A stretch of DNA of 64,000 bases from Methylohalobius crimeensis 10Ki (GTDB taxonomy: Bacteria > Pseudomonadota > Gammaproteobacteria > Methylococcales > Methylothermaceae), in the NCBI RefSeq assembly GCF_000421465.1, contig NZ_ATXB01000001.1:2015001-2079000 (forward strand), written 5' to 3'. How positions within the stretch are numbered: position 1 is the first letter of the stretch; each line of letters begins with the position of its first letter. Below are positions 1-64,000 of this stretch, one piece after another. The notes below the pieces were generated by a model. It ran no database searches. It was not told where the DNA came from and worked only from the letters and a program-made list of their open reading frames with translations. A program made the translations under genes and the position numbers.

Positions 1-1070
<1,070 letters not shown>

Positions 1071-1135
1071 AAAGCAAAAAATTATCTTCGCCCGGACGAC
1101 TCAATCAAGAACCCACACGGATGATTCGATCGATT

Positions 1136-1146
1136 TGTTAAAGAAC
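1136..1146 (-). promoter_or_regulatory. rrn leader boxA antitermination site
   Basis: The minus strand reads GTTCTTTAACA about 70 bases upstream of the 16S 5' end, followed further down by GTGTGGG. This is the arrangement of the gammaproteobacterial boxA/boxC leader, which recruits Nus factors for ribosomal RNA antitermination. Confidence 0.7.
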
Positions 1147-1191
1147 TCGGCCTCTTTCTTCAAGACCCTCACCGCTCCGGCGAGACAAACT

Positions 1192-1219
1192 ATCCTATCA
1201 CAAACTCCCTCTCTGTCAA
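1192..1219 (-). promoter_or_regulatory. rrn promoter P2
   Basis: The minus strand has TTGACA (1219-1214), a 16-base spacer, and TAGGAT (1197-1192). It lies about 120 bases upstream of the 16S 5' end and fits a downstream sigma70-type rRNA promoter. It was read by eye only. Confidence 0.55.
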
Positions 1220-1296
1220 GCCTCCGGGTCAACTTTCTTTCAACCCTGACGACCCTATCCCTCGGCCCCGGCCTCCCTGGCCAGGCAAGACGCAAG

Positions 1297-1325
1297 ATTC
1301 TATAGACCCGCTCTTCAGCCGTCAA
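1297..1325 (-). promoter_or_regulatory. rrn promoter P1
   Basis: The minus strand has TTGACG (1325-1320), a 17-base spacer and TAGAAT (1302-1297), preceded by an A-tract (GAAAAAAG) like an UP element. Together with the second promoter about 105 bases downstream it gives the tandem P1/P2 layout usual for rRNA operons. Confidence 0.6.
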
Positions 1326-1398
1326 GCACTTTTTTCTTCGGATTTGTCTAAATTTGTACCTGTCATTGTCCCCAGCTTTGTTCCCATCCCGGATCAAA

Positions 1399-1428
1399 TT
1401 GACAAGCATTTGATTTTAGAGCTTAATT
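1399..1428 (+). promoter_or_regulatory. candidate promoter of the mxaR operon
   Basis: TTGACA at 1399-1404 is followed after 18 bases by TTAATT (1423-1428), about 30 bases before the mxaR start. The -10 is poor and the spacing long, so this is only a candidate. The rest of 1326-1458 shows no gene. The two divergent transcription units, rrn and mxa, must start within this interval. Confidence 0.3.
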
Positions 1429-1458
1429 TCTAGATTGAACACAAACTGAAGAGGGGTC

Positions 1459-2481
1459 ATGCAAGCACCTGAGCATCTATTGTCCGATTGGCGGATTAAA
1501 GCCCGCACCCTACAATCGGAAATCAATAAAGCTGTAATCGGCTTAGACGATCCAGTGGAAAAAATTATCCTTGCCGTTTTCGCCCGCGGTCACGTGATGT
1601 TGGAAGGCGATGTGGGGGTGGGTAAAACCACGCTCCTGAGAGCAATCGCCAGAACCCTGGGCGGTGCCTACGAGCGCATGGAAGGCACCATCGATCTGAT
1701 GCCCAACGATCTTATCTACCACACCTATATAGACGATCACGGCAAGCCTCGGGTGGACCCGGGCCCGCTTCTGAAACAAGGCGAACAGTTGGCGGTTTTT
1801 TTCTTCAACGAAGTCAACCGAGCTCGCCCTCAAGTCCATTCTTTATTGCTTCGGGTAATGGCCGAACGCAGTGTTTCCGCATTCAACCGCGAATACCACT
1901 TTCCTTACTTGCAGGTATTCGCCGACCGAAACCGGGTGGAGAAAGAAGAAACCTTTGAAATGCCATCCGCCGCTCGGGATCGTTTTCTCATGGAACTGCA
2001 TATTGAGATACCCGACGATCCAGAGCTTCAGCAGGACCTCATGTTCGATCCTCGTTACCACAACGTGGACGCTTTGATTGACGGCCTTCGAGCAGCGGTC
2101 GTTCCCTACCGAGGAATCGATCCCATCGCTTCCCTCATCCAAGAACAAATTCAAGCGCGCGCGGCCCTCCGAAAGTACGCCCTGAATCTATGGCACGCCA
2201 CTCGCGAACCCCAGGCTTTCGGCATTCAAATCGACGGGGTGAATATGGATGAATTGGTCCTGGCCGGCGCCAGCACCCGGGGCATGAGCATGCTTCTCCG
2301 CACCGCCCGGGTCCATGCCTGGCTCGCGGACAGGGATTACCTCCTCCCCGAGGATCTTCAGCATGTGTTCCATGAAGTGGTGGGACACCGGATCTTCTTC
2401 ACCCCGGTCTACGAACTGCAGCGGGAGAGGTTGGTCCGACAGTTGACCTGTCAAATCCTGAATCGGATCGCCGCCCCCTAA
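1459..2481 (+). CDS. mxaR: MoxR-family AAA+ ATPase MxaR
   Basis: This 340-residue MoxR-class AAA+ ATPase is the first gene of a methanol-dehydrogenase accessory operon. Walker A is GDVGVGKTTLL near residues 51-61. The Walker B region near residue 114 reads FFFNEVNRARPQ, so the usual Asp of the hhhhDE motif is Asn while Glu is kept. Members of this family act as chaperones paired with DUF58 and von Willebrand A proteins, which is what follows here (mxaS, mxaC, mxaL). The start has a purine-rich site (GAAGAGGGG) about 5 bases upstream. Assignment to MxaR rather than a generic MoxR rests on the mxaS-A-C-K-L gene order downstream. Confidence 0.88.
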   Translation: MQAPEHLLSDWRIKARTLQSEINKAVIGLDDPVEKIILAVFARGHVMLEGDVGVGKTTLLRAIARTLGGAYERMEGTIDLMPNDLIYHTYIDDHGKPRVDPGPLLKQGEQLAVFFFNEVNRARPQVHSLLLRVMAERSVSAFNREYHFPYLQVFADRNRVEKEETFEMPSAARDRFLMELHIEIPDDPELQQDLMFDPRYHNVDALIDGLRAAVVPYRGIDPIASLIQEQIQARAALRKYALNLWHATREPQAFGIQIDGVNMDELVLAGASTRGMSMLLRTARVHAWLADRDYLLPEDLQHVFHEVVGHRIFFTPVYELQRERLVRQLTCQILNRIAAP

Positions 2482-2486
2482 AGCCG

Positions 2487-3314
2487 ATGGAGGAGTTTCA
2501 CTACCGCATCCGCTGGCGCGCGCGCAGCGCCCATCCCGGCCATCACCGCAGTCAAACCATCGGCGGGGGATATGAATTCCGCGGGCATGCCGCCCTTCTC
2601 AGTCATCCGGACCCCCGCCAGCTGGATGTCCACGCCACCCTCCTCGATCCCTTCGGGGAATATAAGGTCAGGCAATTCGCCCAAACCAGCACTATACCTG
2701 TCTTCGCCGTGGCGGATTTGTCCGCATCCCTCGGCATAGGCAATAAGCCCCGACTGCTCTCCCGCATAACGACCGCCATTGCTTACTCCGCTTTCCGGAC
2801 CGGCGATCCATTCGGGTTCTTCGGCGTCAACGACGAAGTCATGCTGCGCTTTCCCTTGCGCTTCCATAAAGGCCTGGCTTTGGAACTCCACCAACGCCTC
2901 GGTCAAATACAATTCCAAGGGCAAAGCCACGGTCTGAATCGAATCGGGTCCCATTTAGGGAAACGTCAGGCCTTGATTTTTTTGATCTCGGATTTCCATT
3001 TCCCCCTGACCGATACCCGAGCCATCCTTGATCACCTTCAGCCCCATGATGTGGTGCCAGTGGTCCTCTGGCAGAAACGGGAATGGCAACCGCCAGCTCG
3101 TTGGGGATGGACCCGACTGTACGACCCGGAAACCGGCCGCGATCGGCCGTTGTGGCTGACTCCCCGCAGCGAAGCGAGACTGGCCGCCGCATTCCGGCGG
3201 CAGCGGGAAGACTTGACCGCTCTGTGTCGACAGTATGGACGCCCCCCATTCTTTGTAGAAGAAACTTTTCACCCCGAACAATTCAGCCATTACTTTTTGG
3301 AAACATGCGCTTGA
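2487..3314 (+). CDS. mxaS: DUF58 protein MxaS
   Basis: This 275-residue soluble DUF58 protein starts 5 bases after mxaR. DUF58 proteins have a von Willebrand A-like fold and regularly accompany MoxR ATPases. The central part (around residues 70-170) contains the family signature region with VFAVADLSASLG, a degenerate metal-site segment, and LIFLISDFHFP. No signal peptide or membrane segment is seen. In mxa clusters of methylotrophs the equivalent gene is mxaS, between mxaR and mxaA; its biochemical role is not established. It overlaps mxaA by 10 bases, consistent with translational coupling. Confidence 0.85.
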   Translation: MEEFHYRIRWRARSAHPGHHRSQTIGGGYEFRGHAALLSHPDPRQLDVHATLLDPFGEYKVRQFAQTSTIPVFAVADLSASLGIGNKPRLLSRITTAIAYSAFRTGDPFGFFGVNDEVMLRFPLRFHKGLALELHQRLGQIQFQGQSHGLNRIGSHLGKRQALIFLISDFHFPLTDTRAILDHLQPHDVVPVVLWQKREWQPPARWGWTRLYDPETGRDRPLWLTPRSEARLAAAFRRQREDLTALCRQYGRPPFFVEETFHPEQFSHYFLETCA

Positions 3315-4201
3315 TTCTTCTGTTTTGTATTGCGCTTTTCGCCCCCACCCGGCTGTGGGCGGCGCCGCCAATCGCCGTTGAAATGAAAACCCCGCCTCCT
3401 TTCGGATATCGGGTGGGTTCGATCATCACCCATCAGGCGGATCTATTCGTCCCAGCCCCCTGGCAACTGGACATTGCGCAACTACCTGCCTCGGGGCCGA
3501 TCGACGATTGGCTCGAAATCCGAGCCTTGACCCATGAAACGCACTCCCAAAACGCAGGAATTCGCTACCGGTTGCAGATCGAATATCAGATTTTTCCTTC
3601 TATAAAAAACACGGCCAGCTTGGAAATCCCTTCCTTTCCCTTGCCGCTGATCACCCCCGAAGGAAAGAGAGAAGCGTCTGCTCTTCCTGCCTGGAAATTC
3701 ACCGTCAATCCACTGATTCCCCCGAAGCGGATCGACACCCGAGCTGAAATCCGCCCTTTGTGGCAACCGCAACCGGTCGACCTCGCTCCCTATTGGCGGC
3801 GTCTAGCTTCCATCGCCGTCGGTCTCTTGCTGGCGGGAGTGGCCTGGGCTTGGTACCGCCGCCGTTTACCTTGGCAACGGCCTCCGTTCACCCGCGCCCT
3901 CCCCCAAATTCGTCGTGCGGTTCGCCGCCAGCAAATGGAGACGGCTTTGCAGATTTTCCATCAAGCCCTTAACGCCACCGCGCAGCGCGCGCTCTTTCCG
4001 GCGCAACTTGCCGATTTCCTTCGCCGCCGGCCGGCATTCGCCCCCTTGAAAGATGACTTGGAACGATTTTTCGATACCTCCCAACACTTTTTTTTCGGGC
4101 ATCATTCGAACTTAAATCCTGCCCGTTTAACTGAATTGGAACGTCTCTGCCGCAATTGCGCCAAGGCGGAAACCCGAAGGACCGAACAGGAAAAACGATG
4201 A
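3305..4201 (+). CDS. mxaA: methanol dehydrogenase maturation protein MxaA
   Basis: The 298-residue product has an N-terminal signal peptide (MRLILLFCIALFAPTRLWAA), a periplasmic domain up to about residue 160, one membrane segment near residues 163-180 (SIAVGLLLAGVAWAW) and a cytoplasmic tail. In methylotrophs MxaA, with MxaC, MxaK and MxaL, is needed for active methanol dehydrogenase and is linked genetically to calcium insertion. The start at 3305 is chosen because it gives a clean signal peptide and a 10-base overlap with mxaS; a longer frame from 3083 would run through mxaS. The stop overlaps the mxaC start as ATGA. Confidence 0.85.
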   Translation: MRLILLFCIALFAPTRLWAAPPIAVEMKTPPPFGYRVGSIITHQADLFVPAPWQLDIAQLPASGPIDDWLEIRALTHETHSQNAGIRYRLQIEYQIFPSIKNTASLEIPSFPLPLITPEGKREASALPAWKFTVNPLIPPKRIDTRAEIRPLWQPQPVDLAPYWRRLASIAVGLLLAGVAWAWYRRRLPWQRPPFTRALPQIRRAVRRQQMETALQIFHQALNATAQRALFPAQLADFLRRRPAFAPLKDDLERFFDTSQHFFFGHHSNLNPARLTELERLCRNCAKAETRRTEQEKR

Positions 4202-5190
4202 TCCCGGAAATCGGCTTTGCCCAGCCCTGGTGGCTATTACTCTTACCCCTGACAGCGCTGCCTTTTCTGCGGCCGGCTCAAAAGCGGCTATCCTATCCGG
4301 CCCTGTGCCTGCTCCCCGACGCACCCGGCGCGCGGCGCTCGGATCGAGTCCGGCGTCTGCTTCTGGCCGCTTGCCTCGGGGCGGTGATCGTTTCCTTAAC
4401 CGGCCCGTTTTTCAAGGAGCAAAAAATCGCCCGCGTCGGCACCGGCGCCCACATCGCCCTGACCATCGACCACAGCAGCAGCATGAACGAAAACTTCTCC
4501 GGCCGTTATCTCGGGGGCGGCGCCAAGGAAACCAAAAGCGCCGCCGCGCGAAAATTGCTTCTGCAATTCATCCAGCGGCGACAACAAGATTTATTCTCAG
4601 TCGTGGCCTTCAGCACCGCTCCCCGATTGGTGCTTCCATTAACCGAAGACGACACGGCCATTCAAGCCGCCATTGGGGCGCTGGGGGTACGTGGGCGCGG
4701 AATTACCAATATCGGTCCGGGACTGGCGATGGCGTTGGCAACCTTCCGCGGTCGCCCTCAAACCGGCGCCCGGGTGATTCTTTTGGTCTCCGACGGTGCC
4801 GCCCGCCTCGATCAAGACGTTCAGGACCGCCTCCGCCAAGATTTTCAGGATTTGGCCGTGAATCTTTATTGGATCTATCTGCGCACCCCGAACAGCGTCA
4901 GCGTTCTGCATCCGCCTGAACGCCGCTTATCGGAAACCTCCACACCGGAAGTTTTCTTGCATCGTTATTTTCAAACCCTGAACGTTCCCTATCGGGTCTT
5001 CGAGGCGGAAAACCCCGCCAGCCTGGCCGAGGCCATAGCCGCAATCGGGCGACTGGAAAATCAACCGCTGCATTATTTCCAAACCCTGCCCCGACGGAAT
5101 TTAGCCCCCTACACCTTTGGGATCGCCCTGGCGTTGGGACTACCACTGCTTTTCTGGAGTGCATTGGAGGTGAACCGATGGCTTCCATAA
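4198..5190 (+). CDS. mxaC: von Willebrand A membrane protein MxaC
   Basis: This 330-residue protein has two N-terminal membrane segments (about residues 9-25 and 48-67), a von Willebrand A domain (about 80-280) and a C-terminal membrane segment (about 305-325). The metal-ion-dependent adhesion site is intact: IDHSSSMNENF near residue 95 gives DxSxS, with a threonine in GITNIGPG and LLVSDG further on. In methylotrophs MxaC is needed with MxaA, K and L for calcium-loaded methanol dehydrogenase. The ATG at 4198 overlaps the mxaA stop; the longer frame from 4156 is not needed. mxaK starts 13 bases before its end. Confidence 0.87.
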   Translation: MIPEIGFAQPWWLLLLPLTALPFLRPAQKRLSYPALCLLPDAPGARRSDRVRRLLLAACLGAVIVSLTGPFFKEQKIARVGTGAHIALTIDHSSSMNENFSGRYLGGGAKETKSAAARKLLLQFIQRRQQDLFSVVAFSTAPRLVLPLTEDDTAIQAAIGALGVRGRGITNIGPGLAMALATFRGRPQTGARVILLVSDGAARLDQDVQDRLRQDFQDLAVNLYWIYLRTPNSVSVLHPPERRLSETSTPEVFLHRYFQTLNVPYRVFEAENPASLAEAIAAIGRLENQPLHYFQTLPRRNLAPYTFGIALALGLPLLFWSALEVNRWLP

Positions 5191-5730
5191 ATCGGATCGG
5201 CGCCTTGCTCGCCGCGATTTTTCTGGCCTTGATCGTAATTGCCGCGTGGCAAGGGATCCAAATTTACCGTGCGGTCCTGAACAACCGGGCGCTGGTTCAA
5301 ATCGACGCCCTCCAGCCCGATTCTCAAACACCGCCGGAGCTTCTGGCCGCCAAAGCCAACCGCTACGCTCAACAAAACAAACTGCCCCTAGCCCTGCGCC
5401 TTTATACCCAGGCGCTCTCCAAGGCCGAAGGCGGACTCAAGCAGAAAATCGCCTACAATCTGGGTACCCTGTACCTGCGCGAGGCCGACCGTTATTGGAA
5501 CCGGCAAGGGGTATGGGCCTATTCCAGAGTCGTTACGCTGCTGGGCCTGGCCCGCGAGTATCTACGAGAGGCGGTAAGGCTCGACCCCCAGAACCCGGAT
5601 GCCCGCTACAATCTGGAATACGCCCTCCGCATCACACCCCCCCCCGCGAGAGCGGGAACCCGCCAATTGGCAGGGAAGCAAAGCCAGCCTCTTTTCTACC
5701 TTGCCCGGTCTGCCCCAGGGTGCGCCATGA
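5178..5730 (+). pseudogene. mxaK: MxaK, reading frame broken in a C9 run
   Basis: MxaK is a small membrane-anchored protein with tetratricopeptide-like helices. An N-terminal membrane segment (residues 8-26, IGALLAAIFLALIVIAAW) and helices up to NPDARYNLEYALR near residue 150 are clear. At 5637-5645 there are nine C. As sequenced, the frame continues without a stop into mxaL. With eight C the frame reads PPPREREPANWQG and ends at TGA 5728-5730, overlapping the mxaL ATG at 5727 just as other genes of this operon overlap. The extra C is therefore either a sequencing error or a slippage event. Residues after the C run in the printed frame are not MxaK-like. Confidence 0.82.
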
Positions 5731-6683
5731 ACCGGAAACGAATCCAGCCGCCAAGGAAGGGGTTACGGCGGTCCGGAAGGCAAGCTGCCGAAGCCCGTCC
5801 TTCTTGGATGGCTGGTTGTTTCTTCAACTGGCGCTTTTGGTTGTGGCTGTCGGCCGTGGGACTTTTGACCGCCGCTTTGTTCAGCCCGACTTGGACTGTC
5901 CCCGTGGCCGTCCATCGTTACCTGGTCGTGGTGGATATTACCCAAAGCATGAATGCCCGCGATTACCACCTTCCCGATCTGCCGCCGGACCGTTTTTCCT
6001 TCACCAAGGCGGCGATCGAACACGCGATTCTGGATTTACCCTGCGGTTCCGAAATCGCTTTGGGCTTTTTCACGAATAAAAACACCCAATTACTCTTGCA
6101 GCCTGTGGAAATCTGCCGCCACGGACCGGCGCTGCGCGATGCCCTGCGCGCCATCGACTGGCGCAGCGCCTGGGCGGCCGACAGCCACATCGCCTACGGC
6201 CTGTTCAACGCGCTTCGCCTTGCCCGGCGTTTAAATACCGATTTGGTTTTCGTGACCGACGGCAATCAAATTCCGACCACCACCCGAGAGCCTCATTTTT
6301 CCGATCGACCCGGCCGAACCGGCGGTTGGATCGTCGGAGCGGGGTCGGCGCATCCGGTTCCAATCCCCAGGCTGGACTTGAACAATCAAATGACGGGGTA
6401 CTGGCAGACCACCGACCTCCCCCGATCGGTCGAATCGTCCCGTTATCGCATTGAGGCGCCGGCGCGGAAAGCGGGGCTTCTTCTTACCCACCTCGACGAG
6501 ACGCGATTGCGGCGCCTGGCCGGCATCACCGGCCTGGACTATCTGCGCTTGGAGACCCCGAAACAGCTCGCCACCGCCCTAAAACGCTCCCTCAGTGAAC
6601 GAATTCAGCCGACAGAAGTGGACTTGAGCCCCTGGTTGGGGGCGGGGGCACTGCTTGTCATTTTGTTGACGGTTCTGGTTTGA
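5727..6683 (+). CDS. mxaL: von Willebrand A membrane protein MxaL
   Basis: This is a 318-residue von Willebrand A protein. After a basic N-terminus there is a membrane segment near residues 37-54 (FWLWLSAVGLLTAALF), then the metal-site motif VVDITQSMNARDY (DxTxS form) near residue 71, FVTDGNQIP later in the domain, and a C-terminal membrane segment (GAGALLVILLTVLV) ending the protein. It is the partner of MxaC in methanol dehydrogenase maturation. The ATG at 5727 is chosen because it overlaps the restored mxaK stop (ATGA). The longer frame from 5178 that includes it is caused by the mxaK frameshift and is not a real fusion. Confidence 0.85.
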   Translation: MNRKRIQPPRKGLRRSGRQAAEARPSWMAGCFFNWRFWLWLSAVGLLTAALFSPTWTVPVAVHRYLVVVDITQSMNARDYHLPDLPPDRFSFTKAAIEHAILDLPCGSEIALGFFTNKNTQLLLQPVEICRHGPALRDALRAIDWRSAWAADSHIAYGLFNALRLARRLNTDLVFVTDGNQIPTTTREPHFSDRPGRTGGWIVGAGSAHPVPIPRLDLNNQMTGYWQTTDLPRSVESSRYRIEAPARKAGLLLTHLDETRLRRLAGITGLDYLRLETPKQLATALKRSLSERIQPTEVDLSPWLGAGALLVILLTVLV

Positions 6684-6738
6684 CGCTTTTCAACTTTCCG
6701 GCCATACTCGATAAATCATTTATAAAAAATCCTTCATC

Positions 6739-7071
6739 ATGAAGTTACTACGCGTCCTGTCAGCTTCAGCCTTGCTTTTCATCCCTCCCGCCATTCAGGC
6801 CGGGGTCTGGGACGAACTGTTCGGCCCGGACAACTACTGGGAATGCTTATTGGAAAAGATGCCGGAGACCCAAACCTACGGCGGGTCCATGGAACATCTC
6901 AGCCAGTGCGCGTCCCAATTTCCCGACCAAAACGACTATCAAACCGGCGGCGGCTGGTTCGGTCCCGATACATTAGAGGAATGCCTGCAAGAATATCGAA
7001 CCGAAACCAACGAAGCCCTCGCCCGCCTCTCGATTCGGAAGGCCTGCTTTCGACTTTTCCCTCCCAACTGA
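6739..7071 (+). CDS. small secreted protein with two Cys repeats
   Basis: This 110-residue product has a signal peptide (about residues 1-21, cleaved near IQAG). I do not recognise the family. The mature part is two copies of a unit of about 34 residues: FGPDNYWECLLEKM...QCASQFP and FGPDTLEECLQEY...ACFRLFP, joined by a short Gly-rich linker. Each copy has two cysteines about 22 residues apart, suggesting one disulfide per unit in the periplasm. It lies 55 bases after mxaL and just ahead of rlmH, so it could be a late member of the mxa operon; no function can be inferred. Confidence 0.65.
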   Translation: MKLLRVLSASALLFIPPAIQAGVWDELFGPDNYWECLLEKMPETQTYGGSMEHLSQCASQFPDQNDYQTGGGWFGPDTLEECLQEYRTETNEALARLSIRKACFRLFPPN

Positions 7072-7091
7072 GTCGAGACGCTTCATTCATA

Positions 7092-7559
7092 ATGCGCATT
7101 CACCTGATCGCCGTGGGAAAGCGGATGCCCGCCTGGGTTCAGGCCGGATACGAGGAATATGCCAAACGCCTGCCCAAGGAATGCGCCCTGCATCTAAAGG
7201 AGATACCCTTACGTCGACGCGGCAAGAACGGGGATACGATGCGGCAGATCGCAACCGAAGGAGATCAAATGCTTACCGCCATCCCTCCGGCAAGCCATGT
7301 GGTCGCGCTCGACAGCCGCGGCAAGCAATGGTCCACGGAGGAATTGGGTTCCCGCCTGCAACGGTGGCTGCAACTAGGAAGCGATTTGACCCTATTGATC
7401 GGCGGCCCGGAAGGTTTGGCCCCGGCCTGCCTCGAACGCGCCGACGACTGCTGGAGCCTTTCCCGCCTGACCTTTCCCCATCCGTTGGTCCGTGTCATCG
7501 TGGCGGAGCAACTGTACCGGGCGTGGAGCCTGCTTCAGGGCCATCCCTACCATCGTTAG
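7092..7559 (+). CDS. rlmH: 23S rRNA pseudouridine-1915 N3-methyltransferase RlmH
   Basis: This 155-residue SPOUT-class methyltransferase modifies pseudouridine 1915 in helix 69 of 23S rRNA, using S-adenosylmethionine. The family start MRIHLIAVGKRMP, the cofactor loop LLIGGPEGL near residue 103, and the C-terminal LSRLTFPHPLVRVIVAEQLY and GHPYHR tail match RlmH over its full length. The start at 7092 is the family start; the frame is open further upstream but out of register with known members. maf follows after two bases, a common arrangement near rng. Confidence 0.96.
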   Translation: MRIHLIAVGKRMPAWVQAGYEEYAKRLPKECALHLKEIPLRRRGKNGDTMRQIATEGDQMLTAIPPASHVVALDSRGKQWSTEELGSRLQRWLQLGSDLTLLIGGPEGLAPACLERADDCWSLSRLTFPHPLVRVIVAEQLYRAWSLLQGHPYHR

Positions 7560-7561
7560 CC

Positions 7562-8146
7562 ATGTCCACCTATCAATTAATTCTGGCTTCGGCCTCTCCT
7601 CGCCGGCGCGAACTGCTGGATCAAATCGGACTCAGCTATCAAATCCGTCCTGCCGATATCGACGAAACGCCCCGCCCCGACGAACCCCCGCAAGACTATG
7701 TAACCCGCCTGGCCCGGGAAAAAGCGCAGGCGGCCCGGGCGGAAACTCGCGAATCCTTGCCCATACTCGGGGCGGATACCGCCGTGGTCCTTGACGGAGA
7801 AGTGCTGGGAAAGCCTCGCCATGAAACGGAGGGGTTAAACCATCTACGTCGAATTTCCGGCAAGCGCCATGAAGTCTTGAGCGCCGTTTGCCTGAATTTG
7901 ACCGATCCACCGCGGATCTTGGAAGCATTAAATATAAGCCGGGTTCACTTCCGACAATTGACGGAAGATGAAATAATTGCTTATTGGCGGAGCGGGGAAC
8001 CCCGGGATAAAGCCGGCGCCTATGCCATTCAAGGGCAAGGGGCCATTTTCGCCGAACGTCTGGAAGGCAGTTTTTCCGGCGTGATGGGATTGCCATTGTA
8101 TGAAACCGCCGGCCTGTTAAGGAAAGCGGGAATTCAGGTGTTATGA
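7562..8146 (+). CDS. maf: Maf-family nucleotide pyrophosphatase
   Basis: The 194-residue product belongs to the Maf/HAM1 superfamily, which hydrolyses non-canonical or modified nucleoside triphosphates to monophosphates. Family signatures are LILASASPRRRELLDQIG at residues 6-23, ARGK-like LAREKAQ near 57, GADTAVVLDGEVLGKP near 75 and DKAGAYAIQGQG near 145. The YhdE-type subgroup is inferred from the neighbourhood (maf-rng-yhdP). The start at 7562 follows the rlmH stop by two bases, and the stop overlaps the rng start as TTATGA. Confidence 0.93.
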   Translation: MSTYQLILASASPRRRELLDQIGLSYQIRPADIDETPRPDEPPQDYVTRLAREKAQAARAETRESLPILGADTAVVLDGEVLGKPRHETEGLNHLRRISGKRHEVLSAVCLNLTDPPRILEALNISRVHFRQLTEDEIIAYWRSGEPRDKAGAYAIQGQGAIFAERLEGSFSGVMGLPLYETAGLLRKAGIQVL

Positions 8147-9597
8147 GTGACGAAATACTGATCAACATGACCCCACCGGAAACGCGGGTGGCGGTGGTGG
8201 AAAACGGCATCTTGCAGGAAATTTTCATCGAGCGCACCCGTCGCCGAGGGCTGGTGGGAAACATCTATAAAGGCCAGGTCTGCCGGGTACTGCCGGGCAT
8301 GCAAGCGGCCTTCATCGATATCGGCCTGGACCGGGCCGCATTTCTGCATTATTCGGATTTAAGCCCTTATCAGCAGCGCGCCAGCCAGGCGGGCACCATC
8401 GAAAGCCTTCTCCACGAAGGTCAGGAACTCATGGTCCAGGTCAGCAAGGACCCCATCGGCAGCAAGGGAGCCCGGCTCACCACCGAAATCACCATCCCGT
8501 CCCGCTATCAGGTTTACATGCCGTTTTCACCTTTTTCGGGCGTTTCCCAAAGAATCGAATGCGAGGAGGAGCGAGAGCGGTTGAAGGCATGTATCGATGC
8601 GTTCCGGGAAGAATACGACAGCGGCGGCTACATCGCCCGCACCGCCGCCGAGGGCATGGATGAATTCGTTCTGCGCGCCGACATGTTGTTCCTTCTCAAA
8701 CTCTGGAAGGCCATCCAGGAACGGTACGCGCAAACCGCCTTGCGGAGCCTGGTCCACGAAGATCTGCCGTTGGCCGTAAGAGCGCTGCGGGACTTGTACC
8801 GAGGCAAGGTGGAAAAAATCCGGGTGGATTCGCACAAGGTATATCACCGTCTGGTCCAGTTCGCCGATGAATTCATCCCCGAGGTCGCCCCGCTGATCGA
8901 ACTCTACAAAGGCACCCGGCCGCTGTTCGATATCTACGGCGTCGAGGATGAAATCCAAAAGGCGCTGCAGCGCAAGATCCAGCTCAAGTCCGGCGGGCAT
9001 CTGATTTTCGATCAAACCGAGGCGATGACCACCATCGACGTCAACACCGGCGGCTTCGTCGGCGGACGCAACCTGGAAGAGACCATTTTCAAGACCAATA
9101 TGGAAGCCGCCCAGGCCATCGCCCGCCAACTGCGCCTGCGCAATCTCGGCGGTATCATCATTATCGATTTCATCGACATGCAGGACGAGGAACATCGTCG
9201 TCAGGTGCTGCGCGCGCTGGAAAAGAGCCTGGAAAAAGACCACGCCAAAAATACCATCAGCGCGGTTTCGTCGCTAGGCCTGGTGGAGATGACCCGCAAA
9301 CGCACCCGCGAGAGCCTGGAACATATCCTTTGCGAGTCCTGTCCCTGTTGCGGCGGCCGCGGCGTTTTGAAAACCGCCGAAACCACTTGCTTGGAGGTCT
9401 TTCGTGAAATTATCCGCGAAGTCCGTCAGTACGAAGTCGAATCCCTGCTGGTGCTGGCTTCCAATGAAGTGGTGGAGCGCCTGCTCGATGAAGAAGCGGC
9501 GACCCTGGCGGAGTTGGAGCGCTCCCTGAGAGTCCGCATCCGTTTCCGATCCGAGCCCCAGTACACTCAAGAACAATACGACGTCGTACTGCTTTAA
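8143..9597 (+). CDS. rng: ribonuclease G
   Basis: This 484-residue RNase E/G family endonuclease processes the 5' end of 16S rRNA and degrades some mRNAs. The S1 domain sits at residues 35-115 (RRGLVGNIYKGQVCRVLPGM), followed by the catalytic domain with DVNTGGFVGGRNLEET near residue 300 and FIDMQDEEHRRQV near 343 carrying the metal-binding acidic residues. The zinc-link cysteines CESCPCCGGRG are near residue 396. Length fits RNase G (about 490) and not the longer RNase E. It is coupled to maf by a 4-base overlap. Confidence 0.96.
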   Translation: MSDEILINMTPPETRVAVVENGILQEIFIERTRRRGLVGNIYKGQVCRVLPGMQAAFIDIGLDRAAFLHYSDLSPYQQRASQAGTIESLLHEGQELMVQVSKDPIGSKGARLTTEITIPSRYQVYMPFSPFSGVSQRIECEEERERLKACIDAFREEYDSGGYIARTAAEGMDEFVLRADMLFLLKLWKAIQERYAQTALRSLVHEDLPLAVRALRDLYRGKVEKIRVDSHKVYHRLVQFADEFIPEVAPLIELYKGTRPLFDIYGVEDEIQKALQRKIQLKSGGHLIFDQTEAMTTIDVNTGGFVGGRNLEETIFKTNMEAAQAIARQLRLRNLGGIIIIDFIDMQDEEHRRQVLRALEKSLEKDHAKNTISAVSSLGLVEMTRKRTRESLEHILCESCPCCGGRGVLKTAETTCLEVFREIIREVRQYEVESLLVLASNEVVERLLDEEAATLAELERSLRVRIRFRSEPQYTQEQYDVVLL

Positions 9598-9601
9598 ACT
9601 C

Positions 9602-12600
9602 TTGATCCGGATTTTTCATCACACCCTACGTTTTACCCGGTGGACGCTCTGGCTGACCTTGTTCCTTCTCGCCATTGGTCTGTCCGCGATCAGGTTTTGG
9701 CTCTTGCCGCATATCGACCGATTGCGCCCGCAATTGGAAACCCAACTCAGTCAGCGTTTCAATCAAACCATTCATATTGATCAGGTCAAAGCTCAGTTAT
9801 CCGGCATCACACCGGAATTGCGTCTGCTGGGGGTGACCGTGGGTCCGGATGGAGAGGAACAGCTGCAATTGCAGGAAATCCAACTCGGCCTCGACCTCCC
9901 CGCCAGCATGAGGCAAGGCCGAATCCAACCCGCCTGGTTCCGGATATTCGGCGCCCATGTGGAAATTCGTCGGACACCGGAAGGCGAAATTCGCATTTTA
10001 GGGCTGGGGCGGGGAGAAAAAACCGGCGTGCCTCGTTGGCTGCTGAGCGACGGCCGGTTCGAAATCCTCCGCAGCACTTTGGTCTGGCATCCGCGATCCA
10101 ACAATCAACCCCAATCCTGGCACGACATCGACATCCGGTTCGATAATCGGGGAGCCGATCACTGGCTGCAAATCGATTTTCGACCTCCCAGCCAATGGGC
10201 TCAGAGGGCCTTTTTGAACGCCCACTTCCGGGGCGCTTCCGACTTCCCTCGGCAATGGCGTGCCCGCTTCCAGCTTGAACTGAAGCAGTTAAACCTGGCC
10301 CCCTCGATGCAACACTTCTTTCAAATTCAAGCAGCAGGCCAAGGCAATGTGCAGGTGGCGGGGACTTGGCGGCAAGGCCGGTGGCAAATCGATGCCGATC
10401 TGGATTTGCACCATTTAAACTGGCATTCGTCCCAGCTCAAACGGACGCTTCACTTGCGCCAGGCAAGCGGCCGAATTCATGGCTTCATCGATGAACACGG
10501 CTGGCAGGCCGACACCGAAGCCTTGCATCTGGTCAACGACGATTTCAATCTTTACACCCGCTTGCAGATCAAACAGCCGAAACGGCGACCACCCCATCTG
10601 CAAGCACGGGCCTGGCTCTCCTATCTCAATTTGTCCCATCTGGAGCACTATCTGCCGCGAAATCCACCTGCCAATCTCAGCCGATGGCTGGACCGCAAAC
10701 CGCTTGGAGGGATCGTCCGGGGACATTTGTTGTGGCGGGGACGATTGCAGGATTTTCCTTTCCGCGACCATAGCGGCGTCAGCGAAGCCCGGCTGAGCGC
10801 ACATAAGGTCAATATCAATTTCGATCCCGCCTGGCCACCTTTTACCGCATACGACCTGAGTATCCAATTCCACGACGGCCGGGTTGCGTTGGAAATGCCG
10901 CGAGGCAAATTGGCCCAAGCCCAGATGGACCGCGCAACCGCCCAACTGGATCTCACCGACCCCGATCCGGTCATGGCAATCGAGGGCAGCAGCCACGCCA
11001 AGGTAGCGACCATTTTGGCCGTGCTTCAGCGTTCCCCTCTCCAATCGGCCGTCGCCAACCTGACCCGCCGAAGTGAACTGAAGGGGAAAGCGAACGTCGG
11101 CCTGAAAATCTCCCTCCCCCTGAATCGATCCAACGACTATCAAATCGACGGTCGCATCGCACTAAAGCAGAGCCAGTGGCAGTTTACGAAACAGTCCTTG
11201 AGCTTGGACGAGCTCAGCGGCGATTTGAACTTCAGCCGCAAACAATTGACAGGCCGGTTGACGGGTAAATTTCGAGATGAACCGGCGCGCCTGGAGGTCA
11301 TGACCGACGCCAGTCATACCCAATTAACCGTGACCACAAGACTGGATAGCGAGTTAGTTCCCGCAGCTGCGCTTCGCAAATATCTGAAAGGCACCGCCGA
11401 ATCCATCGTTTCGCTGACCTGGGAACACGAGCGGGAACTCCCCGCTCAAATCGAGTTGCGGTCGAACCTCCAGGGCATTTCGGTAAACCTCCCCCCACCG
11501 ATCGGCAAGCCCTCCGACTCGATTCGGCCTTTGCAAATCAACACTTGGTTGACCTCCCGCCCCCGACTTCCTTTGACCCTGGACTACGGCGCACTGCATG
11601 GAGCCCTGACCGTCGATCGGGAAACCCGCCGGGTCCACGGCCGAATCGGCGTCGGCCAACCGCCTCCATCTCCCGACAACGACGACAAAGGGCTGATCTT
11701 AGCCGGCCATCTCGACCACTTTTCCCTTCGTCCCTGGCTGGCGTTATTTCAGCAGGAGTCGCCCGGAAAAACGAATTTGCCCGAACTAAAAAAGCTCGAC
11801 CTTCGCGTGGCGCATTTACACGTTGGCAAGCGGGATTACGGTCGCCATCATTTCCGGGCGTGGCGAATGAAGACGGGCTGGGAAGGGAACCTGACCAGCC
11901 CTTATACCGCCGGAAACTGGACATGGAGCCTCGATCCCAACCGCTTGGACCTGGCCCTCGACTTCATGCATTTGGATGCCGTCCAACATTCCATCGAGGA
12001 TACCGCTTCGAATAAGGCCGCCACGAACTGGCCCCCGTTGGAACGGTGGCCGGCTCTCACCCTGAGGATTGACCATCTCAAGTGGCAGCGCAACGATTTG
12101 GGGCAGGTCGCAATGACCGCACTGCCTCACCCTCCTTTCCGTCTTGGTTTCGATCTCAGTCTGACCGGAGATTCCCACCGCTTGGAAGCTTCCGGCTCTT
12201 GGCATCTCAACAACCCGTCCCAAACTCGGGTGGAAGGACTGTTTCGCAGCGACGACATGGGAAGATTCCTCAAACAAATCGGTCATCCCACCGCCCTGGT
12301 TCAAACCCCCACCTCCATCGACTTTCAGTTGCACTGGCCCGCGCCACCCTATCGATTCTCACTCGACCGACTCAACGGCCGAGCTCAAATAGATATGGGA
12401 CCGGGGCGCTGGCTGGATATCGAACCGGGCGCGGGACGCCTTTTGGGGCTACTCTATCTAGGCACGCTGGAACGCCGGCTACGACTGGATTTCAGCGACC
12501 TGTTCCAAACCGGCATGGCGTACGAAGGCATCAACGGTCATATCCGCCTGGTATCCGGGCGCGCGTTCACCGACGATTTGACCATCTCGGCGGTGCCGGC

Positions 12601-12910
12601 CCGAATACATATCACCGGATCTGCCGACTTGATCAACCATCAAGTCAACGAATACGTGAGCGTATTTCCCAACACGCCGGTCACCCTGGGGCTGTTCAGT
12701 GAGCGGGAAAACGGCGGACTGGGCAAGGCGGCGGGAATCGCTCAGCAACTCTTCAATGCCCCCCTAGACAGTATCACCCAAAGCCAATACGCTATTAGCG
12801 GAACCTGGGACGCCCCACGCATTCTCCTATTACGCCGCAGTCTGCCGGGAGCCGTCCTCCATGGAATTTGGTCGGAATTAAAACAATTGACAGGAAATCA
12901 CGATGAATGA
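9602..12910 (+). CDS. yhdP: YhdP-family AsmA-like inner-membrane transport protein
   Basis: This 1102-residue protein of the YhdP family (AsmA-like, repeating beta-groove superfamily) has a membrane anchor at about residues 15-35 followed by a long beta-rich periplasmic part. YhdP proteins are thought to form a bridge that carries phospholipids to the outer membrane. A C-terminal AsmA-type segment (GINGHIRLVSGRAFTDDLTI) and QYAISGTWDAPRI close to the end are typical. The start is a TTG at 9602, four bases after rng, with no strong ribosome site, so a slightly later start is possible. It overlaps the nitrilase gene by 8 bases. Confidence 0.88.
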   Translation: MIRIFHHTLRFTRWTLWLTLFLLAIGLSAIRFWLLPHIDRLRPQLETQLSQRFNQTIHIDQVKAQLSGITPELRLLGVTVGPDGEEQLQLQEIQLGLDLPASMRQGRIQPAWFRIFGAHVEIRRTPEGEIRILGLGRGEKTGVPRWLLSDGRFEILRSTLVWHPRSNNQPQSWHDIDIRFDNRGADHWLQIDFRPPSQWAQRAFLNAHFRGASDFPRQWRARFQLELKQLNLAPSMQHFFQIQAAGQGNVQVAGTWRQGRWQIDADLDLHHLNWHSSQLKRTLHLRQASGRIHGFIDEHGWQADTEALHLVNDDFNLYTRLQIKQPKRRPPHLQARAWLSYLNLSHLEHYLPRNPPANLSRWLDRKPLGGIVRGHLLWRGRLQDFPFRDHSGVSEARLSAHKVNINFDPAWPPFTAYDLSIQFHDGRVALEMPRGKLAQAQMDRATAQLDLTDPDPVMAIEGSSHAKVATILAVLQRSPLQSAVANLTRRSELKGKANVGLKISLPLNRSNDYQIDGRIALKQSQWQFTKQSLSLDELSGDLNFSRKQLTGRLTGKFRDEPARLEVMTDASHTQLTVTTRLDSELVPAAALRKYLKGTAESIVSLTWEHERELPAQIELRSNLQGISVNLPPPIGKPSDSIRPLQINTWLTSRPRLPLTLDYGALHGALTVDRETRRVHGRIGVGQPPPSPDNDDKGLILAGHLDHFSLRPWLALFQQESPGKTNLPELKKLDLRVAHLHVGKRDYGRHHFRAWRMKTGWEGNLTSPYTAGNWTWSLDPNRLDLALDFMHLDAVQHSIEDTASNKAATNWPPLERWPALTLRIDHLKWQRNDLGQVAMTALPHPPFRLGFDLSLTGDSHRLEASGSWHLNNPSQTRVEGLFRSDDMGRFLKQIGHPTALVQTPTSIDFQLHWPAPPYRFSLDRLNGRAQIDMGPGRWLDIEPGAGRLLGLLYLGTLERRLRLDFSDLFQTGMAYEGINGHIRLVSGRAFTDDLTISAVPARIHITGSADLINHQVNEYVSVFPNTPVTLGLFSERENGGLGKAAGIAQQLFNAPLDSITQSQYAISGTWDAPRILLLRRSLPGAVLHGIWSELKQLTGNHDE

Positions 12911-13721
12911 GGTTATCGCCGCCGCCGTCCAAATGACATCCGGCGCCGATCTTAAGGCCAACCTGGAAACCGCGGGCAAATGGATCGCCGAAGCGGCCGC
13001 TCGGGGAGCAAAGCTGATCCTTTTGCCGGAAAATTTCGCCTTCATGGGACGCGGCGACCGGGACAAACTGGCGCTCATGGAAGCGGACGGGGACGGACCC
13101 ATTCAGGATTTTCTCGCCGCTACCGCCCGCCGCCACGGGATATGGCTGATCGGAGGGAGTATTCCCTTGCAGTCCCACGATCCGGAGAAAATCTCCGCCG
13201 CCTGTTTGATTTACGGGCCGGACGGTAGTCGCCAGGGCCGTTACGACAAGATTCACCTGTTCGACGTGGACGTGCCGGGCACCAGCGAAAGCTATCGGGA
13301 ATCGGACACCATCGCCGCCGGCCACGATCCATTGGTCATGGATACACCGTGGGGTAAATTGAGCCCCGCGATCTGTTATGATATCCGTTTTCCTGAATTT
13401 ATCCGTCTTCTCGCGGCGCGAGGCCTCGACATTCTATTGGTCCCGGCCGCTTTCACCGCCCGCACCGGCGCCGCTCACTGGGAAGTTCTCCTGCGCGCCC
13501 GGGCGATCGAAAACCAATGCTACGTGGTTGCCGCCAATCAAGGGGGAATCCATGCCAACGGCCGGGAAACCTACGGCCATAGTATGATCATCGACCCTTG
13601 GGGCAAGGTTCTGACCCGGCTCGAACAACCCCCCGGCATTTGTTCGAGCCCCCTGGAACCACGCGTTTTGGAGAAAGTACGACAAGCGTTTCCCGTACTG
13701 AACCACCGTAAGTTTTTCTGA
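12903..13721 (+). CDS. carbon-nitrogen hydrolase (Nit/YbeM-type amidase)
   Basis: The 272-residue enzyme of the nitrilase superfamily has the catalytic triad in place: Glu in [10 protein letters not shown] near residue 42, Lys in [15 protein letters not shown] near 114 and Cys in [14 protein letters not shown] near 155. Nit1/Nit2-type members repair deaminated glutathione or hydrolyse omega-amides. Its position between yhdP and tldD is the usual gammaproteobacterial arrangement. The exact substrate cannot be told from sequence alone. Confidence 0.92.
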
Positions 13722-13743
13722 TTCCAACCGAAAGGCATTCACC

Positions 13744-15189
13744 ATGACCGAGGAAGCTCTCACCCTAGCTCAGCGCACGCTGCTGGAACCGGCCGGACTG
13801 GACTCGTCCCGGCTGAATCAGGTCATCGACCGCATCCTTGCGGTGCCGGTGGATCTGGCGGATATCTATCTCCAGTTTTCGCGCTTCGAGTCTTGGGTAC
13901 TCGAGGACGGGATCGTCAAGGACGGTGCCCACAGCATCGAACAAGGTTTCGGTGTCCGGGCGGTCTGCGGCGATAAAACCGGATTCGCCTATAGCGATGT
14001 GATTGAATTCGACACGCTGATGGAAGCCGCCAACAAAGTACGGGCGATCGGTCATCACGCGGCATCGGCTCGAGAAGCGATCGGCGCGTCGGCGGGACCC
14101 CACCGATTGTATCCAGCCATCGATCCGCTCCAGAGTTTGACCACCGAGGAAAAAATCCACCTGCTGCGTCAACTGGATAACTTGGCCAGACGCAGCGACC
14201 CCCGGGTGGAGCAGGTGATCGCCAGTTTGGCCGGCAACTATGAAGTCGCCTTGATCGCCACCCAGAACGGTACTCTCCGTGCCGACATCCGTCCTCTGGT
14301 GCGCCTCAACGTGAGCGTAATCATGGCTCAAAACGGCCGCCGCGAACAAGGCAGCGCTGGAGGGGGCGGCCGCTGCGACTACCGGTTCTTTCTCGAAAAC
14401 CGGCGTGCGGAAAGCTACGTGAAAGAAGCGGTACGCCAAGCCCAGGTCAACCTGGAGGCGGTGGAAGCCCCGGCCGGCACCATGCCCGTGGTGCTGGGTT
14501 CCGGTTGGCCCGGCGTGCTGCTTCACGAGGCCGTCGGTCATGGCCTGGAAGGCGACTTCAATCGCAAAGGCACTTCGGCCTTCAGCGGCCGAATCGGAGA
14601 CAAAGTCGCCTCTTCCCTGTGCACGGTGGTGGACGACGGCACCTTGGCGGGTCGGCGCGGTTCGCTCAATATCGACGACGAGGGGACCCCCACCGGGCAT
14701 ACGGTGCTGATCGAAAACGGCATTCTCAAAGGGTACTTGCAGGACCGGATGAACGCCCATCTCATGAACACCGCCCCCACCGGCAACGGACGCCGCGAGT
14801 CCTATGCCTACGCGCCGATGCCGCGGATGACCAACACCTATATGCTCGCCGGAAAACACGATCCGGAGGAAATCGTCGCTTCGGTGGAAAAAGGACTGTA
14901 CGCAAAAAATTTCGGCGGGGGACAAGTGGACATCACCTCGGGCAAGTTCGTCTTTTCCGCCTCGGAAGCCTATCTGATCGAAAACGGTCGAATCACCCGG
15001 CCGGTCAAGGGCGCCACCCTGATCGGCAACGGCCCGGATGTATTGACTCGAGTCAGCATGGTGGGCAGCGACTTGAACCTGGATCCCGGAGTAGGCACCT
15101 GTGGCAAGGACGGCCAAAGCGTCCCCGTGGGAGTGGGCCAACCGACGCTTCGGGTCGATGGGCTGACCGTCGGCGGAACCAATGTATGA
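13744..15189 (+). CDS. tldD: metalloprotease TldD
   Basis: This 481-residue zinc metalloprotease subunit has its zinc motif [11 protein letters not shown] (HExxxH) near residue 261. TldD forms a heterodimer with TldE (PmbA) that cleaves unfolded peptides and, in some hosts, the leader of modified peptides such as microcin B17. The C-terminal signature [18 protein letters not shown] and [16 protein letters not shown] complete the domain. The partner gene pmbA follows after 15 bases, so both subunits are made together. A very long frame on the opposite strand (13765-16236) is an antisense shadow. Confidence 0.97.
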
Positions 15190-15204
15190 CGAGGTTGTAG
15201 GAGA

Positions 15205-16542
15205 ATGCCGGTGAAATCGATCGAATCCCAACTGAATCCCTTGCAAGACAAAGTCGCCCGGGTACTGGAAGAAGCCAAGAAAAGAGGGGCTGCCGCGGAA
15301 GCGGGCGCCCACCTGGATGAAGGACTGTCCGTCGGCGCCCGCCTGGGAGAACCGGAAACCTTGGAACACCACCGGGATCAAAGCCTGGCGGTGACGGTGT
15401 ATTTCGGCCAACGCAAAGGATCGGCCAGCACCACCAATCTGAGCGAGGCCTCTCTCAAGGAAACCTTGGAAGCGGCGTGCGCCATCGCCCGTTACGCCAG
15501 CGAAGATCCTTATGCCGGACTCCCCGATCCGGATAAACTGGCCCGGGACATTCCCGATCTGGACCTGGACCATCCCTGGGAAATCACCGCCGATCAAGCG
15601 ATCGAGCGGGTCATCGAATGCGAAACCGCGGCCCGCGAATTCCATCCGGAGATCGTCAATTCGGAAGGCGCGGATCTCAACTCCCACCACGGCATCCAGG
15701 TTTTGGGCAACACTTCGGGATTTCTCCACGCCTATCCGGCCTCCCAGCATAGCTTGAGTTGCGCCGTGGTGGGCAAGCGCGGTGAGCAAATGCAGCGGGA
15801 TCACTGGTACACGCTGGCACGCCACCCGGAGGATCTGAATTCTCCCGCCAGCGTCGGGCGGAAAGCGGCCGAACGCACCGTTGCCCGGCTCGGAGCTTCC
15901 AGCCTGACTACCCGGCGATGCCCGGCGATTTATTCGGCGGAAGCGGCCAGAAGTCTCATCGGTCATTTTTTGGCCGCCATCCGGGGCGGCAATCTGTATC
16001 GAAAAGCATCGTTCCTGTTGGACGGATTGGGGAAACCCGTCTTTCCGGAATTCGTCCATATTCACGAAGCACCCCATATCAAAAAGGGTCTCGGCAGCGC
16101 TCCCTACGATAGCGAAGGAGTCGCCACCTATCCTCACGATCTTATCCGCAATGGCGTTCTGGAATCCTATATTCTCGGCACTTATTCGGCCCGCAAGCTG
16201 GGAATGGAATCCACCGGCAACGCGGGAGGGGTACACAACATTATCGTCGAACCGGGTAACCTGGACCGCGACACTTTGCTAAAAGAGATGGGAACGGGGC
16301 TTCTGGTCACCGAATTGATGGGACAAGGAATCAACTTGGTCACCGGCGATTATTCCCGCGGGGCGGCCGGCTTCTGGGTGGAAAACGGAGAGATTCAATA
16401 TCCGGTGGAGGAAATCACCATCGCCGCCAATCTCAATACATTATTCCGCAACCTGGTATCCATCGGCCGGGATGTGGATATGCGCGGGAACATTCGCACC
16501 GGTTCAATCTGGTTGGCGGACATAACCGTCGGAGGCGCCTGA
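15205..16542 (+). CDS. pmbA: metalloprotease subunit PmbA/TldE
   Basis: The 445-residue partner of TldD lacks the zinc motif, as is normal for TldE, and supplies the other half of the active cleft. Family signatures include YSAEAARSLIGHFLAAI near residue 248, KASFLLDGLGKPVFPEFVH near 270, YDSEGVATYPHDLI near 300, and GNIRTGSIWLADITVGGA at the C-terminus. It is the last gene of the rlmH to pmbA run. The next 174 bases carry no recognisable plus-strand gene. Confidence 0.96.
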   Translation: MPVKSIESQLNPLQDKVARVLEEAKKRGAAAEAGAHLDEGLSVGARLGEPETLEHHRDQSLAVTVYFGQRKGSASTTNLSEASLKETLEAACAIARYASEDPYAGLPDPDKLARDIPDLDLDHPWEITADQAIERVIECETAAREFHPEIVNSEGADLNSHHGIQVLGNTSGFLHAYPASQHSLSCAVVGKRGEQMQRDHWYTLARHPEDLNSPASVGRKAAERTVARLGASSLTTRRCPAIYSAEAARSLIGHFLAAIRGGNLYRKASFLLDGLGKPVFPEFVHIHEAPHIKKGLGSAPYDSEGVATYPHDLIRNGVLESYILGTYSARKLGMESTGNAGGVHNIIVEPGNLDRDTLLKEMGTGLLVTELMGQGINLVTGDYSRGAAGFWVENGEIQYPVEEITIAANLNTLFRNLVSIGRDVDMRGNIRTGSIWLADITVGGA

Positions 16543-16661
16543 ATCCAGCGACTCGAAACCTAGCCACCTTAGGCGTCGATTCCCGGGCACCGAAGACGAA
16601 CCGATTGATAGAAGCACCACCATCCCAGAAGGGATGAAAGGGGATTAGTGTGAAAAGGAAG

Positions 16662-16704
16662 GGAAGAAAAGCATGCGGGCAACAGGCGCCCCATCACCCG
16701 CATG
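16662..16704 (-). terminator. hairpin 3' of the 45-residue membrane protein
   Basis: CATGCGGG (16672-16679) pairs with CCCGCATG (16697-16704) across a 17-base loop. On the minus strand the stem is followed by CTTTTCTTC. It lies 12 bases past the stop of the small minus-strand gene. The loop is long, so this is a weak candidate. The remaining bases of 16543-16661 show nothing identifiable. Confidence 0.4.
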
Positions 16705-16716
16705 GTCGGCGAATGA

Positions 16717-16854
16717 TTATTCGCCCTTGTCTTGATCTTCGGGCTCCGCCATTACCCATTTATAGAACAGGTAAGCGGCCACGATGATCAGAATGGTAAC
16801 AACGATGCCGCCCGGAGTCCGCATCTTTTCGACTAAATCAAGTATAGCTCCCAT
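16717..16854 (-). CDS. 45-residue single-pass membrane protein
   Basis: A short minus-strand frame encodes a protein beginning MGAILDLVEKMRTPGGIVV, with one hydrophobic helix (about residues 15-33, IVVTILIIVAAYLFYKW) and an acidic tail PEDQDKGE. An AAAGGG site lies about 8 bases before the ATG, and a hairpin follows the stop. No family is recognised. Size and layout resemble small subunits that accompany larger membrane complexes, but there is no obvious partner next to it: pmbA converges on it from one side and gltX diverges on the other. Confidence 0.55.
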   Translation of the reverse strand: MGAILDLVEKMRTPGGIVVTILIIVAAYLFYKWVMAEPEDQDKGE

Positions 16855-17030
16855 TATATAAACCCTTTAATTTATTTCGTAAGTATTCTGTCACGCGTAA
16901 TTGCATGCAATTCCATTGTACGAATATCCCCCCTACTGTCAAGAAAACATATTGATTCACTAGGGAACGATATTTTCGTTTTCCCATAAAATTCAATAGA
17001 ATACTTGATCCATTTAAACCCAACTACGGC

Positions 17031-18430
17031 ATGCAGACTATCAAAACCCGATTCGCCCCCAGTCCCACCGGATGGATACATTTGGGCAATGCCCGCACCG
17101 CCCTGTTCAATCGTTTATTCGGCGGTGAATTCCTGCTCCGCATCGAGGACACGGATCAAACCCGCAGCCAACCCGAATTCGTGGCCGCGTTGCTGGAGGA
17201 TTTGGCCTGGCTCAATCTAAATTGGGAGGAAGGCCCCGCTTCTCCGGAACCGGATACCTATTTCCAGTCCTTGCGCTCCGATCTTTACGATAGTTATTAC
17301 GCCCAACTGGAAAAAAACAATCGGGTTTATCCGTGTTTCTGCACCCCCCATGAGCTGGCCCTTTCGCGCAAGGCGCAGCGGGCCGCCGGGTTGCCGCCCA
17401 AATATTCCGGCAAATGCGCTCACTTGAGCGCGGATGACATTCAGCGTCGTCTGGACGAAGGGCTGCAACCCACCTTGCGCTTCCGCGTGCCGCCGGGTAT
17501 TGGCATTACCTTCGAGGATCTGGTGCGCGGCCAGCAGCGCTTCGATTCCGATACCATCGGGGATTTCATCATCCGGCGCGCCGACGGGACGCCGGCGTTC
17601 TTCTTCTGCAACGCAGTGGACGATGCCCTCATGGAAGTCACCCACGTCCTGCGCGGGGAAGACCACCTGACCAATACCCCCCGTCAACTGCTGATCCTGG
17701 AGGCGTTGGACTTGCCCGCTCCCCGCTACGGCCATATCTCCCTGATTTTGGGAGAAGACGGCACCCCTTTGTCCAAGCGCAACGGTAGCCGCAGTATCCG
17801 GGAATTGCGCGAGCAAGGTTACCTCCCCCTGGCGGTGATCAATTTTCTGGCCCGCCTGGGACACGCTTACGGGGAAGAAACCCTGCTTAGCCTGGAGCAA
17901 CTCGCCGAAAGATTCCAGCTGCAGAAACTTAGCCGCGCGCCGGCGCGCTTCGACGCCAAACAACTGGATTACTGGCAAAACCAGGCCGTTCGAGCCGCCG
18001 ACGACGATACCCTATGGCAGTGGCTGACCGAACCCACCCGCAAGCTGATTCCGGATGCTCACCGCACTCTGTTTTTGACGCTGGTACGCAGCAACTGCCT
18101 ATTTCCCGAAGAAGCCCAACCGTGGGCCGAAATCATTTTCGGAGACGACTTTCCAATTACGGAAAACGCACATCAAATTCTGAAACAAACCCAATCCGAG
18201 TCGGAATTTTTCTCGGCCGCGATCGAAGCCGCGCACCGAAACCCCGAAGACTATCCGGCCTTTCTGGAAGCCTTGAAAACGGCGACCGGCGCCCGAGGAA
18301 AACGTTTGTTTCAGCCGCTTCGGGCCGCATTGACCGGACGCCTGGACGGACCCGAAATCCAGCGAATCTATACCCTCCTGGGATCTGAGCGCACCATCGA
18401 CCGATTTACCCGCTTGGCAAAAAAGACTCC

Positions 18431-18437
<7 letters not shown>
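17031..18437 (+). CDS. gltX: glutamyl-tRNA synthetase
   Basis: The 468-residue class I synthetase charges tRNA-Glu. It starts [18 protein letters not shown], with the HIGH-type motif in its variant form, and has the KMSKS-type loop [16 protein letters not shown] near residue 243. A Cys cluster ([10 protein letters not shown] with a later SGKCAHL) near residues 98-130 is the zinc site seen in many bacterial GluRS. An anticodon-binding helical domain fills the last 150 residues. The 176 bases upstream, shared with the divergent small membrane protein, must hold both promoters; the region is AT-rich but no confident promoter was read. The gene overlaps cysS by 7 bases. Confidence 0.96.
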
Positions 18438-19808
<1,371 letters not shown>

Positions 19809-19819
<11 letters not shown>

Positions 19820-19845
19820 CGGCCCGCCCGACCCGCCTTTCATTT
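19809..19845 (+). terminator. cysS terminator with stop codon in the loop
   Basis: GGCGGGC (19809-19815) pairs with GCCCGCC (19822-19828) across a six-base loop containing the cysS TGA (19817-19819). A T-rich stretch (CCTTTCATTTTT) begins about 7 bases after the stem. It lies between convergent genes. The distance to the T-tract makes a canonical intrinsic terminator likely but not certain. Confidence 0.5.
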
Positions 19846-21987
19846 TTCATCCAAATGCCAAACTCCGTCCCTCAATAATCCCCGCTTCTTCCACCGATTC
19901 AAGGTATCCCGATCCCGGGCGTAGATTTCCGGACACGGAATGGTGGGTTCACCGCCCCGCTCCACTTCGCTCAACCACTTCTCCCAGTTGTACACGCAGG
20001 AGGCGGAAAAACGCGCATCGGCCTGATCCCCCAAGGCGAAAACCGTTACCGGCGTCAATTTGCCCTTGACCTGGATGCGCCCCAACCGCCGCCGGATTAA
20101 ACCGGCCTTGTCGGCAAACGCCGCCAATTCCTCGGACACGATGAGATCGCTGTTGAAATAGCGGGTCAGGCTTTCCAGGCGGGCCGCCAAATTCAAGGGG
20201 TCGCCCAAAATCCCGAATTTTCGAACCCCCTGCTTGGGCCCCAAATCGCCCATGACCACCGTCCCCGAAGTCATCCCGATGCCGGCATCGATCACCTCGG
20301 CTACCCGTTCCAATGCCGGTTTCGGAAACCGTTCGCGATACCGGCGGTTGAGACCGGCAAAGAAACGCTTTTGCAGGCGCGCCAATTCGGCCGCGCCCTG
20401 CAAGGCATTTCCGTAGGCATCCGATTGATTTTCCTCCCATATCGGCCAGTAATAGCACACCAAATCTCCCACGTACGCTTCCAACCATCCTTGATACTTT
20501 TCCTGCAGCACCACCGAAGTCTCTTCCAGATAATCGTTCATCAACTCCAACACGTAGGCGGGATCCCCCAATAAATGGGTAACGGTGGTATAGCCGGCCA
20601 AATCCGACATCAACACGACCGCTCGGTGACGCCGATTCCGGAATCGCTGATCGCCCCACACGGAAATCAGCAAATCGTGAATCTGCGGAGGCATATAGCG
20701 GCGGATCAGTTTACCTTCCCGCAGGCCGATCACCAGATTCAAACCGACGATTTGGACCGCGCCAGTCAAATACGTGGCCAACGCGGCGGTCACCGGCCAA
20801 AGTTGGACCGGGCGGATGAAAAAACACAATCCGATCATGACGCCCGCCATCAAGGGGAATGTCCCCCACAAGACCGCCTGACGCCGCTGGAGACCGATAA
20901 AAACGCTCGACGCGGCAACCGCCAGAAACAGGGCGAGCTTTATCGGCAGAGGCGGTTGCCGGGGGTGATCTTCCTGCAGCAGGGTTTCCACGGCATCGGC
21001 CAAATATTGGGCGCCGGGGGTCAACAAATGCGGACCGCCCCAGGCGGTGGTCATGGGGGTAACGATCATATCGGTGGCTTCGGCGGGCATGGTCAACTGC
21101 AAGATAACCGCTTTGCCTCGCAACATCTCCGCCGCTCGCATGCCGGTTGGCTCGTCGCACGCGGCCAAAAGACTCACCGGCGCGATGGTCCGTTCGTCGT
21201 CCATATGAATACGATAGGTCGGCCGACTCAGACGGATGCGGCGGCAAGCATAACCTTCGCCGCAGATCTCGTCGTTCCGAGTACGGGCCAGGGATCGCGC
21301 CGTGCGCTCGGGATCGACGAACGCCGCCAGGCGGACCGCGGCGTGAGCGGCGCTCAAATCCAGCCAACGCATGACGCCGGCACCGCGGGAGACCAATCGA
21401 TCCTCGGCCACGAGCCCCTCCGGGGGAATCGCTGCCGAGGCCTCCCAACCGTACAACAAGAAATCCGGCAACGGGGCTTGGCCCGGCAGATAAGGCGCGA
21501 CTCTGAAACGTTCGAGCACGTCTTCCGGCATCGCCAGCGGAGCCAGCCCCGCCGGGCTGCCGCTCAAGACGCAGCGATCGGGGCCGTCGGTAGCACAGCG
21601 GGGCGCGGACCAACGCACCGTCCCCGCCGCTTCCATGCACAGGGCGTAAGGCATGGCCGCCTCCATTTCCTTACTCAGACGGGCATCCAGAAAAACCCCT
21701 TTCGCCCCGGCCCGAATCAGCCGCTCGGCCGCCCGGGCGAAAAGCGGCAAGGCCTGTTTGCGCCCCACCTGGAGCGGCACGCCGTCGTCCAGAACCACAA
21801 TCGCCACATGCCGCCATCGAGTACGCGCTTGATGAACCAGGGCGGGATCGTGCACCCAATCGTCGACGGCCGTGCCCCATCCGGCATCCACCGCCACGCC
21901 CGCCAACATGGCGAGCAAAATAAACAGAACCGCCGGTTTGGCGTTAACCACCAAGCCAGTTTGACGTTTGGTCAGCTGTCGCATCAT
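19840..21987 (-). CDS. CHASE2-domain class III adenylate/guanylate cyclase
   Basis: This 715-residue receptor-type cyclase has an N-terminal membrane segment (about residues 17-33), an extracytoplasmic CHASE2 sensor (about 40-345), three membrane helices (about 350-425) and a class III cyclase domain (about 450-640). Both metal-binding aspartates are present, in MSDLAGYTTVTH (about 459) and EAYVGDLVCYYWP (about 510), as is the NLAARLES segment (about 598) with the transition-state Asn and Arg, so it should be active. It probably makes cAMP. A cyclic-nucleotide-binding protein is encoded 1.1 kb upstream on the same strand, a plausible but unproven effector. Confidence 0.88.
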   Translation of the reverse strand: MMRQLTKRQTGLVVNAKPAVLFILLAMLAGVAVDAGWGTAVDDWVHDPALVHQARTRWRHVAIVVLDDGVPLQVGRKQALPLFARAAERLIRAGAKGVFLDARLSKEMEAAMPYALCMEAAGTVRWSAPRCATDGPDRCVLSGSPAGLAPLAMPEDVLERFRVAPYLPGQAPLPDFLLYGWEASAAIPPEGLVAEDRLVSRGAGVMRWLDLSAAHAAVRLAAFVDPERTARSLARTRNDEICGEGYACRRIRLSRPTYRIHMDDERTIAPVSLLAACDEPTGMRAAEMLRGKAVILQLTMPAEATDMIVTPMTTAWGGPHLLTPGAQYLADAVETLLQEDHPRQPPLPIKLALFLAVAASSVFIGLQRRQAVLWGTFPLMAGVMIGLCFFIRPVQLWPVTAALATYLTGAVQIVGLNLVIGLREGKLIRRYMPPQIHDLLISVWGDQRFRNRRHRAVVLMSDLAGYTTVTHLLGDPAYVLELMNDYLEETSVVLQEKYQGWLEAYVGDLVCYYWPIWEENQSDAYGNALQGAAELARLQKRFFAGLNRRYRERFPKPALERVAEVIDAGIGMTSGTVVMGDLGPKQGVRKFGILGDPLNLAARLESLTRYFNSDLIVSEELAAFADKAGLIRRRLGRIQVKGKLTPVTVFALGDQADARFSASCVYNWEKWLSEVERGGEPTIPCPEIYARDRDTLNRWKKRGLLRDGVWHLDEK

Positions 21988-21991
21988 TCAT

Positions 21992-22094
21992 GAGCCGGTG
22001 AAGGCACTCCGGAACCGTTCGCAGCAAGGATGCTGCGATTCGAGCGTACAAGGAAGTATTCAAAGCGTGTTTCGAAGCGCCTTCACCGACGCTC
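21992..22094 (-). repeat. structured dispersed repeat, copy 1
   Basis: First of three copies of an approximately 100-bp element. The arms CGGTGAAGGC and GCCTTCACCG are self-complementary but differ from the arms of the other copies. The internal core (about 22014-22070) contains GCAGCAAGGATGCTGC, an inner hairpin, and CGATTCGAGCGTACAAGGA, conserved in all copies. The outer stem of this copy is the most degraded. It starts 18 bases past the stop of the minus-strand gene 22113-22883. Confidence 0.85.
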
Positions 22095-22112
22095 AACCAC
22101 CATCGTTGGCCC

Positions 22113-22883
22113 CTACAATAACCCGGACAAGAAAACGGTGCGGGCCGATGGCGGATAATCATGAAACCGGATGGCGTCCAGGAGGCACGCGGCGAAGTCG
22201 GGATGGGTTTTCTCCAGCGATTCGTTGGGAGCGATCCGGATCACTTTTCCGGTCGCGTCCACCTCCCATTCCATCCTGAATTCCCGCTCGACCCCGTACA
22301 ACTCATGACACAACTGGGCCTCGTTTTTGATCGCTTCCAGTTCTTCCAATTGCCGAGACCGATCTTCCAGGCCGGAGGCACCCGGATCGAAGGAGCGCAA
22401 AACCACGGACGTCCCCTTTTTGGGGCGCTTTTCGGCGGATGGTTTTTCAAATCGGGCCAGGACGCAGAAAAAGATATTCGACTCTCCTTTCACCCCGTTA
22501 CAGGAAAGTCGCTTTTGGTCCCAGCGGCCGCAATCGAGCAAATTCGATTTGAGCCGCGGCGGATCGGCGCTTTCCAGCATAATCGGAAGCGGCGATTCGG
22601 CCCGGCTCTGGCAAATGATTTGAGATTCCCCGATGGTATCCTCGGCGGGCGAAACCCGGAGCCACAACCTCGCTTCCGGGGCCAAACGCAAAATCGCGCC
22701 CTCGGCGACCTCATCGTTCTCCATGCACGCATTCAGGCGTACTTCGACGCCTCGGCTCTTGTCCTTTAGGAATCGAACTTTTCCGCACCGGTCGGTGCTT
22801 TCCGCCGCCCAGACCGACCCCGTGCCTAATAAAATCAAACTTATCAAACCTGCTGCCAGGCTTTTCAGCGCAGAAGAAATCAT
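22113..22883 (-). CDS. periplasmic protein with TonB/AgmX-like C-terminus
   Basis: The 256-residue product has a signal peptide (residues 1-26, ending SVWAAES) and several cysteines in the middle part. The last 80 residues (MEWEVDATGKVIRIAPNES, then ACLLDAIRFHDYPPS) resemble the C-terminal domain of AgmX/PglI and energy-transducer TonB proteins, which contact outer-membrane partners. I do not recognise the N-terminal half. The gene stands alone between two copies of the same dispersed repeat in the same orientation, as if carried as a cassette. Confidence 0.7.
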   Translation of the reverse strand: MISSALKSLAAGLISLILLGTGSVWAAESTDRCGKVRFLKDKSRGVEVRLNACMENDEVAEGAILRLAPEARLWLRVSPAEDTIGESQIICQSRAESPLPIMLESADPPRLKSNLLDCGRWDQKRLSCNGVKGESNIFFCVLARFEKPSAEKRPKKGTSVVLRSFDPGASGLEDRSRQLEELEAIKNEAQLCHELYGVEREFRMEWEVDATGKVIRIAPNESLEKTHPDFAACLLDAIRFHDYPPSARTVFLSGLL

Positions 22884-22946
22884 TTCACACCCGCTATGGT
22901 TTAAATTCCCAGATCTATCGCATTTATCAGATCCAACTTGAATCAG

Positions 22947-23046
22947 GAGCCGGGGAGAATGCTCCGGGACCGTTCGCAGCAGGACGCTGCGATTCGAGCG
23001 TACATGGAGGTATTTACAGCGTGTCCCGGAGCATTCTCCCCGGCTC
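22947..23046 (-). repeat. structured dispersed repeat, copy 2 (perfect 24-bp stem)
   Basis: The cleanest of three copies. The left arm (22947-22970, starting GAGCCGGGGAGAATG) and the right arm (23023-23046) are perfectly complementary over 24 bp. The 52-base core between them has the inner hairpin GCAGCAGGACGCTGC and the conserved CGATTCGAGCGTACATGGA and TATTTACAGCGTG segments. It lies 36 bases past the stop of the cyclic-nucleotide-binding protein gene. Confidence 0.9.
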
Positions 23047-23082
23047 TATCCTCCACACGTCAACGGATTCTAGGCTCTTCAA

Positions 23083-23619
23083 TCACAACCCCCATTCCCG
23101 ATACAACTTTTCCTGAAGTTCGCGCAGCTCGCTGAACCGTTCTTTTCCTTCGCAAGACAGAGAAAGCCGGACATAAGCCTCATCCAAGGTCTGCAATTTG
23201 TTCGATAAAATGGCCGAAAGCGTCCGGAAAAAGCGTGCCGCCCCCGCCGGTTTCTGCCGTTCCCAATTCAACACGGCATCGCGGGTAATCACCCAAGTGT
23301 CGGTGGGAAGCTTGGCGGTGACCGTCGCCATGGCGGGCGCGGGTTCGAATCCGGCCAGGCTGTTCTCGCCGAAAAAATGACCTTGCCCCAATTCGACCAA
23401 GGGAATCACGTCCTTTCCGATGGTTCGACAGACCGATACCCGGCCCCGGCGGATAAAATAAAACGCCTCGCCTTTTTCGCCTTCACGGATGATGGGATCG
23501 CCGGCCGCAAAAACCCGCTCCAAGGCCCTGTCCGCCAGATAGCGATGGTCTTCCTGCTCGAGGCGCTGGAAAAAAGGAACCGTCTGAAAACTTTGCAAGG
23601 CATCCATCGCGCGCTCCAT
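23083..23619 (-). CDS. cyclic-nucleotide-binding domain protein
   Basis: The 178-residue product is essentially one CRP-type cyclic-nucleotide-binding domain (residues about 12-130) with a C-terminal helical tail and no DNA-binding helix-turn-helix. AFYFIRRGRVSVCR and GQGHFFGENSLAGF are the beta-barrel and phosphate-cassette signatures. The cassette normally continues RSATV, but here reads PAMATV, so the Arg that holds the cyclic phosphate is missing. The protein may sense another ligand or act structurally. It follows glutamate dehydrogenase after 8 bases, suggesting one transcript with mtdB and gdh. Confidence 0.85.
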   Translation of the reverse strand: MERAMDALQSFQTVPFFQRLEQEDHRYLADRALERVFAAGDPIIREGEKGEAFYFIRRGRVSVCRTIGKDVIPLVELGQGHFFGENSLAGFEPAPAMATVTAKLPTDTWVITRDAVLNWERQKPAGAARFFRTLSAILSNKLQTLDEAYVRLSLSCEGKERFSELRELQEKLYREWGL

Positions 23620-23627
23620 TTCTCAAC

Positions 23628-24860
23628 TCAATAGGCCCCCCGTAGGGTAACGGCCTTGGCCACCCGGCCGATGGCGATGATATAAGCCGCCTCCCGGAGC
23701 GTGACGCCCTTTTCCCGGGAAAGCGCGCTCACCCGACCATAAGCTTCGCGCATCTTGGAAGTCAATCCCTCCAGGATTTGCGCGGGGGTCCAGCGCAATT
23801 GCTGAATATTCTGCACCCATTCGTAATAGGAAACGGTCACGCCGCCGGCGTTGACCAGAATATCCGGAAGGACGATAACGCCCTTGTCAGTCAGGAAATC
23901 TTCCGCTTCCGGAAGCACCGGCGCGTTGGCGGCCTCCACGATTACCCGCGCTCGAATACCTCGGGCGATGTCGCGGGTCACCACGCCGCCCATGGCGGCC
24001 GGTATGAGCACATCGCAATCGCAGGTCAAAAGCCCATCGCCGGGCATGGCATCCCCGCCTTCGAATCCCAGAATGGCGCCATATCGACGGACATGTTCCC
24101 GAAGCGCCACCACGTCGATCCCTTCTGGGTTGTATATCGCGCCCCTCACGTCGGAAACCGCGACGATTTTAGCGCCGGCCCGGTGGAAAAAATGCGCCGC
24201 CCAAGACCCCACATTGCCGAATCCCTGAATGGCGAGCCTGATACGAGACATCTCCATTCCCCGTTCCTGTAAAAAGGCTTCCGTGGTCAGGAATACGCCC
24301 TGACCCGTGGCCTCCTCGCGGCCGAGGGAACCGAACAGATCCACAGGTTTTCCGGTGACCACTGCCGGATTGAATCCGTAGATCTTGGCGTATTCGTCCA
24401 TGATCCAGGCCATGACCCTGGCATTGGTGTTCATGTCAGGGGCCGGTATGTCGTCGTAGGGACCGATCACGCTGCCCACGGCCCGAACAAACTTGCGCGT
24501 CAGAATTTCCAATTCCCGGGGGGTCAATGACGCGGCTTCGCAATCGATACCGCCCTTCCCTCCGCCGTAGGGAATATCCACCAGCGCGGTCTTCCAAGTC
24601 ATCAAGGACGCCAACCCCTGGGCTTCATCCCTATCCACCAGGGGATGGTAGCGCAGCCCCCCCTTGTAAGGCCCCCTGGCATTAGAATGCTGGACCCGAA
24701 AACCGGTGAAGGTGACCACTTCCCCGTTGTCACGCTCCAGAACGATTTTCACCTGCAGCTGACGGTCGGGAGTCAGCAGCATCCGACGAATATTGTCGGA
24801 GAGCCCCATGGCGAAAGTGGTCCGGTCGACAAAATAGTCGGCGATCTCGTTGGCTTTCAT
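23628..24860 (-). CDS. Glu/Leu/Phe/Val dehydrogenase (glutamate dehydrogenase)
   Basis: The 410-residue amino-acid dehydrogenase most likely interconverts glutamate with 2-oxoglutarate and ammonia. The substrate-binding lysine lies in GPYKGGLRYHP (about residue 64), the catalytic lysine region is PYGGGKGGIDCEA near 97, and the nucleotide fold GFGNVGSWAAHFF is near 213. Length matches the short hexameric GDH class. It is transcribed behind mtdB with a 30-base gap, linking nitrogen assimilation to a C1 gene. Leucine dehydrogenase is a less likely alternative given size. Confidence 0.9.
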   Translation of the reverse strand: MKANEIADYFVDRTTFAMGLSDNIRRMLLTPDRQLQVKIVLERDNGEVVTFTGFRVQHSNARGPYKGGLRYHPLVDRDEAQGLASLMTWKTALVDIPYGGGKGGIDCEAASLTPRELEILTRKFVRAVGSVIGPYDDIPAPDMNTNARVMAWIMDEYAKIYGFNPAVVTGKPVDLFGSLGREEATGQGVFLTTEAFLQERGMEMSRIRLAIQGFGNVGSWAAHFFHRAGAKIVAVSDVRGAIYNPEGIDVVALREHVRRYGAILGFEGGDAMPGDGLLTCDCDVLIPAAMGGVVTRDIARGIRARVIVEAANAPVLPEAEDFLTDKGVIVLPDILVNAGGVTVSYYEWVQNIQQLRWTPAQILEGLTSKMREAYGRVSALSREKGVTLREAAYIIAIGRVAKAVTLRGAY

Positions 24861-24890
24861 GGCATCCCTCCCTCGCTTGGGTTGGGCATT

Positions 24891-25757
24891 TCAGCCGGTC
24901 TTTATCAACTCCCGGGCCACCGCGTATATTTCCTCGGCATCGAAGATTTGATCGTTGCGTTCGAACAAGCGGGCGATGCACGCTCGATGAACCGCCAATT
25001 TCAAAGCACCGAATCCGATCGCGCCCCAGCAAGTCTTTCCGTGATATTGCGCTCCTCGAGCCATCATGTCCACCCCTTCTATGCCGAGTGGCGGCGTGGC
25101 ATTGGCATCCAGCAACACCTCCAGGCCGGGATGATCGCGCCAGTGTTCTTCGGCCAGCAAAGCCACCCCGGCGGCTCCGGCGGCGAATACGATCTGGGCG
25201 TCAGCGATGGCCCGGGCGCGGGCGGCGTGATCGACCGCCTCCAAGGGCGTGATCTCCACCCCGAAGCGCGCCTTCATCGCCTTGCAAGCCCGTTCGGCTC
25301 GCCCTAAAGAGCGGGAAGTCAACACCACCCGCGCGCCTTCCCGGGCGAGCAAGACCGCGGCACGCTGACCGACCGGCCCGGTGCCGGCCAACACCACCGC
25401 TTTTTTTCCCGTCACCTCGCTACTCGCCACGATCCGGGCCACTCCCGCCGCGGCGGTGGTATTGCTGCCGTTGCTGTCGAGCATCACCGACACCCGAAAA
25501 TTGGCGAAGAACTTCTTTTGAACCGCCTCCAGCAATGCCTGTCCGGCGAGCAAATCACTGCCGCCGACAAAAATGGCGGTGTTTTGTTTTTCCTTGGGGG
25601 GGCGGGTGAAAATCGTGCCGTCCACCAACGGCCCCACATTGGCGGGCGTCAGCCCTGCGTGACCGACCACGTGATCGGCGCCGCCGTCGTAGGCGACGAT
25701 CGTATCGAAGGAGGCCGGATGGGTATCGGTATCGAATTGAAACAAAATTTTTTTCAC
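24891..25757 (-). CDS. mtdB: methylene-tetrahydromethanopterin dehydrogenase MtdB
   Basis: This 288-residue NAD(P)-dependent enzyme oxidises methylene-tetrahydromethanopterin, the second step of formaldehyde oxidation in methylotrophs. It starts KKILFQFDTDTHPASFDTI and carries the family signatures DGTIFTRPPKEKQNTAIFVGG near residues 47-66, MLDSNGSNTTAAAGVA near 92 and the Rossmann segment AVVLAGTGPVGQRAA near 120. It is one of the clearest lineage markers here. The first gene of a probable mtdB-gdh-CNB operon, it is divergent from fchA across 125 bases. Confidence 0.94.
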   Translation of the reverse strand: MKKILFQFDTDTHPASFDTIVAYDGGADHVVGHAGLTPANVGPLVDGTIFTRPPKEKQNTAIFVGGSDLLAGQALLEAVQKKFFANFRVSVMLDSNGSNTTAAAGVARIVASSEVTGKKAVVLAGTGPVGQRAAVLLAREGARVVLTSRSLGRAERACKAMKARFGVEITPLEAVDHAARARAIADAQIVFAAGAAGVALLAEEHWRDHPGLEVLLDANATPPLGIEGVDMMARGAQYHGKTCWGAIGFGALKLAVHRACIARLFERNDQIFDAEEIYAVARELIKTG

Positions 25758-25882
25758 TGCAGAATCACTCCGTTCGCGGTGGGGGTTCGAGTCTTACCGG
25801 CAATGATCGGTCGCCATGACTCACATGCGCTTACTGGATTATAATGACCGATTGTTTTCGCCACCAGTTCAGCGGGGCTTCG

Positions 25883-26515
25883 ATGACCAAAGATCAAACC
25901 ATTCAAACATTTCTCCACCACCTGGCCAGTTCGTCCGCCACCCCCGGCGGGGGCAGCGCGGCGGCGATCATGGGCGCGATGGGCGCGGCCCTGGTTAGCA
26001 TGGTAGCCAATCTAACCCTGGGCAAACCCAAATACCAGGCGGTGGAAGCCGATATGCGGGAACTCTTGCACCGATCCGAAGCCCTGCGTGAACACTTGGT
26101 GGACGCCATCCAGGCCGACATGGCGGCGTTCGATCAGGTGATGGCCGCTTATCGGCTGCCCAAGGCAACCGAAGCCGACAAAAATCAGCGCCGCCAGGCC
26201 ATTCAGGCCGCTCTGAGGACCGCCACCGAAACGCCCCTGGACTGCGCCCGTCTGTGCGGCGAAGTCATCGATTTGTGCCGGACCGCAGCGGAAAAAGGCA
26301 ACGGCAACGCCATTACCGACGCGGGAGCGGGTGCGCTGGCCGCTCAAGGCGCTCTCAAATGCTGCGCCCTCAACGTGGAGGTCAATTTGAACGCCATTCA
26401 AGACAAGGAATTCGCGCAGGCGTGTCGGATCGAACTGGATCGGATTCTGGCCGCCAAAAACCCCGAGGCGGAAGCGATCGTGAACCTTGTAACCAGCAAA
26501 CTGCAATCCCCATGA
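25883..26515 (+). CDS. fchA: methenyltetrahydrofolate cyclohydrolase FchA
   Basis: The 210-residue protein of the formiminotransferase-cyclodeaminase fold interconverts methenyl- and formyl-tetrahydrofolate in methylotrophs. SSATPGGGSAAAIMGAMGAAL near residues 16-36 is the family signature, and GNGNAITDAGAGALAAQGAL near 138 the second. The start at 25883 is preferred over 25844 because it matches family length and begins MTKDQTIQTF. It is divergent from mtdB, placing folate- and methanopterin-linked C1 genes back to back, and overlaps the oxidase gene as ATGA. Confidence 0.92.
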   Translation: MTKDQTIQTFLHHLASSSATPGGGSAAAIMGAMGAALVSMVANLTLGKPKYQAVEADMRELLHRSEALREHLVDAIQADMAAFDQVMAAYRLPKATEADKNQRRQAIQAALRTATETPLDCARLCGEVIDLCRTAAEKGNGNAITDAGAGALAAQGALKCCALNVEVNLNAIQDKEFAQACRIELDRILAAKNPEAEAIVNLVTSKLQSP

Positions 26516-28167
26516 ATTGGATACGCATTCCGACCTACCTGGTCGGCATAGGCCTGAGTCTGGCCGCGGCCTGGCTGTTTTTCCCCGATCCCCGGACCGA
26601 AGCGGGTCTCACCGCCCCTCCGACGGTCAAATGGGTCCCTTCCCTCGACGATACCGAGGAATTCTGCCGGTTCGATCACCCCGAATGGCGTCAAGGGCAA
26701 ACCATCGAAGGGGTCGAGGTCCTGGAATCGCCCGTTTGCCAACCCGACAACCCCTACTTCGTCGCCAGCGTGGTCAAGGGCACCAATCACGTCACCATGC
26801 CCACCCTGATGAAGACGCGCCTGGCCATGGACGCGGTGCTCAAGGACGACGACCTCGACGGAGACGGCGATCCGGACGTGATCCGTATCAAATTGGAGGT
26901 CGCCGAACTCAATGGCTCCACGCCCGACGGAGATTTTTTGATCCCCGGCTACCGCATCGCTCCCGGACTGCAGCCGGGATTATGGGTATTCGCCCCCAAG
27001 ATGCATGGCATGGCCACGGTCGATGCGATCAATCTGGATGCCCCGCCGATCCTGCGCGCCCCCTCCCCGCCGATTCGGGTGGAACAGGGAGACAAGGTCT
27101 ATCTCACCCTGGAGAACACCCATTATCTGCCCCACACCATTCACCTGCACGGCGTGGACCACCCCTATCTGCGCGCCGACGGCCAGGGCAACGACGGGGT
27201 GCCGATCACGGGCGAAAAGATGCTGATGCCGGGAGAGAAGCGCACCTACGAAATCCAACCGCGCCAGCCCGGCTCCATGCTCTATCACTGCCACGTCCAG
27301 ACCGACAAACACATGCTGATGGGATTGCAGGGCTTGTTCATCGTCGAGGAAAATCGTCCCGACAACTGGCTGCAGACCTTGAACGTCGGTGCCGGCCAAG
27401 TTCGACACCCTTCTAAAGCCAGTCGGGAGCAATTCGACCAGGAATACGACCTCCATTTCCAATCCCTGGACAAGGAACGCTACCGCCCCGTTCAGGAACA
27501 CAACGACCCGCGCCTGGTAGCCAAGGCGATGAACCGGGACTACGACATCACCGACGCCACCGAGGATTACTATCTTCTCAACGGCAGGGCGTTTCCCTAT
27601 ACGCTGCGCGACTCGCTGGTGGTGGTGGAACCGGACCAGAAGATTCTTCTGCGGGCGGTGAACGGTCACCCCCATACCTTGGGGCTGCACTTGCACGGCC
27701 ATAAAACCGTTGCCATCGCCGCCGACGGCGCGTCCCTGCCTCAACCCGTCACCCGGGATGTCCAGCCGCTCGCGCCGGCCCAGCGCTTGGACCTGGTGCT
27801 GGACACGCATGACGATGGCCTGCACAGCTACGGCGCCGGCGCTTGGCTCATGCACGACCACGCCGAAAAAAGCGTCACCACCGACGGGGTGGGACCCGGC
27901 GGCGATCTGGGGCTCGTGGTCTACCGGAAGTTTTTGGGAGAAAACGGCTGGCCCAAGCTTCAGGGAATGGACCTCACCCCGCTTTTCAACGAAGGGTATT
28001 ATCACCGGCAAGTGCCGGTTTGGGCGCGGAGCAAAGCCTGGGAAATTTTCTCGGATACGGCGCCCTTGCCCCCCGCTACCCTGCGGGTGATTCTTTCCGG
28101 GCTCAGTCTGGGCGTTGCCTTGACCCTGCTGTTCTCGTTCTGGCGTAGTTGGAGGAAAGCCCGATGA
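26512..28167 (+). CDS. membrane-anchored multicopper oxidase
   Basis: The 551-residue product has an N-terminal membrane anchor (residues 6-22) and a C-terminal membrane helix (about 522-542). Copper motifs include HTIHLHGVDHP near residue 206, MLYHCHVQTDKHMLMG near 260 (type 1 and trinuclear ligands) and HTLGLHLHGHKT near 388. The last cupredoxin domain has HDHAEKS where HCH would be usual, so the type 1 copper sits in the N-terminal copper domain. A DDDLDGDGDPD stretch near residue 122 looks calcium-binding. It is coupled to fchA and to the following cupredoxin gene by ATGA overlaps, which suggests that the two copper proteins exchange electrons. Confidence 0.87.
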   Translation: MNWIRIPTYLVGIGLSLAAAWLFFPDPRTEAGLTAPPTVKWVPSLDDTEEFCRFDHPEWRQGQTIEGVEVLESPVCQPDNPYFVASVVKGTNHVTMPTLMKTRLAMDAVLKDDDLDGDGDPDVIRIKLEVAELNGSTPDGDFLIPGYRIAPGLQPGLWVFAPKMHGMATVDAINLDAPPILRAPSPPIRVEQGDKVYLTLENTHYLPHTIHLHGVDHPYLRADGQGNDGVPITGEKMLMPGEKRTYEIQPRQPGSMLYHCHVQTDKHMLMGLQGLFIVEENRPDNWLQTLNVGAGQVRHPSKASREQFDQEYDLHFQSLDKERYRPVQEHNDPRLVAKAMNRDYDITDATEDYYLLNGRAFPYTLRDSLVVVEPDQKILLRAVNGHPHTLGLHLHGHKTVAIAADGASLPQPVTRDVQPLAPAQRLDLVLDTHDDGLHSYGAGAWLMHDHAEKSVTTDGVGPGGDLGLVVYRKFLGENGWPKLQGMDLTPLFNEGYYHRQVPVWARSKAWEIFSDTAPLPPATLRVILSGLSLGVALTLLFSFWRSWRKAR

Positions 28168-28805
28168 GCACATTGGTTTTATTTTTGGGTCTGGTGTTTT
28201 CCTCGCTGACCCTCGCCGGCGGCCACCGGATGGATATGGACAGCATGGTGATGAACGAGAATCCCATGACCCTCCCGGAAGGGTGCCGGAAAATCGCCGG
28301 CGATCAAACCATCACCGTGCACGCCGGTCGCAAATACGCCTATTCATTCCCCGGGGTCGTCTTCGCCTACGACCGGCAAAGCTGGGAAGCTCCCCCTTGC
28401 ACCCGCTTGACGGTGCGATTCATCAATGAAGACGACATTCGCCACCAATTCATGGTTCACGGCCTGCCCGAAAAGCTTTATTCTCAAGGCATGTTCCATA
28501 TCGAGGTTTCCGGCCGCGGCGAAGCGGCCGGCACCTTTATTCTGCCGCCAGACAAGAAGACCTATCTGGTCCACTGCGACATCGCCCAACATACCGAACA
28601 CGGCATGAAGGCCCAGCTCAAGGTGGGCGGCGGCGACGGCGATCTCTCCAGCCTGCCGGGGTTGACCCAACCGGTGCGTCCCGACACTTATCCGACCCGT
28701 TGGACGGGCACCTCGATCGTCCTGTTGATCCTGGCCGTCTTCGGAGGCGGCGCACTGATCTGGCTGCTGGGAAAGCTCTGGCGCATGATGCTCAGCGATA
28801 CCTGA
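28164..28805 (+). CDS. membrane-anchored cupredoxin
   Basis: The 213-residue product has a signal peptide (residues 1-18), a His/Met-rich stretch GGHRMDMDSMVMNENPM, one cupredoxin domain (about 35-155) and a C-terminal membrane helix (about 178-200). Ligands can be read as His in DDIRHQFMVHG near residue 97 and the block HCDIAQHTEHGM near 140, where the Cys-to-His spacing of five is like azurin. The start at 28164 overlaps the oxidase stop; an earlier in-frame ATG at 28149 lies in the oxidase. It is the likely electron partner of the preceding multicopper oxidase. Confidence 0.83.
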   Translation: MSTLVLFLGLVFSSLTLAGGHRMDMDSMVMNENPMTLPEGCRKIAGDQTITVHAGRKYAYSFPGVVFAYDRQSWEAPPCTRLTVRFINEDDIRHQFMVHGLPEKLYSQGMFHIEVSGRGEAAGTFILPPDKKTYLVHCDIAQHTEHGMKAQLKVGGGDGDLSSLPGLTQPVRPDTYPTRWTGTSIVLLILAVFGGGALIWLLGKLWRMMLSDT

Positions 28806-28872
28806 CGCGAACCGTCCGCTTTTACCGCTGTCAAAATCGTTTCAAATATTCATTCGCCGAGGCAACTCTGTC

Positions 28873-29490
28873 ATGACCGCAAGCCCCTTTCCGACCGCTC
28901 GACTGACGGGACTGGTCATCGCCTTTTGGCTCGCCACCGCCACGGCCACCTCGGTGCGGGAAGTCAGCCTGGACGAGATGTTGGCGCGGGCCGAATTGGT
29001 CTTCGAAGGCGAAGTCACGCATCTCGAAGTCAGGGAAACGCCGCATCACCACCGACCTTTCACGCAGATCACTTTTCGCGTATTGGACGTGATCAAGGGC
29101 CGTGAGGAGCTATCCGCCGTCACCCTCGATTTTCTCGGCGGTCACATCGGCGAAAAACGCTTGCAAGTAAGCGATATGGACTACCCCGAACTCGGCGAAC
29201 ACGGCATCTACTTCGTGGAGTCCTTGCAGCGACGCCAGGTCCATCCTCTTTACGGCTGGTCTCAGGGCCGTTTTTTGACCACCGTCGACGAGACGGGCCG
29301 GCTGCATGTCCGAACCGCCGACGGCGAACCCGTGGTCCGGCTCGAGTTCGATTCCGCCTCCGAACCGACAGGCTTGAGCCGGGGCGTCGCCAAAGGGGTA
29401 CGCGTCCGACGCGATGCCCTGTCCAAGGACGCCATTTCCCTGGACGACTTCAAACGGCGATTGCGCCAACGCCTCGAGGGCATCCGATGA
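28873..29490 (+). CDS. secreted protein encoded with a matrixin-type protease
   Basis: The 205-residue product has a signal peptide (about residues 1-25) and a single domain containing AELVFEGEVTHLEV, ITFRVLDVIKG and ELGEHGIYFVESLQ. I know this type only as a conserved secreted protein often seen beside matrixin-like proteases; its function is unknown. Its stop overlaps the protease start by 4 bases. An inhibitor or maturation partner is a reasonable guess, but nothing in the sequence proves it. Confidence 0.65.
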   Translation: MTASPFPTARLTGLVIAFWLATATATSVREVSLDEMLARAELVFEGEVTHLEVRETPHHHRPFTQITFRVLDVIKGREELSAVTLDFLGGHIGEKRLQVSDMDYPELGEHGIYFVESLQRRQVHPLYGWSQGRFLTTVDETGRLHVRTADGEPVVRLEFDSASEPTGLSRGVAKGVRVRRDALSKDAISLDDFKRRLRQRLEGIR

Positions 29491-30794
29491 TCGGGCGGAT
29501 CGGGATTTTTTTGTGGTTGAGCGCGGCTTCCCACGCCGCCTCCGCCTATGTCCTGACCGGCCACCGCTGGCCGACGCCCGAGACGACCTTCGTCTTCGAC
29601 ATCGTCAATACCCGCGGAGAAACCCGTTCGCCCGGCGGAATTTTCTGGAACGACGCTTTCGAAGAAGCCCTGGGGCATTGGACCGAGCATACCGGCTTTA
29701 CCTTCCTGGGCCGGCCGGGCATCGCGGCCGATCCTTGCACCGACGACAATCGCAACACGGTCGGTTTCCGGCTCGACGACTGCGGCTTTTCATTCGGCGA
29801 AACCACCCTGGCGGTGACCTATAGTCTATTTTCCCGCGATATCCTCAGCGAAACCGACATCGTCTTCAATGACAACCAAGAGTGGGATACCTACGAGGGT
29901 CCGCTGCGTGCCCGGGTCACCGACTTCACCCGGGTCGCCACCCACGAACTGGGGCATGCGTTGGGGTTGGGCCATGAAAACAGCGTCCCCTCCATCATGT
30001 CTACCTTGGTGGGCACGCTAACCCTGCCCCAAAAGGATGACATCGACGGTGTCGACGCGATCTACGGCGGCCAAACCTCGCCGCCGGCAGCTTGCCAAGC
30101 GTTCCCTCCCCTGCCTCTCAACCAATGGATCGAGGGACGACTGGAAGCCGCCGACTGCCGGCGCCTGCACATCGCCACGAGCGATTTCTCCAGCGACGAC
30201 AGCGCCGTCGACCTGTATACGCTGGAGTTGCCGGTGGATGGGTTGATCGTCGTTCGCATGCAATCCCTGCAACCGGCACAACTGGACCCTTATCTGGAAA
30301 TCAGAGACAGCGGCGGGGATACGGTGCTGGGGTGGGACGACGACAGCGGCGTCGGGACCGATGCGCTGGTTTATCTTCAATTGTCGGCCGGTGCCTATCA
30401 AATCGTCGCCAACAGCGCCTATCTCTCTCTTCAGGAAGGCGACTACCGCCTGCAAGTCGGCATCAATTTAGAATCGCCCGCCCCGGCCCGCGTGGAAACG
30501 GACGGGTCGGCAATCGTCGATTCGGTGGATGTGAGCGGTGGCGTCTCTTACCGGGCCAGGCTGATTCCCTACACCAACCCGGACGATCCGGAAGGCTCGT
30601 ATTGGCGTCTGGAGAGCGCTGCCATCGAAGAAGGCGAACCGCTTCCCGGCGCCATCCTGCTGCCGGACAGCAACGATCTGATCTTCAATCCGATCGAGGT
30701 ATTCGGCTCTCGATACGACGCGCTCTTGCGGCTTTCCCCGACGCCGCAAATTCCTTGGCTCTGGAAGTTGGACTCGGCCACCCGGCGCAATTAG
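29487..30794 (+). CDS. secreted matrixin-family zinc metalloprotease
   Basis: The 435-residue product has a signal peptide (about residues 1-20), a metzincin catalytic domain (about 25-195) with the full zinc motif HELGHALGLGHE near residue 153 and the Met-turn SIMST near 170, and a C-terminal part (about 235-330) resembling a bacterial pre-peptidase C-terminal domain (LDPYLEIRDSGGDTVLGWDDD). No membrane anchor is seen, so it is probably exported. It is co-transcribed with the upstream secreted protein. galE converges on it 31 bases further on. Confidence 0.88.
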   Translation: MIGRIGIFLWLSAASHAASAYVLTGHRWPTPETTFVFDIVNTRGETRSPGGIFWNDAFEEALGHWTEHTGFTFLGRPGIAADPCTDDNRNTVGFRLDDCGFSFGETTLAVTYSLFSRDILSETDIVFNDNQEWDTYEGPLRARVTDFTRVATHELGHALGLGHENSVPSIMSTLVGTLTLPQKDDIDGVDAIYGGQTSPPAACQAFPPLPLNQWIEGRLEAADCRRLHIATSDFSSDDSAVDLYTLELPVDGLIVVRMQSLQPAQLDPYLEIRDSGGDTVLGWDDDSGVGTDALVYLQLSAGAYQIVANSAYLSLQEGDYRLQVGINLESPAPARVETDGSAIVDSVDVSGGVSYRARLIPYTNPDDPEGSYWRLESAAIEEGEPLPGAILLPDSNDLIFNPIEVFGSRYDALLRLSPTPQIPWLWKLDSATRRN

Positions 30795-30825
30795 TCGCTA
30801 TTAACATTCTCGGTAAGAGCCGGTG

Positions 30826-31872
30826 CTAACGCTCCGGATAGCCATCGGGATTTCGTTGCTGCCAATGCCAGGCGTCCCGGACCATGTCCTCGACTCCCCT
30901 CTCCGCCCGCCAATCCAGCTCATCCGCCGCGCGGCCGGGAGCGGCATACACCTCGGCGGCGTCCCCGGGGCGGCGATCCACGATTGAATAGGGCAGTCGC
31001 TTTTCGCACACTTTTTCGAATGCCCGCACCACCTCGAGTACACTGTATCCGGTGCCGGTCCCCAAATTATAGGTAAACGCCCGCCCCGCCGGCTGAGACA
31101 ATTGCTTTTCCACCGCCTTGACGTGCGCCTTGGCCAAATCCACCACATGAATGTAGTCGCGCACACCAGTCCCGTCGCGGGTGGGGTAATCGCCGCCGAA
31201 TACCTTCAATTGTTCCAACTTTCCCACCGCCACTTGGGTGATGTAGGGCATCAGATTGTTGGGGATGCCGTTGGGATCTTCTCCGATCATACCGCTGGGG
31301 TGTGCGCCGACGGGATTGAAATAGCGCAGCAAGGTCGCCGTCCATGGATGATCCGCCTGGTTGAGACAATCGGCGGCCACCAGATCTCGCAAAATCTCCT
31401 CGATGAACAGTTTGGTCCGGCCGTAAGGATTGGTGGCCCGCAAGGGAAACTCTTCGGTGATGGGGACGCTTGCGGGCTCGCCATAGACGGTTGCCGAGGA
31501 ACTGAAGACCATCCGCTTGACGCCGGCCGCCCCCATCGCTTCACACAAGGCCAAGGTACCGGTAACGTTGTTCCGGTAATAGGCCAAAGGCCGCTCGCAC
31601 GACTCCCCCACCGCCTTGAGACCGGCAAAATGCACTACGATATCACTGGGATAAAGCGCGAAAATCCGCTCCATCTCCGACCGATCGCCCATATCCGCGC
31701 AAAAAAACGGAATCTTTTTACCGCTAATATTTTCGACCCGCCGAATCGCCTCGAATTTGCTATTGCTGAGATTGTCCACCACCACGACTTCAAAGCCGGC
31801 CGCCAACAATTCCACGCACGTGTGACTGCCAATATAGCCGGCGCCGCCGGTTACCAGTACTCGGATAGCCAT
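30826..31872 (-). CDS. galE: UDP-glucose 4-epimerase
   Basis: The 348-residue short-chain dehydrogenase interconverts UDP-glucose and UDP-galactose. The NAD motif GGAGYIGSHTCVELL is at residues 8-22, the catalytic Ser lies in SSSATVYGEP near 125 and the YxxxK pair in NPYGRTKLFIEE near 150. Full length and close to the GalE type that starts VLVTGGAGYIGSH. It supplies sugars for lipopolysaccharide or exopolysaccharide. No other sugar genes are adjacent. The 272 bases beyond its start (31873-32144) hold the promoters of galE and the divergent HbpS-like gene. Confidence 0.95.
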   Translation of the reverse strand: MAIRVLVTGGAGYIGSHTCVELLAAGFEVVVVDNLSNSKFEAIRRVENISGKKIPFFCADMGDRSEMERIFALYPSDIVVHFAGLKAVGESCERPLAYYRNNVTGTLALCEAMGAAGVKRMVFSSSATVYGEPASVPITEEFPLRATNPYGRTKLFIEEILRDLVAADCLNQADHPWTATLLRYFNPVGAHPSGMIGEDPNGIPNNLMPYITQVAVGKLEQLKVFGGDYPTRDGTGVRDYIHVVDLAKAHVKAVEKQLSQPAGRAFTYNLGTGTGYSVLEVVRAFEKVCEKRLPYSIVDRRPGDAAEVYAAPGRAADELDWRAERGVEDMVRDAWHWQQRNPDGYPER

Positions 31873-32144
31873 AGGTATACCTTCATTCGCATCGTCTTAG
31901 TTTAAAGGTGGACTTATCCCCTTCTCGAAAGGGGGTATTCTACAAACTCAAACGGCATTCTTTCACCCAGAAACACAGAATGATCAAATGCCCACCGCTC
32001 GACCCACATCGGCCAACCCCTACTTTCCTGAAACGACAAAGCGGTCTATAAACTAATATTTAATCTTATGTTTCTTATTACTTAATAGTACAATTCTCGT
32101 CGGCCATTGGCCAATTAATAACTATCCATAAAAAGGAGGACGTT

Positions 32145-32891
32145 ATGTACATAAGAACGTTGTCAAGCGCCGTAGCAATTCTGTTAGCCTCTATCGGCAC
32201 CGCTTTGGCGGCTTGTCCCAATGTTAGCTGGCAACAGTTGACCGATACTCTCAAGGCAAACATTGCCCCTACCGGCGGGCCTTCCAACGGGGGACTGGAT
32301 TTCAACATGTGGGCGACCATCGTTTCTCCCGAGGGTAGAGTCTGCATGGTCACCAAATCCGGCGATTCTCTCAACGCCCAATGGCTCGGCAGTCGGGTGA
32401 TTTCGGCACAGAAAGCCAATACCGCCGTGCTTTTCAGCCTCACCCAAGGACTTGCCTTGTCCACTGCTAATTTATATGCCGCTGTCCAGCCCGGCGGATC
32501 CTTGTTTGGACTCCAATTCAGCAACCCGGTCAATCCGCATGCCGCATATCGAGGCAACGAACAAGCATACGGGACTGATAATGACCCCTTAGTGGGTTCT
32601 CAAGTCGGGGGAGTCAACGTATTTGGAGGCGGTTTGCCGCTCTATGACGGCAGTGGCAACTTGATCGGCGCCTTGGGAGTATCGGGGGATACCTCCTGTG
32701 CCGACCACAACGTCGCCTGGCGTGTACGCCAGACATTAGGTCTCAACAATGTTCCCGCCGGAGTGAATGAAGTAGAAGGCAATGACAACATTATTTATGA
32801 CGATGTCGATGGCAACAATAACGGCGTTGTAGATGGCTTCGAGCATCCTGAATGCGGCAACAATGAAAAAGCCGTCAACGCAACGCTCTGA
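32145..32891 (+). CDS. secreted HbpS/GlcG-like (DUF336) protein
   Basis: The 248-residue product has a signal peptide (cleaved about residue 23, ALAAC) and an HbpS/GlcG-type fold, seen in SRVISAQKANTAVLFS near residue 86, and GGLPLYDGSGNLIGALGVSG near 163 followed by SCADHNVAW. Such proteins bind haem or small cofactors in the periplasm. The last 40 residues (DDVDGNNNGVVDGFEHPEC) are Asp/Asn-rich like a calcium-binding loop and are not part of the usual domain. A strong AAGGAGG site precedes the ATG. It stands alone, with its own terminator. Confidence 0.8.
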   Translation: MYIRTLSSAVAILLASIGTALAACPNVSWQQLTDTLKANIAPTGGPSNGGLDFNMWATIVSPEGRVCMVTKSGDSLNAQWLGSRVISAQKANTAVLFSLTQGLALSTANLYAAVQPGGSLFGLQFSNPVNPHAAYRGNEQAYGTDNDPLVGSQVGGVNVFGGGLPLYDGSGNLIGALGVSGDTSCADHNVAWRVRQTLGLNNVPAGVNEVEGNDNIIYDDVDGNNNGVVDGFEHPECGNNEKAVNATL

Positions 32892-32919
32892 ATCGATTCT
32901 CGCCAAGTTTTCTAGTTTG

Positions 32920-32947
32920 ACCGGGGTAATTTTACCCCGGTTTTTAT
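32920..32947 (+). terminator. intrinsic terminator between convergent genes
   Basis: ACCGGGGTAA (32920-32929) pairs perfectly with TTACCCCGGT (32932-32941) and is followed by TTTTAT. It ends the HbpS-like gene. The T-tract overlaps the xerD stop codon (TAA on the minus strand at 32944-32946). Confidence 0.9.
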
Positions 32948-33825
32948 CCCCGCGGATGAAAGCGCTGGTGCAGATCCTTCAAACGCGCCTGGGCGATATG
33001 GGTATAGATTTGGGTGGTGGACAAGCTGCTGTGGCCCAGCAGCATCTGTACCACGCGCAAGTCGGCGCCGTGGTTGATGAGATGGGTGGCAAACGCATGC
33101 CGGAGGGTGTGGGGGGACAAGGGTTTATCGATGCCCGCTTGACGGGCATAACGTTTGATCAGATGCCAAAACGCTTGCCGGGTCATGGGACCGCCACGGC
33201 GGGTGACGAAAAGATAGGGAGATTGCCGGACTCCCAACAACTCGGGACGCGACTTGATCCAATAAGCGTCGAGCCAAGCGAGGGCCTCTTCTCCCAGGGG
33301 AACCAGGCGCTCCTTGTTGCCTTTCCCCCAAATGCGGGCCACGCCCAGGTTTCTGTCCACCTGGTTGACTTTCATCGCCACCAACTCGGAAACCCGGAGC
33401 CCCGTGGCATACAGCACCTCGATCATGGATCGGTCGCGCAATCCCAACATTTGATCCGAATCGGGCGCCTGCAGCAGTGATTCGACCTCGGCCTCGCTCA
33501 AGGTATCCGGCAGACTACGGCCCAAATAAGGTGACTCGATCCCGGCACAAGGATCGGTTTCGATCAAACCCTCGCGCAGTAAATAGCGATAGAATTTCCT
33601 CAAGCTCGACAACAGGCGAGCGCTGCTACGAGCGCTGGCGCCAGTGTGGAAGCGATGCCCCAAATACCGCGCCACCTGTTCTTGAGTCGCCTCGAGTGGC
33701 GACTTTCCCAACCATTCGGCAAACCGCTTCAAGTCGGTGGCATAAGCTTTTAAGGTATTAACGCTGAGCCCTTCTTCCAACCACAGCGCATCGGAAAAAC
33801 GCTGGATCAGGTCGGAATCGCCCAT
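32944..33825 (-). CDS. xerD: tyrosine recombinase XerD
   Basis: This is a 293-residue site-specific recombinase that resolves chromosome dimers at dif with XerC and FtsK. The SAM-like N-terminal domain starts FSDALWLEEGLSVNTLKAYA. The catalytic residues are Arg in ATGLRVSELV, the HTLRHAFATHL box, and the final His and Tyr in LLGHSSLSTTQIYTH. The start at 33825 (MGDSDLIQRF) gives the normal family length; a start at 33855 would add ten residues. It lies downstream of the rpsP-rimM-trmD-rplS operon, and is possibly read through from it. Confidence 0.94.
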   Translation of the reverse strand: MGDSDLIQRFSDALWLEEGLSVNTLKAYATDLKRFAEWLGKSPLEATQEQVARYLGHRFHTGASARSSARLLSSLRKFYRYLLREGLIETDPCAGIESPYLGRSLPDTLSEAEVESLLQAPDSDQMLGLRDRSMIEVLYATGLRVSELVAMKVNQVDRNLGVARIWGKGNKERLVPLGEEALAWLDAYWIKSRPELLGVRQSPYLFVTRRGGPMTRQAFWHLIKRYARQAGIDKPLSPHTLRHAFATHLINHGADLRVVQMLLGHSSLSTTQIYTHIAQARLKDLHQRFHPRG

Positions 33826-33862
33826 AGCGTTTTTAATGCGGCGGGGCAACGGCACTCGAGGG

Positions 33863-33890
33863 AGGGCGGCCGCATAGGACCGCCCCTACG
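33863..33890 (-). repeat. REP-like palindrome 3' of rplS
   Basis: On the minus strand this reads GTAGGGGCGGTCC, a short loop and GGCCGCCCT. It begins about 16 bases after the rplS stop. It shares its GTAGGGGCG head and orientation with the elements at 34286-34313 and 54962-54989, so the three look like one dispersed family. Confidence 0.6.
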
Positions 33891-33905
33891 TCCGTGAAGC
33901 GCCGC

Positions 33906-34259
33906 TTAGACCTTTTCCTTGATTCGGGCCGCCTTGCCGCGACGCTCGCGCAGATAGTACAGTTTGGCGCGACGCACTTTACCGCGGCGCTTGACCGTAA
34001 TTTCGTGCACCAAGGGGCTGTACAGTTGGAAAACCCGCTCCACGCCTTCGCCGTGGGAAACCTTGCGCACGGTGAAGGCCGAATTCAACCCTCGATTGCG
34101 CTTGGCGATCACCACACCCTCGAACGCCTGCAGGCGCTCGCGGTTGCCTTCTCGGACCTTGACCTGCACCACCACCGTATCACCGGGATTGAAGTCCGGG
34201 ATCGGCTTTTCCAGGTGGGCCATCTGTTCCCTTTCGATTTGCTCGATCACATTGCTCAT
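33906..34259 (-). CDS. rplS: 50S ribosomal protein L19
   Basis: The 117-residue ribosomal protein sits at the 30S-50S interface. It begins [20 protein letters not shown] and contains [20 protein letters not shown] and [20 protein letters not shown], the usual L19 blocks over full length. Last gene of the conserved rpsP-rimM-trmD-rplS operon. A REP-like palindrome lies in the 50-base gap with trmD and another follows it. Confidence 0.98.
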
Positions 34260-34285
34260 TTTTCTCTACTCCTTCGCTTTTCGAG

Positions 34286-34313
34286 AAGGGCGAACTCATC
34301 GGTTCGCCCCTAC
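34286..34313 (-). repeat. REP-like palindrome supplying the trmD stop codon
   Basis: GGGCGAAC (34288-34295) pairs with GTTCGCCC (34302-34309). On the minus strand the element begins GTAGGGGCGAACC, and its TAG (34312-34310) is the trmD stop. Same head and orientation as the elements at 33863-33890 and 54962-54989. Confidence 0.7.
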
Positions 34314-35047
34314 CCCAGCTCTCGTTTGAACTCTTCCAACAGGGCTCGATCTTCCGCAGTCAGCGCCTGGTCCTGCAACAAATCCGGACGCTTCAGCCAA
34401 GTCTTCCCGAGGGCCTGCTTTCTCCGCCAGCGCGCGATCGCCGCGTGATCGCCGCTGAGCAACACTTCGGGTACCCGGCGATCGGCAAATTCCTCCGGCC
34501 GGGTGTAATGGGGGTGGTCCAGCAATCCCGCCATGTAAGAGTCTTGCCGGGCCGACTCGGCGTCGTTCAACACGCCGGGCAACAATCGGGTGACGCTATC
34601 GATCACCACCAGCGCCGGTAATTCGCCTCCCGACAATACGTAATCGCCGATCGACCACTCCTCGTCGATTTCGCTCTCGATCAGGCGCTCGTCAATCCCT
34701 TCGTAACGTCCCGCGACCAAAACCAGACGCTCCATCCCGGCGAAACGAACCACCGCCTTCTGGTCCAAGCGCTTCCCCTGGGGGGACAAATAAACCACCC
34801 GCGGGGCGGTTTCAGCGCCCACCCTTGCCGCTCGAATCGCATCCCTTAAAGGCTGAACCTGCATCACCATCCCCGGTCCCCCGCCGTAGGGACGGTCGTC
34901 CACGGTTCGGTAGCGGTCGTGGGTAAAATCGCGCGGATTCCATAGCATAAGCTGCATCAATCCACGCTCGCGCGCCCTTCCGGCGACCCCAAACCGGAGG
35001 GCTGACTCGACCATCTCCGGAAACAAGGTGACCACGTCGAAACGCAT
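34310..35047 (-). CDS. trmD: tRNA (guanine-37-N1)-methyltransferase
   Basis: The 245-residue SPOUT methyltransferase makes m1G37 in tRNAs that read CNN codons. It begins [20 protein letters not shown], and its cofactor knot includes [11 protein letters not shown] near residue 58, [13 protein letters not shown] near 110 and [15 protein letters not shown] near 132. The start at 35047 overlaps the rimM stop as ATGA; the longer frame from 35125 would run into rimM. Its stop codon is provided by a palindromic repeat. Confidence 0.97.
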
Positions 35048-35553
35048 CAATAGCCCGGGTCCCAATCCACCCGGATCTCCCCCGCCGCCAAATTCACTTC
35101 TCGGATCACTCGATCGCGCAGCCAAGGAACCAGAATTTCTCTCCCTTCCTCTCCACGCACGATCATCACGTCGTTGGCACCGGTTTCCATCATATCGACG
35201 ACTTGCCCGAACCGGCGACCGGCGAGATCCAAGACGTCCATTCCCACCAGATCGGCCCAGTAAAATTCACCGGGCTCGAGCGGCGGCAACCGGGTGCGGT
35301 CGATTTCGATCTTCGCCCCGCGCAGGATTTCCGCGGCCTCGCGTGTGTCGATGCCTTCCAGCGAAGCCACCACCGAGGGTCCCTGCCGGCGACCCTCCAG
35401 AACCTTCAGCGACCAGCGTTTCTCCTTGTGCGCCAGCTCCCAAGGAGAATATTCGAGGATATTTTCCCGGGGCCGGGTATGGGAATAGACTCTTACCCAT
35501 CCCTTGACGCCGAATGCCCCGGAGATTTCCCCCAGCCGTATGCGCCGCGTCAC
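35047..35553 (-). CDS. rimM: 16S rRNA processing protein RimM
   Basis: The 168-residue two-domain ribosome maturation factor binds S19 and helps assemble the 30S head. [20 protein letters not shown] opens the N-terminal barrel, and [18 protein letters not shown] and [16 protein letters not shown] mark the PRC-barrel. Six bases separate it from rpsP. The stop overlaps the trmD start. Confidence 0.96.
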
Positions 35554-35559
35554 CCCGTC

Positions 35560-35841
35560 TTAGGCCGCAGCCGCTTCTCCCGAGGACTGGGCCGTCTCGA
35601 GCTTGCGCCATTCGCGCACCAAGCTCTTGACCCGGTTGCTCATCTGAGCGCCGCGTCCGACCCAAAAGTCCAGCCGCTCCTTATCCAACCGCAGCCGGGC
35701 ATCGCCGGCTTCCACCAAAGGATTGAAATAACCCAATTGCTCGATGTGACGGCCGTCGCGCTTGGCGCGTTGATCGGCCACCACGATTTGGTAAAAGGGA
35801 CGCTTTTTCGCGCCGCCGCGTGCCAGACGAATCGTAACCAT
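35560..35841 (-). CDS. rpsP: 30S ribosomal protein S16
   Basis: The 93-residue ribosomal protein begins [20 protein letters not shown], the invariant S16 start, and continues with [21 protein letters not shown]. It is the first gene of the rpsP-rimM-trmD-rplS operon. An Ala/Gly-rich tail (SSGEAAAA) ends it. The promoter must lie in 35842-35960, an AT-rich stretch, but I could not place it with confidence. Confidence 0.98.
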
Positions 35842-35974
35842 AGCTATTTAGTCTCTCTCGTTATTTGATTCAGGTTAATCGATATATTTTACCGACTTTT
35901 CCTTTAATGTTAAGCAGGATTTAACCCATCCGGCAAAACAATCGCATCTCCCCCGGGTTTATTATAGAAATTCA

Positions 35975-36103
35975 TCCCTTCTCCCTCTTGGAGGGAGAAG
36001 GTTAGGAAGAGGGTGGATCTAATTGAAATGAAAGACATTTTTCTTTAAACCACCCTCTCCCGCCAGCGGGAGGGAGTTTGCGACACCCTCGCTGGCGGGG
36101 GGG
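35975..36103. repeat. intergenic hairpins between rpsP and the Nfn-like gene
   Basis: Two inverted repeats sit in this 291-base gap. The first is TTCTCCCTC/GAGGGAGAA with a three-base loop near 35980-36000. The second is CCCGCCAGCG with GAGGG pairing with CCCTCGCTGGCGGG near 36059-36098. The second lies about 30 bases past the stop of the Nfn-like gene and may act as its terminator. Similar CCCTCTCCC-type palindromes are common between bacterial genes. No gene is seen here. Confidence 0.5.
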
Positions 36104-36132
36104 CAATAGCCATCCATGCGTTTATCTTCATC

Positions 36133-39100
36133 TTATCCGCCAGGCTTCTCAAGGACGTAATCCAGCCACAAATTGCCGAGTTTTTCCTGCACCGTGTTCT
36201 GCTTCAGGCGGGCATTCAGATGATCGAAATCCACCCGATCCAGGGCTTGATCCTGGTTATAGCAGGAGTAGACGAAATATTCCTCGCCCGTCTCCGGGTC
36301 TTGATGCCGGCACAGACACTGACCGCACACGCCTTTGAGCATGCATTGCATGGGTGAATTGATGGAACCGATGGCGGTATGCTGCCTTTTCAAATGGGGC
36401 GCCAGCGCGCCGTAACGGGCTTCCTTCACCGCTTTCATCATGCGGTCCGAGCCGATCACGATGAGATGATCCACGTCGTCGAAATGAATCGGCGTCGCCC
36501 CCAGCTTCCCCTCGGCATAGGCCAGCATGGCCTCGACGATATTGCCGGTGAAACTCTTATCCTGGGAGCGGGTGGGCTTGATCGGCTGATTGCCGGGCAG
36601 ATCGTCCACCGCCCAGACGATCACGTCCGAGGCCTCCTCGATTTCCTTGACCTTGAACACGTCGCGGGAATCCCGGTAGCCGGCGAAATACAAGACCTGA
36701 TTGCCGGCGGCTTTGAGCGCCTTGCCGATGGAGAACAACACCGCATTGCCCAAGCCGCCGCCCACCAAAAGCACCGTCTGCCCCGAGGGTATCTCGGTGG
36801 GAGCGCCGGTCACTCCCATCACCACCAAGGGATCGCCCGGCTGCCAGAGGCTGCAAAGCTTGGACGAACTGCCCATCTCCAGCACGATCAGGGACACCAC
36901 GCCCCGCTCCTTGTCCACCCAGGCGCCGGTCAAAGCCAAGCCTTCCGCCGCCAGACAGGTCCCGTGACTGGTAGGCGCCAACGATTCGAAATTCTGAATC
37001 CGGTAGAATTGCCCCGGGGCGAAATGCTTGGCGGCCATGGGGGCCTTGACCACCACCTCGACGATGGTGGGCGCCAACCGGATGACCTCGACGATGTGCG
37101 CCAGGAGCAGATCGTCCAAGCGCTCGCGGAACTCGGCCCAAGTGCGATCGCGATCCGCTTGCCCGGCAGGCTCGAGCGCCGCCAGCTCTTTCTCGAACAA
37201 GCGCACGATATAGGGATAGCTGTCCTTGGCCGAAGCCATCGCCCGCACCACGTTGCCCGCGTAAATCGGGTTGTTGTCGCCGTAAAAAGTGATGTACTTC
37301 CCTTGGCGGCGGTAGGAAGTAAAAGGCGCCGGCCGGCTCAATTTGGGCCAGAGGCGTTCGTCTTCCACCGGCTGGAGTTCGGGGATCTCATCGATCCATT
37401 CGGGCGCGAACGGCCGATAGAACTTGCCCGCCATCTCGAAAGTTTCGGGATGCTCCTCTTGATAAAGGGTATTGGGAGAAGTCCCGGCGGCGACCATCAA
37501 ACTCCGCAAGGGCACCTCCACGGTCTCTTCGGTAGCCTGCCAGCGGCCGTCCGCTTCCGCCATTTTCTGGAATTTGACCGCCTTCAGATGACCGAAATCA
37601 TCCTCCACCGCCTCCAGGGGACTCATGCCCTCGGCCAGGACGATGCCTTCTTCCAACGCCTCGCGGATTTCCTCGTGATTTTCCCGATAGGCGGGGGAAT
37701 TGCGCATGCCGCGGCGATAGAACACCGTCACCCCGCCCCACTCGTTGAGCAAGGGCAGAAAGTCCGGCTTCTCGCCGGCCGCCTCGGCGCGACTTCGTTC
37801 GGCGCGAACGGCACGGCCGTGAGCCAGGAATTCGTCGAGGATGATTCGCTCCTCGGCGTCGTAGCCGGCCCTGACCTTATCCTCGCCCATCTCGGCGACG
37901 AGCGTTTCATAACGGTGCAGGATTTTTTCCACCTGAACGGGATAGTAGGCCAACAGCTCGGTGGCGGTATCGATGGCGGTCAAGCCGCCGCCGATGACCC
38001 CCGCCGGCAAGCGCACCTGAAGGTTCGCCATAGATGACGTTTTGGCCGCCCCCGACGACTGGAGCGCCATCAGGAAATCGGAGGCCTTGCGGATGCCGCG
38101 GATCAGATTGTTTTTGAGGGGAATGATGGTCGGCTTGCCGGCCCCGGCGGCGATGGCGATGTGATCGAAGCCCAGATCCCAGGCTTCGTTGATGGTCAGG
38201 GTGCCGCCGAAACGCACCCCGCCGTAGCAGCGGAAATTGCGCCGCCGCGCCAGGGTGAGATAGATCACCTTGAGAAAATTTTTGTCCCAGCGCACGGTGA
38301 TGCCGTACTCGGCCACTCCGCCGAAACCCAGCATCACCCGGTCGTTCAAGTCCTCGTACAGCTCCTGAAAATCGCGCACCGGCTGCGGCGGCGTGTTTTC
38401 GTCGCCGAGCCATTTTTTCGGTAAGGGCTCGATCTTGAGACCGTCGATCCCCACCACACCGAAACCTTCATTGGACAGATAATGGGCCAAGGTATAGCCA
38501 GCCGGCCCCATGCCCACCACCAGCACGTTCTTGCCGTTGTAGGGCAAGGCATGGGGCCGGCGCACGTTGAGGGGGTTCCAGCGCGTCAAGAGGGTGTAGA
38601 TCTCGAACCCGTAGGGCAGATCGAGCACCGCCGTCAGCACGTGGGTTTCGATCTCGGGAATGTTGACCGGCTCGGTTTTCTGATAGATGCACCCCTTCAT
38701 GCATTCGTTGCAGATCCGATGGCCGGTACCCGGGCACATGGGATTGTCCACGATCACCAGCGCCAGCGCGCCGATATCGTCTCCCTGGCGCTTGACCCAG
38801 TGCATTTCGGAAATCTTCTCTTCCAAGGGGCAGCCGGTGATGGGCTTGTCGAACGGGCTGGTCTTGTAGCCTCCGGTCTTTTTGTCCCGCATGCCCTTGG
38901 CGCACGAATCGGTGTCGCGCTCGTGGCAGTAGATGCAGTGATCGACCTCGTACAGGACCGGGCGCAGGTTGCGATAACGATCGTCGGTGAGATGAAAGCC
39001 CACCCGCCGGCGGTGATGCCCTTCCGGCGCCCCCCACCCCTGGTACGCGTCACGGCTCACCGTGTCGTGCTCGACCAGATGGTTCACGTCCGTTCGCTCG

Positions 39101-39834
39101 GGCTTCTTGAAGCTTGCCCAATCGGCCACCTCCGGCTGCATATCCGGGAGACGGGAGGCGGCGAACGTCCACCGCAGCAAGCACTCGTACAGGGCGGCCA
39201 AAAACGCTTCCGGCGGCATTTCCAGCTCGGCGGCGAACGCTTCCCGGGTCCGGGGGTGGCCGCCGATTCGTCGCCGAAGTGCTTCGATCTCGTCCGCCAT
39301 GGCGCTCAAATCGCCGGCTTCGGCCAACTGCAGCGCCTGGGTGGACGCTTCCTTGAGCCGGACCGCCCATTCCGCCACCGTTTTTTCGCGATCCCCGGAG
39401 TCTCCGGCCAAGGCCGCGAGCAGAGACTCGAACCGCGCATTCAGGCCATCGATATCCCATTCCCGGGGTTTTTCCCGCTTGAAACGCTTGGGCGCTTCCT
39501 TGCCGACGATTTCTTCCCGGTAGCGGAACACCGTTCCCATTTCCTCGGCCACTCGCACCATTTGCCCGGCACGGGCCTCCTCGATGCGAAACAACCGGGC
39601 CAGGAACCCCCCCACGAAAGGCGCCATTCGCACCAGAAGCTCGGACACCTTCTCCGGAGCCATGCCGTCTCCCTGGCACACGCGGTATTCCTCGAACTCG
39701 GCCAGCAATCGAGGATCTTTTTCCTCGACGAAACGATCGAACGCCGCCGTCAGATCTTTCAATCGAAGAGGATCGTACAGGTCTTCATAGGCAAACCCCT
39801 CGATACCCAATGCCAAAGTCTCGTACTGTGTCAT
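36133..39834 (-). CDS. fused NfnB-NfnA-like (GltD + FNR/2Fe-2S) flavoprotein
   Basis: The 1233-residue protein combines modules normally on two subunits. Residues 1 to about 290 are helical with no recognised domain. Cys-rich motifs CIYCHERDTDSCAKG (about 298) and NPMCPGTGHRICNECMKGC (about 355) suggest [4Fe-4S] sites. A GltD-like half has FAD fold VLVVGMGPAGYTLAHYL (about 436) and a second dinucleotide fold GVIGGGLTAIDTATE (about 612). The C-terminal half is ferredoxin-NADP-reductase-like with LLVGGGLGNAVLFSIGKAL (about 1020) and a [2Fe-2S] motif CMLKGVCGQCLC (about 1160). This is the NfnB/NfnA domain set. The start at 39834 has AGGAG just upstream. The electron acceptor is unknown. Confidence 0.82.
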   Translation of the reverse strand: MTQYETLALGIEGFAYEDLYDPLRLKDLTAAFDRFVEEKDPRLLAEFEEYRVCQGDGMAPEKVSELLVRMAPFVGGFLARLFRIEEARAGQMVRVAEEMGTVFRYREEIVGKEAPKRFKREKPREWDIDGLNARFESLLAALAGDSGDREKTVAEWAVRLKEASTQALQLAEAGDLSAMADEIEALRRRIGGHPRTREAFAAELEMPPEAFLAALYECLLRWTFAASRLPDMQPEVADWASFKKPERTDVNHLVEHDTVSRDAYQGWGAPEGHHRRRVGFHLTDDRYRNLRPVLYEVDHCIYCHERDTDSCAKGMRDKKTGGYKTSPFDKPITGCPLEEKISEMHWVKRQGDDIGALALVIVDNPMCPGTGHRICNECMKGCIYQKTEPVNIPEIETHVLTAVLDLPYGFEIYTLLTRWNPLNVRRPHALPYNGKNVLVVGMGPAGYTLAHYLSNEGFGVVGIDGLKIEPLPKKWLGDENTPPQPVRDFQELYEDLNDRVMLGFGGVAEYGITVRWDKNFLKVIYLTLARRRNFRCYGGVRFGGTLTINEAWDLGFDHIAIAAGAGKPTIIPLKNNLIRGIRKASDFLMALQSSGAAKTSSMANLQVRLPAGVIGGGLTAIDTATELLAYYPVQVEKILHRYETLVAEMGEDKVRAGYDAEERIILDEFLAHGRAVRAERSRAEAAGEKPDFLPLLNEWGGVTVFYRRGMRNSPAYRENHEEIREALEEGIVLAEGMSPLEAVEDDFGHLKAVKFQKMAEADGRWQATEETVEVPLRSLMVAAGTSPNTLYQEEHPETFEMAGKFYRPFAPEWIDEIPELQPVEDERLWPKLSRPAPFTSYRRQGKYITFYGDNNPIYAGNVVRAMASAKDSYPYIVRLFEKELAALEPAGQADRDRTWAEFRERLDDLLLAHIVEVIRLAPTIVEVVVKAPMAAKHFAPGQFYRIQNFESLAPTSHGTCLAAEGLALTGAWVDKERGVVSLIVLEMGSSSKLCSLWQPGDPLVVMGVTGAPTEIPSGQTVLLVGGGLGNAVLFSIGKALKAAGNQVLYFAGYRDSRDVFKVKEIEEASDVIVWAVDDLPGNQPIKPTRSQDKSFTGNIVEAMLAYAEGKLGATPIHFDDVDHLIVIGSDRMMKAVKEARYGALAPHLKRQHTAIGSINSPMQCMLKGVCGQCLCRHQDPETGEEYFVYSCYNQDQALDRVDFDHLNARLKQNTVQEKLGNLWLDYVLEKPGG

Positions 39835-40153
39835 CTCGCTCCTTTGCAATCCCGGCGATCGCCTTTACATTCGCAAGCGCCGTAGCGGAATCATAAAATC
39901 GACTAGAGGCGCCGGCTAGAATCCAGCCGGATCGACAATAAAATTTGATCATTATACCGCGCTGCACAAGAAACGGCTCCCTTAAAATAAAAGGGAAACA
40001 AAGTGTTTACCTTGGCGTTTCCGCAGAGAATAAGGCAAGCAAAAATAACGCCGCGCGAAGCATTCAGGCTTTTTTTCGGTCGTCTTGGCACCAGAAGCGG
40101 GGAACCAATATGCTATTATTTTGATGGTTTAATTCGAAATCACGCTTTGCTCC
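39835..40153. other. 319-base gap with two small hairpins
   Basis: No gene was found between the Nfn-like gene and the coiled-coil gene. CCGGCT/AGCCGG (39912-39930) and TCCCTT/AAGGGA (39978-39996) can form short hairpins; neither has the T-tract of a clear terminator. The gap must contain divergent promoters, but none was read with confidence. Confidence 0.4.
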
Positions 40154-40792
40154 ATGCCTTCGGTCATCGATCTCTACGAAAAGCTGGCCAGCGCCACCGA
40201 CGACAAGGCCCGCGCAAAAATCATCGCCGAGGCGTTCGAAGCCTTGGAGGAACGCTATCCCAACCTTTCCGATACCGTCACTCGAACCGATCTGAGCGAG
40301 ACCGAACTGCGCCTGATCAAGGAAATCGAACAAGTTCGTTCCGATCTGACCAAAGAAATCGAGCAGGCCCGAGCCGAATTGACCAAGGAAATCGAACAGG
40401 TCAATTCAGGCCTGAAGCTGGAAATCGAACAGGTCCATTCAGACCTGAAGTTGGAAATCGAACAAGTTCGCTCCGATCTGACCAAGGAAATCGAACAGGT
40501 CCATTCGGGCCTGAAGTTGGAAATCGAACAAGTTCGCTCCGATCTGACCAAGGAAATCGAACAGATCCAGTCAGGCCTGAAGTTGGAAATCGAACAGGTT
40601 CGTTCCGATCTGACCCAGAAAATCGCTCAGACCGAGGCCAATCTCAAGGTTGACATCGAGAAGGTCCGGGGGGAGCTCCAGATCGGCCTGGCTCGCACCC
40701 GCGCCAATCTATTACTGTGGAGTTTCGGGTTCTGGGTTACCCAGTTCGGCGCGATTCTCCTCATTCTGTGGCGGGTTTGGCCGCAAAAGTGA
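40154..40792 (+). CDS. hendecad-repeat coiled-coil protein with C-terminal membrane anchor
   Basis: The 212-residue product begins with a short helical domain (1-53), then twelve consecutive 11-residue repeats (about 54-185), such as LTKEIEQVRSD and LKLEIEQVHSG, and ends with a membrane helix (about 188-207) and WPQK. It resembles DUF1640/Bdr-like coiled-coil proteins in layout. The first nine repeats are nearly identical at DNA level, so repeat number probably varies. A remnant of a second copy of its 3' end lies at 41750-41789. It converges on a comEA remnant. Its role is unknown; a membrane-tethered coiled-coil stalk is what the sequence shows. Confidence 0.8.
   Translation: MPSVIDLYEKLASATDDKARAKIIAEAFEALEERYPNLSDTVTRTDLSETELRLIKEIEQVRSDLTKEIEQARAELTKEIEQVNSGLKLEIEQVHSDLKLEIEQVRSDLTKEIEQVHSGLKLEIEQVRSDLTKEIEQIQSGLKLEIEQVRSDLTQKIAQTEANLKVDIEKVRGELQIGLARTRANLLLWSFGFWVTQFGAILLILWRVWPQK
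40313..40609 (+). repeat. 33-bp tandem repeat inside the coiled-coil gene
   Basis: Nine in-frame 33-bp units encode 11-residue repeats (codons 54-152). Two unit types partly alternate (CTGACCAAGGAAATCGAACA and CTGAAGTTGGAAATCGAACA). There is no spacer between units, so this is a coding tandem repeat and not a CRISPR. Confidence 0.9.
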
Positions 40793-40793
40793 T

Positions 40794-40811
40794 CCCCCGC
40801 GGAAACGGGGG
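40794..40811. terminator. hairpin between coiled-coil gene and comEA remnant
   Basis: CCCCCG (40794-40799) pairs with CGGGGG (40806-40811) immediately after the coiled-coil stop. The same hairpin (CCCCCGC/GCGGGGG) recurs at 41791-41808 after the remnant of that gene, next to intact comEA, so it belongs to the duplicated unit. Confidence 0.5.
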
Positions 40812-40812
40812 A

Positions 40813-40929
40813 CTCGATCGTCGCATCGCCCACGCCATTGACCCGTTCGGGCACCTCGCCCAGGCTTTTGAACTTACCGTTTTTCTTCCGCTCCTCGACA
40901 TGGCGGCGGCCTGCACCGACCCGACGCCA
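40813..40929 (-). pseudogene. comEA-like remnant
   Basis: This 117-base stretch aligns closely with 41851-41968 in the middle of the intact comEA-like gene (ERVNGVGDAT and GVGSV helix-hairpin-helix segments). It has a frameshift between these two segments, lacks the signal-peptide end and lacks the last 30 coding bases. It is what remains of comEA in the first unit of a tandem duplication. Confidence 0.75.
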
Positions 40930-40944
40930 TGGTGACGCGGCTCA

Positions 40945-41368
40945 CTATTCATTCCAGGGATTGACGACCGACAATCCATCGATGTGGGAAAAATCCTTGA
41001 CATTACGCGTGGCCAGCGTCAAATCGGCGGACCGTGCAATCGCCGCGATCTGGGCATCCTCCACGCTGATGGGGCGGCCGGCTTGCTTTCTAGCCGCCAC
41101 AATCAAGGCATAATCGAGCGCCGCCGCGCAATCGAACGGCAGGCAACGACCCGCGAAGTCTTCCCGGAAACATTCGCTCCACCGATTTAGATAACGACGA
41201 TCGACGCTTTCCTTCGGGCAGAAGCGCCAATCCAAGCCAAATTTCCGCTACCGTTACCGTACAAACCCAGACATCCATTTCCGACCGGGCATCCAGCCAT
41301 TGCACGACTTTTGTCGAGGGAGACGGGCGCATCAATTCCGATACCACATTGGTATCCAACAGGATCAT
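40945..41368 (-). pseudogene. FitB/VapC-type PIN toxin with one frameshift
   Basis: The N-terminal half, beginning MILLDTNVVSELMRP with the first catalytic Asp and with the Glu in VTVAEIWLGLALLPEGKRR, reads in one frame to about 41168. The C-terminal half, FREDFAGRCLPFD through DAQIAAIARSADLTLATRN and DFSHIDGLSVVNPW, reads in another. Deleting one base of the AAA at 41168-41170 joins them. Catalytic acidic residues are all present if joined, so this could be a true inactivation or a sequencing error. The start overlaps the antitoxin stop. Confidence 0.8.
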
Positions 41369-41622
41369 TACTCTCCGTCCACGGACATATCGGGTGGTAG
41401 ACGCGGCGGTGAACGCTCGGGCTCGGGCAAATCCACACCACCTACCGACGCAAAGCGCTTGGCGATACGGGATCCAATTCCTTGGGAGGCCCTTTCGCTT
41501 TGAATGGCACGGCGTAGGATCTGGCGCACTTCTTCTTCCATGGAATGGCCGTGACGCGCCGCGAGCAAGCGCAGGTTCGCCTTTAACGATTCATCGATAT
41601 TACGAATGGTCAGACTGGCCAT
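41368..41622 (-). CDS. FitA-type ribbon-helix-helix antitoxin
   Basis: The 84-residue antitoxin begins MASLTIRNIDESLKANLRLL, the ribbon-helix-helix DNA-binding part, with HGHSMEEEVRQILRRA completing the FitA/StbC-like signature. The C-terminal half (PEPERSPPRLPP) would wrap around the PIN toxin. It is the first gene of the module, overlapping the toxin start. A palindrome-rich operator region sits directly upstream, consistent with autoregulation. Confidence 0.86.
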   Translation of the reverse strand: MASLTIRNIDESLKANLRLLAARHGHSMEEEVRQILRRAIQSERASQGIGSRIAKRFASVGGVDLPEPERSPPRLPPDMSVDGE

Positions 41623-41626
41623 CGGA

Positions 41627-41681
41627 CACCTTATCTGATGATTTCAATGCATGCATTGTAGGCACATTGTAGAATAAGGTG
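41627..41681 (-). promoter_or_regulatory. candidate operator of the FitAB-type module
   Basis: CACCTTAT (41627-41634) is repeated in inverted form as ATAAGGTG (41674-41681), and between them lies a perfect 14-bp palindrome, CAATGCATGCATTG (41645-41658). It is immediately upstream of the antitoxin gene, where a ribbon-helix-helix antitoxin would bind. Confidence 0.55.
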
Positions 41682-41749
41682 CAAGAGCAGCGGTATTTGG
41701 GTGTCTCATTTATTTTTTTATTCTTTGGTGTCCCTATTATTCTTTCTGT

Positions 41750-41789
41750 TCCCCTGATCCTGATCTGGCGCGTCTGGCCGCAAAAGTGA
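41750..41789 (+). pseudogene. 3'-end remnant of a second coiled-coil gene
   Basis: This short stretch encodes VPLILIWRVWPQK followed by TGA, closely matching the last residues AILLILWRVWPQK of the coiled-coil gene at 40154-40792. The hairpin after the stop is also shared. The rest of the gene is gone. It marks the second unit of a tandem duplication. Confidence 0.75.
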
Positions 41790-41820
41790 TCCCCCGCGGA
41801 GGCGGGGGATCGGGATGAAT

Positions 41821-42090
41821 TTACTGGACCGTAACCTTGTCCTTGTTTTTCTCGATCGTCGCATCGCCCACGCCATTGACCCGTTCGGGCACCTCGCCCA
41901 GGCTTTTGAACTTACCGTTCTTTCTTCGTTCCTCAACGATGGCAGCGGCCCGTACCGACCCGACGCCGTTCATCGCCTCGGCGATTTCCTCGGCGTTGGC
42001 GGCGTTGAGATTGATTAGCGCCGCCAACGCCGAGGCGCTGGACAGCAGCATTCCCAGGGCGACCAAAATGGAGACGGTATTTCGTAGCAT
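41821..42090 (-). CDS. ComEA-type helix-hairpin-helix protein
   Basis: The 89-residue secreted protein has a signal peptide (residues 1-23, ending ASALAA) and a ComEA-type helix-hairpin-helix DNA-binding domain (INLNAANAEEIAEAMNGVG, then GEVPERVNGVGDATIEKN). Such periplasmic proteins bind incoming DNA during transformation. A type IV pilin gene lies 430 bases away, so the two may cooperate in DNA uptake. A frameshifted remnant of the same gene is at 40813-40929. Start and length match the family. Confidence 0.87.
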   Translation of the reverse strand: MLRNTVSILVALGMLLSSASALAALINLNAANAEEIAEAMNGVGSVRAAAIVEERRKNGKFKSLGEVPERVNGVGDATIEKNKDKVTVQ

Positions 42091-42179
42091 TACTTATGCT
42101 CCTTTTTTTGGTTAGAAACAATAAGAAAAATAGTCTCCATCCACCCACCTTCAAGCCCAGCCCCAGAGTTTTTTCCAGA

Positions 42180-42299
42180 ATGGTGATACAGCTCACAAAT
42201 CATTCCGGGGATCGACGACCGACAGGCCATTGCTTTGCATCGCCCGACGGAGGATCGGGCGCCCTCTTCCAAGGAATGGCCGTGACGTACCGAGCCATT
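42180..42299 (-). pseudogene. remnant of a second FitAB-type module
   Basis: 42180-42229 aligns with the 3' end of the toxin gene and its flank (40929-40978; CATTCCGGGGATCGACGACC versus CATTCCAGGGATTGACGACC). 42231-42299 aligns with the middle of the antitoxin gene (near 41500-41565; both contain GGAATGGCCGTGACG). The intervening parts are deleted. This closes the second unit of the 40-42.3 kb duplication. The rest of 42300-42450 shows no feature. Confidence 0.65.
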
Positions 42300-42453
42300 C
42301 GGAGGGAAGTAATACGCGACTAGCTTACGTGAACGCTATTCGATAGGCATCAGTTGACCATAAACGTCACTTTTTTACCTTACCGACTTACCATCCCGGT
42401 TCTTTTCTTCCGAAAAAAACAGTATCTTATTGATTATGTTTGAAATATAAATT

Positions 42454-42469
42454 TGGCAAGAAGATTGCT
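42454..42469 (+). promoter_or_regulatory. sigma54 promoter of pilA
   Basis: TGGCAAGAAGATTGCT matches the RpoN consensus TGGCACGrNNNTTGCW at all but one constrained position, with the invariant -24 GG and -12 GC correctly spaced. It lies 55 bases before the pilin start. Major pilin genes in pseudomonads are RpoN-dependent through PilS/PilR, so the same control is expected here. Confidence 0.8.
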
Positions 42470-42523
42470 TTATATCGGACGGACCTAACTTTACTCACCA
42501 ACAGAAAGATAAGGAGACTTGTC

Positions 42524-42964
42524 ATGATGCAACGCAGACAACAGGGCTTTACGCTTATTGAATTGATGATCGTGGTGGCGATCATCGGGATTTTGGCGGC
42601 GATCGCCATCCCGGCGTATCAGGATTATACTGTCCGCTCAAAGATGTCAGAGGCAGTAACTGTAGCCTCGGCTGCCAAGGCAGCAGTCAGTGAATACGCC
42701 ATTTCACAAGACACCTTGCCAACCAGCGCCGACGAAGCAGGATTTTCAACCGATATCGATAGCAAATACGTCAACTCAGTAAAATGGGATAGCTCGAAGG
42801 GAATTACGGTTACAGTCAAGGCTTTCGGTGGTGGCATCAGTAATGACGATGAAGCTTTTGTCTTGAGCCCAATTTTTAGCTCAGGTGATACCAAAGTAGA
42901 TTGGAATTGTAAAAAATCAGCAGTTGAAGCCAAATACCTCCCTGCAGACTGCCGCGACAGCTAA
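42524..42964 (+). CDS. type IV pilin (PilA-like)
   Basis: The 146-residue prepilin has a short leader MMQRRQQG cut by PilD before [20 protein letters not shown], with Glu at position 5 of the mature protein. The conserved [13 protein letters not shown] segment follows, and two Cys near the C-terminus (WNCKKS, ADCRDS) form the D-loop. AAGGAG lies 7 bases before the ATG. It is probably the major pilin, used for twitching, attachment or DNA uptake. A strong terminator follows, and then a gene for a membrane glycosyltransferase-like protein. Confidence 0.94.
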
Positions 42965-42993
42965 TTCAAAGTTCATTGTCTAACGTCGCCACT

Positions 42994-43022
42994 AGGACCC
43001 CCTTCTCACGGGGGTCCTTTTA
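42994..43022 (+). terminator. pilA intrinsic terminator
   Basis: AGGACCCCC (42994-43002) pairs with GGGGGTCCT (43010-43018) with a seven-base loop, followed by TTTTAG. It is 30 bases after the pilA stop. It ends the highly expressed pilin transcript before the next gene. Confidence 0.92.
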
Positions 43023-43032
43023 GTTCAAAAAC

Positions 43033-45018
43033 ATGAATTTCTTAGCTTCCACCCTTCGAGAGAAAACCCGTCCGCTCCCTGGGCTTCTCACCCTACCCTG
43101 CCTCATTCTGGCAGTCTGGCTGCTCTACCGGCCGGGAATCGAAGGGGGAGCCTTCTTTTTTGACGATATTCCCAACCTTTCGGTGCTCGGCAACTTCGGG
43201 CAAGTGGATACTTGGCGGGAATGGTGGGCCTTTCTCAAATCCGGCATCGCCGGACCCACCGGCAGGCCCCTATCCTTGCTGACTTTCCTTTTCGACGGCA
43301 ACACCTGGCCAACCGATCCGGAGCCCTTTCTGCGTACCAACGTCATTCTTCATGGTCTCAACGGTGGTCTCATTTTTCTATGCACCTATCTGATTTTGAA
43401 TCCGGCCTCAAAGCCCGAATGCTATAAATATCAAGCCGCCCTGCTAACCGCTTCGCTATGGACGCTTCATCCCTACTGGGCCTCCACCGTCCTATACACG
43501 GTTCAGCGCATGGCCATGCTGAGCGCGTTTTTTGTTTTGCTGGGCATTGCAGGCTATCTCTGGGGACGCAATTTGACCCGCAACCCGGCCACCGCCAAGC
43601 GTGGTTGGACCATCGCTTTCTCGGCACTTGCGCTAGGAGGTGTTCTCGCAGTTTTTTCCAAGGAAAATGGCGCCCTGCTACCGCTGTATTTGCTCGTCAT
43701 CGAGACCATTGTGATCAGACACCTCTGGAAGGAAGAAAAAGATGCTTTCACTCGACGGTGGGTTGCTTTATTATTGATCGCTCCTTCCATTTCGATCGTC
43801 GGCTATCTCGGTTATAGGGCCGGGCTACATGGTCTGTTCGAACATCACTTCCGCCCATTCACTCCTTATGAAAGGCTCTTGACCGAGCCCCGGATCATTT
43901 TCCGCTATTTACACGATCTGTTAATTCCCAAGCCTGGCTATCCCGGCCTTTTTTACGACAACTATTCTTTCTCCACCGGATTGACGAGCCCACCCCAGAC
44001 CCTGGCGGCGATTGCCGGGCTTGTCCTCTTGGCGGGCACCTCCATACGCCTTAGACGGCAGTTTCCGTTATTCTCCTTCGCTACCCTGTTTTACCTGGCC
44101 GGACACACCCTGGAATCCACTATTTTACCGCTGGAATTGGCTTTCGAGCATCGCAATTATTTGCCCGCGGCCTTTTTGTTTACGCCAATTGCCGCTTTAT
44201 TGCTGCGTTTGCCCACGGTATACCGAAGATTAACGGTTCCCGGCATTATCGTGGTGTTGTCCGTCTTCTGTTATCAGCAAACCTCTTTATGGGGCAAGCC
44301 GGTGGAACTAAGCGTTTACTGGGCCATGAAGAATCCCGACTCCGACCGGGCCACCGTGGTCGCTTTCAGTCGCCTGCAACAACACGGCAATCCAAAGCTT
44401 GCTTTGGATTTAATCAACCAGGCATTGACCAGACGCCCGGAATCGGCCGCGCTGAATTTGGCTTCCCTGGGATTGAAAAAATCCCTGGGTACACTCTCTG
44501 AAAAGGATATCCGGCAAGCGGTTCAATCCATCGAATCTGGTCCCTACGATCCCCATGTCACTAATATCATCGAACCGATGGTGAATGATTTGATTGACAA
44601 ACATCCCGATGCCTTGGTGGCGGAGCAGGTAAGGCGCATCATCGCGGCCTTTCAAAGACGGCGGGAATACGCGCAACCTAAAGTGGAACGATTAGCATTC
44701 CTGTACCAAAAAGGCAGAATCGAACTCACACAAAAAAACATTCGGTCCGCCTGTCGCCACTTCAATACCGTTTCAAGCGAGACCGGCCGAGTCGGTACCG
44801 ATCTGAAAATCATGAGCGATCTAGCAAGCTACGGATATATATCCGATGCCCGCGCTTTTCTCATGCAGGCTAAACAACGGCTGTCGAATGGCAACAGGAA
44901 GGGACTCAGGTTTCCCGACGAATGGTATCGAAAAGAATTTATCCGACTCGCCTCGGAATTGGACGCAGCCGAATCCAAACACGGCACGCCTCCAAGGCGA
45001 TGTTCTCCTATTCTTTAA
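43033..45018 (+). CDS. polytopic GT-C-like glycosyltransferase with TPR tail
   Basis: The 661-residue protein has a hydrophobic N-terminal two-thirds with about ten membrane helices (residues 20-420), an early FFFDDIPNL acidic motif typical of GT-C enzymes, and a soluble helical tail (about 430-650) with TPR-like repeats (NPKLALDLINQALTRRPESA). It resembles the TMTC/DUF1736-type and pilin-associated glycosyltransferases encoded beside pilA. Adjacency suggests that it glycosylates the pilin, but the acceptor is inferred. The last few codons abut a transposase remnant, so its 3' end may have been rearranged. Confidence 0.7.
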   Translation: MNFLASTLREKTRPLPGLLTLPCLILAVWLLYRPGIEGGAFFFDDIPNLSVLGNFGQVDTWREWWAFLKSGIAGPTGRPLSLLTFLFDGNTWPTDPEPFLRTNVILHGLNGGLIFLCTYLILNPASKPECYKYQAALLTASLWTLHPYWASTVLYTVQRMAMLSAFFVLLGIAGYLWGRNLTRNPATAKRGWTIAFSALALGGVLAVFSKENGALLPLYLLVIETIVIRHLWKEEKDAFTRRWVALLLIAPSISIVGYLGYRAGLHGLFEHHFRPFTPYERLLTEPRIIFRYLHDLLIPKPGYPGLFYDNYSFSTGLTSPPQTLAAIAGLVLLAGTSIRLRRQFPLFSFATLFYLAGHTLESTILPLELAFEHRNYLPAAFLFTPIAALLLRLPTVYRRLTVPGIIVVLSVFCYQQTSLWGKPVELSVYWAMKNPDSDRATVVAFSRLQQHGNPKLALDLINQALTRRPESAALNLASLGLKKSLGTLSEKDIRQAVQSIESGPYDPHVTNIIEPMVNDLIDKHPDALVAEQVRRIIAAFQRRREYAQPKVERLAFLYQKGRIELTQKNIRSACRHFNTVSSETGRVGTDLKIMSDLASYGYISDARAFLMQAKQRLSNGNRKGLRFPDEWYRKEFIRLASELDAAESKHGTPPRRCSPIL

Positions 45019-45684
45019 GAAGCGAATAAAGAAGACGGGGTCAAGGGCCGGTTCTGGGAAGGCCGCTTTAAAAGCCAGGCCCTCTTGGATGAGAAGGGGC
45101 TGTTGGCCGCGATGGCTTATGTCGATTTGAACCCGATCCGGGCCGGCATCGCCGAAACGCCGGAAGCTTCCGATTTCACTTCGATCCAGGAGAGGATTCA
45201 GGCGTTGGCAAACAATGAAAATCCATCCGTCGAATCGGAAGCGTCCGCCCTTCCCTCGTCCGAATTCTCTAAACCACCCGCCTCGCCGGTCGAGCCTTCC
45301 GAAGAAGGCCATCACGCTTGCCCGCAAGCTTCACCCCAAGAAACCGGACCGATTTCCGCCCCCTTGATGCCGTTTGACGCGACGGGAAGGCTCGAAACCG
45401 CGATTCCCTTTGCCTTCGACGAGTATCTGGAACTCGTCGATTACACCGGTCGGGCCATTCGGCCGGACAAACGCGGGGCGATCCCGGCAACCACACCCAA
45501 AATCCTCGATCGGCTCGGCATCGATCCCGACCAATTCATCGCCTACGCCGACCGTCTGCTCAAGCAATTCGGCCATGCGGTCGGCGCGCCGGAAAATCTT
45601 ATCGACCTGTGCGCCGCCCGGCAGACCAAGTACTTGCGCGGCATCCGCGCGGCACGGGCGGTATTTGAGGCGAAGGCGGCATGA
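45019..45684 (+). pseudogene. RAYT (REP-associated tyrosine transposase), 3' half only
   Basis: The frame opens directly after the glycosyltransferase stop and reads KGRFWEGRFKSQALLDEKG and MAYVDLNPIRAGIAE, the second half of a TnpREP/Y1-type transposase including the presumed catalytic Tyr. The N-terminal half with the HUH motif is missing. The C-terminal extension (RLGIDPDQFIAYADRLLKQF) is intact. No start codon fits, so it is a truncated gene. RAYTs are thought to move REP palindromes, and several REP-like palindromes occur in this window. Part of its C-terminus recurs at 47387-47443. Confidence 0.82.
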
Positions 45685-45747
45685 CGAATTGGCCCGCTTA
45701 TGTCAAACTGAGATTCATTCGACCCGATACTTTGGAGGTTCGAACCG

Positions 45748-46341
45748 ATGGAACCGGCGCTGCGTGATCCCGACTTCCATACTTACGGCGAATACCTGAC
45801 CTGGCCCGAGGATGTCCGCTACGAATTGATCGACGGTCGGGCCTACCTCATGGCGCCCGCGCCCACGCTAGATCATCAGGACATCACCGGCGAAATTTAC
45901 CGTCAATTGGCCAATCAATTGGAAGGCAAACCCTGCCGTCCTTTCATCGCGCCGGTGGACGTGCGCCTGCCCAAACAGGACGAAGCGGACGATGCAATCG
46001 ACACTGTCGTCCAGCCGGATGTTCTGGTGGTCTGCGACGAAACCAAGCTGGACCGGCGCGGGGTGCGCGGGGCGCCGGATCTGGTGGTGGAGGTCTTGTC
46101 TCCGGCCACCGCCTTTCACGACCATCAACGCAAACGGGCGATTTACGAACGCACCGGCGTTAGGGAATATTGGCTGGTGGATCCGATCGAACGCTTGATC
46201 ACCGTTTACCACCTGGTAAACGGGCGTTACGGTAAACCCGAGATCCACGCAATGCGCGGAGAAACCCCCATACTAGTCCTGCCGGATGCGGTCATTCGCT
46301 GGGATGCCCTCCTTCAGCGCTTGCCGGAATCCGACGATTAA
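45748..46341 (+). CDS. Uma2-family (PD-(D/E)XK) protein
   Basis: The 197-residue protein belongs to the Uma2/DUF820 family of the restriction-endonuclease fold. Expected elements are EDVRYELIDGRAYLMAPAP near residues 22-40, the acidic residue in VVQPDVLVVCDE near 90 and the DLVVEVLSPAT core near 110. YERTGVREYWLVDPIERLITV follows. The family is abundant in cyanobacteria and mobile regions and its role is unclear. A remnant of its C-terminus occurs at 47490-47667 beside the RAYT remnant, showing that the RAYT-Uma2 pair was once present twice. Confidence 0.85.
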   Translation: MEPALRDPDFHTYGEYLTWPEDVRYELIDGRAYLMAPAPTLDHQDITGEIYRQLANQLEGKPCRPFIAPVDVRLPKQDEADDAIDTVVQPDVLVVCDETKLDRRGVRGAPDLVVEVLSPATAFHDHQRKRAIYERTGVREYWLVDPIERLITVYHLVNGRYGKPEIHAMRGETPILVLPDAVIRWDALLQRLPESDD

Positions 46342-46425
46342 TCCATCCATTGGTCCAAAGAGGAATCCTCCATTATCGATAATTGGTTTTATCCCATCGC
46401 AACCGGGATCCTGGCAGGGATCACG

Positions 46426-46680
46426 ATGGCAATGCTGATCGCGTTTCTGGTCATGCCGTTTCCGAAACAACCGGCGGTGGTCTATCTGGATGCCCCTTAC
46501 TGCCAGGCGTTGATCGATGCCGGTTTTAAACCCATTTTGCTTGAGGAAGGTTGTTGGCTCGAAGGAAAAACGCGGATAAAAAAAGAGTGGATCAATCTGA
46601 CTGTCAAGAACAAAACCATCACGGTGCCCTACCAGGCGGTGACGACAATCGTTTGGTTAAAAGATGTTCCCAGGTTGTGA
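46426..46680 (+). CDS. small membrane-anchored protein, start uncertain
   Basis: The 84-residue frame begins inside a hydrophobic segment (MAMLIAFLVMPFPKQP) and continues with AGFKPILLEEGCWLEGKTRI. The open frame extends upstream in phase (NWFYPIATGILAGI), so the true start is probably earlier, perhaps a non-ATG codon near 46371 after AAAGAGG. No family is recognised. It lies between Uma2 and a decayed toxin gene in a region rich in remnants. Confidence 0.4.
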   Translation: MAMLIAFLVMPFPKQPAVVYLDAPYCQALIDAGFKPILLEEGCWLEGKTRIKKEWINLTVKNKTITVPYQAVTTIVWLKDVPRL

Positions 46681-46791
46681 AAAACCGGATGCATCCGAAT
46701 CGGAGGGAAAAGGCGGGAAAAGGGACACCCATTTAGAATTTAGACTTTGCTGTTATGATCCGAGTAGATTCTGAGCGCCGAGACGTTTGAA

Positions 46792-47041
46792 TCAGCATCC
46801 GGCGATCCGGTCCACCAGGAAACGGGCTGTCACTATCCGGGTCATGGCATGTTTCTCCAACCCTAAAAGGTCGCTTTTGTCACCGGTGACCAAAAAATCC
46901 GCCCGGGTCTTTTCGGCAACGGCCAGTAGCCAGTTGTCGTCAGGATCGGGCGAGCGATCGATTTGTGGCAATGGATCGGCGAGCAAAGCTAATGATTAAC
47001 AGCATGGACAGCAGGATGTTGGTGTCGAGAACGGCTCGCAT
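46792..47041 (-). pseudogene. PIN-domain toxin with internal deletion
   Basis: The minus strand starts MRAVLDTNILLSML with the first catalytic Asp, then within about 20 codons jumps to SPDPDDNWLLAVAEKTRADF and LVTGDKSDLL in another frame, the C-terminal part of a PIN_3-type toxin. About 60 residues in the middle are missing. It follows its antitoxin by 7 bases. It is almost certainly inactive. Confidence 0.75.
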
Positions 47042-47048
47042 GCCAAAG

Positions 47049-47303
47049 TCAGATTTGATCGCGTCGTTCCGATCTGACCTCACGCACCGCCTCATCGATC
47101 GCCGCTTCCAGAGTTTCCGGCGAGAGATCCAGGTTACGTTCTTTGATCTCCTGGACGGTCTGATCCAGTATCCGCCAGCGAATGGCCTCCTCGACAAAAC
47201 GGGACAGATCGCCTTTCTTCATACCCCGGGCGCCAAGGAATCCACGCAGGAAAAGGTCAGTGTCCCTGGAAATCTTGATAGTCAAACGGACGGTTTCGGA
47301 CAT
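47049..47303 (-). CDS. antitoxin-like protein of a decayed toxin module
   Basis: The 84-residue protein begins MSETVRLTIKISRDTDLFLR and continues GMKKGDLSRFVEEAIRWRIL, a ribbon-helix-helix-like pattern, with an acidic/basic helical tail EAAIDEAVREVRSERRDQI. Position upstream of a PIN toxin remnant supports an antitoxin. The toxin has lost its centre, so the antitoxin is orphaned. Function beyond self-regulation is doubtful. Confidence 0.65.
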   Translation of the reverse strand: MSETVRLTIKISRDTDLFLRGFLGARGMKKGDLSRFVEEAIRWRILDQTVQEIKERNLDLSPETLEAAIDEAVREVRSERRDQI

Positions 47304-47386
47304 GTCAACGCTCCAAGATAATGGATGACTGTGTGACTATGATACCATCTGATTAGTTTTGGAGAAGTAAAGGGACACCACTTTTA

Positions 47387-47667
47387 AATCCCGACCAATT
47401 CATCACCTACGCCGATCGTCTGCTCAAGCAATTCGGCCATGCGGTCTTGGCAACGATTCAATTTTTCCCGACGGTCGAGGCGTTCCGTGGTCGGCGAAAG
47501 GAACTCCCCCCCACCATACAGCTGATCACCTGCTATCATTTAAATAACGGCAGCTACGGCAAGCCGGACATTCAAGCAATGCGAGACGAATCACCGGTGA
47601 AAAACCGCCGCGTGGCTCGATTCGCCCGGATAACCTGATCCAACGATTGCCTAAAGCCGAAGATTAA
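47387..47667 (+). pseudogene. remnant of a second RAYT-Uma2 pair
   Basis: 47391-47443 matches the RAYT C-terminus at 45525-45576 almost base for base (both encode PDQFI.YADRLLKQFGHAV). 47515-47667 encodes QLITCYHLNNGSYGKPDIQA and ends LIQRLPKAED, matching the Uma2 C-terminus LITVYHLVNGRYGKPEIHA and LLQRLPESDD. The rest is deleted or shifted. Its final TAA is followed directly by the ATG of the DUF1631 gene. Confidence 0.75.
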
Positions 47668-49974
47668 ATGCAAGCCGCATCCGTCTCCGCCGCCGGGGTG
47701 CTTCCCCGCTACATCGATCTGGCCCACCGCTGCCGCGAGCAGGTGGTAAAGGACTTCAGTGTTCGATTCCATGATTTTCTCGAGGAACTCCCCCAGATCC
47801 TGCTCCAACTGGCGGATCAGGCGGAAAGCAATGTATTCCAAGCCCATTGCATGGACGTCCGCCAAGAAGTTCGTGAGCATCGGAGAAGCATGGCGCAGGA
47901 CTTTCTCAATGAGCTGATGGCCGGTTTCGAGCGTTTTATCCTCGGCCACGCCAACCCGCCGCCGAATACGTCGGATGCCTCCTCGACAGAACGTCATAAG
48001 CTCTCCCTCGTGGAAAAGGAATCCTTCGAAATCGAACTGGCCTTCGATACGGTCGTAGGCAGCGCCTGTACCCATCTCAGCGAGTCTCTGTTCACCCTCG
48101 ACCATCGCCTGGCGGTCATCAATGGCGGGTTCAAGCCGGGGGAACGCAACGCCGCGTTGCCCGGTGGGCCGAGACATGTCTGCGACGCTTTCCGTGCCGC
48201 TCTGGCCACGCTCCAAATTCCGGTCGATACCGGTGTCAAAATCAGCCTGATCGAAGCTTTCGACGATCAGGTGATCCAGAAGGCGGAAGGGATCTATCAA
48301 CAATACAACCGATCGTTGATCGAAGCGGGAATCCTCCCTAATTTGGAGGAACATCCGGTTTACGCCCCTTCGACGAATTCAGAGCGGGATACCGCACGGG
48401 AACAAGCACCAACAGTAACCGAGGCACCGGAAAAGGAAGATTCGGCTACCGAGTCCGCAACGTCGGAAACTGAACGCTCCCCTGCAGCCGACGGCATCCC
48501 GACGGACACGCGCGAAGAAATCCACGAACAGGGCATTTTCCAAAACATCAGCGACCTGCTGCGCCAACGTCGCGGGCCGGCAGCCCAAGCCGCCGATTCG
48601 GCCGGAGCCGGCCGCGATCTCGGCCAACTGATGGACGCCCTCAAAACCCTCCGCAGCGACAACAACGGACGGCCGGGTACCGTCCCCACCAACATCGCGC
48701 AACAACCTTTGGAGCAAATTCGAGCGGAATTTGCCGCCCAGCTGTCGCAATTGGCCCGCTTGATTCAACAACACCAAGTCTCCCACACGGACGCCGACGT
48801 CATCGAGTTGGTGGGCATGTTGTTCGAACAGGTTCTCAACGACTCCAATCTTCCCGACTCGGTCAAGGCCTTGCTGAGTCATCTGCACACACCTTACCTG
48901 AAACTCGCCTTGGTGGATCGCGAGTTCTTCTTCAAACGCCGCCACCCCGCGCGCCGATTGCTCAACACCTTGACCCGGGCCGGTGCCTTGTGCAACGCGA
49001 CCGAAAAGAACGAGCAGGTTGTCTATACCCGTATGCGGGAAACAGTCGACCGAATCCTAACCGAATTCGACGATAACGTTGAGCTATTCGACCATTTATT
49101 GTCGGAATTCGAGACGTTTCTGGAGACATTCCGGCAACGCGCGCGGATGCTGGAAAAGCGCGCGATCGAAAAGGCCAAGGGCCAGGAGCGTTTGCGCGAG
49201 GCCAGGCAACATGTGGCACGGCAATTGGTTCAGGCGGTGCGCGGTCAATCCTTGCCCAAAGCCGCGGAAAAACTGTTGTTCGGTCCCTGGGCCAATCTGC
49301 TGGTGCTGTTATATCTCCGCAAAAGCGAAGACAACGAAACCCGGCAATATTATCTCGACCTCACGCGCGAAATTATTTGGAGCGTCCAGCCCAAAACCAC
49401 TTCGGCGGAGCAAAGCGAGCTGCGGCGAAGACTGCCCGCCCTACAGCAATCGATTCAAAAAGGGCTCGCCTTGCTTGGCGACCCGGAAAACCGCTCCGAC
49501 CGCCTGCTGGAAGAGTTGAGATGCTGTCAGGAGGTCGCCTTCGTCAGCGACGGCGATAGTTGGGAATTGCCGGAACCTCAAGAAGCCATCGATCCCGGTC
49601 ACTACCCTTTACTCCAAGATCTCTCGCCGGAAGTGCTCCCCGGACGGAATGCCTCCTCGAACGAATCCTCGCCGGACCTGGAAGGACTTACCCGGCGCCT
49701 GCGAAAGCTGAAGCTGGGTACCTGGTTCGAATTCGAAGACGCCGAAACCGGAAGGCCTTTCCGGGCCAAACTTTCCTGGTACAGCCCCAAGACCGGTTAC
49801 ACCATTTTCGTGAATCAGGCAGGGGTTCAGGTAGCGGTCAAATCCTTGACCAAACTGGCCGAGGAAATGCTGGCATGCCAAACCAGGCAGCTCGAATGGG
49901 ACAAAAGACCGTTCGTGGAACGCGCCATCCAACGCATTTATGCCTTGCTCGGCGGCGCCAATCAGGTCGGTTAA
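47668..49974 (+). CDS. DUF1631 family protein
   Basis: This 768-residue soluble protein matches the DUF1631 family (sometimes misnamed thymidine phosphorylase): an N-terminal block beginning LPRYIDLAHRCREQVVKDFS, a helical middle with a low-complexity acidic linker (about 235-280), and a C-terminal segment LGTWFEFEDAETGRPFRAKL near residue 685 that resembles a PilZ-like barrel. The function is unknown. The start lies directly after the stop of the Uma2 remnant, with no recognisable ribosome site, so the promoter may have been replaced or the true start lies a little downstream. A structured repeat begins one base after its stop. Confidence 0.8.
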   Translation: MQAASVSAAGVLPRYIDLAHRCREQVVKDFSVRFHDFLEELPQILLQLADQAESNVFQAHCMDVRQEVREHRRSMAQDFLNELMAGFERFILGHANPPPNTSDASSTERHKLSLVEKESFEIELAFDTVVGSACTHLSESLFTLDHRLAVINGGFKPGERNAALPGGPRHVCDAFRAALATLQIPVDTGVKISLIEAFDDQVIQKAEGIYQQYNRSLIEAGILPNLEEHPVYAPSTNSERDTAREQAPTVTEAPEKEDSATESATSETERSPAADGIPTDTREEIHEQGIFQNISDLLRQRRGPAAQAADSAGAGRDLGQLMDALKTLRSDNNGRPGTVPTNIAQQPLEQIRAEFAAQLSQLARLIQQHQVSHTDADVIELVGMLFEQVLNDSNLPDSVKALLSHLHTPYLKLALVDREFFFKRRHPARRLLNTLTRAGALCNATEKNEQVVYTRMRETVDRILTEFDDNVELFDHLLSEFETFLETFRQRARMLEKRAIEKAKGQERLREARQHVARQLVQAVRGQSLPKAAEKLLFGPWANLLVLLYLRKSEDNETRQYYLDLTREIIWSVQPKTTSAEQSELRRRLPALQQSIQKGLALLGDPENRSDRLLEELRCCQEVAFVSDGDSWELPEPQEAIDPGHYPLLQDLSPEVLPGRNASSNESSPDLEGLTRRLRKLKLGTWFEFEDAETGRPFRAKLSWYSPKTGYTIFVNQAGVQVAVKSLTKLAEEMLACQTRQLEWDKRPFVERAIQRIYALLGGANQVG

Positions 49975-49975
49975 A

Positions 49976-50080
49976 TGGAGCAGGTGGGTACGATACGGGG
50001 CCGTTCGCAGCAGGGATGCTGCGATTCGAGCGTACAAGGACGTATTTACAGCGTGTCCCGTATCGTACTCACCTGCTCCA
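49976..50080 (-). repeat. structured dispersed repeat, copy 3
   Basis: The arms TGGAGCAGGTGGGTACGATA and TATCGTACTCACCTGCTCCA pair over about 25 bp, with differences only as G-U wobbles on one strand. The core repeats GCAGCAGGGATGCTGC and CGATTCGAGCGTACAAGGA. It begins one base after the DUF1631 stop and ends 17 bases past the yqaA stop, so it sits between convergent genes. The arms differ entirely from the arms of the other two copies. Confidence 0.9.
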
Positions 50081-50097
50081 TGGCGAACACCTCTCCT

Positions 50098-50676
50098 TCA
50101 GCGGGACAGATAAACCCCTCCCAAAACCAGCGCAGCCAAGCCCACCGACGCCCAACCGATCCGGTTGATATGCCGGTAGATCGCCTGTTCCAATCGTTCT
50201 CCCCCCCAGGCAATCAAGCCCGCCAGCAAAAAAAACCGGCCGCCGCGGCCGATGAACGATGCTAACAAGAAAAGCAGCGGATTCATGGCCAGTGTGCCGG
50301 CGGCGATGGTAAATATTTTGTAGGGAATAGGGGAAAAACCCGCCAACAGAATCGCCCAAAACCCCCAGCGCCCGAACCACTGCTGGGCGGTCAAGTAAGC
50401 CTCCCAATAACCCCACTGCTGAAGCCAGGGCGCCACGACTGCGAAAAAGAAAAAACCGATGGCATAACCGAACACCCCGCCCAGGACCGAGGCGAAGGTG
50501 GTCAAGGTCGCCAGACGCCAGGCCCGGCCCGGTCGAGCCAGCGTCATGGGCGCCAGCATGACATCCGGAGGCACGGGGGAAAACGCCGACTCGGTGAAAC
50601 TCAAGGCAAATAGATACCAACCGGCATGGCGATGGCGGGCATAAGACATGACCCGGCGATACAAACCCTCGAACAT
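50098..50676 (-). CDS. yqaA: YqaA/DedA-family membrane protein
   Basis: The 192-residue protein has about four to five membrane helices and the family motif ESAFSPVPPDVMLAPM near residue 30, with GFSPIPYKIFTIAAG near 112. DedA/VTT-domain proteins are thought to flip or translocate lipids. It follows pcm, its start sharing the last base of the pcm stop, in the common surE-pcm-yqaA order. The structured repeat lies just 3' of it, where nlpD is found in some relatives. Confidence 0.9.
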   Translation of the reverse strand: MFEGLYRRVMSYARHRHAGWYLFALSFTESAFSPVPPDVMLAPMTLARPGRAWRLATLTTFASVLGGVFGYAIGFFFFAVVAPWLQQWGYWEAYLTAQQWFGRWGFWAILLAGFSPIPYKIFTIAAGTLAMNPLLFLLASFIGRGGRFFLLAGLIAWGGERLEQAIYRHINRIGWASVGLAALVLGGVYLSR

Positions 50677-51335
50677 CAGTTCACGCCCCCTACCAAGGGG
50701 ACGAAGCGAACCCGTTCGATATCCTCCACTTCATAATCGGTGTCCGTGCGCGTAATCCGCTTGAGCACCTGGTCTCCGTCCTGGTCGATCGGAATGACCA
50801 TCACTCCGCCGTTGCCCAGTTGACGCAGGAGAGCATCGGGAATTTCCCCCGCCGCCGCGGTGATCACGATGGCATCGTAAGGCGCGTATTTGGGCCATCC
50901 CCAACCGCCGTCACTGTGATGATATTTGACGTTGTAGACCTTCAAGTCGTAAAGCCGGAAGCGGGTCTTTTTCTGCAACGCCTCGATCCTCTCGACGGTA
51001 TAGACGGTTCCGCACATGTGTGCCAGAACCGCGGTCTGGTATCCCGAACCGGTGCCCACTTCCAACACTTTTTCCGGCCGGCGCTGACCGATCGCCAGCT
51101 CGGTCAAACGCGCCACGGTATAAGGCTGGGAAATGGTTTGTCCGAAGCCGATGGGCAAGGCGGTATCCTCGTAGGCACGGCTGGCCAAGGCTTCCTCCAC
51201 GAACAGATGGCGGGGCACCGCGGCCATCGCCTCCAGCACCCTGGCATTGAAGATGCCTTGTTCGCGCAAACGCTGCACCATCCGCTCGCGGGTGCGGCGA
51301 GAGGTCATTCCGATCCCGTCTCTGTGTACGCTCAC
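50676..51335 (-). CDS. pcm: protein-L-isoaspartate O-methyltransferase
   Basis: The 219-residue enzyme repairs isoaspartyl residues with S-adenosylmethionine. It has the family start region [38 protein letters not shown] near residue 60 and the cofactor loop [16 protein letters not shown] near 86. The GTG at 51335 overlaps the surE stop as GTGA and yields the usual family length; an ATG at 51308 is an alternative. The frame upstream to 51494 lies in surE and is not coding. Confidence 0.94.
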
Positions 51336-52087
51336 GTTAAAGGACCCTCCGGCAGCCAATCGGCGATGGGATCGATGGTATGGTAACGGGTCAGATCGAT
51401 CTGGAGAGGAGAAACCGAGACGTACTGAGAGCGGATGGCGTGAAAGTCCGTCCCCGGTCCGGCATCCTGCTCGGGCCCGGCGGGACCGATCCAATAAATC
51501 GTCCGCCCCCGGGGGTCGCTCGCCTTGATTACCGGTTCGGCCTTGTGGCGCTGACCCAGACGGGTGGAGCGGAATCCACGGATCTCGCTCAGGGGAAGAT
51601 CGGGGACGTTGACGTTGAAAATGGTGTCAGGGGGCAAGGGATTCTCTTCCATCCGATCCAACAACCGCAAGGCCACCGCCACCGCTGTATCGAAATGACG
51701 GGGATTGTCGCCGGCCAAAGACATCGCCACCGCGGGCAGTCCCAGGAAGCGTCCCTCGGTGGCGGCAGCCACCGTGCCGGAATAAAGCACATCGTCGCCC
51801 AAATTGGCGCCGTGATTGATCCCCGCCAGCACCATATCGGGCTCTTCCTCCAGCAAGCCGGTGATGGCCACGTGAACGCAATCGGTGGGGGTGCCGTCCA
51901 CCCGGTAAAATCCATTATCGGTTCGCGTGATTCTAAGCGGCCGGTCGAGGGTCAGGGAATTGCTGGCCCCGCTGCGGTTACGGTCGGGCGCCACCACCGT
52001 GACCCTCGCCCTTCGGCGCAAGGCCTCGGCCAAACGCACCAGCCCCCGGGCCATGTAACCGTCGTCGTTACTGAGCAGAATATGCAT
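51332..52087 (-). CDS. surE: 5'/3'-nucleotidase SurE
   Basis: The 251-residue nucleotidase or stationary-phase survival protein begins [20 protein letters not shown] with the metal-binding DD pair. [17 protein letters not shown] near residue 40 and [20 protein letters not shown] near 86 complete the active site. It is the first gene of surE-pcm-yqaA on the minus strand. A terminator of the upstream dgt gene separates it from dgt. Confidence 0.97.
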
Positions 52088-52148
52088 TTTTTACCGCCAT
52101 ACCACAAAACTTTGTAATTTTACCCAAGTTGACCGGTCTCTGTCCGGT

Positions 52149-52183
52149 CAAATTATAAAGAGCCGGAGAGAGCGCTCCGGCTC
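52149..52183 (-). terminator. dgt terminator
   Basis: GAGCCGGAG (52160-52168) pairs with CTCCGGCTC (52175-52183), with a six-base loop. On the minus strand the stem is followed by TTTATAATTT. It lies 38 bases after the dgt stop and before surE. Confidence 0.85.
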
Positions 52184-52220
52184 GGGTTTCGTTCTGTACC
52201 GAATCAATATCTTAGATGGT

Positions 52221-53555
52221 TCAAGGCAGGGAAATCCCGCGGATGCGCTGATACAGCTCCACCGCGTAGGAATCGGTCATCCCGGCCACGAAATCCGTCG
52301 CGGCAAGGGCTTGCCGATAGGGAGAGAAGGACTGGAAATCGGCGTCTCCGCCCGGCATGAGACGCAACAAAGCGGCGGCCCGGGCGCCGGCGCGACCTTG
52401 GGCGCGGGTCTCGATCGCGCCCAAAAACGTCTGCAGCAATCCGCCGATGACCTCGAAACCGCACACCTTGATGGCGGTTGCCGGCCGGCAATGATAGACC
52501 TGGCGCTCGGCCAAATCCTTGAAGGCGGCAAACGCCTCTGCATGCTCGATGGATTCGGTCAAAGGCCGATCGAAGGCGCCGGTCATCAACCCTTCATAGT
52601 GCTCACCGAACACCACCACCGCCTCCCGGATCAAGCGGTCGATGGTCACGGAACGGTAGTAGCTCGCCTGTTGGGCGGGATCAGGGAATCGTCGTGCTTT
52701 ATCGCGATGCTTTTGCGCTAGAAAAGGGGCGTGCAGAGACATCAGCTGATCGAAACCGACCACCCCGGTCTTGTACCCGTCTTCCACATCGATCACGTGA
52801 TAGCAGATATCGTCGGCGGCTTCCATCAGAAACGCCAAGGGATGGCGAGACCAGGCCTCGCCCCGCCCCGGCTTGGCGATCAGGCCAGTCTCCCCGGCGA
52901 CGAGTTCGAACCAGTCCGCCTCGCTCTGAAAAAATCCGAACTTGCGCCCGCCGGCGCCCCGACTTTGCTCCTCATCCACCAACGACGCGCGGGGATACTT
53001 GGAAAAAACCGCCAACGCCGCACAGGTCATCTGCATCCCCCCTCGCTGCCCGGAGTTCTGAAGGGTGCACAGGACCCTGAATCCCTGCGCGTTGCCCTCG
53101 AATTTCAACAAATCGCGCGACTCGGCTTCACTCAATCGATCGAGACCGGGCCAGCCGGCGAACCACTCGCGGATGGCGTCCTCCCCGGCATGACCGAAGG
53201 GCGGGTTGCCAATGTCATGGGCCAGGCAAGCGGCGGCCACCAATGTCCCCAGATCCTGGGGAATCACCACGGGTTCCAGTTCGGGTTCGCGGCTTCGGAT
53301 CACCTCGGCCGCGAGCATTCCCAGGGAACGGCCGACGCTGGCCACCTCCAGGCTGTGGGTGAGGCGGGTACGGACGTAATCACTCTTGGCCAGGGGAAAG
53401 ACCTGGGTCTTATCCTGCAAGCGCCGGAAGGCGGAGGAAAAGACGAGGCGGTCGTAATCGCGGACGAACTCCGTGCGCGGCGGCGGCGGCCGGGATTCCG
53501 GTACCGGTTTGCCCAACCGCCGAGTGGACAGCAGGCGACGCCAGTCCATGCTCAT
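52221..53555 (-). CDS. dgt: deoxyguanosinetriphosphate triphosphohydrolase
   Basis: The 444-residue HD-domain enzyme hydrolyses dGTP to deoxyguanosine and triphosphate. The N-terminal FVRDYDRLVFSSAFRRLQDK and VRTRLTHSLEVASVGR give the first metal ligand; CLAHDIGNPPFGHAGEDAI is the HD motif. DDICYHVIDVEDGYKTG is near residue 240. The start at 53555 (MSMDWRRLLS) is preferred; the frame runs seven codons further to a TTG at 53576. It is a single-gene unit with its own terminator. Confidence 0.92.
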   Translation of the reverse strand: MSMDWRRLLSTRRLGKPVPESRPPPPRTEFVRDYDRLVFSSAFRRLQDKTQVFPLAKSDYVRTRLTHSLEVASVGRSLGMLAAEVIRSREPELEPVVIPQDLGTLVAAACLAHDIGNPPFGHAGEDAIREWFAGWPGLDRLSEAESRDLLKFEGNAQGFRVLCTLQNSGQRGGMQMTCAALAVFSKYPRASLVDEEQSRGAGGRKFGFFQSEADWFELVAGETGLIAKPGRGEAWSRHPLAFLMEAADDICYHVIDVEDGYKTGVVGFDQLMSLHAPFLAQKHRDKARRFPDPAQQASYYRSVTIDRLIREAVVVFGEHYEGLMTGAFDRPLTESIEHAEAFAAFKDLAERQVYHCRPATAIKVCGFEVIGGLLQTFLGAIETRAQGRAGARAAALLRLMPGGDADFQSFSPYRQALAATDFVAGMTDSYAVELYQRIRGISLP

Positions 53556-53667
53556 GGGGATGCTCGCTGACAACAAAGCAAAAGAGTCATGGGCCTATGA
53601 TACCGACATCCGGGGTTTATAATGCAATTCATCCTTTCCAACCCATCTTCCTCACTGGAGCGATGCC

Positions 53668-54927
53668 ATGAATGCCAAAATCCAAATTCCCGCCGAAGGC
53701 GATAAGATCCGCGTCAATGACGATCATTCCCTGAACGTGCCGGATAAACCGATTATTCCCTTCATCGAGGGGGACGGCACCGGCCGGGACATCACGCCGG
53801 TGATGCGGAAAGTGGTGGATGCCGCCGTCGCTAGAGCCTACGGCAATCGGCGTAAAATCGCCTGGATGGAAATCTTCGCCGGTGAAAAAGCCAACCGATT
53901 ATACGAGGGGGATGTCTGGCTGCCGGAGGAAACCGTCGCCGCCATTCGTGATTACGCGGTGGCCATCAAGGGTCCTCTGACCACGCCGGTCGGTGGCGGC
54001 ATCCGCTCCCTCAATGTGACTCTGCGGCAAACCCTCGACCTGTATGTCTGCCTGCGTCCGGTGCGCTATTTCGACGGCGTCCCCAGCCCGATGAAGCACC
54101 CCGAGCACGTGGACATGGTGGTGTTTCGGGAAAACTCCGAAGACGTCTACGCCGGCATCGAATGGGCCGCGGATTCCCAGGAAGCGGACCGATTGATCGG
54201 TTTTTTGCAAGGGGAAATGGGGGTGACCCAGATCCGCTTTCCGCAGCATTGCGGCATCGGCATCAAACCGATCTCGGCAGCCGGCAGCAAGCGGCTGGTG
54301 CGCCGCGCCCTGCAATACGCGATCGACCATGAACGCACTTCGGTAACCCTCGTCCACAAGGGGAACATCATGAAATTCACCGAGGGCGCGTTCCGGAGCT
54401 GGGGTTACGAGGTGGCCCGGGAAGCGTTCGGCGCCCAGCCGCTCGACGGCGGACCCTGGCAGGTTTTCCCGAATCCCCGCACCGGGGCGAAGATCGTGGT
54501 CAAGGACGTCATCGCCGACGCCTTCCTGCAACAGATTCTCCTGCGCCCGAAAGATTTCGACGTGATCGCCACCCCCAATCTCAACGGCGATTACGTCTCC
54601 GACGCCCTCGCCGCGCAGGTGGGCGGCATCGGGATGGCGCCGGGGGGAAATCTCTCCGACCGGGTCGCCTTGTTCGAAGCCACCCACGGCACCGCCCCCA
54701 AATACGCCGGCCAGGACAAAGTCAACCCGGGTTCGCTGATCTTGTCGGCGCAAATGATGCTTCAGCATTTGGGCTGGCACGAGGCGGCCGAATTGATCTC
54801 CACGGGACTGGAAGGCGCGATCCGGGCCAAGACCGTCACCTACGACCTGGCCCGGCTGATGGAAGAAGCCCGGGAAATCAGCTGCTCCGATTTCGGGAAA
54901 GCCATTATCCAGCACATGAAGGCATGA
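53668..54927 (+). CDS. icd: NADP-dependent isocitrate dehydrogenase
   Basis: The 419-residue citric-acid-cycle enzyme makes 2-oxoglutarate. The phosphorylatable serine lies in [14 protein letters not shown], substrate residues in [14 protein letters not shown], the lysine in [17 protein letters not shown] and the metal-binding Asp residues in [19 protein letters not shown], all as in the E. coli type. 2-oxoglutarate links it to the glutamate dehydrogenase and PutA encoded in this window. It converges with putA across a perfect 28-bp palindrome. Confidence 0.97.
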
Positions 54928-54961
54928 ATAGGGCGGCCCCATTAACATTCACAGGCCACTC

Positions 54962-54989
54962 GTAGGGGCGACCGGCCGGTCGCCCCTAC
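54962..54989 (-). repeat. perfect 28-bp palindrome carrying the putA stop codon
   Basis: GTAGGGGCGACCGG (54962-54975) is followed directly by its exact reverse complement (54976-54989). The TAG of putA (54988-54986 on the minus strand) is part of it. It lies between the ends of convergent icd and putA, and shares its GTAGGGGCG head with the elements at 33863-33890 and 34286-34313. Confidence 0.85.
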
Positions 54990-57900
54990 ACTTCCCGAAG
55001 TGACAGCAAATCGGGATCGCCGCCCACCGCCGCGGTATTGACGCTAAGACTCTTTTCGTAGGCAAAGCGCGCCAGATAATTGGGGCCGCCGGCTTTGGGA
55101 CCGGTGCCCGACAGTCCTTCGCCCCCGAAGGGGTGAGTTCCCACCACCGCGCCGATCATGTTGCGGTTGACGTAGATATTGCCCACCCGAGCATGCTCGG
55201 CGATCCGCTCCCAGATCGCGTCGATGCGGCTGTGGACGCCTAAAGTCAGACCATAGCCGAGCCCGTGAATCCTTTCCAGCAACTCGTCCAAGTGACCCGC
55301 GGAATAGCGCATCACATGCAGAATGGGTCCGAATACTTCGCGGCTCACCGGTTCCAAAGCGGTGATTTCGTATATCGCGGGACCGAAGTAGCAACCGGTA
55401 AGCGGAGGCGGATCGAGCCTGGCCAGGGGTTGGACGTTCGTTTCCAGGTAGGCGCGATGGCTTTCCAGACGGGCGACGGCATCCTCGTCGATCAGCGGAC
55501 CGAGGTCGGTGGAAAGATCCCAAGGATCGCCGATTTTCAGCTCCGCCAAAGCTCCGCAGAGCATATCCAAAACGGGATCGGCCACCTCGTCCTGAAGAAA
55601 CAGTATCCTCAACGCGGAACACCGCTGACCGGCACTGTTAAAGGTGGAGGCGAGCACGTCGGCAACCACTTGCTGAGGCAGGGCCGAACTGTCCACGATC
55701 ATGGCGTTCACTCCACCGGTCTCGGCGACGAAGGCGGCGATCGGGGCTCGTCTGCCGGCCAGATTCCGCTGGATCTCCCAGGCGGTGTCGGTGGAGCCGG
55801 TGAAAGCCACGCCGCGGATGCGGGGATCACCCACCAGCGCCGCGCCCACCTCACCGCCTCCCGGAAGAAAATGGAGCACTTCGTTCGGGATACCGGCCTG
55901 CTGGAGCAGACGAGCCGCCAGAGCCGCAATGAGGGGCGTCTGCTCGGCCGGCTTGGCCAACACGGGGTTGCCGGCCGCGAGCGCCGCGGCCGCTTGGCCG
56001 GTAAAGATGGCCAGGGGGAAATTCCAGGGGCTGATGCAGACAAAGGGGCCGCGACCGTGAAGATAAAGGCGATTGGATTCCCCCACCGGCCCGGGGAGGG
56101 AAAGCGGATTCGCAAACAATCGCCTTGCTTCGGCGGCATAATAATATAAAAAGTCGATCGCCTCCCGAACCTCGTCGACGGCGTCCGACAGGCACCTGCC
56201 TCCCTCACGGATGCATAGGGCCAACAACTCATCTCGGTGGGACTGATATAATTCGGCGGCCCTTTCCAGACAGGCGGCCCGGTCTTCCGCCGGCACCCGG
56301 TCCCATTCCGGCGCCGCCGCCTCCGCGCAGGCCAACGCCTTGGCGATGCTCTCCTCGCCCGCCTCCACCACCGTCCCGACCACCTGGCCACGATCGACCG
56401 GAGAATATACCATCCGCTCCTTCCCCTCTCCCCCTTTACCGCTCACCCAAGGTTGAGCCTCCCAAGTATTTTGCCGAAAGGAGGAAAGTAATTCGTTCAG
56501 GCGACGGTAGGTCAACGGGTCGCTCAAATTCGGGCCCGGGGAATTGGGCCTTTGAGGTTGATAGAGGTCGGCGGGTTGGGGGATTTGCGGATGAGGAATC
56601 GTTTCCAGGGTTCGAACTTTGGCGACCGGATCGGCGATCACCTCTTCGATGGGCAGGCGCGCATCGCTCAATCGGTGGACGAAAGAAGTATTCGCCCCGT
56701 TCTCCAGCAAGCGGCGCATCAAGTAGGGAAGCAGCTCCCGAAATCCACCCACCGGCGCATACACCCGACAGGGAATATCTCCTTCCGTTTGCCGCAAGGC
56801 CCGGTAGAGCGGTTCCCCCATCCCCTGCAGTCGCTGGAATTCCAGCGGTCTCCCTTCGGCGACTTCGAGTATCCAGGCGACGGTGTGAGCGTTGTGGGTG
56901 GCGAACTGGGGAAAAAAAGCCCGGGGAAATGCCAACAGACGACGCGCCAAGGCCAAATAGGAGACGTCGGTGTTCATTTTTCGGGTGAACACGGGATAAT
57001 CGGACCACCCTTGCTGCTGGGCTCTTTTGATTTCGGTGTCCCAATAGGCCCCCTTCACCAGGCGTACCGGGATGCGTTTCCCCTGGCTTGCGGCTATATG
57101 GCGCAGGTATTCGATCAAGGGGCCGGCCCGTTTCTGATAAGCCTGGACCGCCAGGCCGAACCCCTCCCAGCTGGAAAGATCCGGATGACCGAAGACCGCC
57201 TCGAAAATATCCAGCATCAGGTCTAAGCGTTCCGCCTCCTCCGCGTCGAGGGTCAATCCGATTCGAGCCGCCCTGGCCTCTTTCGCCAAAGTGAGAAGAC
57301 GGGGAATCAGCTCCCGGCGTACCCGTTCGCCTTGCGTAAACGTATAACGCGGATGCAGCGCGGAGAGTTTGACCGAAATCCCTGGCATCGCCAGCACATC
57401 GGATTCATCCCCCCGGTGCCGGGCAAGCACGGTGATGGCATGGCGGTAACTGCGAAAGTAAGCTTCCACATCCTCGGCGGTAAACGCCTCTTCCCCGAGC
57501 ATATCGAAGGAATAGCGAAAATCGGGCGAACGGCGCGCCAGCGCTTTTTCTATCGTCGTGGCCAGAATAAACTGACCGCCCAAAATCTTCATCGCCCGGA
57601 CCACAAGAACATGGACTGCCGCCTCGCCCCGCTGGAGCAATTTCTGAAAAAGGGTGTCGGAATCTTCGATTTCCAGCCGCATCAGTCGTCCCGTCAACAG
57701 CAGGCCGAAGGTGGAGGCATTGACCAGAAAGGATGCACTGTGTCCGAGATGCCGGTCCCATTTTCCCCGGCTCAACTTGTCGCGAATCAAACGCTCGGCA
57801 GTTTGATCGTCGGGGATTCGCAGCAGCGCCTCGGCCAGGCACATCAACAGCACTCCCTCCTCGCTGGAAAGCTCGAATTCGCTCAGGAAGGCATCCAACG

Positions 57901-58114
57901 GAAGGGGATGCTGCCTCACCGATTGCACCAAGCGCCGTGCTCGTTCATGTACCCTTTGCCGAGCGCCGTCGGATAGGGAAACCTCGGGAAGCAGTGATTC
58001 GAGGGTTTGGGCCTCATCGGCCAAATAAGCGGCGGCGATCGCCTTTCTCCGGGGAGAGAGGGAATCAGGATGTTCAGCGCCGTCTTCAGGGGTGTCCCGG
58101 GTGATCGGATTCAT
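54986..58114 (-). CDS. putA: bifunctional proline dehydrogenase / P5C dehydrogenase PutA
   Basis: The 1042-residue enzyme oxidises proline to glutamate. The proline dehydrogenase barrel spans about residues 70-480, with VKLSALHPRYTF near 247, RLVKGAYWDTEIKRAQ near 355 and the substrate loop near 438-470. The aldehyde dehydrogenase half spans about 550-1010, with Glu in VAETGGVNAMIVDS, catalytic Cys in NSAGQRCSALR and the ending HPFGGEGLSGTGPKAGGPNY. There is no N-terminal ribbon-helix-helix, so it is not a repressor. It overlaps hdc by 29 bases and is the last gene of an alkB-like/hdc/putA run. Its stop codon is inside a palindromic repeat. Confidence 0.95.
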   Translation of the reverse strand: MNPITRDTPEDGAEHPDSLSPRRKAIAAAYLADEAQTLESLLPEVSLSDGARQRVHERARRLVQSVRQHPLPLDAFLSEFELSSEEGVLLMCLAEALLRIPDDQTAERLIRDKLSRGKWDRHLGHSASFLVNASTFGLLLTGRLMRLEIEDSDTLFQKLLQRGEAAVHVLVVRAMKILGGQFILATTIEKALARRSPDFRYSFDMLGEEAFTAEDVEAYFRSYRHAITVLARHRGDESDVLAMPGISVKLSALHPRYTFTQGERVRRELIPRLLTLAKEARAARIGLTLDAEEAERLDLMLDIFEAVFGHPDLSSWEGFGLAVQAYQKRAGPLIEYLRHIAASQGKRIPVRLVKGAYWDTEIKRAQQQGWSDYPVFTRKMNTDVSYLALARRLLAFPRAFFPQFATHNAHTVAWILEVAEGRPLEFQRLQGMGEPLYRALRQTEGDIPCRVYAPVGGFRELLPYLMRRLLENGANTSFVHRLSDARLPIEEVIADPVAKVRTLETIPHPQIPQPADLYQPQRPNSPGPNLSDPLTYRRLNELLSSFRQNTWEAQPWVSGKGGEGKERMVYSPVDRGQVVGTVVEAGEESIAKALACAEAAAPEWDRVPAEDRAACLERAAELYQSHRDELLALCIREGGRCLSDAVDEVREAIDFLYYYAAEARRLFANPLSLPGPVGESNRLYLHGRGPFVCISPWNFPLAIFTGQAAAALAAGNPVLAKPAEQTPLIAALAARLLQQAGIPNEVLHFLPGGGEVGAALVGDPRIRGVAFTGSTDTAWEIQRNLAGRRAPIAAFVAETGGVNAMIVDSSALPQQVVADVLASTFNSAGQRCSALRILFLQDEVADPVLDMLCGALAELKIGDPWDLSTDLGPLIDEDAVARLESHRAYLETNVQPLARLDPPPLTGCYFGPAIYEITALEPVSREVFGPILHVMRYSAGHLDELLERIHGLGYGLTLGVHSRIDAIWERIAEHARVGNIYVNRNMIGAVVGTHPFGGEGLSGTGPKAGGPNYLARFAYEKSLSVNTAAVGGDPDLLSLREV

Positions 58115-59228
58115 GGTTCAAGATCTCCTCCAAGAAGGTATCGATGTGGCGTTTTTCCACGTGACCTACGGTAACCAGATGGGCGGTCTCCGCATGTACC
58201 GCAATCTGCCAACGCCTGAGCACCGGTTCGGCCATCCGCGGGAAAACCACGATCGGGGAATGGGGGTTGCGCCAGGCGGAGATGCCGACACCGTTGAAGC
58301 GCTCCACCGCGTATTCGGCCGTTTCCAGGCAGTGGGCGGTCAGCGCGCGGAATCCATCTCTTCCCAGGGTTTCGATGGCATACCAGAGCATCAAGGGAGT
58401 CAAGCCGCTGCGCGATCCGGGGATGGTGCTGTCCAGACTCCCCACGTATTCCACCATCCGGGCGATGCGCCGAACGTGGACTTTTTTGGCCAGAACGACG
58501 CCGCAAGGAACGGGCGCTCCGAGCATTTTGTGGCCGCTGACGGCGATGCTGTCGATACCGGCCTGAAAATCGAAAACCGGAGGTCGATCGACGAAAGGCA
58601 GGATCATTCCATGAAAGGCGGCGTCGGCGTGAATATGGTAATCGCGCAGGGAAAGCGATTCGAAAACGGCGTGAATCCGCTCCAGATCGTCCACCGCGCC
58701 TTTCATGGTGGTGCCGATATTGGCCAGAACGATGGCCGGGGCATCGCGGCGGCCGTTCAGGGCCCGCGCCAGGTCCCCGTAATCCATCTCGCCAGAGGCG
58801 GTGCTTTTGATCTGGCGCTGGCGCATTCTGAGCAACTTCAGAATTTTGGGAATGCTGTAATGGCTGTCCTCGGAATAATAGACAATGCCTTCCGGATACT
58901 GTTCGCGTCCCAAAAACAAGCCGTAAAGGTTCCCTTCGGTGCCGCCCCCGGTCACATACCCCCAAATGGCTTCCCGGCGTGCATGAAACAGCTCGGCGAA
59001 GAAATACACCACTTGCCGCTCTATATCGTGGGTATTGAGCCTGTTATGCGTATCGATGAATGGATCGCCCGCATTGTTCAAGGGATAGGAGAGAAACGGA
59101 TACAGCGGACGATAGTCGAAACGAGCATTGCACGGATAGCCCAAAAATTGTTCCACCCCGCGGATGAACTGCTCGGTCAGCGCTTCAAGGCGCGCTTGTA
59201 CGTTGGGCGGCAGACTCGAATTCGGCAT
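58086..59228 (-). CDS. hdc: PLP-dependent histidine decarboxylase
   Basis: The 380-residue enzyme of PLP decarboxylase group II has a GTEGNLYGLFLGREQYPEG segment near residue 96, an active-site region HADAAFHGMILPF near 200 and the PLP lysine in SIAVSGHKMLGAPVPCG near 232. The overall pattern matches bacterial PLP-type histidine decarboxylases, which make histamine; a related amino acid as substrate cannot be excluded. It overlaps both the alkB-like gene (52 bases) and putA (29 bases), so the three are likely translated from one transcript. Confidence 0.85.
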   Translation of the reverse strand: MPNSSLPPNVQARLEALTEQFIRGVEQFLGYPCNARFDYRPLYPFLSYPLNNAGDPFIDTHNRLNTHDIERQVVYFFAELFHARREAIWGYVTGGGTEGNLYGLFLGREQYPEGIVYYSEDSHYSIPKILKLLRMRQRQIKSTASGEMDYGDLARALNGRRDAPAIVLANIGTTMKGAVDDLERIHAVFESLSLRDYHIHADAAFHGMILPFVDRPPVFDFQAGIDSIAVSGHKMLGAPVPCGVVLAKKVHVRRIARMVEYVGSLDSTIPGSRSGLTPLMLWYAIETLGRDGFRALTAHCLETAEYAVERFNGVGISAWRNPHSPIVVFPRMAEPVLRRWQIAVHAETAHLVTVGHVEKRHIDTFLEEILNHESDHPGHP

Positions 59229-60307
59229 GGTTTTTCTAGATTTTGACGCTTGACTCGGTTTAATTCGGCGGACGCCGCCTTTTGGAAAGCCCGGTTACGG
59301 TAGGCAACCATGAACATCAACGCAAAGTAGCCGTATGGCAAGCGGGGCGCTTCCGACTGGACTTGGAGCCGGTAATACGGCAAACCGGGACGGCAGTGGT
59401 GATGGGAATGCCGGGCCAACCCCAGAATCAGGTAGTGGGAGCACCAGCTATCCGTATACCAGGCATGCTGCGGCCCCGGTTTCCCACGGGCACGCTGCAA
59501 ACCCCAATGCTGGACGTAGTTGATCGCTTCCAGATTCCGAACCCCCATCAACGCCTGAACGCAGAACGCCAATAGCGCCAAGGGTCCAAATCCCCATCCG
59601 ATCGCCGCGAGCAGACCCAATTCCGCCACCACGCCCTGAAGCACCCGGTGGGACAGCCAGCGCCGATCCCAGCGTTCGGTCATACGCAACCTTCGGCTTT
59701 CCAAGCGCCACGCGCTAAGAAACTGGGCTCCCACGCTACGCTGCCAAAACCGGGAATAGGTCTCGCCGAACCGGGCGGTGGCCGGGTCCTCCTTCCACCC
59801 CACTCGGCGATGGTGACCGCGCAAGTGTTCGGTGGCGAAATGCTCGTAGCAGCACACGATCAATAATATTCTGCCCGTGGCGCGAAGGAAAGGGGAACGA
59901 CGGTGGATCAACTCGTGGGCGGTGAGCAGGCCGGCGATCGCGGCGTTGCTGCCGAACAGGAACTTGACCACCACCAACATGGCCAAGGTATCCACCGCTT
60001 GCGACGACGTCCAACCCCAATGGCGGCTTTCCGCAAGCAACAAACCGGTGTCGACCACGAACAACCCCGCCAGGAACAACGGCAGGGCGTCCAGACCCAT
60101 CCCGCCGCAGCTCGAATCGGCTTTTTGGGACACGCCCACCCCCAGATAGTCGGCAACCACCGGCGCCGCTACCGGCAGCAACCAAAACAAGGCATCTCCC
60201 GCGGCATGCGGCGCGCTGAGAAGAAAACCCAGGCACCAGAGAGGCAGCAACAGGGCGGTGTAATACGGCCAACCGACGAATTTTTTCCGTGACGGGGAAA
60301 CGCGCAT
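59177..60307 (-). CDS. AlkB-family membrane diiron hydroxylase
   Basis: The 376-residue integral-membrane protein has about six membrane helices and all four histidine motifs of alkane 1-monooxygenases: TAHELIHRRSP (about 129), HFATEHLRGHHRRV (about 156), NYVQHWGLQR (about 265) and LARHSHHHCRPG (about 302). The last differs from the usual HSDHH by Asp to His. The context (histidine decarboxylase, carbamoyltransferase, diiron oxidase) argues for a specialised substrate rather than n-alkanes, but this is inference. The frame ends inside hdc. It is divergent from the carbamoyltransferase across 61 bases. Confidence 0.83.
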   Translation of the reverse strand: MRVSPSRKKFVGWPYYTALLLPLWCLGFLLSAPHAAGDALFWLLPVAAPVVADYLGVGVSQKADSSCGGMGLDALPLFLAGLFVVDTGLLLAESRHWGWTSSQAVDTLAMLVVVKFLFGSNAAIAGLLTAHELIHRRSPFLRATGRILLIVCCYEHFATEHLRGHHRRVGWKEDPATARFGETYSRFWQRSVGAQFLSAWRLESRRLRMTERWDRRWLSHRVLQGVVAELGLLAAIGWGFGPLALLAFCVQALMGVRNLEAINYVQHWGLQRARGKPGPQHAWYTDSWCSHYLILGLARHSHHHCRPGLPYYRLQVQSEAPRLPYGYFALMFMVAYRNRAFQKAASAELNRVKRQNLEKPCRIRVCRPTYKRALKR

Positions 60308-60368
60308 AATAGAGCGAAGGAACCAGGCTATCGCCGTTTCCGTCAGATTATCACGACCGAGTACTTTT
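60308..60368. promoter_or_regulatory. divergent promoter region alkB-like / carbamoyltransferase
   Basis: Only 61 bases separate the two divergent start codons. Any promoters must overlap here or extend into the coding regions, which suggests coordinated control of both arms. I could not read clear -35 and -10 boxes. Confidence 0.4.
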
Positions 60369-62117
60369 ATGAGCCAACGAATCTACATCGGCTTGAGCAC
60401 CACCTACCACGATCCGGCCATCGCCGTCGTGGACGAAACGGGCCGGGTCTTGTTCGCGGAAGCGGCCGAACGCTGCTTGCAATACAAGCGCGGGCTGAAC
60501 GTCCCTCCCGATCCCCTCCCCCATGTCACTGATTGGTTGGAGCGCTACTGCGACCACGCCGACACGTGGGTGATCGCCTCCAATTGGTCTAGGAAACGAC
60601 CGTGGTACGAATACGCCAGCCGCTGGCTGGGTTATTTTCTCCCCCAAGGCTTGGTGGCGAATGGTTACCGCGATCATTCCACCTTTCTGGAAAAATACAA
60701 ACTTTTTCACATGCTCGCCTGCCAAAATGCCAGCGTTCCGCTGGGAGGCATCAACCTGGTCCGCCAAGCAAGCGAGCTTTTTCCCGCAGTCGAACTCCGC
60801 TTCCATCACTTCGACCATCACGATTGTCACGCCGCCGCGGCGTGTTTTTCCAGCCCCTTTTCGGAGGGGAGCTGCCTGATCGTGGATTCCTACGGCGAAC
60901 GCGGCTCATTGGCCGCCTACCATTATCGGGACGGTGCTTTCCAGCCGCTTCGCGTCGGCCGTGGAATCGCCAGTCTGGGTTTTTTCTACATGTGGCTGAC
61001 CGAACTCTGCGGTTTCGACTGGCTCGCGGGGGAAGAATGGAAAGTGATGGGACTGGCCGCCTATGGACAGATAGACGACACCTTACGCCGACGATTCCGT
61101 AAAATGCTGTGGACGGAAAGTCTCGATCTGCGCCAAAACCTGGCCGCCATTCTGGCCGATGACGCCGAAATCGAAGCATTACGGCGCCGGCCCGGGAGAT
61201 CGCCTTTGGAAGCGGCGGATCTGGCCCGGACCGGGCAGGAACATTTCACCGAGATCGTTTGCCAATTGGCGACCAACCTTTATCCTCTAGCCCCTTCTTC
61301 CCGACTAATCCTGGGCGGCGGATGTGCGCTGAACTCGGCATGCAACGGACGCCTCCTGGCGGAAACGCCTTTCGAGCATCTGCACGTCCCCTACGCACCG
61401 GCCGACGACGGCACGGCCCTGGGCGCGGCCTTGCTGGCCTGGCGGCGCGATCATCCGGGTCAGCGGCCGCCGCCCGCGTCTTCCCCTTATTTGGGGAGTT
61501 CGCTGGATCCGGTCTGGATCGAGAGACTTGTCCGTCATAGCGGTCTTCGCATGTATCATCTCCCCAAGCGCCTGGAAGAAACCGTCGCCGATTATCTGGC
61601 TCAAGGACTATTGGTGGGTTGGGTTCAGGGACGCGCCGAATTCGGCCCCCGAGCGTTGGGCAATCGTTCCGTTCTCGCCGATCCCAGGGATCCGGGTATG
61701 AAAAACCGGCTCAATACCCGGATCAAATTCCGCGAGGAATTCCGCCCCTTCGCCCCCGCCATCCTGGATGAATACGGCGCCGAGTATTTCCAGCCCTATC
61801 AGACCTCGCCCTACATGGAGCGGGCGTTGCCATTCAAACCGAAAGCGGCGGCCCAAGTGCCGGCGGTGGTTCACGCCGACGGCACCGGTCGCGTGCAAAG
61901 CGTGATTCGAGAATGGAACCCTCGGTTTCACCGCCTGCTGACAGCTTTTCATCGGCTCACCGGGGTGCCGCTACTGCTCAACACCAGCTTCAATCTGATG
62001 GGAAAGCCCATTCTCCACAACGTGGAGGATGCGGTGGCGACCTTCATGACCTGCGGGCTGGATATTCTGGTCATCGAAGATTATCTGTTTTTGAAACCCC
62101 ATGTGGAATCCCTCTGA
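60369..62117 (+). CDS. NodU/TobZ-family O-carbamoyltransferase
   Basis: The 582-residue enzyme transfers a carbamoyl group from carbamoyl phosphate, through carbamoyl-adenylate, to a hydroxyl. It has the Kae1-like N-terminal domain, beginning YIGLSTTYHDPAIAVVDE with HHDCHAAAACFSS near residue 153, GGGCALNSACNG near 317, and the YrdC-related C-terminal domain with RAEFGPRALGNRSVLADPR near 423, KFREEFRPFAPAIL near 452 and LNTSFNLMGKPI near 536. Members act in natural-product pathways. It overlaps the next gene by 17 bases. Confidence 0.9.
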   Translation: MSQRIYIGLSTTYHDPAIAVVDETGRVLFAEAAERCLQYKRGLNVPPDPLPHVTDWLERYCDHADTWVIASNWSRKRPWYEYASRWLGYFLPQGLVANGYRDHSTFLEKYKLFHMLACQNASVPLGGINLVRQASELFPAVELRFHHFDHHDCHAAAACFSSPFSEGSCLIVDSYGERGSLAAYHYRDGAFQPLRVGRGIASLGFFYMWLTELCGFDWLAGEEWKVMGLAAYGQIDDTLRRRFRKMLWTESLDLRQNLAAILADDAEIEALRRRPGRSPLEAADLARTGQEHFTEIVCQLATNLYPLAPSSRLILGGGCALNSACNGRLLAETPFEHLHVPYAPADDGTALGAALLAWRRDHPGQRPPPASSPYLGSSLDPVWIERLVRHSGLRMYHLPKRLEETVADYLAQGLLVGWVQGRAEFGPRALGNRSVLADPRDPGMKNRLNTRIKFREEFRPFAPAILDEYGAEYFQPYQTSPYMERALPFKPKAAAQVPAVVHADGTGRVQSVIREWNPRFHRLLTAFHRLTGVPLLLNTSFNLMGKPILHNVEDAVATFMTCGLDILVIEDYLFLKPHVESL

Positions 62118-63999
62118 AGCCGAGATAGATTGGCTGCGTTCCCTCTTCGACCCCCTGGAAGACCCGGGACCGCCCAATTGGCCCGCTGCGCCGGAAGGAC
62201 CTCTTATCGAACGATGGCAAAGCTGGTTTGCCCCCGTCGGAAGGTGGGAAGGCAGTTGGCTGGACGGCGTCGTAACCCTGGCCAACGCCCACACCGAAAG
62301 GGGAGCGGCACTACTGCGCTTGCAAGTGGCGATGGAAACAGCGGCAGCCGACCGGCGGCAAATCTTTAGGTCGGTAGGCGGCAACCCCTCGCCGGCTCTG
62401 CAGGAAGACCTTGCTTGGCTGACCGCTCTGGAGCGCCGGGGCGAGTTATTTCTGCCGGAAATCCTCGGGATCACCCTGGCCCATGCCCGAATGGGCGGCG
62501 GGATGTTCAGCTTCGGCCGCGCAAAACCGCCGACTCGAAATACTCCGGAAGAGACTCGAAGCGCTGCGGAGCAGAATTACCTCGAGGTGAAAGCGATGGC
62601 GGAAGCCTGTTTAGGGCCCGGAATAAACCCGGACCGGCTCGCCGCAGGATCGGCTTTCTACCATCGCCGCAGCCGCGCCTGGCTTGCCGCTTGGGAAGGC
62701 ATTTCTTCCGATCCGCGCCGGCAGGCGCTTGCCCTTTTGCGGGAAAAAGCCCGCTACGGCAAAGGTTTGCATGATCGAATCCGTCTCAAAGGACGCAGTC
62801 TGGACGACTGGTTGGAGGCGTTGGCGGACGGAAAAGAAACGAGCTTCCCCGATGTTTTTCCAAATTCTTCCCTTGGCAGGCATTTTTTAAATCAGACGCT
62901 CGCATTCGGAGGGCCCATGTTCGGCGTATTCAGCCACGAAGAACAGGCCATTCTACGTCGCTGGCTGGAATGGGAAGAAACGTCCGATGCAACCCCCGCT
63001 CTCGGCAAACCGCCGCTTCCCACAACCGAAAATCCCATTCCCGCCGCGCCTTCCGTCTCACCGACTCGAAGAGCTGCGGAGCAGAAACCTTCCCGGCAGG
63101 CAAAACTCTCTCCCCCTCTCCTCTATCACCGGCTCTTGCATCCGGACCGATTTCCCCACAGCCTGCCGGCGGCCCGTCGTTACGTGCGAAAGATTCTGGC
63201 CCGCGCCGGCAGAGGTAAACTCCCTTTTTCCTACACGCCGGAAGCTTTTTGCCAATGGATGGAAGACACCTACGCAGAACGGATAGGCCCCGCCCCCGCT
63301 CGGACCTATCCGCTTCTATCCCAACCCTCTTACCGCTGGGGCATCGAGCAACTCGCGCCGGCGATTCTCGTGGACGGAAGCTGGCTGGCCAATACCTTGG
63401 CTTTAGCACGGACCTACCCCAGGGTGGGGCGGCCCTTGTGGAAAATCTTCCGAGATGAACTAGGGGACGGCGAAACCTGCCGCAACCACGCCAATGTCTA
63501 TCGGAAACTCCTCAAGCAGGCAAATATTTCCCTGCCACCTTTCGATTCGGAAGCTTTCATCCATCACCGGGGATTCGTGCTTGGGGCGTTCGATATGCCC
63601 GCCTATTTGCTGGCCATCGGCCGCCTTCCCCACGCTTTCCTGCCCGAACTGCTCGGCCTGAACCTCGCCATCGAGCTGAGCGGCCTGGGCCAGACCTATC
63701 GGCGCTTGGCCAGGGAAATGGAGTATCACGGCTTCGATGCCACCATCGTTCGTCTGCATCAATCCATCGATAACCTCGCCTCGGGCCACGCCGCCCTGGC
63801 GCGCGATGCAATCATCGCCCATTTGGAAACAATGGATCGAGGCGGAGAGGAAACGGTCCCACGGCAATGGCGCCGGATCTGGACCGGCTATCGTTCGCTT
63901 CGCATCGCCTCCCGGCGCTTCGCCTGGGCACTGGTCATCGGTTGGGGATGGCGTTTCGGTCTGCGGGAGCGATTCTTGGGTCGGACGCCTCTCCCATGA
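62101..63999 (+). CDS. heme-oxygenase-like diiron oxidase with a degenerate N-terminal copy
   Basis: The 632-residue protein ends two bases before the window edge. The C-terminal half (about 410-590) matches the iron-containing redox enzyme (heme-oxygenase-like diiron oxidase) family: VDGSWL (425-429), DELGDG with E453, NHANVY with H463, FLPELLGLNLAIELSG with E525, and HQSIDNLASGH with H553, D557 and H563 as likely iron ligands. The N-terminal half repeats the pattern in degraded form, GSWL at 51-54 and FLPEILGITLAHARMG at 117-132, without the ligand set. Related enzymes perform N-oxygenation, desaturation or C-C cleavage. It is coupled to the carbamoyltransferase gene. Confidence 0.8.
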   Translation: MWNPSEAEIDWLRSLFDPLEDPGPPNWPAAPEGPLIERWQSWFAPVGRWEGSWLDGVVTLANAHTERGAALLRLQVAMETAAADRRQIFRSVGGNPSPALQEDLAWLTALERRGELFLPEILGITLAHARMGGGMFSFGRAKPPTRNTPEETRSAAEQNYLEVKAMAEACLGPGINPDRLAAGSAFYHRRSRAWLAAWEGISSDPRRQALALLREKARYGKGLHDRIRLKGRSLDDWLEALADGKETSFPDVFPNSSLGRHFLNQTLAFGGPMFGVFSHEEQAILRRWLEWEETSDATPALGKPPLPTTENPIPAAPSVSPTRRAAEQKPSRQAKLSPPLLYHRLLHPDRFPHSLPAARRYVRKILARAGRGKLPFSYTPEAFCQWMEDTYAERIGPAPARTYPLLSQPSYRWGIEQLAPAILVDGSWLANTLALARTYPRVGRPLWKIFRDELGDGETCRNHANVYRKLLKQANISLPPFDSEAFIHHRGFVLGAFDMPAYLLAIGRLPHAFLPELLGLNLAIELSGLGQTYRRLAREMEYHGFDATIVRLHQSIDNLASGHAALARDAIIAHLETMDRGGEETVPRQWRRIWTGYRSLRIASRRFAWALVIGWGWRFGLRERFLGRTPLP

Positions 64000-64000
64000 G

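Follow-up and report, generated by a model that had tools for sequence, protein, structure and literature searches.

A probable inherited three-enzyme tailoring cassette of AlkB-like hydroxylase, O-carbamoyltransferase, and heme-oxygenase-like diiron oxidase

Five adjacent genes in the 64,000-nt stretch of DNA analyzed here (the window, G000:C1:2015001-2079000) raise the question of whether they encode a single small-molecule pathway. The original prediction was that they do, and that a histamine-like core made by the product of hdc is hydroxylated, carbamoylated, and oxidized, with PutA as a supplier or a passenger. Our analysis indicates that the five are not one pathway and that only three of them form a working unit, probably an inherited tailoring cassette. 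It consists of the AlkB-like gene (alkB) and the genes for an O-carbamoyltransferase (CTase) and a heme-oxygenase-like diiron oxidase (HDO).

Gene block and its right flank

The five genes, their overlaps of 29 (putA/hdc), 52 (hdc/alkB), and 17 (CTase/HDO) bases, and the 61-base gap between the two strands are all real according to the open reading frame calls (Table 1). The gap presumably holds both promoters, that of alkB and that of the CTase gene. The range first assigned to the block, 58086 to 63999, covers the gene set but leaves most of putA, which starts at 54986, outside.

Table 1 Features of the gene block, in window coordinates
Feature	Coordinates	Strand	Family or basis
putA	54986-58114	-	PutA, bifunctional proline catabolism enzyme; NF008869 1442.5 bits (cut-off 747)
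hdc	58086-59228	-	PLP histidine decarboxylase family; NF002748 equivalog 468.6 bits (cut-off 305)
AlkB-like gene (cassette)	59177-60307	-	Membrane diiron hydroxylase, 376 aa; PF00487 (FA_desaturase) 98.2 bits
alkB/CTase divergent gap	60308-60368		61 bases; ORF coordinates
CTase gene (cassette)	60369-62117	+	NodU/TobZ-type O-carbamoyltransferase, 582 aa; PF16861 226.8 bits, PF02543 99.8 bits
HDO gene (cassette)	62101-63999	+	Heme-oxygenase-like diiron oxidase; PF14518 62.8 bits
C-terminal HDO domain, residues 335-627	63103-63981	+	VIA range; six presumed metal ligands

More genes had been expected past the right edge. Because the window could be placed on contig C1 of G000, the right flank was readable, and no cassette gene was found there; the next gene after the HDO end (63999) encodes a glycosyltransferase on the opposite strand. 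A longer cluster extending rightward (glycosyltransferase, CDP-alcohol phosphatidyltransferase, two methyltransferases, Zn-dehydrogenase, and RibD-C) was considered and rejected. This gene group recurs near the cassette only in L005/L057, which are one locus, and was absent from the other 34 loci in the same search. The right-flank genes are outside the cassette. In L005/L057, a GGDEF/EAL gene lies between them and the cassette.

Co-occurrence of the genes across the order

Neighborhoods were fetched for 35 of the 79 order genomes with AlkB or HDO, hand-picked from the AlkB and HDO matches with no regard to adjacency; each fetched locus spans at most 20 kb, and some are ended by contig edges. 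The alkB, CTase, and HDO genes were found together in 32 of the 36 loci, as had been proposed for this part of the block, and 19 of these 32 complete loci have the divergent layout. The same pattern was apparent in the whole order. Among 201 genomes, HDO is present in 77 and the cassette-type AlkB in 76; 74 genomes have both and 5 have one alone. Before this count, 13 of the 89 AlkB matches at E<=1e-40 were dropped since they were weaker than 1e-60. They comprise eleven AlkBs of family f6 and two fragments (G097 and G110) that may be cassette AlkBs. Furthermore, the three proteins show correlated pairwise distances (0.82 to 0.84, 30 loci), a level reached by none of 2,000 permutations, with species phylogeny contributing to the correlation. 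The cassette occurs in at least five families of the order, where it has two layouts and its surroundings mostly differ. A gene trio that stays together across families points to a real shared trait, and the three enzymes probably act in one tailoring route.

Some exceptions were found. G009, a near-complete relative with the same genus label, has neither AlkB nor HDO; in G003, both AlkB and CTase are without the N-terminal part; and in G228, HDO and CTase are present and no AlkB was found in a search that had no positive control. Outside the order, near-full-length HDOs occur in 4 of 367 genomes drawn from the class (G228, G373, G265, and G521), with a single HDO domain in G272. The phylum draw gave near-full-length HDOs in G521, G917, G801, and G679 and partial matches in 14 further genomes. 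The AMO family is found in 55 of the 77 HDO genomes, and 19 of the 22 without it consist of at least 100 contigs; it was likewise detected in HDO-negative genomes of f6 and f7. A pmoA link of the cassette is thus no more than possible, and the label "methanotroph" is based on the order itself and on its named members.

The co-occurrence in other genomes that holds for these three genes does not extend to all five. At E<=1e-60, hdc is present in only 12 of the 201 order genomes and missing from 69 of the 79 cassette genomes, and only one of the 36 fetched loci, that of this genome, has hdc or putA next to the cassette. A separate unit, with an ACT-domain gene between hdc and putA, is found in G002 on a contig different from those of the cassette genes. 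The histamine-like core is therefore very improbable, even though the overlapping frames suggest cotranscription in this genome, hdc exceeds its family cut-off, and the cassette is found in 10 of the 12 genomes with hdc (Fisher p 0.0018, without correction for phylogeny). The histidine specificity of HDC is itself predicted from the family name; after histidine decarboxylases, its next solved relatives are plant serine decarboxylases (E 2.5e-91). Both hdc and putA look like unrelated neighbors of the cassette.

Families and folds of the three enzymes

The AlkB-like protein matches two solved alkane 1-monooxygenases, 8f6t (E 5.9e-32) and 8sbb (E 1.9e-28), and shares their family and histidine boxes. 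The box histidines (H131, H135, H161, H165, H166, H267, H300, H303, and H304) are invariant in all 18 aligned cassette AlkBs. Two features set it apart: the linkage to CTase and HDO, and a clade of its own. In a tree made up of cassette and f6 AlkBs only, a 100/100 branch splits the cassette AlkBs (33 rows) from 14 f6 AlkBs of the same order. The split from the f6 AlkBs is consistent with the expectation that the protein may not group with ordinary alkane hydroxylases. AlkB enzymes act on hydrophobic substrates.

The CTase carries both the Carbam_trans_N and Carbam_trans_C domains (PF02543 and PF16861, above cut-off) and matched 12 solved sequences, its solved relatives being NovN, GdmN, and TobZ. 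Its best match among plasmid records, 47.9% identical over 99% of the length, is in Planktothrix agardhii p2, in a steroid-type locus with squalene synthase, P450s, a KshA-type Rieske protein, ERG4/ERG24, EBP, and a squalene-oxidase-repeat protein. In the CTase tree, which used 18 of the 36 cassette CTases, the cassette, Planktothrix, and G228 CTases lie on one side of a 100/100 branch, and the clade of gvg-like CTases (see below) lies on the opposite side. The Planktothrix locus differs from the cassette in having P450 and Rieske enzymes in place of HDO and AlkB, no homologue of which was found in the 25.7-kb stretch searched. Conversely, a search for Planktothrix-type genes near the cassette (43 loci) gave only weak P450 matches (L072 and L073) and one SQS match (L096).

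The HDO is a tandem protein whose N-terminal half has no ligands, and its Haem_oxygenas_2 (PF14518) match spans residues 415 to 594 only. In a Foldseek search with its AlphaFold model (pLDDT 82.4), the N-oxygenase RohS (7.4e-4) was the sole match at E<=0.001, followed by HrmI and SznF. The VIA Z scores gave a similar ranking: 22.6 for RohS, 21.8 for HrmI, 21.4 for SznF, 17.6 for FlcD, 15.1 for CADD, 13.8 for BesC, and 12.9 for UndA. Six residues, E453, H463, E525, H553, D557, and H563, are presumed, by analogy, to bind metals. All six are kept in 32 of 33 cassette HDOs, with a conservative change of E453 to D in the other, and in 11 of 11 noncassette HDOs; the E-x9-H spacing of E453/H463 is that of E143/H153 in DtpC, as given in the available text of PMC13232832. 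The protein thus has the features of the HDO superfamily, namely, the heme-oxygenase fold (in the model) and three His plus three carboxylate presumed ligands. In the HDO tree (15 cassette HDOs used), the cassette HDOs do not form a clean clade. The C-terminal domain shares its fold with RohS, HrmI, and SznF (Z of 21 to 23); however, identity is only 12 to 16%, the cassette HDO is a tandem protein with a ligand-less N-terminal half, and the cupin domain of SznF is missing. Judged from the model, we would give even odds that the HDO is an N-oxygenase, and an N-oxygenase-like fold leaves its substrate unfixed.

Proposed relay and comparison with known systems

We propose, at somewhat less than even odds, a relay on a hydrophobic substrate that leads from C-H through C-OH and an O-carbamate to an N-oxygenated carbamate; a hopanoid is the leading guess for the substrate. 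First, the AlkB-like membrane enzyme would hydroxylate an unactivated carbon. Second, the CTase would set a carbamoyl group on the new hydroxyl. Third, the HDO would oxygenate the carbamate nitrogen to give an N-hydroxycarbamate, which might afterwards undergo a Lossen-type shift to an alkoxyamine. The step order, the product, the carbamate as HDO substrate, and the hopanoid scaffold are what we infer. The cassette would need no scaffold gene because its substrate would already be in the cell, and it probably decorates a membrane lipid. A different third step in the same cassette, in which an amine is oxidized elsewhere or the HDO performs desaturation or C-C cleavage (UndA, BesC, and MboA chemistry), is unlikely. 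The substrate of HrmI is an amine rather than a carbamate, which favors this alternative, but N-oxygenases outrank the C-C cleaving HDOs structurally, a ranking that is no proof of the reaction. Amine oxidation, desaturation, and C-C cleavage are all known HDO chemistries, as covered in the available part of PMC13108848.

The scaffold of the proposed relay is a tentative assignment; a hopanoid or another triterpenoid is a possibility that falls somewhat short of even. Squalene-hopene cyclase (SHC) is encoded in all 79 genomes with AlkB or HDO, compared to 180 of 201 order genomes overall, and this makes a hopanoid the leading guess. About 100 SHC-bearing genomes of the order have no cassette. 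In G072, 1.8 kb separate the cassette from HpnM, after which come HpnN, an HpnG-like gene, and SHC, and in G002 an HpnM-like gene is 5 kb away from alkB. These are hopanoid genes near 2 of 36 loci (p ~0.05, post hoc and on a guessed 1% chance), and the hopanoid link of the cassette is weak. Among the matches listed, read by eye, the cassette and SHC are at least 100 kb apart when on one contig, except in G072. A fatty acyl chain or an alkane as the substrate, which AlkB would convert to a fatty alcohol for carbamoylation, appears unlikely: the AlkB sequence resembles alkane 1-monooxygenases, but the cassette AlkBs are apart from the f6 AlkBs, and the nearest plasmid relative of the CTase is in a steroid-type locus.

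A role as aminopentol C-30/C-31 hydroxylase was also considered and set aside, as genus g12 (family f8) is negative for HDO and AlkB among the matches listed. Methylomonas is a reported aminopentol maker (PMC5100885, available text); if g12 is Methylomonas, which is a guess, the cassette is not required for aminopentol.

Carbamate is already known on hopanoids, some of them methanotrophic, as described in the available text of PMC12583986 and PMC5100885. The known ones carry it at C-35, and those of methanotrophs are tentatively assigned as methylcarbamates, N-carbamates of the C-35 amine, the pentol form of which is given as absent in Methylococcus capsulatus in the same text (PMC5100885). 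As N-carbamates, they do not match the cassette chemistry. Carbamate-bearing hopanoids from methanotroph cultures have been suggested for tracing methane oxidation (PMC5100885, available text), and since such lipids are already reported from methanotrophs, a possible lipid-carbamoylating gene set is directly testable. It is doubtful that the products of the cassette are N-oxygenated carbamate (N-hydroxycarbamate) or alkoxyamine hopanoids; if they are, these hopanoids would be a lipid class whose description we did not meet in the literature, and they might be useful as biomarkers of these bacteria and might bind metals. In the main-text literature searched, we found no description of the AlkB-CTase-HDO set or of genes for the carbamate hopanoids of methanotrophs.

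The closest parallel in gene content is the gvg (PNP-1) cluster for 4-formylaminooxyvinylglycine (FVG), in which the heme-oxygenase-like redox protein GvgC and the NodU-family CTase GvgF are encoded adjacent to or near each other (PMC8067088 and PMC4010436, available text). Both, which are homologues of the HDO and the CTase, are required for FVG, an N-O compound (PMC8067088, available text). As in the cassette, gvg-like clusters, which according to the available text are tabulated in S4 of PMC8064604, pair a tandem HDO with an adjacent CTase of the NodU type, and their HDOs have all six presumed ligands in common with those of the cassette. The comparison runs only via gvg-like loci recognized by gene content, and the median identity of cassette HDOs to the HDOs of these loci is 23 to 35%. 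By this analogy, HDO and CTase could make an amino-acid-like N-O compound, a small polar metabolite, with AlkB as an extra step. In favor of this, HDO homologues adjoin CTases and gvgA-type SGNH genes in A. vitis, A. baumannii, and further genomes, and several such loci carry LysE amino-acid exporters. However, SGNH and LysE genes were found in none of the 36 cassette loci (<=20 kb), compared to 7 and 4, respectively, of 8 comparison loci; the cassette CTase does not group with the gvg-like CTases; and the AlkB added in the cassette belongs to enzymes with hydrophobic substrates. A gvg-like metabolite is therefore an improbable product, and we prefer the relay on a hydrophobic substrate. The cassette nevertheless provides a small natural setting in which to learn the joint role of HDO and CTase, a question raised by the gvg-like clusters (PMC8064604 and PMC8067088, available text).

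The three-gene cassette and its neighbours

Reading of the open reading frames and their coordinates showed that the five genes are open and overlapping, as the original prediction had claimed, and they could be assigned to the families of an AlkB-like hydroxylase (AlkB), a histidine decarboxylase (hdc), PutA, a NodU/TobZ-type carbamoyltransferase (CTase), and a heme-oxygenase-like oxidase (HDO). The prediction had also suggested a pathway on a histamine-like core, with PutA as a possible passenger or precursor supplier. When the neighborhood was compared across 36 loci, which came from 35 Methylococcales genomes (stretches L062, L109, and L110 are shorter than 10 kb), AlkB, CTase, and HDO were grouped at 32, but hdc and putA were present at only one, the Methylohalobius crimeensis window. 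The five-gene pathway falls and is replaced by a three-gene cassette; the gene observation holds. The exceptions were two loci of genome G002, where alkB and CTase-HDO are on separate contigs, one of G004, where the contig stops after CTase, and one of G006, where CTase-HDO has no alkB within 4.8 kb upstream. An AlkB search of genome contigs, which may omit the window's own 3.5-Mb genome, gave two named loci, one at 61% identity in a Methylohalobius metagenome-assembled genome (MAG), the other at 52% in a Methylothermaceae MAG; the three genes were grouped in both, and hdc and putA were not found within the 21 kb read there.

Some trends were apparent. First, the layout in which alkB diverges from CTase-HDO was found at 19 loci, every one in families f1 to f5. 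Second, the one-strand layout CTase-HDO-AlkB was found at 13 loci, every one in f8. In G019, ∼4 kb separates alkB from CTase. Third, the flanks were mostly unlike among the first 23 loci compared; the few other recurrent families came from close pairs (L004 with L005/L057, and L060 with L061) or were common domains, for instance, GGDEF/EAL. The distance between icd and alkB in L005 is 0.4 kb. The first gene beyond the right edge of the window is a glycosyltransferase on the other strand. The glycosyltransferase-to-RibD-C group of L004 also includes CDP-alcohol phosphatidyltransferase, two methyltransferase, and Zn-dehydrogenase genes, is kept together in L005/L057 (Methylohalobius sp.), and is possibly a separate pathway.

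Coordinates of the features discussed (L, DNA stretch read; C, contig; G, genome)
Feature	Location	Strand
putA	window 54986-58114	-
hdc	window 58086-59228	-
AlkB	window 59177-60307	-
CTase	window 60369-62117	+
HDO	window 62101-63999	+
Glycosyltransferase-to-RibD-C group	L004:6436-12008 (right of the window from about 63935)	
AlkB and CTase frames, G003	L060:10866-12975	
hdc, G002	L117:9270-10436	
putA, G002	L117:10786-13902	
Squalene-hopene-cyclase-like gene, second	G000 (window's genome):C2:667629-669530	
Squalene-hopene-cyclase-like gene, other	G000:C1:881785-883695	
Endonuclease dU family gene	L063:145-711	
Endonuclease dU family gene	L058:15997-16560	
LodA/GoxA-annotated gene with HDO-like domain	L081:8243-11653	

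Among 201 genomes of the order, HDO was found in 77 and cassette-type AlkB in 76 (13 weaker matches excluded), with both in 74. HDO occurred alone in G006, G090, and G161 and AlkB alone in G004 and G100, several of these five being fragmented or incomplete assemblies. Both were missing from some near-complete relatives, e.g., G009, which has the same genus label. The hdc gene was found in 12 of the 201 (E up to 1e-60), 10 of which also have AlkB or HDO. With all hdc neighborhoods but those of G131, G043, G096, and G183 covered, hdc and putA form no more than a loosely joined second unit because putA is variably near hdc: hdc, an ACT-domain gene, and putA are in a row in G002 (L113/L117, contig C2), hdc in G198 precedes a small gene like the ACT-domain one and then, where the contig ends, two weak putA-like pieces, putA is ∼4 kb away in G101, and it was not found near hdc within the stretch read in G087, G118, G119, and G160. 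The G002 row may be a second unit linking histidine decarboxylase-family enzymes with proline catabolism.

Descent and relatives of the cassette proteins

Judged by sequence comparison, the cassette fits shared descent with losses. A 100/100 branch split 33 cassette AlkBs from 14 f6 AlkBs in a tree that recovered f1 (100/100) and f8 (100/99), and f2 plus f3 more weakly (94/78), but did not unite f4; long branches drew a warning from the program. Pairwise distances of AlkB, CTase, and HDO correlated at 0.82 to 0.84 across 30 loci (0 of 2,000 permutations as high), part of which is species phylogeny. The G003 copy may be broken because its AlkB and CTase frames, which overlap, both lack the N-terminal part; it looks as if the divergent start region was lost.

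The AlphaFold model of HDO (pLDDT 82.4, pTM 0.77, from the 14-row alignment A1) had RohS as its sole Foldseek match at E up to 0.001 (7.4e-4), followed by HrmI and SznF. The VIA Z scores were 22.6 for RohS, 21.8 for HrmI, 21.4 for SznF, 17.6 for FlcD, 15.1 for CADD, 13.8 for BesC, and 12.9 for UndA, most rows covering model residues 325 to 627. A sequence search of solved structures with HDO gave no match at E up to 1. The N- and C-terminal halves are homologous (hhalign E 9.3e-39), and in the hhalign alignment of the L074 HDO none of the six C-half ligand positions is paired with a ligand in the N-half. All six presumed ligands (E453, H463, E525, H553, D557, and H563 in the window HDO) are conserved in 32 of 33 cassette HDOs, the remaining one having D in place of E453, and in 11 of 11 other HDOs. 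Cassette HDOs did not form a clean clade, the f36 HDOs and those of Streptomyces lavendulae and Sinorhizobium meliloti clusters falling among them. On the plasmids of the latter two (L078 and L079), a tandem HDO adjoins an acyl-CoA dehydrogenase gene and is close to genes of the SidA-type N-hydroxylase and class I tRNA-ligase types, an arrangement suggestive of a hydrazine-type natural product cluster. A protein annotated as a LodA/GoxA family CTQ-dependent oxidase contains an HDO-like domain; it is encoded on plasmid 2 of Paraburkholderia caribensis.

Among 309 matching plasmid records, the best match to the cassette CTase was on the cyanobacterial plasmid p2 of Planktothrix agardhii, with 47.9% identity across 99% of the query. 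Its neighbors are squalene/phytoene synthase, P450s, a 3Beta_HSD-type SDR, a relative of 3-oxosteroid dehydrogenase (7p18, E 1.6e-149; its NCBIfam score of 618.8 bits falls short of the 789 cutoff), Rieske enzymes of the KshA type (4qdc, E 2.2e-52), ERG4/ERG24 (244.8 bits), and EBP; an FAD monooxygenase and a protein with squalene-oxidase repeats lie further along. From its gene content, we read this locus (L158 and L167) as steroid-type. A 100/100 branch set the cassette, Planktothrix, and G228 CTases against the gvg-like, NodU, and sugar- or PKS-cluster CTases. HDO and CTase in G228, and HDO in G373, lie near a PQQ methanol/ethanol-type dehydrogenase gene (in G373 judged by the look of its sequence only); an AlkB profile that does match genomes of the order had no match in either.

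Hopanoid genes and the cassette

Squalene-hopene cyclase (SHC) was found in 180 of the 201 genomes (E up to 0.001). AlkB and HDO are absent from the 20 SHC-less genomes listed and from G147, SHC-less by elimination. Because all 21 lack both, SHC is present in 79 of 79 genomes with AlkB or HDO, an overlap confounded by phylogeny in that the SHC-less genomes are nearly all f6 and f7. SHC was confirmed in 10 of 10 cassette genomes rechecked and found in 4 of 7 HDO genomes outside the order. The window's own genome has a second squalene-hopene-cyclase-like gene (663.5 bits). In G072, HpnM (242.7 bits, cutoff 160.1) starts 1.8 kb past the HDO end and is followed by an aminotransferase, HpnN (1012.6, cutoff 751.85), an HpnG-like gene (175.1, below the cutoff of 187.1), and SHC (930.2). 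The alkB gene of G002 has, about 5 kb away, an MlaC-family gene that shares 45% identity with this HpnM. Hopanoid genes were near the cassette at 2 of 36 loci, which gives p about 0.05 if each locus is assigned a guessed chance of 1%; the proximity was sought after the idea arose. Genes of one family, which Pfam identifies in L058 as endonuclease dU, adjoin alkB in G013 and an HpnM-like gene both in G002 and in the hopanoid locus of the window's genome (L165), another faint hint of linkage. Carbamoyl hopanoids are described from some Alphaproteobacteria (PMC12583986), and methylcarbamate hopanoids were tentatively assigned in methanotrophs (PMC5100885); we do not claim that the cassette makes either.

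Comparison with the gvg clusters

4-Formylaminooxyvinylglycine (FVG), the gvg cluster product, contains an N-O bond. Its production by Pseudomonas fluorescens WH6 requires gvgC (heme-oxygenase 2 domain) and gvgF (CTase), and by that account the step that each performs is not known (PMC8067088). The clusters like it have gvgA, -B, -C, and -F in common and occur in many genera, and the one section consulted, without tables, mentions no methanotroph (PMC8064604). We compared gvg-like loci, assigned by gene content, from Agrobacterium vitis, Acinetobacter baumannii, Pantoea, and further genomes. The gvgA-type SGNH gene was present at 7 of 8 of these versus 0 of 36 cassette loci, and the SGNH-linked HDOs stand apart in the HDO tree. 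HDO-CTase-SGNH loci (L077, L080, L154, L155, and L156, including A. vitis and A. baumannii) have in some cases LysE or ATP-grasp-like genes. In the cassette, AlkB would supply the hydroxyl that CTase requires, and HDO, by its predicted fold most like nitrogen-oxygenating HDOs, would act on nitrogen; the carbamate NH2 proposed here would be analogous to the guanidine nitrogen oxidized by SznF. By our own proposal, the N-O bond of FVG could likewise come from a CTase and an N-oxygenase via an N-hydroxycarbamate and a Lossen-type shift.
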